Positions 1-34,068 of a stretch of 34,068 nucleotides of DNA are shown in pieces; the stretch's first letter is position 1; each line of letters starts with the position of its first letter. A program made the position numbers and the translations under genes. The stretch lies in the NCBI GenBank assembly GCA_947304135.1, contig CAMYZZ010000008.1, positions 1 to 34,068 of the forward strand, written 5' to 3'. The notes beneath the pieces are model-generated. The model saw only the letters and a list, made by a program, of their open reading frames with translations, did no database searches and was not told the origin of the DNA. This stretch comes from an uncultured Candidatus Saccharibacteria bacterium. GTDB taxonomy: Bacteria > Patescibacteriota > Saccharimonadia > Saccharimonadales > Saccharimonadaceae.

Positions 1-41
1 TGAATATTCATTAACTCATCTCACTTCCATATTGTAATTTG

Positions 42-686
42 TTATTTAATCGGAAGGTTGTATGTATGAAAACCATCAAAACGGTCTGGAAAGTTAGACA
101 TTGCACCTGGACTTAATATCGCCTTACCAGAGTTTCTGCTGATGTCTTCTAGTGTTTCAATAACGCTTTTCTTATCTGTTTTACCAGAGAGAGTTTTGTC
201 GACTCCGGCACAGCCTAAGAAAAACTCAGTCAAGTCTGATTCTTTGTTTCCAGAATCTAGCAACTCGTCCCATATCTCGCTTATGTGTGTAGTATTAGAA
301 AATCTAATGCCAAATTTCTTCTCGAGTTTATTGATGAGGTGAACGGTAGGATAGTGATAGAAAATGGACATCTTCTTTCCACAAACCTGGCAAACTTTTT
401 CGCCCGTTGGGTGAATCTTACGCATGACTTTTGCATATACGCCTGGTTCAATTTTAAACCCAAGCTCTCTTGCCTTGTTTTCGCACCATTTAATGCGACC
501 CTGCCTAATTGTGGAAGTCTTATTGGCAACTACCCAGTTTAATGAGCCATCTAAACCACGCTCGATAGGTAAGCCCTTATAATTCGGGTGTGCTGCTATA
601 AACTCCGTATATTTAATAAAATTTGGATGCCAATTTTTTGATGCCATAGTGTCTACTATTGTAGCATATAACAACATGAAAATCAA
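42..686 (-). pseudogene. Probable N-terminal fragment of an Eco31I/Alw26I/Esp3I-like type II restriction endonuclease
   Basis: Protein has NWHPNFIKYTEFIAAHPNYKGLP...KWCENKARELG...HPTGEKVCQVCGKKMSI...GAMSNFPDRFDGFHTYN, recalling the N-terminal region of that family; ORF ends at 214 aa, much shorter than the family. True start is probably the internal Met (MASKNWHPNF). Confidence 0.5.
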
Positions 687-760
687 CCTAACGCAAGAGT
701 AGAATACTAAACACCAGCCCGTCAGGACTGGTTATTTTCTTGTGCTTAAAAAATGGCTAC

Positions 761-1036
761 CTACTTGGCTTTTGCCCAAACCTCATCAAGTTCTTCGAGC
801 TTTTTAATCCTAGCCTCAGACTCGTCTTTCATTAACTGTTTGTGTTCTTCTTCGTTTAGGCTCTTAATCCAGAGTAACTCTTTCATTTCACCAGTATAGA
901 GCATTTCGTCAGCCTCAACTTCCATAAGGTTTATGCGATTGTCGACCTCGTTGTCTGGCATATCTATTTTCGGCATCGAGCGATATCGAGGTATGCCTTT
1001 CTTATCTAAATATTTCATTAAAACTAGTTTTTTCAT
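761..1036 (-). CDS. Hypothetical protein, 91 aa, charged
   Basis: ORF track; no recognised family. Confidence 0.5.
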   Translation of the reverse strand: MKKLVLMKYLDKKGIPRYRSMPKIDMPDNEVDNRINLMEVEADEMLYTGEMKELLWIKSLNEEEHKQLMKDESEARIKKLEELDEVWAKAK

Positions 1037-1070
1037 AAACTAATTTTTGTTCTATTGGTAATTTTGATTG

Positions 1071-1175
1071 TTAGACGAGGCTCGGTAGCATATCAGGAGT
1101 TAGCTCCGCAATCGTTCCGTCGCAAAGCTCTATTTCGCCATCAATTTCACACAGCTCGCATTCTATATTCGTCAT
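1071..1175 (-). CDS. Candidate small protein, 34 aa, MTNIECELCEIDGEIELCDGTIAELTPDMLPSLV
   Basis: Manual translation of the minus strand: ATG at 1175-1173, stop at 1073-1071; below the ORF track cutoff; lies just upstream of the 761-1036 minus ORF. Confidence 0.3.
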   Translation of the reverse strand: MTNIECELCEIDGEIELCDGTIAELTPDMLPSLV

Positions 1176-1252
1176 AGTAATTTAATTATCCCCCACTTAG
1201 TCCCCGTAATATGATAAACGGCAAAACGGACAAAACGGCATTTATGACATAC

Positions 1253-1339
1253 TTATTTAGATTCTGGGTCATAGTCCTCTAGTCGTTGACGGATGTCTTC
1301 CTTGTAGATGGTTAAAGCCTGCTTAATTTTGCCCAGCCA
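1253..1339 (-). pseudogene. 3'-end relic of an unidentified gene (...WLGKIKQALTIYKEDIRQRLEDYDPESK*)
   Basis: Manual translation; near-identical peptide to the relic at 3094-3174; no upstream gene body. Confidence 0.5.
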
Positions 1340-1393
1340 AGCATAATCGCAATAGGCTAGACCTATTGTTTTTTTGCTAAGATTACGTAAATC

Positions 1394-1402
1394 TGTTATA
1401 AT
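1394..1402 (+). promoter_or_regulatory. Extended -10 promoter (TGTTATAAT) for the coiled-coil gene, followed by a 5'-end hairpin at 1410-1430
   Basis: TGtTATAAT; then CAAGCCAT-acact-ATGGCTTG perfect 8-bp stem starting near the expected TSS. Confidence 0.6.
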
Positions 1403-1467
1403 ATTTAGGCAAGCCATACACTATGGCTTGTACTTTTATATCTATTTAGAAAGGTTGGTGGCTATGT

Positions 1468-2631
1468 ATGTCCAGAAACTACGAGTTGGACTCTTTGAAG
1501 TCCAGAGAGCAAGACGCTTTCCAGCGCAAACAGGCTGCATTCCAACGCTACGCAGATGCTAGAGATCGTTGCAATGAAGCTCATGACGCTATGCAGACTG
1601 CTTGGGGAGAAAGAGTTAGCGCAAAAGAAGAAATGAATCGTGAATGGAAGGAAATGCAGAGGGCTAGCGAAAACTACCGCGAAGTATGGGATGAATACGG
1701 AAGAATCCGTGATCAGAACAATTACGAAATTGAACGTCTTCGCGCCGAAGCTGACTCCGAACATCAGCAAATGATTGATTGTTTCGAGCAGGCAAGCAGT
1801 TGCTATGAATTTGGTGACAAGTCCGAGGCTCCGTATTGGTCTTCTCAAGGGCATAATCACAAAGATCGTCGTGACAGCATCAATGAAGAGGTTAGCAGAC
1901 TTTGTCAAGAGGTAAAATCTGCCAGACAGGATGCCGAATGGCGCGCTCCAAAAACCGATTCTTCTGCTTTTCACAGAGCAAAAGAAGTCTTTGAGAGAGC
2001 TAAATCTCGTCACGAATCTGCTCAAGCGGAGTTTAAACGTCTTAAAGCCGAGCGCGATCGCCTCAAAGATGCATTTGACTCCCTGCAAGCCGAGCATACT
2101 CATCTCAAAGAGGAGTTCCAAAGGAAACTCGAAGAAGTTAAATCAGCCAATAAACGCGAACGCGAAAGAACCCTTGATAAAGCCGGCGTTCGCTGGTCCG
2201 AGCGTAATGATGCAAAAATCGTCAAAAAAGCCGATGGTACGACTCAGGTTTATCATGGTGGCCTTGGCAAAGGTGATGGTTTAGGCCATGGCCATACTAC
2301 GCTTGATCAGTTTGGCAACAAAACCTATGATCGTGACGCATTCGCCGAGCATGGACATCAGAATTTTACTGATGACGGTACGAATACTTGCAAAACGCTT
2401 GCTGTCGGCACTGATATGTTTGATGGCAGACCAGCAAAGATTCGCCATCGTAAAGACGGAAGAACGGATATTTTCTTTACCGACTCCGGCAATTATGGCG
2501 ATGGTCTTGGCCATGGACATGTTGTTCTTGATCGCGATGGAAGCACGATTTATATGCGTGACCAGTGGCAGGATAAAAATCAGGGACAATACCTGATTGA
2601 CGAGTCAAAAGACGATCATACTAAAATCTAA
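1468..2631 (+). CDS. Coiled-coil protein with two C-terminal DGLGHGH repeats, 387 aa, unknown function
   Basis: Long charged heptad-like N-terminal region; GDGLGHGHTTLDQFGNKTYDRD and GDGLGHGHVVLDRDGSTIYMRD repeats. Confidence 0.8.
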   Translation: MSRNYELDSLKSREQDAFQRKQAAFQRYADARDRCNEAHDAMQTAWGERVSAKEEMNREWKEMQRASENYREVWDEYGRIRDQNNYEIERLRAEADSEHQQMIDCFEQASSCYEFGDKSEAPYWSSQGHNHKDRRDSINEEVSRLCQEVKSARQDAEWRAPKTDSSAFHRAKEVFERAKSRHESAQAEFKRLKAERDRLKDAFDSLQAEHTHLKEEFQRKLEEVKSANKRERERTLDKAGVRWSERNDAKIVKKADGTTQVYHGGLGKGDGLGHGHTTLDQFGNKTYDRDAFAEHGHQNFTDDGTNTCKTLAVGTDMFDGRPAKIRHRKDGRTDIFFTDSGNYGDGLGHGHVVLDRDGSTIYMRDQWQDKNQGQYLIDESKDDHTKI

Positions 2632-2656
2632 CTTATTCTAAAGCACTTTTATTAAG

Positions 2657-2682
2657 ACCAGTCGCTTTCGGCTGGTCTTTTC
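2657..2682 (+). terminator. Rho-independent terminator
   Basis: GACCAGtcgctttcgGCTGGTC followed by TTTT, downstream of the 1468-2631 CDS. Confidence 0.75.
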
Positions 2683-2708
2683 ATTGTTGAAATGGTATAA
2701 TAATAGAT

Positions 2709-3086
2709 ATGATGAATAAAATCGAACAAGAAGAATTGGCTGAGATTCTCAATTCCTATGGCATTGAAGGAGTTCTTTATGATGGCGCAAAGCAAATAAC
2801 CCCAGACTCCATGATTTACATCTTTTCCGATAAGGATGGTGCAAAATACGTTCTTCTTGCCGCAGATTATCTAGGTGGCTATGAAGAGTTTGAAATGCCG
2901 TATGACTTTGAATTTGATGACGGATTTCCATATAGCCAAGCATCTTTTCGTGCAGTTAAAGTATTTTCTTACAAAGAAGATGCAAAGAAAAAGGCCGATG
3001 GATATATTGATGACAAACATTATTGGACTAAGGCTAGTACTGGTGATGTTTGTATGCTCTTTGCCGTAGATGAATTAAAAGTATAA
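2709..3086 (+). CDS. Hypothetical protein, 125 aa
   Basis: ORF with TGgTATAAT ending 7 nt before ATG. Confidence 0.65.
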   Translation: MMNKIEQEELAEILNSYGIEGVLYDGAKQITPDSMIYIFSDKDGAKYVLLAADYLGGYEEFEMPYDFEFDDGFPYSQASFRAVKVFSYKEDAKKKADGYIDDKHYWTKASTGDVCMLFAVDELKV

Positions 3087-3093
3087 AAATACT

Positions 3094-3174
3094 CTATTCA
3101 AGTTTGAAATTGTTGAGCTTTTGTTTAATATCTTCCTTGTAAATTGTTAATGCCTGACGAATTTGCCCCAGCCA
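3094..3174 (-). pseudogene. 3'-end relic of the same unidentified gene (WLGQIRQALTIYKEDIKQKLNNFKLE*)
   Basis: Manual translation; matches the relic at 1253-1339. Confidence 0.5.
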
Positions 3175-3185
3175 GTAAAACAATA

Positions 3186-3213
3186 AAAAAGGCCGGAATA
3201 ATTCCAGCCTAAT
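3186..3213 (-). terminator. Rho-independent terminator of the radical SAM gene
   Basis: Minus strand AGGCTGGAAT-ATTCCGGCCT stem followed by TTTTTT. Confidence 0.75.
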
Positions 3214-3220
3214 TTTATTG

Positions 3221-4141
3221 CTACATGTAATAATCAAACATGTACGCATACTGTAAGAAGTGTCCACGATGATTGAATACTGGATTGTTCCAGCATTTCA
3301 ATAACCCATCAGTAAAAATGTTGCCCACCGTAATGCAATCGTCTTCCGAATATCCTTGCGATACGATATCGCCACGCGAGTTGATCAGGAAACATGAATG
3401 TAAATTTGTTGCATAATCCTGAATCGTAATAAAAGGCTCGTCGCCAGACACTGCTTTCTTTTCGCGAAGAAGGTTTAAATAATATTTTCTCTCCTCTTCA
3501 GTTAGCAACAAGTCGTCATTCTGATATGCTTTACCCTGCGGTGCAATCAAGATATAGAAAAGACGCTCCACTCCAAGACTCTTAACCAAATCATAAATAT
3601 AATCAATCTGGTCAAGGTTATCCCTGCGGATAAGATAATTCACCCTAATTGGTACACCGGCAGCCTTGTAACGCTTGATATTTTCAACTGCACGAGCGTA
3701 AGCCCCTTTTCCTCGCGACTTATCATGAGTCTCCTCATTTCCGTCCAGAGAAATTAGTAGCAAAGTATTCGTTTTAATCAAAGTCTCTGCTATTTTTTCA
3801 CTCCAAACTGAACCATTAGAAGTTACCAAAGTCTCAATGCCTTTTTCCGCCGCATAAGTCAAAAGTTCCGGAAAATCTGGCCTAAGCAGTGGTTCTCCAC
3901 CGGTAAAATCAATTCTTACCAAGTTTGCATCCACCAGGATATCAACGATTTCTTTCATCTTATCTAATGGCAATTCGTCTGGATCCTGCTCACCTGCCAA
4001 GCAAAACGGGCAATGATAATTGCACTTCTTTGTGACCTGCCAGCAAAGCGAAAGCGGGTTACTAAGCTGTACCTTGAGCTTTGAAAGTTTTTCGTCATGT
4101 CCTGCCTTTTTCTCAACAATTTCCATAATTTCTACCTCCAA
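3221..4141 (-). CDS. Radical SAM protein, possibly with a degenerate SPASM/twitch tail
   Basis: CWQVTKKCNYHCPFC (CxxxCxxC), DFTGGEPLL, C-terminal CFLINSRGDIVSQG...VGNI. Confidence 0.9.
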   Translation of the reverse strand: MEVEIMEIVEKKAGHDEKLSKLKVQLSNPLSLCWQVTKKCNYHCPFCLAGEQDPDELPLDKMKEIVDILVDANLVRIDFTGGEPLLRPDFPELLTYAAEKGIETLVTSNGSVWSEKIAETLIKTNTLLLISLDGNEETHDKSRGKGAYARAVENIKRYKAAGVPIRVNYLIRRDNLDQIDYIYDLVKSLGVERLFYILIAPQGKAYQNDDLLLTEEERKYYLNLLREKKAVSGDEPFITIQDYATNLHSCFLINSRGDIVSQGYSEDDCITVGNIFTDGLLKCWNNPVFNHRGHFLQYAYMFDYYM

Positions 4142-4806
4142 AAATCTAAAAAATCAGTTTCCAGTATCAAAACATTGTGCTGAATCTGTAAGGAATCAAG
4201 CTTAACATCTTTCTGGTTAGGAAAAACGTCATAAAAAACGCTCTCGTTTGGCAAATTGATGCAAGTTGAAAGAACTGTTTTTTCAGAAAACCCCAACCTT
4301 TTGTACAGATCGCGCATTTCCAAAGTTAGCCCTTCTATGCCGGTAATCGCAGCGAATTCATCGTCGCCAGCATTCTCAACTAAAATGATTTTTCCATCAT
4401 CCTTCAAAACGCTTTTGAGTACCTTAAAAATTTCCGGAAAAGCGTCGCGCATCGATGTCATACTCCAACCACCGAATACAACATCAACTGTTTTCTCTGG
4501 AAGCTCTAAATGCTTTACATCCGTGAGCGCAAACTCTGCATTTTCAAGATTATTTTTTTCCTTGTTAATCTTCATTAAGGACGGGCTGCGTTCAGCAACA
4601 AATAGTTTTTTACAAGATTCTGCTAAGAACTTTGTAAATTTACCACTGCCAGCTCCTATTTCGAGCACGGTTTTGTCGCTAAAATCATAGTTATCTCTAA
4701 GGTACTTAAAAATTAAGCCCTCAGAATCTTCGCATTGACTAAATTTCTCATAAGTCAGCCCCACATTATAGTCAAACAACCAAAGTTTGCTCGTCTCATT
4801 GCTCAT
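4132..4806 (-). CDS. Class I SAM-dependent methyltransferase
   Basis: VLEIGAGSGKFTKFLAE motif I; 10-bp overlap with the downstream radical SAM ORF. Confidence 0.85.
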   Translation of the reverse strand: MSNETSKLWLFDYNVGLTYEKFSQCEDSEGLIFKYLRDNYDFSDKTVLEIGAGSGKFTKFLAESCKKLFVAERSPSLMKINKEKNNLENAEFALTDVKHLELPEKTVDVVFGGWSMTSMRDAFPEIFKVLKSVLKDDGKIILVENAGDDEFAAITGIEGLTLEMRDLYKRLGFSEKTVLSTCINLPNESVFYDVFPNQKDVKLDSLQIQHNVLILETDFLDFWR

Positions 4807-4862
4807 AACATATTCACCTCTTTCTTAAAATTCTTCCAATTAGGACCAATATATAGTTTATC

Positions 4863-4919
4863 ATAAAATTGCCAAAGTAGCAATGATATGTTGCAATTTT
4901 ATAAACTCTATGCTATAAT
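4863..4919. promoter_or_regulatory. Divergent intergenic regulatory region: inverted repeat and extended -10
   Basis: ATAAAATTGC (4863-4872) and GCAATTTTAT (4893-4902) perfect 10-bp inverted repeat just upstream of TGcTATAAT (4911-4919). Confidence 0.55.
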
Positions 4920-4996
4920 AACCAGCGATTGAGTCCTAAAAGCTTAATCGTTTTTTAATAGTTAACAAGCGTATTTCTAAGAAGGGAGGGGATAAT

Positions 4997-5710
4997 ATGC
5001 GCTGTGATTATGACGAAACGACTTTAGCTGCCAGAACAAAAACTGAAAGCATTACACCTCGGCAAAATGTAGATATAAACGATATATTTTTTAAAACTAT
5101 ATCCCAATATCTCAAAGATGCTGACAGCCTTTTAGACATTGGGACAGGGAACGGTTTCGTCTTAAGCGAGATAGTTCGACGCAACCCACAGCTAAAACTC
5201 AAATTATGCGGAGTTGATAATTCCGCTGAAATGGTTATGCTTGCGAAAAAGAATCTCATGGATTTAGCCAATATCGAAATTGCCGATGCTGGCTATTTAC
5301 CATTTGGCCAAAAAAGTTTTGATGTTGTAACCGCTAAAAACGTTACTCGTATTAACGCCGAAGAAGCCTACCGTGTTTTAAAACCAGGAGGAATCTTCGT
5401 TTTTCGTGAATACGGACCTGGCAAAGGCCTCTGTGAAATAGCTTCGCTTTTTCCAGGACGCATTATAAGACAACGTGAGCCACAGTTTTATATTGACAAT
5501 TTTGTCAAAGCCGGCTTTTCCGTAGTCAATTTCAAAACTTACGAAGTAATCAGACATTATGATTCACCTAAAGACTTAGTAACGATCGCCAAAAGTTTTC
5601 CATTTATTGAAAACTTTAGCGAATCGGACGCAAAATTAATCATTAGAACATGCCACAATGCAAACGTGACATCAGATCCATTTATATTGATTTGTAGAAA
5701 GGAAAAATAA
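4997..5710 (+). CDS. Class I SAM-dependent methyltransferase (UbiE-like)
   Basis: LLDIGTGNGFVLSEIV motif; strong SD GGGAGGGG. Confidence 0.85.
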   Translation: MRCDYDETTLAARTKTESITPRQNVDINDIFFKTISQYLKDADSLLDIGTGNGFVLSEIVRRNPQLKLKLCGVDNSAEMVMLAKKNLMDLANIEIADAGYLPFGQKSFDVVTAKNVTRINAEEAYRVLKPGGIFVFREYGPGKGLCEIASLFPGRIIRQREPQFYIDNFVKAGFSVVNFKTYEVIRHYDSPKDLVTIAKSFPFIENFSESDAKLIIRTCHNANVTSDPFILICRKEK

Positions 5711-5714
5711 TATT

Positions 5715-6185
5715 ATGAGAAAAGTTGAATTATTGTTTGACGCTCTTAGAGCGCCTTACGACATGGCACACATTATCCAGATTGCTCAGGCAATTGACGC
5801 AAAAGTCTACACTTCTGGCAACTCATTATCTTTTGATATGCCAAAAGTAGCATCTAAAGTTCGTTCATGGAACATTAAGGATGGATTCAAGGCTACTCAT
5901 TACGACACATTCGAAGATGCCGTTGATGACTTGCGTGCTCAAGGAAAATACTTAATTGGCACCTCTGGTGAAACCACCAAAGAGTTCTATGACGTAGAAT
6001 TACCAACCGACAAAGATATTGTCATTGTTTTTGGTACAGAAACTTCTGGTCTTACTAAAAAGAAGCAGGCTATGCTCGACGACATCGTGAAACTTCCAAT
6101 GGACAAGAGTAAAGTTGACTTTCTTACCTTGCCAGTAGCAGTTTCCGCTATGGCCTATGAGCTCTACCGTCAGTACCACTTATAA
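5715..6185 (+). CDS. SpoU/TrmH-type SPOUT RNA methyltransferase, small
   Basis: VFGTETSGLTKKKQAMLDDIVKLPM...FLTLPVAVSAMAYELYRQ matches SPOUT motifs 2-3. Confidence 0.85.
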   Translation: MRKVELLFDALRAPYDMAHIIQIAQAIDAKVYTSGNSLSFDMPKVASKVRSWNIKDGFKATHYDTFEDAVDDLRAQGKYLIGTSGETTKEFYDVELPTDKDIVIVFGTETSGLTKKKQAMLDDIVKLPMDKSKVDFLTLPVAVSAMAYELYRQYHL

Positions 6186-6208
6186 TTTTTAGCAAAGGGG
6201 GGATTAAT

Positions 6209-7282
6209 GTGCTGACAAATAAAACAATTTATTGTATTGTTACTGGTGCCCATCGCACTACTAATATTGCGGTCTTTTTAGACATGCTAAAGAGTAACCG
6301 GGCAGCCAACATAATACTGATACCTACACCAGCGGCAATTCCTTTTTTAGATCTCGAGACATTGCCTAGCGACGTTATCGTTCGCTATGAGTCTAATGGC
6401 TTTCAGCAGATTCCAGAAGAAGACCTCGTGGTTGTTGCGCCATGCACGTTCAATACTTTTTCAAAGATTGCATCAGGTATTGCCGACAATTACGCCATGT
6501 CAATTCTTCATGCTGCAATTGGTAAGAAAAAGCCAGTCATTGTCGCTCCATCCATGGGCACACAATACTGGTGGCATCCCATCATCAACGGATATATCAA
6601 AACTATCAACAGCTTTGGTATTGAAGTTGTCTGGCCAGAATACGTCCGTGATTTAAACGGTAATTTAGAAAAAATTACCATGGCGCCATGGGCAAAAATT
6701 CTTGACAGTGTTTGCCACAAATACCAAAAAATCCGCTACCAAGATTTCCCACTGGAAGACAAAGACGCTAGTGAAATTATCACAATTGACCATTATGCAA
6801 CTTTTGCACACTATGGCGGCGTTTTGCAGCGAGAGCATTACACTAATGCCGCTGCCGGATTTTTAGCTATGCGACTCAACAACTCAAAAATCTTAATTAC
6901 GCGCACTGGCGCTCTTGTTGGAAATTTATCCAAAGATGACTTGTCTGTCATTACTAATCATAGTGGGCACGTCGTCTCTTGGTGCGGCAAACATAAACCT
7001 TCCTCCGAAACGCCACTTGCTTTGGATATTTTTGATAATTTCCCTGAAGCAAATGTAATTATCCACGGCCATTGTCGCGATATTACTTATTCACCAAAGA
7101 TGGTAAAATATCTTAGTAATGAATATTTATCGTACGGTCAGTGGGGAGAGTATATTAAGATTACTTCATTACTCCGCGAGCACAATTTTGCAATCATGAG
7201 GCTTCATGGTGAAATTGTTATTGGCAAAGATTTCGAAGAAGCACTTAATCACTATTTAGAAATGTACAAAAAAACGCTTTAA
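6209..7282 (+). CDS. Flavoprotein (HFCD/Dfp-like) fused to a class II aldolase/adducin-like domain
   Basis: N-term VVAPCTFNTFSKIASGIADN...KKPVIVAPSM (PASANT-like motif); C-term GALVGNLSKDDL...SSETPLALDIFDNFPEANVIIHGHCRD...MRLHGEIVIG. GTG start with SD AGGGGGG. Confidence 0.75.
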   Translation: MLTNKTIYCIVTGAHRTTNIAVFLDMLKSNRAANIILIPTPAAIPFLDLETLPSDVIVRYESNGFQQIPEEDLVVVAPCTFNTFSKIASGIADNYAMSILHAAIGKKKPVIVAPSMGTQYWWHPIINGYIKTINSFGIEVVWPEYVRDLNGNLEKITMAPWAKILDSVCHKYQKIRYQDFPLEDKDASEIITIDHYATFAHYGGVLQREHYTNAAAGFLAMRLNNSKILITRTGALVGNLSKDDLSVITNHSGHVVSWCGKHKPSSETPLALDIFDNFPEANVIIHGHCRDITYSPKMVKYLSNEYLSYGQWGEYIKITSLLREHNFAIMRLHGEIVIGKDFEEALNHYLEMYKKTL

Positions 7283-7286
7283 CTAC

Positions 7287-7320
7287 CAGCTCCGCTTTTT
7301 TAGCGGGGCTTTTTTTATTT
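7287..7320 (+). terminator. Rho-independent terminator
   Basis: AGCTCCGCTttttTAGCGGGGCT followed by T-run. Confidence 0.85.
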
Positions 7321-7380
7321 TTTTATTGCCAACCAAAAATCAGCGTGATAAAATAGTCCAAAACTAAAGTGGAGGTCAAA

Positions 7381-10300
7381 GTGAAAAAACTCAAACGAGT
7401 CTTTTGTGCGTTTTTCGCATTCATTTTGGTGGGCGCAAATATCAACGGGCTAATTCCAGCGGCGAACGCTGCGGATACCCCAATCATTGAAAATCAAGAT
7501 CCAGTAGAGATTGTAAAAGATGGTGTCGGTACCGGCATTATCCTTTCCAAAACTGCCGAGCCAGTAGAAGGCTACGTCAACAAATACAAAATCACCCTAC
7601 GAGTCGAGTCACCAAAATCTGAGAAAACTTCAGATACTGTACTTGTCATCGACCGCTCCAATAGCATGAACGGCACCAAAATTTCTGGAGCCAGAACAGC
7701 CGCAGATTCCCTAGCCAAGGAACTCTTGCCAGCCGGAAACACTTTGAATAGGATCGCCGTTGTTTCTTACGGCACCGATGTTCAAACCGTTTCTGGTTTC
7801 TCAAACTCTTACCAAACCATTCATAACGCTATTAACAACATCGCCGACAACGGTGGCGGCACCTTCACTCAGGCCGGCCTCCGCACTGCAAGGCAAATCC
7901 TAGAAAACGCTGGCAGATCTGCCGATTATCAAACAATCGTCTTGCTCTCCGATGGCGCGCCAAGCTATAGCTACGATATTAAAAATGTCAACGTTGCAAA
8001 CGATATCGTAAATGCAAACTCAACCTCTGGCAATATTTACCAGTTCAAAACCATGACATCAGCCGACAAGTTTGACTACAACACAAAAGTTGGCGATGGC
8101 AGCAAAAACATTTATCAGCCAGAAGGCGCAGAGATGTGGGATAAAGCAGGCTCCGCTCGCATTGACGGCAGAAACCAAAATTATTACTACAACCACGGCA
8201 ACTCAGCTATCGCCGAAGCCAACTTCTACAAGGCAACCGGGCACACTCTCTACACAATCGCCCTGAATGCCGGAACATGGGGAAACAGCGTACTTGGCAA
8301 CATGGCCAGCCCTGGTAAAAACAAGACCGCCACAGAAGAAAATCTCAAACAAATCTTTGACGAAATCGCTGGCGAAATCTCTTCCAAAATCCAGAACGCC
8401 GAGGTGACCGACGTCATGGGCGAAGGCGTAGTTGTTTCTACTGCAGCCGGCGTAGTCCTAGACGATGCAAACAGTAGCTTCACCTGGAACCTAGAAGCCA
8501 AAGATTTCAAGCTAACCGCCGACAAAAGTAAGTATTATGCTGAAAAATCCTACATCGTAGATTTTACCGAAGAGCTCCCTGTAGAAGACAACGACACCGA
8601 CAAATTCTTTGCCTTAAACAAAGAAGCAAAAATCACTTACAATAACGGCGAAGGCGAAGGCTATTTCCCAACTCCATCTGCCCGTCCATTCAAAGTAGAT
8701 GTCGAAAAAGTCCTTACTTTTGTCAAAGACGGCGTAGAAACCGCGCTCCCAGACGGTGAAGAGTTTAAATTTAGCATCTCTGGAGTAGACAAAACCTTCT
8801 CCGTCAAATCTGGCGAACCACATATTATTCCAATCACAGTCCCAATTAAAGTCGGAACTACATATACCGTAACAGAAAACGCTTGGGTATCCGAAGACAG
8901 CGAGATTAAATACGAAAATTACAAAGTCGAATATCCAGAAGGAAATACCTTCAAGATCGCTGCTAACCAAGCCAACCAAGAAGTCCACATTGTCATCAAA
9001 AACATTTACGAAGTGACAGACGTTACCGCCTCCAAAGAATGGGATGACGACGGCAACCGCGACGATCTCCGCAAAAACTACGCTGGCAAACTTTATGTTG
9101 CAGTCAAAGACGGCGATGGGTTTGTTGCATACAAAGACCTTAGTCTAGACGATACAAGTAGCTATACTTTTACAGATCTGCCAAAGTACCGCAACAACTC
9201 AGAAATTAGCTACGAGATAATCGAAGCCACAGACTGCGAAACCAGCGATAACAACACAATCTCTTGCACAGAGTTTACTGGCGACAATAGCTACACCGCC
9301 ACAGTCAAAGACGGCAAAATTAAAAACTCCCACACTCCAGAAACCACCAGCGTCCTTATCAAGAAAAACTGGACTACTTCGTCTAACACTTTGCCAGCAT
9401 CCATCACTGTGAATCTTGCTGGCGGCAACACTAACCAAAACATCACCATCGCCAAAAACGACAAGGTTGAAGGCGAGTGCACAGAATGGTGCAAGAAAAT
9501 TGATGGCCTATACAAATACGCAAACGGCCAAGAAATTGTCTACACCGTAAAAGAAGTTGGTATTGCTGGCGCAGATGGGTTTATTGAGTACGGTACCGAC
9601 GAAACCGCCGACGGCCAAAAATCCGTCAACGGCAAATGGGACGCAGAAGCAAAATCAGAATCCGGCAACTGGACCATCACCAACACTTGGACCGAGGCTC
9701 AGTCAATCTTCAGTGGCTCCACCGATTTCAAAATTAAGAAAATCGACGAAAGCGGCAACCCACTAGCAGGTGTTACTTTCGATATCAACGGCGAGGAAGT
9801 GTCTACCGACGAAAACGGCGAGATCGTCATTGAGATTTCAACCAATCCATTTACTCGCGAAGAAACCAGAAACTACGAAATCATTGAAACCGCAACCAAG
9901 GATGGCTATGATCTAGATAGAGATGCAGCATCCCTAAGTGTAGCAATCTCTAGCGGTCTAGCTTCTGTTACTTCCGTTGGCAGCCTCTATACCAACAACT
10001 ACACCAGGACATTCATCTTCACCGCTTCCGGCAACAAAAACTATGCCTGGAACAAAGAAGATAGAATGTTTATTCTAAAGAACAACCGCAGTACCGCAAA
10101 ATCGCTTACGATTGAAAAGACTTTCTCCGGCATCTCAGCAGAAACTCTAAAAAATAGCGACCTCACATTCACGGTCACTGGCCCAGCAGATTTTGAGACA
10201 ATAAAAATCGCCTTCTCCGACTTTTACATAGAAGAAGGTAGAGGCACTTTTGTCCTGCAAAATGTTCCAACCGGTGACTACACAGTAGAAGAGACTGGTG

Positions 10301-10680
10301 GCGAGTTCGAAGACGAATATACACTTGAGATTACCGGCAACAACCAAACTCAGACCCTAGAAAAAGATTCCGGAGTAATATTCACAATTGACAACGCCTA
10401 CACCGAAATCCCACAGGAAGAGCCAGAAGAACCAGAAGAGCCAGTTGACGAATGTCTCGTAGCTGGTGGATACAGAGTCACAGGCACCGACCTCTGCTCG
10501 TTCGAAGAGCTAGGCAAAGGTGAAACTCCAGCCACTCCAGAAACCGGCAAAATGACAAAAACAGGCAGCTCCAGCAGAGCAGAATCCTCAGCTTCCGGCA
10601 TCGTAATTAGTGGAATTGCTCTAATTGCACTAATGGGTCTATACAAAAGAAGCAAGAAAACCACTGCTAGCCAAAAATAA
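7381..10680 (+). CDS. Large secreted cell-surface adhesin: signal peptide, VWA (MIDAS), multiple Cna-B/SpaA-like domains, C-terminal TM anchor
   Basis: GTG at 7381 with GGAGG 5 nt upstream is a better start than the track's 7369; VIDRSNSM MIDAS; several Cna-B-like units (TASKEWDDDGNRDDL, LIKKNWTT, FKIKKIDESGNPLAGVTFDI); C-term GIVISGIALIALMGLYKRSKK. Confidence 0.85.
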   Translation: MKKLKRVFCAFFAFILVGANINGLIPAANAADTPIIENQDPVEIVKDGVGTGIILSKTAEPVEGYVNKYKITLRVESPKSEKTSDTVLVIDRSNSMNGTKISGARTAADSLAKELLPAGNTLNRIAVVSYGTDVQTVSGFSNSYQTIHNAINNIADNGGGTFTQAGLRTARQILENAGRSADYQTIVLLSDGAPSYSYDIKNVNVANDIVNANSTSGNIYQFKTMTSADKFDYNTKVGDGSKNIYQPEGAEMWDKAGSARIDGRNQNYYYNHGNSAIAEANFYKATGHTLYTIALNAGTWGNSVLGNMASPGKNKTATEENLKQIFDEIAGEISSKIQNAEVTDVMGEGVVVSTAAGVVLDDANSSFTWNLEAKDFKLTADKSKYYAEKSYIVDFTEELPVEDNDTDKFFALNKEAKITYNNGEGEGYFPTPSARPFKVDVEKVLTFVKDGVETALPDGEEFKFSISGVDKTFSVKSGEPHIIPITVPIKVGTTYTVTENAWVSEDSEIKYENYKVEYPEGNTFKIAANQANQEVHIVIKNIYEVTDVTASKEWDDDGNRDDLRKNYAGKLYVAVKDGDGFVAYKDLSLDDTSSYTFTDLPKYRNNSEISYEIIEATDCETSDNNTISCTEFTGDNSYTATVKDGKIKNSHTPETTSVLIKKNWTTSSNTLPASITVNLAGGNTNQNITIAKNDKVEGECTEWCKKIDGLYKYANGQEIVYTVKEVGIAGADGFIEYGTDETADGQKSVNGKWDAEAKSESGNWTITNTWTEAQSIFSGSTDFKIKKIDESGNPLAGVTFDINGEEVSTDENGEIVIEISTNPFTREETRNYEIIETATKDGYDLDRDAASLSVAISSGLASVTSVGSLYTNNYTRTFIFTASGNKNYAWNKEDRMFILKNNRSTAKSLTIEKTFSGISAETLKNSDLTFTVTGPADFETIKIAFSDFYIEEGRGTFVLQNVPTGDYTVEETGGEFEDEYTLEITGNNQTQTLEKDSGVIFTIDNAYTEIPQEEPEEPEEPVDECLVAGGYRVTGTDLCSFEELGKGETPATPETGKMTKTGSSSRAESSASGIVISGIALIALMGLYKRSKKTTASQK

Positions 10681-10705
10681 GCAGTAAAGTATCTAGCCCA
10701 ATCAG

Positions 10706-10732
10706 AAAAACGAGCCAAGTGCTCGTTTTTCT
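10706..10732 (+). terminator. Rho-independent terminator overlapping the next promoter
   Basis: AGAAAAACGAGCcaagtGCTCGTTTTTCT. Confidence 0.8.
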
Positions 10733-10752
10733 ATGGTATAATAATCCCTAGT

Positions 10753-11520
10753 ATGAATGAAATTATACAAGTAAAAAATCTTTCCAAAACCTATGGCAAA
10801 AAGGCAACCGCCTTTACTGCTCTAAAAGACATAAATCTAAACATTGAAAAAGGCGAGTCTGTCGCTATCGTTGGTAAATCTGGCTCTGGCAAATCGACCA
10901 TGATGCATCTCTTGGCACTTCTAGATAAACCCACCAAAGGCCAAATCATTATCGACGGCAAAGATTCTACCAATCTCAGCAGTAGCGAACTAAACAAGCT
11001 TAGAAACAATACTTTTGGTTTTGTCTTTCAGCAGTTTTTCATGAATGCTAATGATACCGTTCTAGACAACGTTCTTTTGCCCCTCAAAATTGCTAAAATT
11101 AGCCGTTTCAAACGCAAAAAACTAGCCCTGGAAGCATTAAAGACTGTCGACCTAGAATCCAAAGCCAAGAACAAAGCTACTGATCTTTCTGGCGGCCAGA
11201 AACAACGTGTCTGTATCGCCCGAGCCATTGTCAATAATCCAGAAATTATCTTTGCCGACGAACCAACCGGCAACCTAGACTCCGGCACCGGCGATAAAAT
11301 TACCGACCTATTATTTGAGCTCAACAAAAAACAGGGTGTCACACTAATTATTGTCACTCACGACGAAGATCTTGCTAAGCTCTGCTCACGTATCGTCCGT
11401 ATCGCCGACGGCGAAATTATTTCCGATAGCAAAGTCCGAAAAGACCTCCAAAAAGAGGCCCATGTTCGCCACGAAAAAGAGGCGGCTCGTGTCAAAAAAG
11501 CAAATGAGGAGACCAAATAA
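10753..11520 (+). CDS. ABC transporter ATP-binding protein (MacB/LolD type)
   Basis: GKSGSGKSTMMH Walker A, LSGGQKQRV signature, IIFADEPTGNLDS Walker B. Confidence 0.95.
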   Translation: MNEIIQVKNLSKTYGKKATAFTALKDINLNIEKGESVAIVGKSGSGKSTMMHLLALLDKPTKGQIIIDGKDSTNLSSSELNKLRNNTFGFVFQQFFMNANDTVLDNVLLPLKIAKISRFKRKKLALEALKTVDLESKAKNKATDLSGGQKQRVCIARAIVNNPEIIFADEPTGNLDSGTGDKITDLLFELNKKQGVTLIIVTHDEDLAKLCSRIVRIADGEIISDSKVRKDLQKEAHVRHEKEAARVKKANEETK

Positions 11521-12821
11521 TGAAACTTATCGATATCATTTCCACCGCCAATCACAACCTTTTCCGCAACAAAACTCGCACCATTCTAACTATTCTTGCG
11601 ATTTTTATTGGTAGTTTTACAATCATTTTAAGTAACGCTTTGAACTCTGGCGTCAACGATTTTATCGACAAACAGGTCGAGTCCATCGGCGGCGACGGCT
11701 ATGTAGAAATCTCCCCAAAAGCCCTCTACGATCAGCTTTCCTCTCTCACCTCCACCCAAATTGGTGAATATACCGAAGATTCCAAATCTGTCGAGACATC
11801 CACCTTTGACGATGCGACTTTAGATAAACTTCGCAAAGTTGACGGCGTAGAAAGTATCAATCCATACAATATGCTTTCTGTTGACTATATTACGAGTGAC
11901 AAAACCGAGAAAAAGTACAAGGCCAACCTTACAATTCTTCCAGACAATACTATCAATATCGACATGGCAGCCGGTCGAAAACCAGATGCCGATTCTTCCG
12001 AATACGAGGTCGTCATTAGCGAAGACTATGCTGAAAAGCTTGGGTTTAGCACGCCAGAATCCGCAGTCGGCCAAACAGTCAAATTTGCCATTCCAAATAC
12101 CTTGAAATGCATGACCACAGAAAAGCGCTCAAACTGCCAAACACTCGTAGAAGTTAAAATCTCCGGCGTCGCCGCTGCTGGCGTCATGAGCTTCGGGACA
12201 ATCAACCGCGCCAATCCAGCCGCCTATAACGCCATGACCGATATTCAGCTTGCGGGTTTACCAGACTCCCAAAAAGCCGCCTATATGGCAACTGGCCACA
12301 TTGACCCAGCCAAGACCGAGTCCATCAAAGAGGCATTCGCCAAAGAAGGTTTTACCGTTCTAACTATCAATGATGAAGTTGGCATGATCCGCACCTTCTT
12401 TGATGTAATCTTGATTGTCTTCAATATCTTTGGCGGCATCGCGCTGCTCGCTGCGGCTATCGGCATTGTCAACACACTCTTTATGTCTGTTCAAGAACGC
12501 ACCCGCGAAATCGGCCTCATGAAAGCCATGGGCATGAGCAATGGTAAAATTTTCTTAGAATTCTCCTGCGAAGCAATCTTGCTTGGCTTCTGGGGCTCTG
12601 TGGTTGGTATCTTTGTTTCTATGTGGATTGGCTACAGTATCAACAGCCTCGCTCACACTACCTTCCTCACTGATTTTCCAACCTTTCAGCTCGTAGTCTT
12701 CCATCCGCTCAACATGCTAGTCATCTCGCTTATCATCATGGCGATTGCATTCATCGCCGGTACTGCACCAGCTTACCGCGCATCTCGCCAAAACCCAATT
12801 GACGCTTTGAGGTATGAATAA
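11520..12821 (+). CDS. ABC transporter permease (MacB/FtsX type)
   Basis: N-terminal TM, MacB periplasmic region, ERTREIGLMKAMGMSNGKIFLEF; start overlaps stop of the ATPase. Confidence 0.9.
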   Translation: MKLIDIISTANHNLFRNKTRTILTILAIFIGSFTIILSNALNSGVNDFIDKQVESIGGDGYVEISPKALYDQLSSLTSTQIGEYTEDSKSVETSTFDDATLDKLRKVDGVESINPYNMLSVDYITSDKTEKKYKANLTILPDNTINIDMAAGRKPDADSSEYEVVISEDYAEKLGFSTPESAVGQTVKFAIPNTLKCMTTEKRSNCQTLVEVKISGVAAAGVMSFGTINRANPAAYNAMTDIQLAGLPDSQKAAYMATGHIDPAKTESIKEAFAKEGFTVLTINDEVGMIRTFFDVILIVFNIFGGIALLAAAIGIVNTLFMSVQERTREIGLMKAMGMSNGKIFLEFSCEAILLGFWGSVVGIFVSMWIGYSINSLAHTTFLTDFPTFQLVVFHPLNMLVISLIIMAIAFIAGTAPAYRASRQNPIDALRYE

Positions 12822-14206
12822 TGCCAAAACTGCCGATCGAAGTAACCGGTTCCACTATCAAAATTGACTGCCTGGTTCCTGGCGGTCAGGGAATCGGCGT
12901 AGCTCCAGACGGCAAAAAAGGTTTTTTCTGGAATGCTCTCCCCGGCGAGATCGTCACCCGCTACAAAATTACCAAAAACAAGTCGCACTATTTTGAAGCT
13001 ATCGCCGAAGAAATTTCAGAACCATCCACGCACCGCATTACGCCAAAAGACTCCTGCTTCCTCTCCACCTCACCCTGGCAAATCATGGATTATAATTATG
13101 AACTCGAGCAAAAAGCTTTGCTCCTAGAAGAGATCTTCAGACAAAACGGTTTGCAAAGTTCTTTAAGTGAGCATCTAGCGACAACGGGAGCGTTTTTGCG
13201 CAGCGAGCCCCGCAACGACGGGAGCGAGCAAGCAAGCGAGCGAGAAGAAGCTTTGCAAACCGTTTTAACCGACGGAAAAGACCTCTTCTATCGCAACAAA
13301 ATGGAATACTCTCTCTATTGGAACAACGAAAAACAAAAAATCGAGCTGGCCCAGCACGAGCGCGGCTCCCACAAAAAAATTCCACTAGAAACTTCATCTA
13401 TCGAGCGTCCAGAAATTTTTGCCGCCGCCCAAAAAATCGTCGCAGAACTAAACACTAAACATGAGGAGGCCAGAAAATACCAATCACTTTTGCTACGCTG
13501 CAACCAAGCCGGCAAAGTCGAAGGCGGCCTTTATGAGAACAAAAAGCCACATCCAGTTTTTAACAATCTTACCGACACATTACTCGGCCAAGAATACTCA
13601 TATTCGCCAAACGGTTTCTTCCAAATCAACCTACCGGTTTACGAGATGGCGCTAAAAGAAATCAAAAAGCACATTACTACCGACAATGTATTAGATTTAT
13701 ATTCTGGCGTCGGCACCATCGGCCTCTCCGTCGCCCACGATAAGAACCTCACCCTGGTTGAATGCAATACCTTCGCCTACGAGGAACTCGTCAAAAACTG
13801 CGGAGAGGTGAACTTGCAAAGTTCTTTAAGCGAGCATCTAGCGACAACGGGAGCGTTTTTGCGCAGCGAGCCCCGTAACGACGGGAGCGAGCAAGCAAGC
13901 GAGCGAGAAGAAGCTTTGCAAGTTCACCCAATTCTCAGCAACTCTGAAGATGCACTAGAGTATATTGCCCCCGACCAAACTGTCATCCTCGACCCTCCTC
14001 GTGCCGGCTGCGACAAGAAACTGATCGAAAAACTCTTAGAAGTTACACCGACCACAATCATCTACCTTTCCTGCAACCCCGTCACTCAGGCTCGCGACGT
14101 AAAATTATTGCTAGAAAAATACAAGATTGAAAAGGTCGTTCCGTTCAACTTTTTCCCACGCACGCCACATCTAGAAAACCTCATCATCCTCAAAAAACTC
14201 TCCTAA
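12821..14206 (+). CDS. TrmA/RlmD-like RNA m5U methyltransferase carrying two identical in-frame 36-aa insertions
   Basis: LDLYSGVGTIGLSV, VILDPPRAGCDKKLIEKL, IIYLSCNPVTQARDV; LQSSLSEHLATTGAFLRSEPRNDGSEQASEREEALQ occurs twice. Confidence 0.9.
   Translation: MPKLPIEVTGSTIKIDCLVPGGQGIGVAPDGKKGFFWNALPGEIVTRYKITKNKSHYFEAIAEEISEPSTHRITPKDSCFLSTSPWQIMDYNYELEQKALLLEEIFRQNGLQSSLSEHLATTGAFLRSEPRNDGSEQASEREEALQTVLTDGKDLFYRNKMEYSLYWNNEKQKIELAQHERGSHKKIPLETSSIERPEIFAAAQKIVAELNTKHEEARKYQSLLLRCNQAGKVEGGLYENKKPHPVFNNLTDTLLGQEYSYSPNGFFQINLPVYEMALKEIKKHITTDNVLDLYSGVGTIGLSVAHDKNLTLVECNTFAYEELVKNCGEVNLQSSLSEHLATTGAFLRSEPRNDGSEQASEREEALQVHPILSNSEDALEYIAPDQTVILDPPRAGCDKKLIEKLLEVTPTTIIYLSCNPVTQARDVKLLLEKYKIEKVVPFNFFPRTPHLENLIILKKLS
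13143..13266 (+). repeat. In-frame palindromic element copy 1 (core 13151-13258) with inverted flanks
   Basis: Core TTGCAAAG...CTTTGCAA, 108 nt; flanks AAAACGGT (13143-13150) and ACCGTTTT (13259-13266) extend the inverted repeat to 16 bp. Confidence 0.9.
13807..13928 (+). repeat. In-frame palindromic element copy 2 (core 13814-13921) with inverted flanks
   Basis: Core differs from copy 1 at 2/108 positions, both synonymous; flanks GGTGAAC (13807-13813) and GTTCACC (13922-13928) extend the inverted repeat to 15 bp. Confidence 0.9.
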
Positions 14207-14226
14207 AAACTGCTATAATAATATAT

Positions 14227-15051
14227 ATGAAAATTACGTTTTTAGGTGCAGGTGATTTTGGTTCTGTGCTTTCCGACATCGCAATCTACAACGGTCACGA
14301 AACCAAATTCTATGATCCATACAAATATCCAGATATTACACTACACGAAGCTATTTCCGGCGCAGACGTTGTAGTATATGCCGCGCCATCCTCAGAAGCG
14401 TCCGTCCTTTTGCCAAAACTAGACATTAAGACCCCGCTAATTTGCGCCAGCAAAGGCTTTCTTTCGCTCAAACCTTTTTCCCGTTTCAAAAACTTCTCGG
14501 CTATTTCTGGTGCAGGTTTTTCCAAAACCATTCGCGCTACACTCGACGCCGAGCCAGAAGAAGCAAGAGATATCACTTTGACCGCATCATCAGAACTCTC
14601 AGAAGAAATTTTTTCTACCGAAAAAATCAAGATCGAATACACCAAAGATACTCTTGGCATTTTACTCTGTGGCGCACTAAAAAACATTTATGCCATCGGC
14701 GCTGGCTACTATGGCGGCGGCGAAGTGTCTATGAGCTACCTAGAAAATGTTATTTCCGAAATGTTAGACCTTCTAGAAATAAACGATGCCGACAAAAATA
14801 CTCTACGTCTCTCTTGCGGCGCAGCCGACCTGGTTTATTCTTGTAGCGAAAGCTCTAGAAATTTCCGCCTAGGCGCACTTATTAAAAAAGGAGATCAAGA
14901 GAAAATCAAAACCTTTATCGCCCACAATACATTAGAAGGTATCAACATCGTCCGCGCGCTCAAAGATTATCCAGATTTTGTCATTCCAAACGACACTCCA
15001 ATGATCAAAGATATCATTAATCTAGTAAAGGAACAAGATGCCATTAAATAG
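14227..15051 (+). CDS. gpsA: NAD(P)-dependent glycerol-3-phosphate dehydrogenase-like
   Basis: FLGAGDFGSVLSDIA, CASKGF, AISGAGFSKTI, LCGALKNIYAIGAGYYGG. Confidence 0.8.
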   Translation: MKITFLGAGDFGSVLSDIAIYNGHETKFYDPYKYPDITLHEAISGADVVVYAAPSSEASVLLPKLDIKTPLICASKGFLSLKPFSRFKNFSAISGAGFSKTIRATLDAEPEEARDITLTASSELSEEIFSTEKIKIEYTKDTLGILLCGALKNIYAIGAGYYGGGEVSMSYLENVISEMLDLLEINDADKNTLRLSCGAADLVYSCSESSRNFRLGALIKKGDQEKIKTFIAHNTLEGINIVRALKDYPDFVIPNDTPMIKDIINLVKEQDAIK

Positions 15052-18000
15052 TGCTCAGAAAAAAGCCGTCGAATATCTCGACGGACCGCTCCTAGTCATC
15101 GCCGGCCCCGGCACCGGCAAAACCCAACTACTTTCTTCCAAAGTAGAATACATCCTAAAAAATACCGACGCCAACCCAGAAAATATTTTGTGTCTCACTT
15201 TTACGGAGTCCGGTGCCGCCAATATGCGCGACCGCCTACTTTCTATGATTGGCCAAGACGCCGCCAAAGTTCATATTTATACTTACCACGCTTTTGGTTC
15301 GACCATTCTTGCCGAATACAAAAACTATGCCGAACGTTTTGACCGCAATCTTGACGCCGCAATCGACAATGTTATGCAATACAAAATTATCAAAAGCATT
15401 CAAGATTCACTTGATGCCTTTGACATCATGAAGCACGCCAACACATCAGATATTATTGATACAATTTCTTCCGCCAAATCCGCCCGCCTCACTGGCAAAG
15501 ACCTAGAAGAAATTGCAAAAAGCAATATAGAAATTACCGAAAAGTTGAACGGCGAGCTAAACAATATTCTGCAAAACGTCAAACGCGGCATGAAATTTGA
15601 CGTTGGCGTTGCAGAGGTTTATGGGCCGATAGAAGAAACTCTTGCAAAGTACACTACGCCAGAGCCAATCTGCAAAAACATCGAACGCGAAGTCAACTCG
15701 CTTCTCCTTGAACTCCACAACATCATCAAGACAGAAGGAGAAAAAGACCGCCCGTCTATCTCCCCACTCACTGCCTGGAAAAACAAGCGCTTCGAACTAG
15801 ACGACGAAGGGAGCTACCGTTTGTCAAATCGCGTCGCCAACAAAAAGCTCCTAAGTTTGTCGCACATTATGCAGGAATACGAAAAATACTTAGAGACATC
15901 TGGCCTGTACGATTTTGCCGATATGATTCAGCAAGCTATCAAAATCTTGTCCGAAGACGAAGGATTTAAATTGACACTAGAAGAGCGTTATCAATATATC
16001 CTGCTTGACGAGTTCCAGGACACCAACGCCGCCCAAGCCGAACTAATTTTCAAACTTACCGACTACGAAAAACCAGTCGTAATGGCGGTCGGCGACGATG
16101 ACCAAGCCATCTTTGCTTTCCAAGGTGCCAACGTTTCCAATATCGTAGACTTTGTCGCTCATTACGGCGCCGAGAGAATTACCCTACTAGAAAATTATCG
16201 CAGTAAAGACCAAATCCTTGATTTGTCATACAATATCCGCGAACAAATATCCGATTCCTTTGCCAAGGCGCAAAACATTGACAAAAAATTACTCGGCCAC
16301 AAAGACGGAGCCGCCAACATCACCCGTCACGAGTTTATCGAAAGTTCCGCCGAATATCATTGGGTTGCCAGCGAAATCAAAAAGCTAATCGATGCCGGCG
16401 TTTCGCAAAGAGACATCGCCATCATCACGCCAAAACACAAATACGTCGCGCCGCTTTTGCCATATCTCAAAGCGTATCCAGAGATCAAAATCTCCTACGA
16501 AAAACGCGACAATCTTTTCGAGGACGCCCGTATCCACGAGATCATTACGCTTTCTCGTTTTGTCCACGAACTCACGCTAGGCCAAAACCCAGCACATCTC
16601 CTTTTCGAAATACTTTCATTCCCATTCTTAGGGATCTCACCAATCGATGCTGTCCGCGCCATCAACAAAGTTCCGCGCAAATTTACTTTAGACTATCTAC
16701 TAGAAAGTGAAAACGAAGAGCTCAAAAATCTCGGGCTCTTCCTCTCTGAGCTTGCTATAAAAGCTGCAAACTCTCCACTCGAATTGTTCCTCGATTATCT
16801 TATCGGCACCACTGCCTACGCTGGCGACAAACATTCTAACTTCCTAAATTACTATACCAAATCTGGTGACGGATTTTCTACATTCGAACTCTACGAAAAT
16901 CTCTCTGTCCTCCGCGAAGCCATTTCAAAACACAGCACGGGCGGTACATTGAAACTCGCCGATTTTATCACTTTTGTTGACGACTACAAACTTGCCAATG
17001 CTCCGCTCACCAACACTAGCCCATACCAAGATTCAGCCGATTCCGTCCAAATTCTAACCGCACACAAAAGCAAAGGTCTAGAGTTTGAACATGTATTTTT
17101 GGTCGCCACTGACGATCGTGCTTGGGGTAATGCCAAAGGCAACAACAACATGCTCAGCCTCCCACAAAACCTAGTTGGCATCCGCCATACCGGTATCACA
17201 GAAGACGAAAAACTTCGCCTCTTCTTTGTCGCCATCACCCGTGCCAAGGCGGAGCTAATTATGACAAACTCCATCAAAGATTTTTCTGACAAAAATCCTG
17301 CCAGACTCCAGTACTTAGCCGAACACGAAGAAAAAGACGAGCAGGGAAATATCAAAATCATTTCACCATATTTACCAGAAGGCTCACGCGAAGTTATTTT
17401 GCATTACCAAAATTTGCCAGAAGACGAAAAAAGAAGCGACCTTGCGACCGCCTGGATTTCTAGCTATAAGCACATCACCGGCGAGCTCCGCGAGATACTC
17501 GAAAAACGCACCGAAAGCTACAAGCTCACCGCCACCGACTTGACATCATTTATCGATATTGCTTACAGTGGACCACGCGCATTTTACGAGAAAAAAATTC
17601 TCCGCGCACCAGACGAGTCTTATTCCATGAGCCTGACGTTTGGCAACCTCATCCACGCCTGTTTCGAAAAGGTTACCAACGAAAAACTGTCCGACGAAGA
17701 TGCGCTCAAATTCTACGAGCAAGAACTTGCAAGCGCCTCAGTTCCGGACGAAGACACCGACGATCTTCGCGAACGCGGTCTAAAATCGCTAGAAGCCTCG
17801 CTCAAAAAATTTGGCAAATTACTCCGCGACGAGAACGCCCGCGCCGAGGTCAACCTTGCGCACGACCATATCGTGTTAAACGTCACTCTTGGAGATAAGA
17901 CCATCAATGTCCCACTCACGGGCAAAATTGACCATATCCATATCAACCCAGCAGACAAGACCATCGAGATTTACGATTTCAAAACCTCGGGTTTCAAAGA

Positions 18001-18343
18001 CAACAAATGGGATTCTCATCCAACGCTTTTTAAATACAAATTGCAGCTAGGTTTTTACAAACTATTGCTAAACCTTTCTCCAGAATATAGCAAATATAAA
18101 GTAACAAAAGCACACATCTTGTTTGTCGTCCCAGATAGCGCCGACGCCAAAGTCCACGACAAAGTCTACGAATATAACAAAAAAGACGAAGAAATACTAA
18201 AACAACTCATCGGAGCAACCTACTCACATATCCATAACCTAGATTTTGTTGACGACCCAGAATTATTCGTCGAACCTCGCCCCGAAGCTAGCATCAAAGA
18301 TATCCGTGAATTCATCCAGCTTATGCTTGACAAAGCAGCCTAA
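15038..18343 (+). CDS. UvrD/PcrA-like superfamily I helicase with C-terminal RecB-like (PD-(D/E)XK) nuclease domain
   Basis: LVIAGPGTGKTQLLSSK, LLDEFQDTNAAQAELI, ILTAHKSKGLEFEHVFL; C-term TIEIYDFKTSGF...LQLGFYKLLL. Confidence 0.92.
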   Translation: MPLNSAQKKAVEYLDGPLLVIAGPGTGKTQLLSSKVEYILKNTDANPENILCLTFTESGAANMRDRLLSMIGQDAAKVHIYTYHAFGSTILAEYKNYAERFDRNLDAAIDNVMQYKIIKSIQDSLDAFDIMKHANTSDIIDTISSAKSARLTGKDLEEIAKSNIEITEKLNGELNNILQNVKRGMKFDVGVAEVYGPIEETLAKYTTPEPICKNIEREVNSLLLELHNIIKTEGEKDRPSISPLTAWKNKRFELDDEGSYRLSNRVANKKLLSLSHIMQEYEKYLETSGLYDFADMIQQAIKILSEDEGFKLTLEERYQYILLDEFQDTNAAQAELIFKLTDYEKPVVMAVGDDDQAIFAFQGANVSNIVDFVAHYGAERITLLENYRSKDQILDLSYNIREQISDSFAKAQNIDKKLLGHKDGAANITRHEFIESSAEYHWVASEIKKLIDAGVSQRDIAIITPKHKYVAPLLPYLKAYPEIKISYEKRDNLFEDARIHEIITLSRFVHELTLGQNPAHLLFEILSFPFLGISPIDAVRAINKVPRKFTLDYLLESENEELKNLGLFLSELAIKAANSPLELFLDYLIGTTAYAGDKHSNFLNYYTKSGDGFSTFELYENLSVLREAISKHSTGGTLKLADFITFVDDYKLANAPLTNTSPYQDSADSVQILTAHKSKGLEFEHVFLVATDDRAWGNAKGNNNMLSLPQNLVGIRHTGITEDEKLRLFFVAITRAKAELIMTNSIKDFSDKNPARLQYLAEHEEKDEQGNIKIISPYLPEGSREVILHYQNLPEDEKRSDLATAWISSYKHITGELREILEKRTESYKLTATDLTSFIDIAYSGPRAFYEKKILRAPDESYSMSLTFGNLIHACFEKVTNEKLSDEDALKFYEQELASASVPDEDTDDLRERGLKSLEASLKKFGKLLRDENARAEVNLAHDHIVLNVTLGDKTINVPLTGKIDHIHINPADKTIEIYDFKTSGFKDNKWDSHPTLFKYKLQLGFYKLLLNLSPEYSKYKVTKAHILFVVPDSADAKVHDKVYEYNKKDEEILKQLIGATYSHIHNLDFVDDPELFVEPRPEASIKDIREFIQLMLDKAA

Positions 18344-18414
18344 ATTCTCTATAATTAACACATATTTGCAAAAAGTCAAATAAATACGTTCTAGCATAAA
18401 AGGGGGTGTTATGA

Positions 18415-18603
18415 GTGGGTTTAACGTATACATGCCCAACCTGTGGCAAATTGTACTTTTCTGAGAATCAAATGCGAGGCTGCACACACGGACGTTCGAC
18501 TAAAAGATGCGATCAGTGCTTCGGCAGTGGTCAGATCACTGGCGTCTTTGGTCCAAACCAAACTTGTCCAAGATGCTACGGCACAGGCCGCATCGAGCGC
18601 TAA
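18415..18603 (+). CDS. Small zinc-finger protein with two DnaJ-like CxxCxGxG modules
   Basis: TCPTCGKLYF...CDQCFGSGQITG...CPRCYGTGRIER; GTG start with SD GGGGG 8 nt upstream. Confidence 0.65.
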   Translation: MGLTYTCPTCGKLYFSENQMRGCTHGRSTKRCDQCFGSGQITGVFGPNQTCPRCYGTGRIER

Positions 18604-18622
18604 TAGTCGCGCTGTTCTCACC

Positions 18623-18651
18623 CGGGAGATTCTATGAATCTCCCTATTTTT
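18623..18651 (+). terminator. Rho-independent terminator
   Basis: GGGAGATTCtatGAATCTCCC followed by TATTTTT. Confidence 0.85.
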
Positions 18652-18667
18652 ATGTTATAATAATATA

Positions 18668-19681
18668 ATGAATTTCTGGCAAAAATTACCACATGGGTTT
18701 ACCGTCCTTGCGCCAATGGAAGGCGTCACGGACGTGGTTTTTCGTGACGTTGTTGCACGTGCCGGCGCGCCAGATGTTTTCTTTACCGAGTTCACCAACG
18801 TCTCTAGTTTTGCTTCCGAAAAAGGTCGCCATGACGCTTTGGAGCGCCTAGACCTAAAAATCGCGCCAAATCTCTCCAAGACTGACCCGAATATTTCCAA
18901 AATCACAGACCGCGCCACAAACTCCACCCCTGTTGTAGCACAAATTTGGGGCAAAAATCCCAAGCATTTTGGAGATTTAGCCTCCGCGCTCGAAGAATTG
19001 GGTTTTGCCGGTCTAGATATCAATATGGGCTGCCCAGACCGCCACGTCAACAAAGCTGGTGGCGGTGCCGCCATGATCAAAACTCCAGACCTCGCTCTAG
19101 AATGCATCAAGTGTGCCCGCAAAAACACCAAACTTCCAGTCTCGGTCAAAACCCGCCTAGGATTCACCAAAATCGAAGAATACAAAACTTGGCTACCGCT
19201 GCTCCTAAATCAGCATCTCGCCGCCCTTACTGTGCATCTGCGTACACGTAAAGAAATGAGCAAAGCACCAGCCCACTACGAACTTATTCCAGAAATTATC
19301 AAGCTTCGCGACGAAATCTCTCCAGAAACTATACTAATTATTAATGGCGACATAGATGATCTAAAATCCGCCAAAGAACTATCAGAAAAATACCCAGGCG
19401 TTGATGGGTTTATGATTGGTCGCGGTGTTTTCAAAAACCCATATTGCTTTACCACTCACGAGCCAACCAGGGAAGAACTCCAAAATCTCTTCCTCTACCA
19501 TCTGGACATTTTTGACATCCGCGCCAAAGAACTAGCATCTCGCGATTCTCGCTACCCATACGAGCCCATCAAACACTTCATCAAAATCTACTTCACCAGC
19601 TTTGATGGCGCCAGTGAGCTCCGCCAAAAACTCATGGAATGCAAAAGCACATCAGAACTTAGGAAAATTCTTGAGCAATAG
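18668..19681 (+). CDS. dus: tRNA-dihydrouridine synthase
   Basis: VLAPMEGVTDVVFRD, DINMGCPDRHVNKAGGGAAM, SVKTRLGF, GFMIGRGVFKNPY. Confidence 0.93.
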   Translation: MNFWQKLPHGFTVLAPMEGVTDVVFRDVVARAGAPDVFFTEFTNVSSFASEKGRHDALERLDLKIAPNLSKTDPNISKITDRATNSTPVVAQIWGKNPKHFGDLASALEELGFAGLDINMGCPDRHVNKAGGGAAMIKTPDLALECIKCARKNTKLPVSVKTRLGFTKIEEYKTWLPLLLNQHLAALTVHLRTRKEMSKAPAHYELIPEIIKLRDEISPETILIINGDIDDLKSAKELSEKYPGVDGFMIGRGVFKNPYCFTTHEPTREELQNLFLYHLDIFDIRAKELASRDSRYPYEPIKHFIKIYFTSFDGASELRQKLMECKSTSELRKILEQ

Positions 19682-19762
19682 GTTTTTGAGTTATTAGAGA
19701 AATTCTGATGCAATAGTTTCTGAGCTATTGGAAAATTCTTGAGCAATAGGTTTTTAGACTAT
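19662..19762 (+). repeat. Three imperfect ~34-bp tandem repeats beginning inside the dus 3' end
   Basis: GGAAAATTCTTGAGCAATAGGTTTTT at 19662 and 19730, diverged copy near 19697-19729. Confidence 0.8.
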
Positions 19763-19838
19763 CAGAGTCTTCAACACCGTCAAATGCGCCAGTGGCGCAT
19801 TTGTGGCATAGTCTAAAAACCTATTGCTCGAATTTTCC
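19730..19838. repeat. Long inverted repeat/hairpin between dus and the antiporter gene
   Basis: GGAAAATTCTTGAGCAATAGGTTTTTAGACTAT (19730-19762) vs ATAGTCTAAAAACCTATTGCTCGAATTTTCC (19808-19838); apical CAAATGCGCC-agt-GGCGCATTTG. Confidence 0.9.
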
Positions 19839-19858
19839 ATCCGCCGTATAATAAGCTT

Positions 19859-20818
19859 ATGCCTATCCCACTAAGCATTCTTCTACTTGTCATCGGCTTT
19901 GTATTTTTGATCAAAGGCGCCGACTTTTTCGTGGATGGCGCTGTTTCTATTGCAAACAATTTCAAAATCCCAAAAGTCTTAATTGGCCTGACGATCGTTG
20001 CCTTTGGTACTTCTGCGCCAGAGCTTGCCGTATCCATTGCGTCTCTTGCCGAAGGCAGTACCGACATGGTACTTGGCAACGTCATTGGTTCTAATATTAT
20101 CAACATTTTACTCATCCTCGGCCTTGCCGCCCTTATCCGCCCGCTCAGAATCAGAAGCAATACCATCAGAAAAGAAATTCCTATCACCATTCTAATTTCC
20201 AGCCTGCTCGTTGTCCTCTTTCTTGATGTTGAGCTCCAATCTGGCACTATTGACCAAATCACTCGTAGCGACGGTATTGCTATTCTTCTGTTCTTTGCCA
20301 TCTTCCTTTATTACCTTATCAATATGGCGCTCCGCTCGCGCGACAAAAATGCCGTAGAGAAACCACGCTGGAAATTCCTGCCATCTGTCATCATCACCAT
20401 CCTAGGCCTTGCCGGCATTATTGGCGGCTCCGAGCTCGTCGTTAACTCTGCCACCAACATTGCTAGCGCCATTGGCATTTCCGAACGTATGATCGCCCTC
20501 ACTGTGATTGCACTTGGCACCTCACTCCCAGAACTTGTCACCACGGTCGTCTCTGCCAAAAAAGGAGAAACCGACCTGGTCATCGGAAACATTCTCGGCT
20601 CCAACATCTTCAATATCTGTATGGTGCTAGGTATTCCAGTTTCAATTTTTGGCACCGTCACCCCAGCTTCGTTCAAAGTCATAGACCTCGTCATGTTGGT
20701 CGGCTCAGCAGTTCTGCTCTACATCTTTAGCAAAACCCACCACAAAATTTCCCGAGCCGAAGGCGTCGTGATGCTTCTCGCCTTCCTGGCCTACTATATC
20801 ACTATTTTCATCATCTAA
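19859..20818 (+). CDS. Calcium/sodium antiporter, CaCA family (YrbG-like)
   Basis: Two homologous halves: GTSAPELAVSIAS...GNVIGSNIINILLILG and GTSLPELVTTVVS...GNILGSNIFNICMVLG. Confidence 0.92.
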   Translation: MPIPLSILLLVIGFVFLIKGADFFVDGAVSIANNFKIPKVLIGLTIVAFGTSAPELAVSIASLAEGSTDMVLGNVIGSNIINILLILGLAALIRPLRIRSNTIRKEIPITILISSLLVVLFLDVELQSGTIDQITRSDGIAILLFFAIFLYYLINMALRSRDKNAVEKPRWKFLPSVIITILGLAGIIGGSELVVNSATNIASAIGISERMIALTVIALGTSLPELVTTVVSAKKGETDLVIGNILGSNIFNICMVLGIPVSIFGTVTPASFKVIDLVMLVGSAVLLYIFSKTHHKISRAEGVVMLLAFLAYYITIFII

Positions 20819-20885
20819 AAGCATCCCCTGATTTCAAACTATTCCAAGCTTTCATGTTATAATAGAATCATAATAGGAGTCTTTT

Positions 20886-21428
20886 ATGTTTGATACAAAT
20901 GAAGAAAAACTTGCAATGGACAAAGCCGTTGAACGTTTCAAAGACGAGATGAAAAAAGTCCGCACCGGCCGTGCTCATCCAGACATGCTAGGCGGCATCA
21001 AGGTAGAAGCATATGGTCAGTTTATGCCGCTAAATCAGGTTGCCAACGTCACCGTTTCTGACGCCACCATGCTTCTTGTCACACCATTTGATCCAGGCAA
21101 TATCAACAATATAGAGTCAGCCATCCGCGCAGATTCTACCCTTGGCCTCAATCCTGCCGACGACGGCCGCGTCATCCGCGTCCCAATCCCACCTCTTACC
21201 GAAGAACGCCGTCGCGAAATCGTCAAAACCGCTTCCGAGAAGGTTGAGACCGCCAAAGTTGCCATCAGAAACATCCGCGAAGATGCCAGAAAAGACATCA
21301 AAGAAGCCAAGCTCCCAGAAGATGCCAGAAAACGCGCCGAAAAAGAAATCGACGACATGACCCGCGAATACACCGACAAAATCGATGCAGAATTTAAGGC
21401 TAAAGAAGCCGAGATTATGAAGATCTAA
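20886..21428 (+). CDS. frr: Ribosome recycling factor
   Basis: RTGRAHPDMLGGIKVEAYG, EERRREIVKTASEKVE; SD AGGAG. Confidence 0.95.
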   Translation: MFDTNEEKLAMDKAVERFKDEMKKVRTGRAHPDMLGGIKVEAYGQFMPLNQVANVTVSDATMLLVTPFDPGNINNIESAIRADSTLGLNPADDGRVIRVPIPPLTEERRREIVKTASEKVETAKVAIRNIREDARKDIKEAKLPEDARKRAEKEIDDMTREYTDKIDAEFKAKEAEIMKI

Positions 21429-21429
21429 C

Positions 21430-22722
21430 ATGAATATTTTCTTAGGTGTTTTAGTTGGGTTTCTTATCTTGATGGCTCTCGTGGTCGCACACGAGTTCGG
21501 CCATTTTATTGCCGCAAGAAAAAACGGCGTAGAAGTAGAAGAATTTGGCATTGGCTTTCCACCTCGCGCAGTTGCTTGGGCTAGAAATCCAGAATACCTA
21601 GAATGGAAAGCCCAGAAAAAAGCCGCCAGAGGCGATTCAAAAAAGCTCACTCGGCTCGGCAAAAAACCCAAAGCCTGGCTACGCTTTCCAAAATCCGAGT
21701 GGGGAAAGAAACAAAAGACTCTAATTTTCTCCATCAACTTTTTGCCAATCGGCGGCTTCTGCTCGATGAAAGGCGAGTCCGACAGCGACCGTCGCCCACA
21801 TAGCTTTGGCTCGGCCAGCTTCTGGGGCAAAACCAAAATCCTCTTTGCCGGCGTCACTATGAACTGGCTTGTTGCTTTTGTTATTCTAACAATTCTATCC
21901 TGGACCGGTATGCCAGAATTTATGAACGGCCAATTCACTATGCCGGGCGACACCACTATTACGCCAGCCACAGTTTCTGTCAAAGATGTTCTAGAAAACT
22001 CCCCTGCAGAGAAGGCTAATCTCAAGGCCGGCGATGTTTTTATCTCCGCCTATCCATCAGATAATCCTAGCGATATTACTTCATTTGATACCGCTTCTGA
22101 CATTATCGCCTTCAACAAAAGCCATCCAAAGCAATCTATCATCTACCATATCTCTAGAGATCACGAAGATAAAGAAATAAAAGTCACGCTAAACCCAGAA
22201 GACGCAGAATATCTACTTGGCGTCACTATGAATCAAGAAGGCCAAGTCCTTTATCATTCAACTTGGTCCGCACCAATCGTCGCTGCCGCCAACACTATCC
22301 AACTTACCGGGGAAACATACCGCGGCCTTGGCAACATGATCGGCTCATTCTTTTCCGGTATCACCAAACAATTTAGCTCCGACGAAGCCACCCGTTCTGA
22401 GGGTCAATCCCAAATCAAAGCTGCCGGAGACTCCGTCTCTGGTCCAGTCGGCATCATTGGCGTTCTCTTCCCAAATTCCGTCGCTGCCGGCCCAACCACG
22501 CTAGCTTTCCTCGCGGCTATCATTTCTATCTCGCTCGCCTGCATGAATGTCCTCCCAATCCCAGCCCTAGACGGCGGTCGATTCACACTAATTGCACTCT
22601 TCCGTCTCCGGGGCAAAAAACTCACCAAAGAAATCGAGGAAAAAATCGTCGCTCGTGCCTTTATCTTCTTACTTATCCTAATCGCCCTTGTCACCGTACT
22701 TGATATCACGAGGTTCTTCTAA
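21430..22722 (+). CDS. rseP: RIP metalloprotease RseP (site-2 protease)
   Basis: VVAHEFGHFIAAR (HExxH), PDZ region, NVLPIPALDGGRF. Confidence 0.92.
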   Translation: MNIFLGVLVGFLILMALVVAHEFGHFIAARKNGVEVEEFGIGFPPRAVAWARNPEYLEWKAQKKAARGDSKKLTRLGKKPKAWLRFPKSEWGKKQKTLIFSINFLPIGGFCSMKGESDSDRRPHSFGSASFWGKTKILFAGVTMNWLVAFVILTILSWTGMPEFMNGQFTMPGDTTITPATVSVKDVLENSPAEKANLKAGDVFISAYPSDNPSDITSFDTASDIIAFNKSHPKQSIIYHISRDHEDKEIKVTLNPEDAEYLLGVTMNQEGQVLYHSTWSAPIVAAANTIQLTGETYRGLGNMIGSFFSGITKQFSSDEATRSEGQSQIKAAGDSVSGPVGIIGVLFPNSVAAGPTTLAFLAAIISISLACMNVLPIPALDGGRFTLIALFRLRGKKLTKEIEEKIVARAFIFLLILIALVTVLDITRFF

Positions 22723-23519
22723 TGAAAAAAGCCGCAAAATGCCTCGGCCTTCTCGTCTGGACTGGCGGCATAATATTCCTGACTCAGTTTCTGTTATCGT
22801 TCCCATTTGGTGCTATCGCCAAAAACAGCAGCGCCTCGTCCCTAGCCTTGATCCAGACATTCTACTCGGCCGTATCCTACCTACTCAGTTTTCTCATTAT
22901 TGTTTTTGTACCTACCATTTTCAAAAAACACAAAAAGAACCTCCGTGCCGACCTAGGCTTACTTGGCCTACCTACCTGGTCCGACCTCGGCCTAGCACCA
23001 GTCGCATTTATCATCTATATGATTTTTGCAGGGCTCATCACCAACCTGTTTGTCTACATTTTCCCGTGGTTCGATGCTACAGAAACTCAACAAATCGGCT
23101 ATAGCAGATTCTTGACCGGCCCAGACCTAGCCCTAGCCTTTTTCTCGCTAGTTATCCTTGCTCCAATTGCCGAGGAGCTTATCTTCCGAGGCTTCTTATA
23201 TGGCAAAATCAAATCCGTTTTCTATAAAGAAGAGGCTATAACCAAAGAAGCTGTCGCCAAAAAATCCAAAGCCCTAAAAAGCCTCAAATCCCCAAAACGC
23301 GCCGAGCTCGTCGCCATTATAGTCTCTACGCTGCTCACCTCGCTCCTTTTTGGAATTATGCATCTCCAGTGGAACGTAGGTGTCAATGTTTTTGTGATGA
23401 GTATTTTCCTCTGCTTGCTTCGCGAAGTTACCGGCTCGACCTACTCCGGCATCCTGATGCACGCCATCAAAAACCTCATCGCATTCTACATCCTTTTTAT
23501 CGCAAATGGCGGGCTATGA
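22722..23519 (+). CDS. CPBP family intramembrane metalloprotease
   Basis: APIAEELIFRGFLYG, SLLFGIMHLQWN; polytopic. Confidence 0.88.
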   Translation: MKKAAKCLGLLVWTGGIIFLTQFLLSFPFGAIAKNSSASSLALIQTFYSAVSYLLSFLIIVFVPTIFKKHKKNLRADLGLLGLPTWSDLGLAPVAFIIYMIFAGLITNLFVYIFPWFDATETQQIGYSRFLTGPDLALAFFSLVILAPIAEELIFRGFLYGKIKSVFYKEEAITKEAVAKKSKALKSLKSPKRAELVAIIVSTLLTSLLFGIMHLQWNVGVNVFVMSIFLCLLREVTGSTYSGILMHAIKNLIAFYILFIANGGL

Positions 23520-23557
23520 TTCTTGTCTTTTCCCCCTATTTATGGTAAAATTCAGGC

Positions 23558-24790
23558 ATGAAATTAAGTAATTCTTTTGTTAAAACTTTGCGCGATGCGC
23601 CAAAAGACGAAACCGCCAAATCTGCCCAGTTTTTGATCCGTGCTGGTTTTGTTCACAAAGAGCTCGCCGGAGTTTACGATTTTCTACCACTAGGGCTTAG
23701 AACCCTCAAAAAAATCGAGCAAATCATCCGCGAAGAAATGAACAAACTTGGTGCCTCCGAAGTCCAAATGAGCGCATTGCAAAACCCTCGCCTTTGGGAA
23801 AAAACCGAGCGTTGGAGCAATCAAAAAGTAGACATCTGGTTCAAAACAGCTCTGTCCGCCGGCGGGGAACTAGGTCTTGCCCCCACCCACGAAGAGCCTA
23901 TCACCGAAATGATGAAGACTTACATCAAGAGTTACAAAGACCTCCCAGTCTCCGTTTATCAGTTCCAGACTAAGTTTAGAAACGAGCTCCGCGCCAAATC
24001 TGGCATCATGCGCACCCGTGAGTTCCTAATGAAAGACCTTTATTCTTTCTCCCCAGACGAAGAAACCCACAACCAGTTCTATCACAAAGTAGAGCAGGCC
24101 TACAAAACCATCTACGAGCGCGTCGGCCTGGGCGATTGCACCTACCAGACCTTTGCCTCCGGCGGCATCTTTTCTAAGTTCTCCCACGAATTCCAGACCC
24201 TCATTCCAGTTGGAGAAGACACCGTATATTACAACGCTGACAAATCCATCGTTCTAAATGAAGAAGTCGTCTTGCCAGAGGTCTTAGACGAACTCGGCAT
24301 CAAAAAAGAAGAGCTAAAGTCCGAGCAGGCCGCCGAGGTTGGCAATATCTTTACCTTGAAATATAAATACTCTGAACCACTAGATCTCAAGTTCAACGAT
24401 AGTGAAGGTGAGCAGAAAACCGTCTTCATGGGCTGTTACGGTATTGGTGTCTCCCGCGTGATGGGTGTCATCGCCGAGAAATTCGCCGACGACAAAGGAC
24501 TTGTTTGGCCAGAATCCGTCGCCCCATACAAATATTACCTCGCGCCAATTGGCGAGCAGGCTAACAAAATTGCTGCCGAGCTAGAAGCTGCACATCCAGA
24601 AGATATCTTACTGGACGATAGAAACAATCGTCCAGGCGAAAAATTTGCCGATGCTGAACTTATGGGCATCCCATATCGTGTAGTTATTTCCGACAAAACT
24701 CTTGCCGAAAATAAAGCCGAAATTAAAAACCGCAAATCTGGCGAAACAAAATTATTGACGCTAGATGAGCTGAAAGGTATACTAAAATAG
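23558..24790 (+). CDS. proS: Prolyl-tRNA synthetase, compact form
   Basis: DFLPLGLRTLKKIEQIIREEM, FRNELRAKSGIMRTREFLMKDLYSF, GCYGIGVSRVMG; 410 aa, no room for the large editing insertion. Confidence 0.93.
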   Translation: MKLSNSFVKTLRDAPKDETAKSAQFLIRAGFVHKELAGVYDFLPLGLRTLKKIEQIIREEMNKLGASEVQMSALQNPRLWEKTERWSNQKVDIWFKTALSAGGELGLAPTHEEPITEMMKTYIKSYKDLPVSVYQFQTKFRNELRAKSGIMRTREFLMKDLYSFSPDEETHNQFYHKVEQAYKTIYERVGLGDCTYQTFASGGIFSKFSHEFQTLIPVGEDTVYYNADKSIVLNEEVVLPEVLDELGIKKEELKSEQAAEVGNIFTLKYKYSEPLDLKFNDSEGEQKTVFMGCYGIGVSRVMGVIAEKFADDKGLVWPESVAPYKYYLAPIGEQANKIAAELEAAHPEDILLDDRNNRPGEKFADAELMGIPYRVVISDKTLAENKAEIKNRKSGETKLLTLDELKGILK

Positions 24791-24792
24791 CT

Positions 24793-25239
24793 ATGAAAAA
24801 GACTGTTAATTTGACCAAACAAGGAAAACTAGATCTAGAGGCCGAGCTCAAAACTCTCGTTGCTCGCCGCCCAGCTATTGCCGAGCGTTTACAAATTGCT
24901 CGCTCTTTTGGTGACCTTTCTGAAAACCAGGAATATTCCGATGCTCGCGCCGAGCAAAAAGCCGTAGAAAATCGCATCGCCGAGATAGAAGATATTTTGA
25001 AAAACGCCAAGCTCATCAGAAACGCCTCTCACGATAAAGTCGCTATGGGCGCCACCGTCACCGTCACATTAAACGGCAAACGCCAAAAATATTCCATCGT
25101 CGGCCCAGTCGAGGCAAACCCATTAGAAGGCAAAATTTCTGACAAATCTCCAATCGGCCAAGCTCTTCTTGGCAAAAAAGTCGGCGATACCTACGAGCTT
25201 CCAAACGGCAACAAAGGCAAAATTGTTTCAGTGGAGTAA
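24793..25239 (+). CDS. greA: Transcription elongation factor GreA
   Basis: LTKQGKLDLEAEL, GDLSENQEYSDARAEQ, SPIGQALLGKKVGD. Confidence 0.95.
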   Translation: MKKTVNLTKQGKLDLEAELKTLVARRPAIAERLQIARSFGDLSENQEYSDARAEQKAVENRIAEIEDILKNAKLIRNASHDKVAMGATVTVTLNGKRQKYSIVGPVEANPLEGKISDKSPIGQALLGKKVGDTYELPNGNKGKIVSVE

Positions 25240-25241
25240 AT

Positions 25242-26732
25242 ATGACAACTTTAGCGGACTATAGAGACGAAAGATTAAGAAAACTAAATGAGATCAAAGA
25301 GCTCGGTATCAATCCATACCCTGCCGACTCTCATAGAGATACCAAGATCTCTGATATCTTAGACAATTTTGATGACTTTGCCAAAAAGCCCGTCGTTGTT
25401 GCTGGCCGTATCACCGCCATCCGCAAATTCGGCAAAATCGCCTTCGTCAAAATCCGCGACTACTCCGGCGAAATCCAGATTTTCATGCAGCAAGAAGACG
25501 CCAAAGATGGTTTGTTTAATACTAAAAGATTAAATCTATTAGATACTGGCGATTTTATCGAAGCGGCTGGCACCGTTGACAAATCTTCTACGGGCGAAAT
25601 TTCTATCTTTGCTAATCAACTCAGGCTTCTTACCAAGGCTCTTCGCCCACTTCCTGGCCGCGATGGTTTCACCAACAAAGAAGAGCGCTATCGCCGCCGC
25701 TATGTCGACATGAACGTCAACCTAGACGTCCGTGAACGTATGGTCCGCCGCTCCAAATTCTGGGAAGCTACGCGCAAATTCATGTTAGATCACGGCTTTA
25801 TCGAGATTAATATCCCAGTATTAGAGCACACCACCGGTGGCGCAGATGCCAACCCGTTCACTACTCACATGGACGCCCTAGACGAAGATTTCTACCTTCG
25901 TATTTCTCATGAGCTACCTCTAAAACGCCTTATCGGCGCCGGTTTCGAAAAAGTTTTTGATATCGGCCCACGTTTTAGAAACGAAGGCGTAGACGATGAG
26001 CACCTCCCAGAGCATATCGCTTTTGAGGCCTACTCTGCCTACGAAGATTACGAAGATGGCATGAAATTCTACGAAGAAATGATGAAATACGTCGCCAAAG
26101 AGACTTGGGGCACGCTCAAGTTCAACGTCGGTGGTTTCGAAATCGACCTAGATAACGGTGGCAAACCTTGGCCACGTGTCAAATATGCAGATCTGTTAAA
26201 AGAAAAATTTGATGTAGACGTCTTCAATCCAGACAGGGAACAACTCAAAAAAGTTCTCCTAGAAAACTGGCACGCCGAGGATCTATCCCGCGCAGATTTT
26301 GAGAAAAAACTCGACAACACCACCACTCCACACCTCATCGACGACGTTTGGAAACTAATCAGAAAAACCTCTGGTGGTCCATATTGGGTCATAGAAGAGC
26401 CCCTCTCGCTCTCTCCGCTTGCCAAAACCAGCACCAAGAATCCACTCGTCACCGAGCGCTTCCATCCAGTCATTGCTGGCACAGAAATGGGCAACGGCTT
26501 CTCCGAGCTAAACGACCCACTAGACCAGCTCAACCGTTTCAAAGAGCAGCAAGCCGCCCGCGATGCCGGCGATGCCGAAGCTCAAATGCTAGACATGGAC
26601 TTTGTCGAAATGCTAGAATATGGCATGCCACCAACTTGTGGCTGGGGCAACAGCGAACGCAACTTCTGGCTCCTAGAAGGCGTTTCTGGCCGCGAAGGCG
26701 TCCCATTCCCAATCATCAAGCACAAAGACTAA
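25242..26732 (+). CDS. lysS: Lysyl-tRNA synthetase (class II)
   Basis: YRRRYVDMNVN, ANPFTTHMDALDEDFYLRISHELPLKRLIGAGFEKVFDIGPRFRNEG, EMGNGFSELNDP. Confidence 0.95.
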   Translation: MTTLADYRDERLRKLNEIKELGINPYPADSHRDTKISDILDNFDDFAKKPVVVAGRITAIRKFGKIAFVKIRDYSGEIQIFMQQEDAKDGLFNTKRLNLLDTGDFIEAAGTVDKSSTGEISIFANQLRLLTKALRPLPGRDGFTNKEERYRRRYVDMNVNLDVRERMVRRSKFWEATRKFMLDHGFIEINIPVLEHTTGGADANPFTTHMDALDEDFYLRISHELPLKRLIGAGFEKVFDIGPRFRNEGVDDEHLPEHIAFEAYSAYEDYEDGMKFYEEMMKYVAKETWGTLKFNVGGFEIDLDNGGKPWPRVKYADLLKEKFDVDVFNPDREQLKKVLLENWHAEDLSRADFEKKLDNTTTPHLIDDVWKLIRKTSGGPYWVIEEPLSLSPLAKTSTKNPLVTERFHPVIAGTEMGNGFSELNDPLDQLNRFKEQQAARDAGDAEAQMLDMDFVEMLEYGMPPTCGWGNSERNFWLLEGVSGREGVPFPIIKHKD

Positions 26733-26807
26733 TAGAGCCAGAGCTCATTGCGCTCAAGCTATTGACAAAAAACCATAAGTAATATACGATAAAAATAAGG
26801 AGTTGAT

Positions 26808-26876
26808 CCTCCTAGGAAGAATCAACTCACTGTGTTGTTTTAGCCTCGCCGGATTCTCTTACGAGACCGGCGGGCT
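26808..26876 (+). terminator. Two consecutive hairpins ending in a T-rich tract; lysS terminator or part of a short ncRNA
   Basis: GAGTTGAT...ATCAACTC, then AGCCtCGCCGG...CCGGCGGGCT followed by ATTTT. Confidence 0.65.
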
Positions 26877-26919
26877 ATTTTGATAGATAAGGTTATTCTA
26901 AAAGCTTGAGCATGATAAA

Positions 26920-27051
26920 AACCGGGGCCTGGCTAACATAAAAATTGCCGAACTGGTGAAGCCGTAAAAATTACAACACGCATGGTGTTGTAATTTTTAC
27001 TTGGCTTCAGCCTGGAAAATTCTTGCAATTTTTATGTTTAGCCACCCGGTT
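26920..27051 (-). repeat. Long nested hairpin downstream of the minus-strand surface protein gene
   Basis: AACCGGG...CCCGGTT outer pairs, GCAATTTTTATG / CATAAAAATTGC, GAAGCC/GGCTTC, inner perfect 16-bp GTAAAAATTACAACAC-gcatg-GTGTTGTAATTTTTAC. Confidence 0.85.
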
Positions 27052-27055
27052 CTTT

Positions 27056-27085
27056 AATGTCACACAACGTACATTGCGCGACATC
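27056..27085 (-). other. RNA-level hairpin in the 3' UTR of the minus-strand gene
   Basis: Minus-strand GATGTCGCGCAATG-TA-CGTTGTGTGACATT pairs along 14 positions only if G.U wobbles are allowed. Confidence 0.65.
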
Positions 27086-27105
27086 AGTATTCCGGAAAAG
27101 CTAGG

Positions 27106-28905
27106 TTAGCGAACAATACAAACCACATAGTTCGAGGCCGTTCGATTGCCGGTGTAGAAGAAGTAGGCGGCCGAGCTATAGACTTCGAGGCGCCAGGCGC
27201 CATCATCGCCCGAAGTAGACGACCAATAGTTGCCGTACCAGCCCGTAGTATTGTATATAGTACCGTCACTACCATAGGCGTTAATTAGAGATTGAAATTC
27301 AGATTGGGATGGAACGCCAGTATCGGAAGGACAAAGGGTCGCGGCGTTATCGAAGGTTGCGGTTCCTTGGCTGGTCTTAGTGTAGCAAGCTGTGGTGGTG
27401 CCAGTGGAGTTGGTTTTGAGCTTGATATATTGTATGCTGCCATAATAGAATGTGCCGCCAGTGCTGGCATTATTGCACATCTGCGCCAACGTCAACGCTG
27501 CTCCTGTAAAGCTCAGCGTGCCGCCACTCGTGGTACTGTTGTTTGTCACGGTAACAGTTTGTTGGCCGGTGTAGCTGGTGCCGGTGCCGTATCCGGAGCA
27601 GGTGTAGCCAGATGGGCAGGAGACTGCGCTTAGGTAGTATCCAGAGGACGGGGTAACGGTAACCGTATTGCTCCCACCATATGGCACGGAAATCGAATTT
27701 GCTCCAGAAGTTGTATGAGTGTTAGAAACCGATACAGTAAACGTCCTAGCCGTACCAACAAAACCCAACGTTCCGCCGCCTGCTGTATTGTTATTTGTAA
27801 CAGTCACGGTTTGCTGTCCAGTCGCACTAGTTCCAGTAGAGTATCCCGTACAAGTATACCCAGATGGACAAGAAACAGAAGAAAGATAATGTCCCGTATT
27901 TGGCGTAACGGTAACCGTATTACTCCCACCATAAGGCACAGAGATTGAAGCTGAGCCAGAGGAAGTATTAGTGTTGGAGATTGTGATCGTATAGCTAGCA
28001 AGTTCCCACTCCGCCGTGAGTGTGGCGGAGCCAGTGTAATCGATGTCGCCTTGGACGGTGATTGTATCGCCTGGTTGGTAGGTAGAGGCTCCGTCAGAAT
28101 AGCCGGTGAAGTTGTACCCTGTGCGAGTTGGGGCGGCTGATGGAATAGTGAATGTATGCGAAGCAGAAACCTCGGAGGCAGTCATAGTTTCTGGAAGGCC
28201 AGATACACCTGTACCACCCGGCTCAAAATATAGCGAGTAATCGGTTGGGACGGGGTTGCCTACGGCAGAGAAAGTGAGTTGGTTCTTGTAAACACCAGAT
28301 GGTTTTTCTACGTTGACGTTCATACCAATGTAGACTGGAGTCTTAGTTCCGGCGGTTGGGGTGTCATGGGAACCTATCTGGGTTTGGACAGAGTTAGCTG
28401 GGACTGGGCTGTAGGTAGCGTCATCCAAGCTGTAGGCCCACTTGTTGGCATTGGTAGTGCCTGGAGCAGCAGTAGAGAGAGCGGATTTGGTAGTATCTGC
28501 TGCTACGGTTGGGATAGTGTAGCTAGTATTGGTTTGGTTAACTAGGTCTGTAGTATAGGTACTGGTAGAAGGGTTTTGGTAGCTAGAGTTCATGTAGAGC
28601 TTGTAGCCGGTCTTGTTAGCTGTACTTACTTCTACTTTGAAGTTATCTGTGACAAAGGTACCGGTTGGGGCGGCGGTGGCGGAGAGGTCGAGTTCGGTTA
28701 TTTCTGCGGTGGCGGCGCTGTTCAGGATGCGGATGGCGACGCCGTTGACGAGGTTGACGTTAACGTCTACGTTTTCTTCGGAAATGGTGGAGGCAGAGGG
28801 AATAAATAGGGAAAGTGCAGCCAAAAGACATAAAGGCACCCAAAGTACGAACGCCTTATGCGTCAATGGTTTATGTGTTTTGGTGCGCGACCTAAATATT
28901 CTCAT
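27106..28905 (-). CDS. Secreted surface protein with InlB B-like repeat, two ~80-aa tandem repeats and a C-terminal FISUMP/C-type-lectin-like domain
   Basis: Start moved from 28989 to ATG 28905-28903 with AAGGAGG SD (MRIFRSRTKTHKPLTHKAFVLWVPLCLLAALSLF); YSLYFEPGGTG...TYQPGDTITV...LTAEWE; repeats ISVPYGGSNTVTVTP...; C-term LCPSDTGVPSQSEFQSLINAYGS...WYGNYWSST...VVCIVR. Confidence 0.8.
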   Translation of the reverse strand: MRIFRSRTKTHKPLTHKAFVLWVPLCLLAALSLFIPSASTISEENVDVNVNLVNGVAIRILNSAATAEITELDLSATAAPTGTFVTDNFKVEVSTANKTGYKLYMNSSYQNPSTSTYTTDLVNQTNTSYTIPTVAADTTKSALSTAAPGTTNANKWAYSLDDATYSPVPANSVQTQIGSHDTPTAGTKTPVYIGMNVNVEKPSGVYKNQLTFSAVGNPVPTDYSLYFEPGGTGVSGLPETMTASEVSASHTFTIPSAAPTRTGYNFTGYSDGASTYQPGDTITVQGDIDYTGSATLTAEWELASYTITISNTNTSSGSASISVPYGGSNTVTVTPNTGHYLSSVSCPSGYTCTGYSTGTSATGQQTVTVTNNNTAGGGTLGFVGTARTFTVSVSNTHTTSGANSISVPYGGSNTVTVTPSSGYYLSAVSCPSGYTCSGYGTGTSYTGQQTVTVTNNSTTSGGTLSFTGAALTLAQMCNNASTGGTFYYGSIQYIKLKTNSTGTTTACYTKTSQGTATFDNAATLCPSDTGVPSQSEFQSLINAYGSDGTIYNTTGWYGNYWSSTSGDDGAWRLEVYSSAAYFFYTGNRTASNYVVCIVR

Positions 28906-28941
28906 TTGCCTCCTTCTATCTAGGTGCAGTCGCAAATAAAA

Positions 28942-29088
28942 TAGCGACCACATGTGTGTTCGCCAGAACATACCCAGAAGCCATTCCAAAAGAACGCACT
29001 AGGACAACATATGGTCGCTACTTTACGTTCTTTTTTCTAAAATGGCTTCCCAAACTAAAAAATTTCTGGGTACAAATTGTTCTGGCAA
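28942..29088 (-). promoter_or_regulatory. Structured 5' leader with segmented long hairpin and H-type pseudoknot potential
   Basis: Minus-strand RNA: GCCAGAACA/UGUUCUGGC, UACCCA/UGGGUA, GAAGCCAUU/AAUGGCUUC, AAAAGAACG/CGUUCUUUU, plus loop UAGCGACCAUAU pairing with downstream AUGUGGUCGCUA. Confidence 0.75.
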
Positions 29089-29092
29089 CCCC

Positions 29093-29101
29093 ATTATAAC
29101 A
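29093..29101 (-). promoter_or_regulatory. Extended -10 promoter TGTTATAAT of the minus-strand surface protein
   Basis: Minus-strand TGTTATAATGGGG; predicted TSS about 29086, the first base of the leader hairpin. Confidence 0.7.
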
Positions 29102-29161
29102 CAAGCATAATCAAAGCGCTAGATTTTTTAAGCAGAATTATATATAATAACCTTAAGCATT

Positions 29162-30073
29162 ATGAGTAACCGTGTAATGATTGTCGGAACAGGAAACGTA
29201 GGCGCCAGCCTAGGTTTTTGTTTAGTAAATCAACGCACTGCTATTTCCGAGCTAATTTTGACAGATATTAATGCTGACGACGCCGAGGGCGAAGCCATGG
29301 ATCTTCGCGACACACTCGCCGTTTCTCCTGCCTACATGAAAATCTGCTCCGGCACGTATCAAGATGCCAAGGATTGCGATATTATCGTCATCACCGCCGG
29401 CGCCCCACAAAAACCCGGCGAAACCCGCATGGACCTACTCAAGAAAAATTCCGAGATACTAAAAGATATGATTTCCCAGATCATGGCCGCAGGGTTTGAC
29501 GGCATTATTATCATGGTGACAAATCCAATGGACATCATGACTTATCTCGCGATGCAATATTCTGGGCTTCCACCAGAAAAAGTCATCGGCTCTGGTACCA
29601 TTCTAGATTCCGCCAGGCTTCGTTTTAAAATTTCCGAGGAACTCGGTGTCTCGCCAAAATCTGTCCACGCTTTCCAAGTTGGCGAACATGGCGACACAGA
29701 GTTTGCCCTTTGGTCTGCTGCAACTCTTGGTGGCTTGCCACTAGAAAAGTTGCTCAAAAAAGCAAGGCGCCAAGAAATAGAAGATTACGCCCGCAACGAA
29801 GCTTACGAAATCATCAGCAAAAAAGGCGCCACATATTACGGTATCGGCGCCTGCGTTGCCAAACTTATCAACTGTATCTTGGGAGACGAGCGCCGCATCT
29901 TGCCGATCTCGAGCTACGATAGCTATTCTGACGTATATTATGGTTTTCCAGCTATTGTCGGCCGCGAAGGGGTCATCAAAAAACTCGATCTAGACCTTCC
30001 AGAAAAAGAAGGCATCGCCCTTCAAAAATCCATCAATGCCTTAAAATCCGCTATCCGCGCAGTTCAAAAATAA
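29162..30073 (+). CDS. L-lactate/malate dehydrogenase
   Basis: VMIVGTGNVGASLGF, DCDIIVITAGAPQKPGETRMDLL, VTNPMD, GSGTILDSARLRF, VGEHGDTEF. Confidence 0.92.
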   Translation: MSNRVMIVGTGNVGASLGFCLVNQRTAISELILTDINADDAEGEAMDLRDTLAVSPAYMKICSGTYQDAKDCDIIVITAGAPQKPGETRMDLLKKNSEILKDMISQIMAAGFDGIIIMVTNPMDIMTYLAMQYSGLPPEKVIGSGTILDSARLRFKISEELGVSPKSVHAFQVGEHGDTEFALWSAATLGGLPLEKLLKKARRQEIEDYARNEAYEIISKKGATYYGIGACVAKLINCILGDERRILPISSYDSYSDVYYGFPAIVGREGVIKKLDLDLPEKEGIALQKSINALKSAIRAVQK

Positions 30074-30106
30074 AGTCGCTAAGTATTCGCGTGCTATAAT
30101 CTATAT

Positions 30107-32134
30107 ATGAAACATATTTTATCTCGGTTTTTTATTGCATTAACTATACTTCTTATACCTATTATGGCTCCACTGGCAGTTTCTGCCAAAACATCCACCT
30201 CGTCGGCCTCAACTAATGATTTTTATTTCAAAGACGCTACCTTTGATTATTATCTAGAAAAGACGGACACTGGCTCCAAAATGCACGTCAAAGAAGTTTT
30301 GACCGCCGTGTTCCCGGAAGCCAACCAAAATCATGGCATCACTCGCGCTATCCCGTTTTCTAATATGGATGGCAAAAATATCACCGTAGAAAGTAAAGAC
30401 GCACTAAACCTCACCGTCAAAAGGAACGGCGCTGACGAGCCTGTCGCAAAAGTCGAAAAAGACGAAGACGAATATATTATATATGTCGGCAAAAGCTCCG
30501 AATATGTCCATGGCGAACAAGTCTATACATTAGAATATGATTTTTACAATGTAATTACCGAGTTTGATAAATCTGGCGTGAACATCAGCGGAGAGCACTC
30601 AAACAATGTTGATTTCCAAGAGCTATACTGGGACACCAACGGCACTGGCTGGAGCCAGGAGTTTGACAAACTCACTGCAAATCTACATCTCCCAGCCGAC
30701 ATCGCCAAAAATCTCCGCTCCGGCACATCTTGCTATGTTGGCTACTATGGTCAGCACGGTGCCTCTCGCTGTACTATCACTTCAAACGACGAGTCCACCT
30801 ATAGCCCAGCTGCCAACCAATCGACCACCACAATAGATACTGGCATCAAAGCCGCCGAGGTAGTCCTCACATTCGAGACAGAAAATCTTGCCGCCAGAGA
30901 AAACCTGACCTTTGCAGTAGATTTTAACGCCGGCACATTTATTGTCCCAGATCTACCAAAAGATTACACCTTGGTTGTTGCGACAGTGGTCTGTATCGCT
31001 ATTTGTGCTACCATCCTGTTCTTTGTCATCCGTCATTATCTTAAAAATGGCTACGAAAAGCGCAAGTTTTATAAGTCACTATTTATTGCGCCACAATATG
31101 CACCAGAAAAATCTTATCACGTTGCCGAGGCCAACATGCTCTGCATGAGCCGGACCGAGAATTCTTATGTGGCAACCCTGCTTGAGCTTGCTACCTCCAA
31201 AAAAGTCAGCATCATAAAAGGTGAGCCAACCAAGGTTTTGAAAAAAGACACGTGGTCGCTCAAAATCAACTCCACCAAAGATCTATCCGACAGTCAAACA
31301 GACCTATTAAAGATTCTGAATGGCGGCAAATCTATCGAAGGCGTCGACGAAATCCAAATCAAAAAATATACTGCCACATCCACCCTCGCATCGCTTTCTC
31401 GCCGCTATCTTTCTGACGCAACCGACAAGCTCAAAAAACTCGGCCTTTTTGAAGATAAAACCAAAGCAGTCAAAAATTCCAATGCGGTTCTCGCCATCAT
31501 CTTTGCGGTAATAATCTTTATCTTTGTCTGGCCCAGCGCAATATTTGCCATTTTTGGTACTGCAGCAAAATTCATTGCCTCCGCGTTTGGCTCCGGCTAT
31601 GGTGAGATGGTTGGCGCAGACATCCTGCCGTTTATTATTGGAGTAATAGCTATCGGCACTATCGTTATTACGACTACAGTTTCTACTACAAATAGTAAAT
31701 ACAAAAAATATACTGAGAAAGGCCTCAAATCCGCCGCCTACCTAGAAGGCCTCAAACTCTACATCAAGATGGCTGAAGCCGAGCGTATCAAGTTCCTCCA
31801 ATCCGTCAAAGGCGCAGATGTCAGTGAAAAGGGAATTGTCAAACTCTACGAGACGCTCTTGCCATACGCTGCACTCTTTGGCCTAGAAGATAGCTGGATG
31901 GACGAGTTTAATAAATATTGTAAAGAAATCAACTATTCACCAGACTGGTATAGTGGCGACGAATTCCTCACTGGCTACATGCTTGGCAACATGGTCAGCC
32001 ACGTCAACCACACGGTTTCTAGCAGTACATCCTATAGCAACTCCAGCTCCGGCGGCTCCTCGTTTAGCTCCGGCGGCGGTGGTGGTGGCTTCTCCGGCGG
32101 AGGCGGAGGCGGCGGCGGTGGCGGCGGCTGGTAG
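30107..32134 (+). CDS. DUF2207 domain membrane protein with glycine-rich tail
   Basis: Signal peptide, DFYFKDATFDYYLEKTDTGSKMHVKE..., TM segments, C-term SSGGSSFSSGGGGGGFSGGGGGGGGGGGW. Confidence 0.88.
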   Translation: MKHILSRFFIALTILLIPIMAPLAVSAKTSTSSASTNDFYFKDATFDYYLEKTDTGSKMHVKEVLTAVFPEANQNHGITRAIPFSNMDGKNITVESKDALNLTVKRNGADEPVAKVEKDEDEYIIYVGKSSEYVHGEQVYTLEYDFYNVITEFDKSGVNISGEHSNNVDFQELYWDTNGTGWSQEFDKLTANLHLPADIAKNLRSGTSCYVGYYGQHGASRCTITSNDESTYSPAANQSTTTIDTGIKAAEVVLTFETENLAARENLTFAVDFNAGTFIVPDLPKDYTLVVATVVCIAICATILFFVIRHYLKNGYEKRKFYKSLFIAPQYAPEKSYHVAEANMLCMSRTENSYVATLLELATSKKVSIIKGEPTKVLKKDTWSLKINSTKDLSDSQTDLLKILNGGKSIEGVDEIQIKKYTATSTLASLSRRYLSDATDKLKKLGLFEDKTKAVKNSNAVLAIIFAVIIFIFVWPSAIFAIFGTAAKFIASAFGSGYGEMVGADILPFIIGVIAIGTIVITTTVSTTNSKYKKYTEKGLKSAAYLEGLKLYIKMAEAERIKFLQSVKGADVSEKGIVKLYETLLPYAALFGLEDSWMDEFNKYCKEINYSPDWYSGDEFLTGYMLGNMVSHVNHTVSSSTSYSNSSSGGSSFSSGGGGGGFSGGGGGGGGGGGW

Positions 32135-32199
32135 TCGCTACTGTTATAGAAAAGACTTGGCTGAATTTTCCACCAGATATGGTATAATAGAAGTCAACT

Positions 32200-33444
32200 A
32201 TGCTAGATATAAATTTTATTCGTCAAAACCTCGCCGAGGTCAAAAAATCCACGGCCGAGAAGGGTTACAAAACCGATATTGACGCCGTCCTCAAAATGGA
32301 TGACGAGAGAAAAGAAATCCAAAAGAAAGTAGAGGCACTCCGTACTGAACGTAACAGCATCGCTGCCCAGATGAAAGGCGGCAAACCAGCTCCAGAACTT
32401 ATCGAAAAAGGCAAGAGTATCAAGCAGGAACTCTCCACTCTAGAATCCGAACTCTCCGAGAAAGAGTCTCTTGTAAATAATGCACTCAAAACCATTCCAA
32501 ATGTCATCTTTGACGACGTCCCACTTGGTGGCGAAGAATGTTCTGTGGAGGTCAAAAAATGGGGAAAGAATAAAGAGAAGGGCACAGACCATCTTGATCT
32601 TGCCACTTCCCGCGATTGGGTTGATTTTGAACGTGGCGCCAAAGTTGCCGGTGCTAAGTTCTATTATCTAAAGAATGAGCTTGCACTCCTAGAAAACGCC
32701 CTTTTGCAATTTGGTATGAAAAAGGTTTTGGAGCATGGCTTTTCTTATATGACCACGCCAGACCTCGTTTCTTCCCGCGTGTTAGAGGGTACTGGTTTTG
32801 CCCCAAGGAGCAGTGAACAATCCGACGAATATTTCATCGAGGGCGAAGACCTAGCTCTTATCGCCACTGCCGAAATGGCTATCACCGGTTATCATATGGA
32901 CGAGATTATCGACGAAGCCAAATTGCCACTACTATATGCTGGCTACTCTGCTTGCTTTAGGAAAGAAGCTGGCGCCTATGGCAAATACACTCGCGGCCTT
33001 TTCCGCGTTCATCAGTTTAATAAACTAGAGATGTATATCTTTTGTCTCCCAGAACAAAGCAAAGAGATGCACGAAAAAATCCTCGGCATCGAAGAAGAAA
33101 TCTGGCAAGAACTTGGCATCCCATATCATGTTATCAATATTGCCGCCGGAGATCTCGGCGCTCCAGCCGCCAAAAAGTACGATCTAGAATATTGGTCTCC
33201 AGTCAACCAAAAATACCAAGAGCTAACCAGCTGTTCCAACTGTACCGATTTCCAAGCTCGCTCCGTCAACGTCCGCGTCAGGAGAAAAGATGGCAAGGTC
33301 GAATTCGTCCACACCTTAAACGGCACTGCGATTTCGCTTGCACGCGCCATGGTCGCCGTGCTAGAAAATTACGGCACAGAGGATGGTAAGCTAAAGGTCC
33401 CTGAAGCTTTGAAGCCTTATCTTGGCAATAGAGACGAACTCTAG
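32200..33444 (+). CDS. serS: Seryl-tRNA synthetase
   Basis: MLDINFIRQNLAEVKKS, TAEMAITGYH, YSACFRKEAGAYGKYTRGLFRVHQFNKLE, LNGTAISLARAMVAVLENYG. Confidence 0.95.
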   Translation: MLDINFIRQNLAEVKKSTAEKGYKTDIDAVLKMDDERKEIQKKVEALRTERNSIAAQMKGGKPAPELIEKGKSIKQELSTLESELSEKESLVNNALKTIPNVIFDDVPLGGEECSVEVKKWGKNKEKGTDHLDLATSRDWVDFERGAKVAGAKFYYLKNELALLENALLQFGMKKVLEHGFSYMTTPDLVSSRVLEGTGFAPRSSEQSDEYFIEGEDLALIATAEMAITGYHMDEIIDEAKLPLLYAGYSACFRKEAGAYGKYTRGLFRVHQFNKLEMYIFCLPEQSKEMHEKILGIEEEIWQELGIPYHVINIAAGDLGAPAAKKYDLEYWSPVNQKYQELTSCSNCTDFQARSVNVRVRRKDGKVEFVHTLNGTAISLARAMVAVLENYGTEDGKLKVPEALKPYLGNRDEL

Positions 33445-33468
33445 TATAATTGAGAGCAAAGGAGTGTT

Positions 33469-33828
33469 ATGATTGATAAAATCGAAATTACTGGCAACAA
33501 GTATAAGGTCGAAGAGAGCTTCAAAAAGTATGCCACAAAACGCATCGGCAAACTAGACCGTTATCTCCCACGTGGCTACAAGAAAGATGTTATCGCCAAG
33601 ATTGTCGTCACAGAAGTCGACCGTTCTCATGGCAACAAATACGAAATTTCCGCCGCCATGGAAATCCCAGGTGGCAAAGTCCTTGCCGCCAAAGACGAGT
33701 CATCCAACGTCTATGCCGGCGTCGATATTATAGAAGCTAAGCTCATGGGCCAAATCCGCCGTTTCAAATTAGAATCCACTCCACATCTACGTAAAAACAA
33801 GCTAAAATCATTATTTAAGAGAGGTTAA
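33469..33828 (+). CDS. hpf: Ribosome hibernation promoting factor (HPF/RaiA family)
   Basis: KIEITGNKYKVEESFKKYATKRIGKLDRYLP...; SD AAAGGAG. Confidence 0.88.
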   Translation: MIDKIEITGNKYKVEESFKKYATKRIGKLDRYLPRGYKKDVIAKIVVTEVDRSHGNKYEISAAMEIPGGKVLAAKDESSNVYAGVDIIEAKLMGQIRRFKLESTPHLRKNKLKSLFKRG

Positions 33829-33829
33829 A

Positions 33830-34068
33830 ATGCCAAAGTCCGCCAAAGTTCCAGAGAAGACCGCAAAGTCTGTCAAAGTCAAAACCAAAAAAGAAAAGAA
33901 GCCTACAGATAAACTTGCCGACAAAACCGCAATGACTAAATTCCTGCAGGGAATTTTTGGCGATGCGCAGAAAAAGACCTTGAAGCGCCTCTACAAGCGC
34001 GTCCTCGAAATCAACAAGCTCGAGCCAAAATACGAGGCCATGAGCAAAAAAGAACTCGCCGAACAGAC
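33830..34068 (+). CDS. secA: Preprotein translocase SecA, N-terminal portion (runs off window), with Lys-rich N-terminal extension
   Basis: Manual translation MPKSAKVPEKTAKSVKVKTKKEKKPTDKLADKTAMTKFLQGIFGDAQKKTLKRLYKRVLEINKLEPKYEAMSKKELAEQ. Confidence 0.85.
   Translation, partial: MPKSAKVPEKTAKSVKVKTKKEKKPTDKLADKTAMTKFLQGIFGDAQKKTLKRLYKRVLEINKLEPKYEAMSKKELAEQ

Follow-up and report, generated by a model that had tools for sequence, protein, structure and literature searches.

The question raised by this locus is what kind of RNA occupies positions 28906-29101, on the minus strand of the 34,068-nt stretch of DNA analysed here (hereafter, the window), and what it might do for the gene that follows it. 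That gene (27106-28905, minus strand) encodes a 599-aa secreted or surface protein that matched no Pfam or NCBIfam model, and that has 14 further matching places in its own genome, which is 711 kb in size. By eye, the last part of this protein resembles repeat and FISUMP-like domains, and the divergent gene at 29162-30073, about 60 bp from the leader promoter, resembles an NAD-dependent lactate/malate dehydrogenase. A first-pass annotation had proposed that the region is a 5' leader folded into an H-type pseudoknot, and our examination of the minus-strand sequence located the promoter, the stem blocks, the loop, and both pseudoknot segments exactly where it had put them. An extended -10 promoter, TGTTATAAT (29093-29101, hexamer 29093-29098), recognised from the sequence and from the comparison of 85 copies of the element, is followed by a predicted transcription start at about 29086, a G that is also the first base of stem A. 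In the predicted fold, the bulged 5' strand of this stem (29026-29086, with paired blocks at 29078-29086, 29064-29072, 29039-29049, and 29026-29034) faces a continuous 3' strand (28962-28996) across an apical loop at 28997-29025. The loop holds segment B, AAGUAGCGACCAUAUGU (29007-29023, core GCGACCAUAUGU at 29007-29018), identified through covariation as the 5' side of the pseudoknot. Downstream, in order, are segment T, GCGAACAC (28956-28963), a 3' tail of stem A that could form a terminator-like hairpin with the 3' part of B'; segment B' itself, ACAUGUGGUCGCUA (28942-28955), the 3' side of the pseudoknot and also a partner of T and of C; the U-rich run UAUUUU directly 3' of B' (28938-28943), recognised through its conservation in the 85 copies; segment C, GCGACUGCA (28925-28933), an alternative downstream partner of B' that would leave the U-run in the loop of the resulting hairpin; and the Shine-Dalgarno sequence AAGGAGG (28909-28915). 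All these features are on the minus strand. The leader as a whole folds at -66.9 kcal/mol, compared to -45.6 ± 4.1 kcal/mol for dinucleotide-shuffled sequences (z = -5.2, 0 of 200 shuffles).

Based on sequence comparison, this leader is one copy of a previously uncatalogued family of folded RNAs of Saccharibacteria, and we are nearly certain that the element, its pseudoknot, and the family exist. Surface-gene paralogues in the same genome carry leaders of the same design and of different sequence, and it was by comparing these leaders, then searching with a loose pattern, and then with a covariance model (R1, built from 18 leaders) that the family was detected. R1 found 75 copies in 44 of the 174 genomes of the same genus and more in other genera of the same family; together, the pattern and covariance searches on which our counts rest yielded at least 85 copies in Saccharibacteria, located before accessory genes and spanning 8 further genera of the family, and 85 of these copies form our working set. 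Their common layout is an extended -10 element, a hairpin A at the predicted start, B in its apical loop, B', the U-run, and a Shine-Dalgarno sequence. In a sample of 380 genomes of the phylum, R1 matched only this genome and one other from the same family, which argues for a low false-positive rate and a narrow range. In the public collection the carriers go under the name Candidatus Saccharibacteria, Candidatus Nanosyncoccus alces among them, and the listed isolates with a source name are mostly from sheep, goat, cattle, or rumen.

A BLASTN search with the leader found no full relatives, because the stem sequences diverge. No riboswitch class had been recognised in the first pass, and that assessment stands, as the Rfam 15 covariance models returned no match at gathering score anywhere in the window, and when four loci holding diverse copies were searched by E-value, the only hits were tRNA elsewhere and chance matches off the leader. 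No pattern match was obtained in viral contigs. A hit in Olleya (L234) was discarded as an ordinary terminator hairpin devoid of stem A, and cmsearch hits on the opposite strand were set aside as the palindromic shadow of true copies. A genuine copy (L235, 6403-6539) was found on a contig labelled Candidatus Nomurabacteria, which may reflect transfer between phyla or a mis-binned contig. Separately, the leader of one paralogue of the surface gene (G000:C1, near 14034, minus strand; L108) is structured and G+C-rich, but its layout differs and it did not match the model.

The first-pass annotation had looked to covariation among homologous leaders as the measure of the proposed fold, and the stem sequences do vary widely among copies with pairing retained. 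Among the 18 leaders, 99.2% of pair cells were formed, and 53 were changed on both sides compared to 16.2 ± 3.5 in shuffles. Over 75 aligned copies, with the 9 basal pairs of helix A and the 12 pairs of B:B' considered, 96.9% of cells were formed and 211 were altered on both sides, compared to 62 ± 10 in shuffles; because the sequences are related, these shuffle counts are not probabilities, yet controls in which the partner was slid by 1-3 columns keep that relatedness and formed only 34-42% of pairs. The B:B' helix is paired in 98.4% of cells in the same 75 copies, with both-side changes in 8 of its 12 pairs, indicating that the non-nested helix is real and that the H-type pseudoknot called at this locus holds across both sets of leaders. 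The variable upper part of stem A is maintained as well, with a median of -21.4 kcal/mol when each copy is folded with its own half and -8.8 kcal/mol with the halves of other copies (-34.0 and -9.7 kcal/mol, respectively, for the copy at 28906-29101). By our own estimate, the length of stem A does not allow coaxial stacking in an H-type pseudoknot whose linker, between the 3' strand of A and B', measures 3-8 nt; bending, through the bulges on one strand, or the packing of B:B' beside A would solve this problem. The median energies of the possible helices over the 85 copies (-36.7 kcal/mol for A, -22.0 for B:B', -10.3 for C, and -8.6 for T, with no pseudoknot penalty) are plausible, in relation to one another, for helices that compete.

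Comparison of the copies also supports the predicted start near 29086. Of the 85 copies, 84 have a TATAAT-like hexamer whose end lies 6-7 nt upstream of the G that opens the stem, and 70 have the TGn extension; given this fixed spacing, the transcript is expected to begin with stem A. From the U-run to the start codon the median distance is 33 nt, and it is 35 nt or less in 53 of 85 copies, which in most cases leaves no room for a second promoter, so that expression of the gene requires read-through. The promoters of three paralogues of the surface gene in other contigs of the same genome (L037:1385-1394, plus strand; L039:2561-2570, minus; L041:2483-2491, minus; contigs C3, C5, and C10, respectively) have 9-10 G residues just before the -10 box, and two of them have TTGACA with a 19-nt spacer. 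Judged from their sequence, these promoters look phase-variable by slipped-strand changes, a form of control different from the leader RNA.

Although the first-pass annotation had the structure right, it had overlooked the U-run after B', the two additional partners of B', and the existence of a multi-copy family. U occupies positions 4, 5, and 6 of the run in 85, 85, and 82 of the 85 copies, respectively, and position 7 is not conserved. Because U is kept at these three positions even in copies whose facing base in B is not a purine and cannot pair with it (12 of 12, 22 of 22, and 28 of 30 copies, respectively), the run appears to be selected for itself. The hairpin between T and B' forms 6-7 of its 7 pairs in 78 of 85 copies (95.3% of cells paired, with weak covariation). 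L184 and L186 have lost T, and several other copies have mismatches in it, with B:B' retained; a simple scheme in which T terminates transcription and B prevents it is therefore not universal. On the other side of the U-run, the sequence ahead of the start codon shows strong complementarity to B' and to no other segment of the leader, with a z of about 10 relative to shuffled downstream sequence, compared to at most about 2 for the other segments, all values that relatedness inflates. C has often changed together with B' (as in L107, L100, and L083), and is absent or weak in some copies, such as L094. L089, L090, L100, and L188 carry a second copy of the RNA's 5'-terminal sequence (for example, GCUAAACUAU) just before and over the start codon, which gives the 3' strand of stem A a possible further partner at the translation start. 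Attenuation through a leader peptide was considered and rejected, as no start codon is conserved in the alignment; short ORFs preceded by a Shine-Dalgarno sequence occur in 61 of 85 leaders by a loose test.

The association with a surface protein, which had been part of the original description of this leader, proved incidental, since other accessory genes lie downstream of most copies. In the downstream proteins that were scanned, Pfam identified N6 and N4 DNA methylases, an EcoRI-type methyltransferase, a GIY-YIG protein, a pilin of type IV secretion, and a class V aminotransferase; many of the others are secreted or membrane proteins, or belong to unnamed multigene families; no recombinase or transposase family was found in this set. 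No single pathway is shared by these genes, which argues against a metabolite riboswitch dedicated to one pathway, and for either a general or trans-acting signal or a constitutive role. Leaders and genes, in addition, have not always stayed together. In two pairs of loci of this genome (L001/L107 and L105/L106), the first 90 nt of the genes are identical and the leaders are no more alike than random copies. Conversely, the leaders of L152, L157, and L166, from different species, are 96-99% identical, with flanks that show little or no identity above background, and the two unrelated methyltransferases of L089 and L090 have leaders that are 86% identical (L100 also precedes a DNA methyltransferase gene). 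Given these two patterns, the leader looks like a portable cassette, and because stem A is free to vary, recent exchange would best explain the 96-99% identity.

What, then, could such a leader do? That it acts in cis, as had been suggested in the first pass, is very probable, as in virtually every copy the element sits between a promoter and a Shine-Dalgarno sequence. To us it looks like a built-in on/off transcription switch, and a conditional transcription attenuator is its most likely function, a reading to which we would give about an even chance. Between promoter and gene, in fact, a G+C-rich helix is followed by a U-run (B:B' in 85 copies, T:B' in most), and B, T, and C share the strand B' in mutually exclusive helices. 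Transcription would begin at the first base of hairpin A, which would fold during synthesis and present B in its apical loop. As B' emerges, it would pair either with B, to form the pseudoknot, or with T, to form a short local hairpin; because both arrangements put a G+C-rich helix directly before the U-run, some transcripts would be expected to stop there. Those that extend past the U-run would make C, which could capture B' and reset the fold before the Shine-Dalgarno sequence; C, being transcribed only after the U-run, cannot itself prevent termination. Termination, the identity of the upstream helix that causes or prevents it, and the role of C are all inferred. Because the downstream genes are unrelated, the signal is probably a general physiological or a trans-acting one.

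Known systems offer partial parallels, and we propose that the element works like a pseudoknot-controlled attenuator, with no claim of membership in a named family. In the HMP-PP (thiS motif) riboswitch, whose aptamer is embedded in a terminator (PMC6478431), a pseudoknot fold and a terminator stem likewise compete for the strand adjacent to the U-run. That riboswitch, however, is a small metabolite sensor associated with thiamin genes, whereas the long stem of freely varying sequence and the unrelated downstream genes of our leader argue against a metabolite aptamer; it was rejected as an identification, with no Rfam match and with surface proteins, methyltransferases, a T4SS pilin, and others downstream. 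The attenuators with intrinsic terminators surveyed in 5' leaders (PMC2965389) share with this leader the series of promoter, folded leader, G+C-rich helix, U-run, and gene; what sets this leader apart is that its strongest helix adjacent to the U-run is formed by pseudoknot pairing with an apical loop, and that a local hairpin is present in addition. We recognised neither a conserved leader peptide nor a T-box or protein-binding repeat in it.

A possible alternative, which we consider rather unlikely, is that the element acts post-transcriptionally, with the 5'-terminal hairpin or pseudoknot protecting the mRNA or tuning ribosome access through the choice between B:B' and B':C, and the U-run serving as a loop or processing site. 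A stem at the first nucleotide of an RNA is the classic arrangement of a 5'-end stabiliser, as in the stabilising stem-loop at the 5' terminus of mRNAs of the E. coli ompA type, and the predicted position of stem A in 84 of 85 copies would conform to it, at the present locus at the very 5' end of the mRNA for a surface protein. An mRNA-stabilising role, as suggested in the first pass, would fit this arrangement; it leaves unexplained, however, the U-run, the two alternative partners of B', and the strict conservation of B:B'. For protection alone a hairpin suffices, and neither pseudoknot nor U-run is needed. Unlike the ompA type, moreover, the leader adds a conserved pseudoknot, the U-run, and C, and is dispersed over many unrelated genes. 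Control of translation draws support from the position of C, 3' of the U-run and ahead of the Shine-Dalgarno sequence, together with its complementarity to B', and from the four copies in which the 5' sequence recurs at the start codon, where the 3' strand of stem A could pair. Sequestration of the Shine-Dalgarno sequence by C as a general mechanism was nonetheless rejected, because that sequence lies outside the B':C hairpin, at a variable distance from C.

It is improbable that the element is instead a small-RNA gene that acts in trans, with the downstream gene expressed by leakage; its own promoter, compact fold, and terminator-like end would suit such a gene, but with few exceptions the element immediately precedes a gene that has a Shine-Dalgarno sequence, a separate promoter for that gene has no room in most copies, and C is complementary to B' despite lying outside the putative small RNA. 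Very improbable, in our view, is an element acting at the DNA level, such as a recombination site or a miniature mobile element, in which folding of the inverted repeats would take place in single-stranded DNA and the RNA fold would be secondary. Near-identical leaders between unrelated flanks in different species, and unrelated leaders before identical gene starts, speak for it, but the fixed spacing to the extended -10 element, the asymmetry of the U-run, and the placement before a Shine-Dalgarno sequence indicate an RNA, and recombinases and transposases are missing from the downstream proteins scanned. Integron attC sites have the core sequences RYYYAAC and GTTRRRY at the base of their hairpin. 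As read from the aligned copies, the base of hairpin A (GCUAAAC/GUUUAGC, GCGAAAC/GUUUCGC, GCCAGAAC/GUUCUGGC, and others) breaks this core at positions 3-4, and attC was rejected.

Saccharibacteria are tiny, host-attached bacteria, and very little is known about gene regulation in these and other candidate-phyla bacteria; our full-text literature search for structured or small regulatory RNAs in them found nothing relevant. The leader provides an RNA family supported by covariation, with dozens of natural variants, each of which is a ready-made compensatory mutant, and the list of downstream genes points to accessory and surface functions that are likely relevant to host attachment and defence. 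Tentatively, and with less confidence than in attenuation as such, we suggest that these leaders could represent a new class of regulatory RNA, restricted to a single family of episymbiotic Saccharibacteria, in which the pseudoknot helix is itself the terminator stem. As a portable cassette of promoter and switch, it would pass from one accessory gene to another, unrelated one, and would bring surface proteins, DNA methyltransferases, and secretion genes under the control of a common signal. Should attenuation be the true mechanism, this would be a regulatory RNA able to move as a unit from gene to gene, with a terminator built from a pseudoknot, and the polarity and steric limits of pseudoknot terminators would become directly testable.
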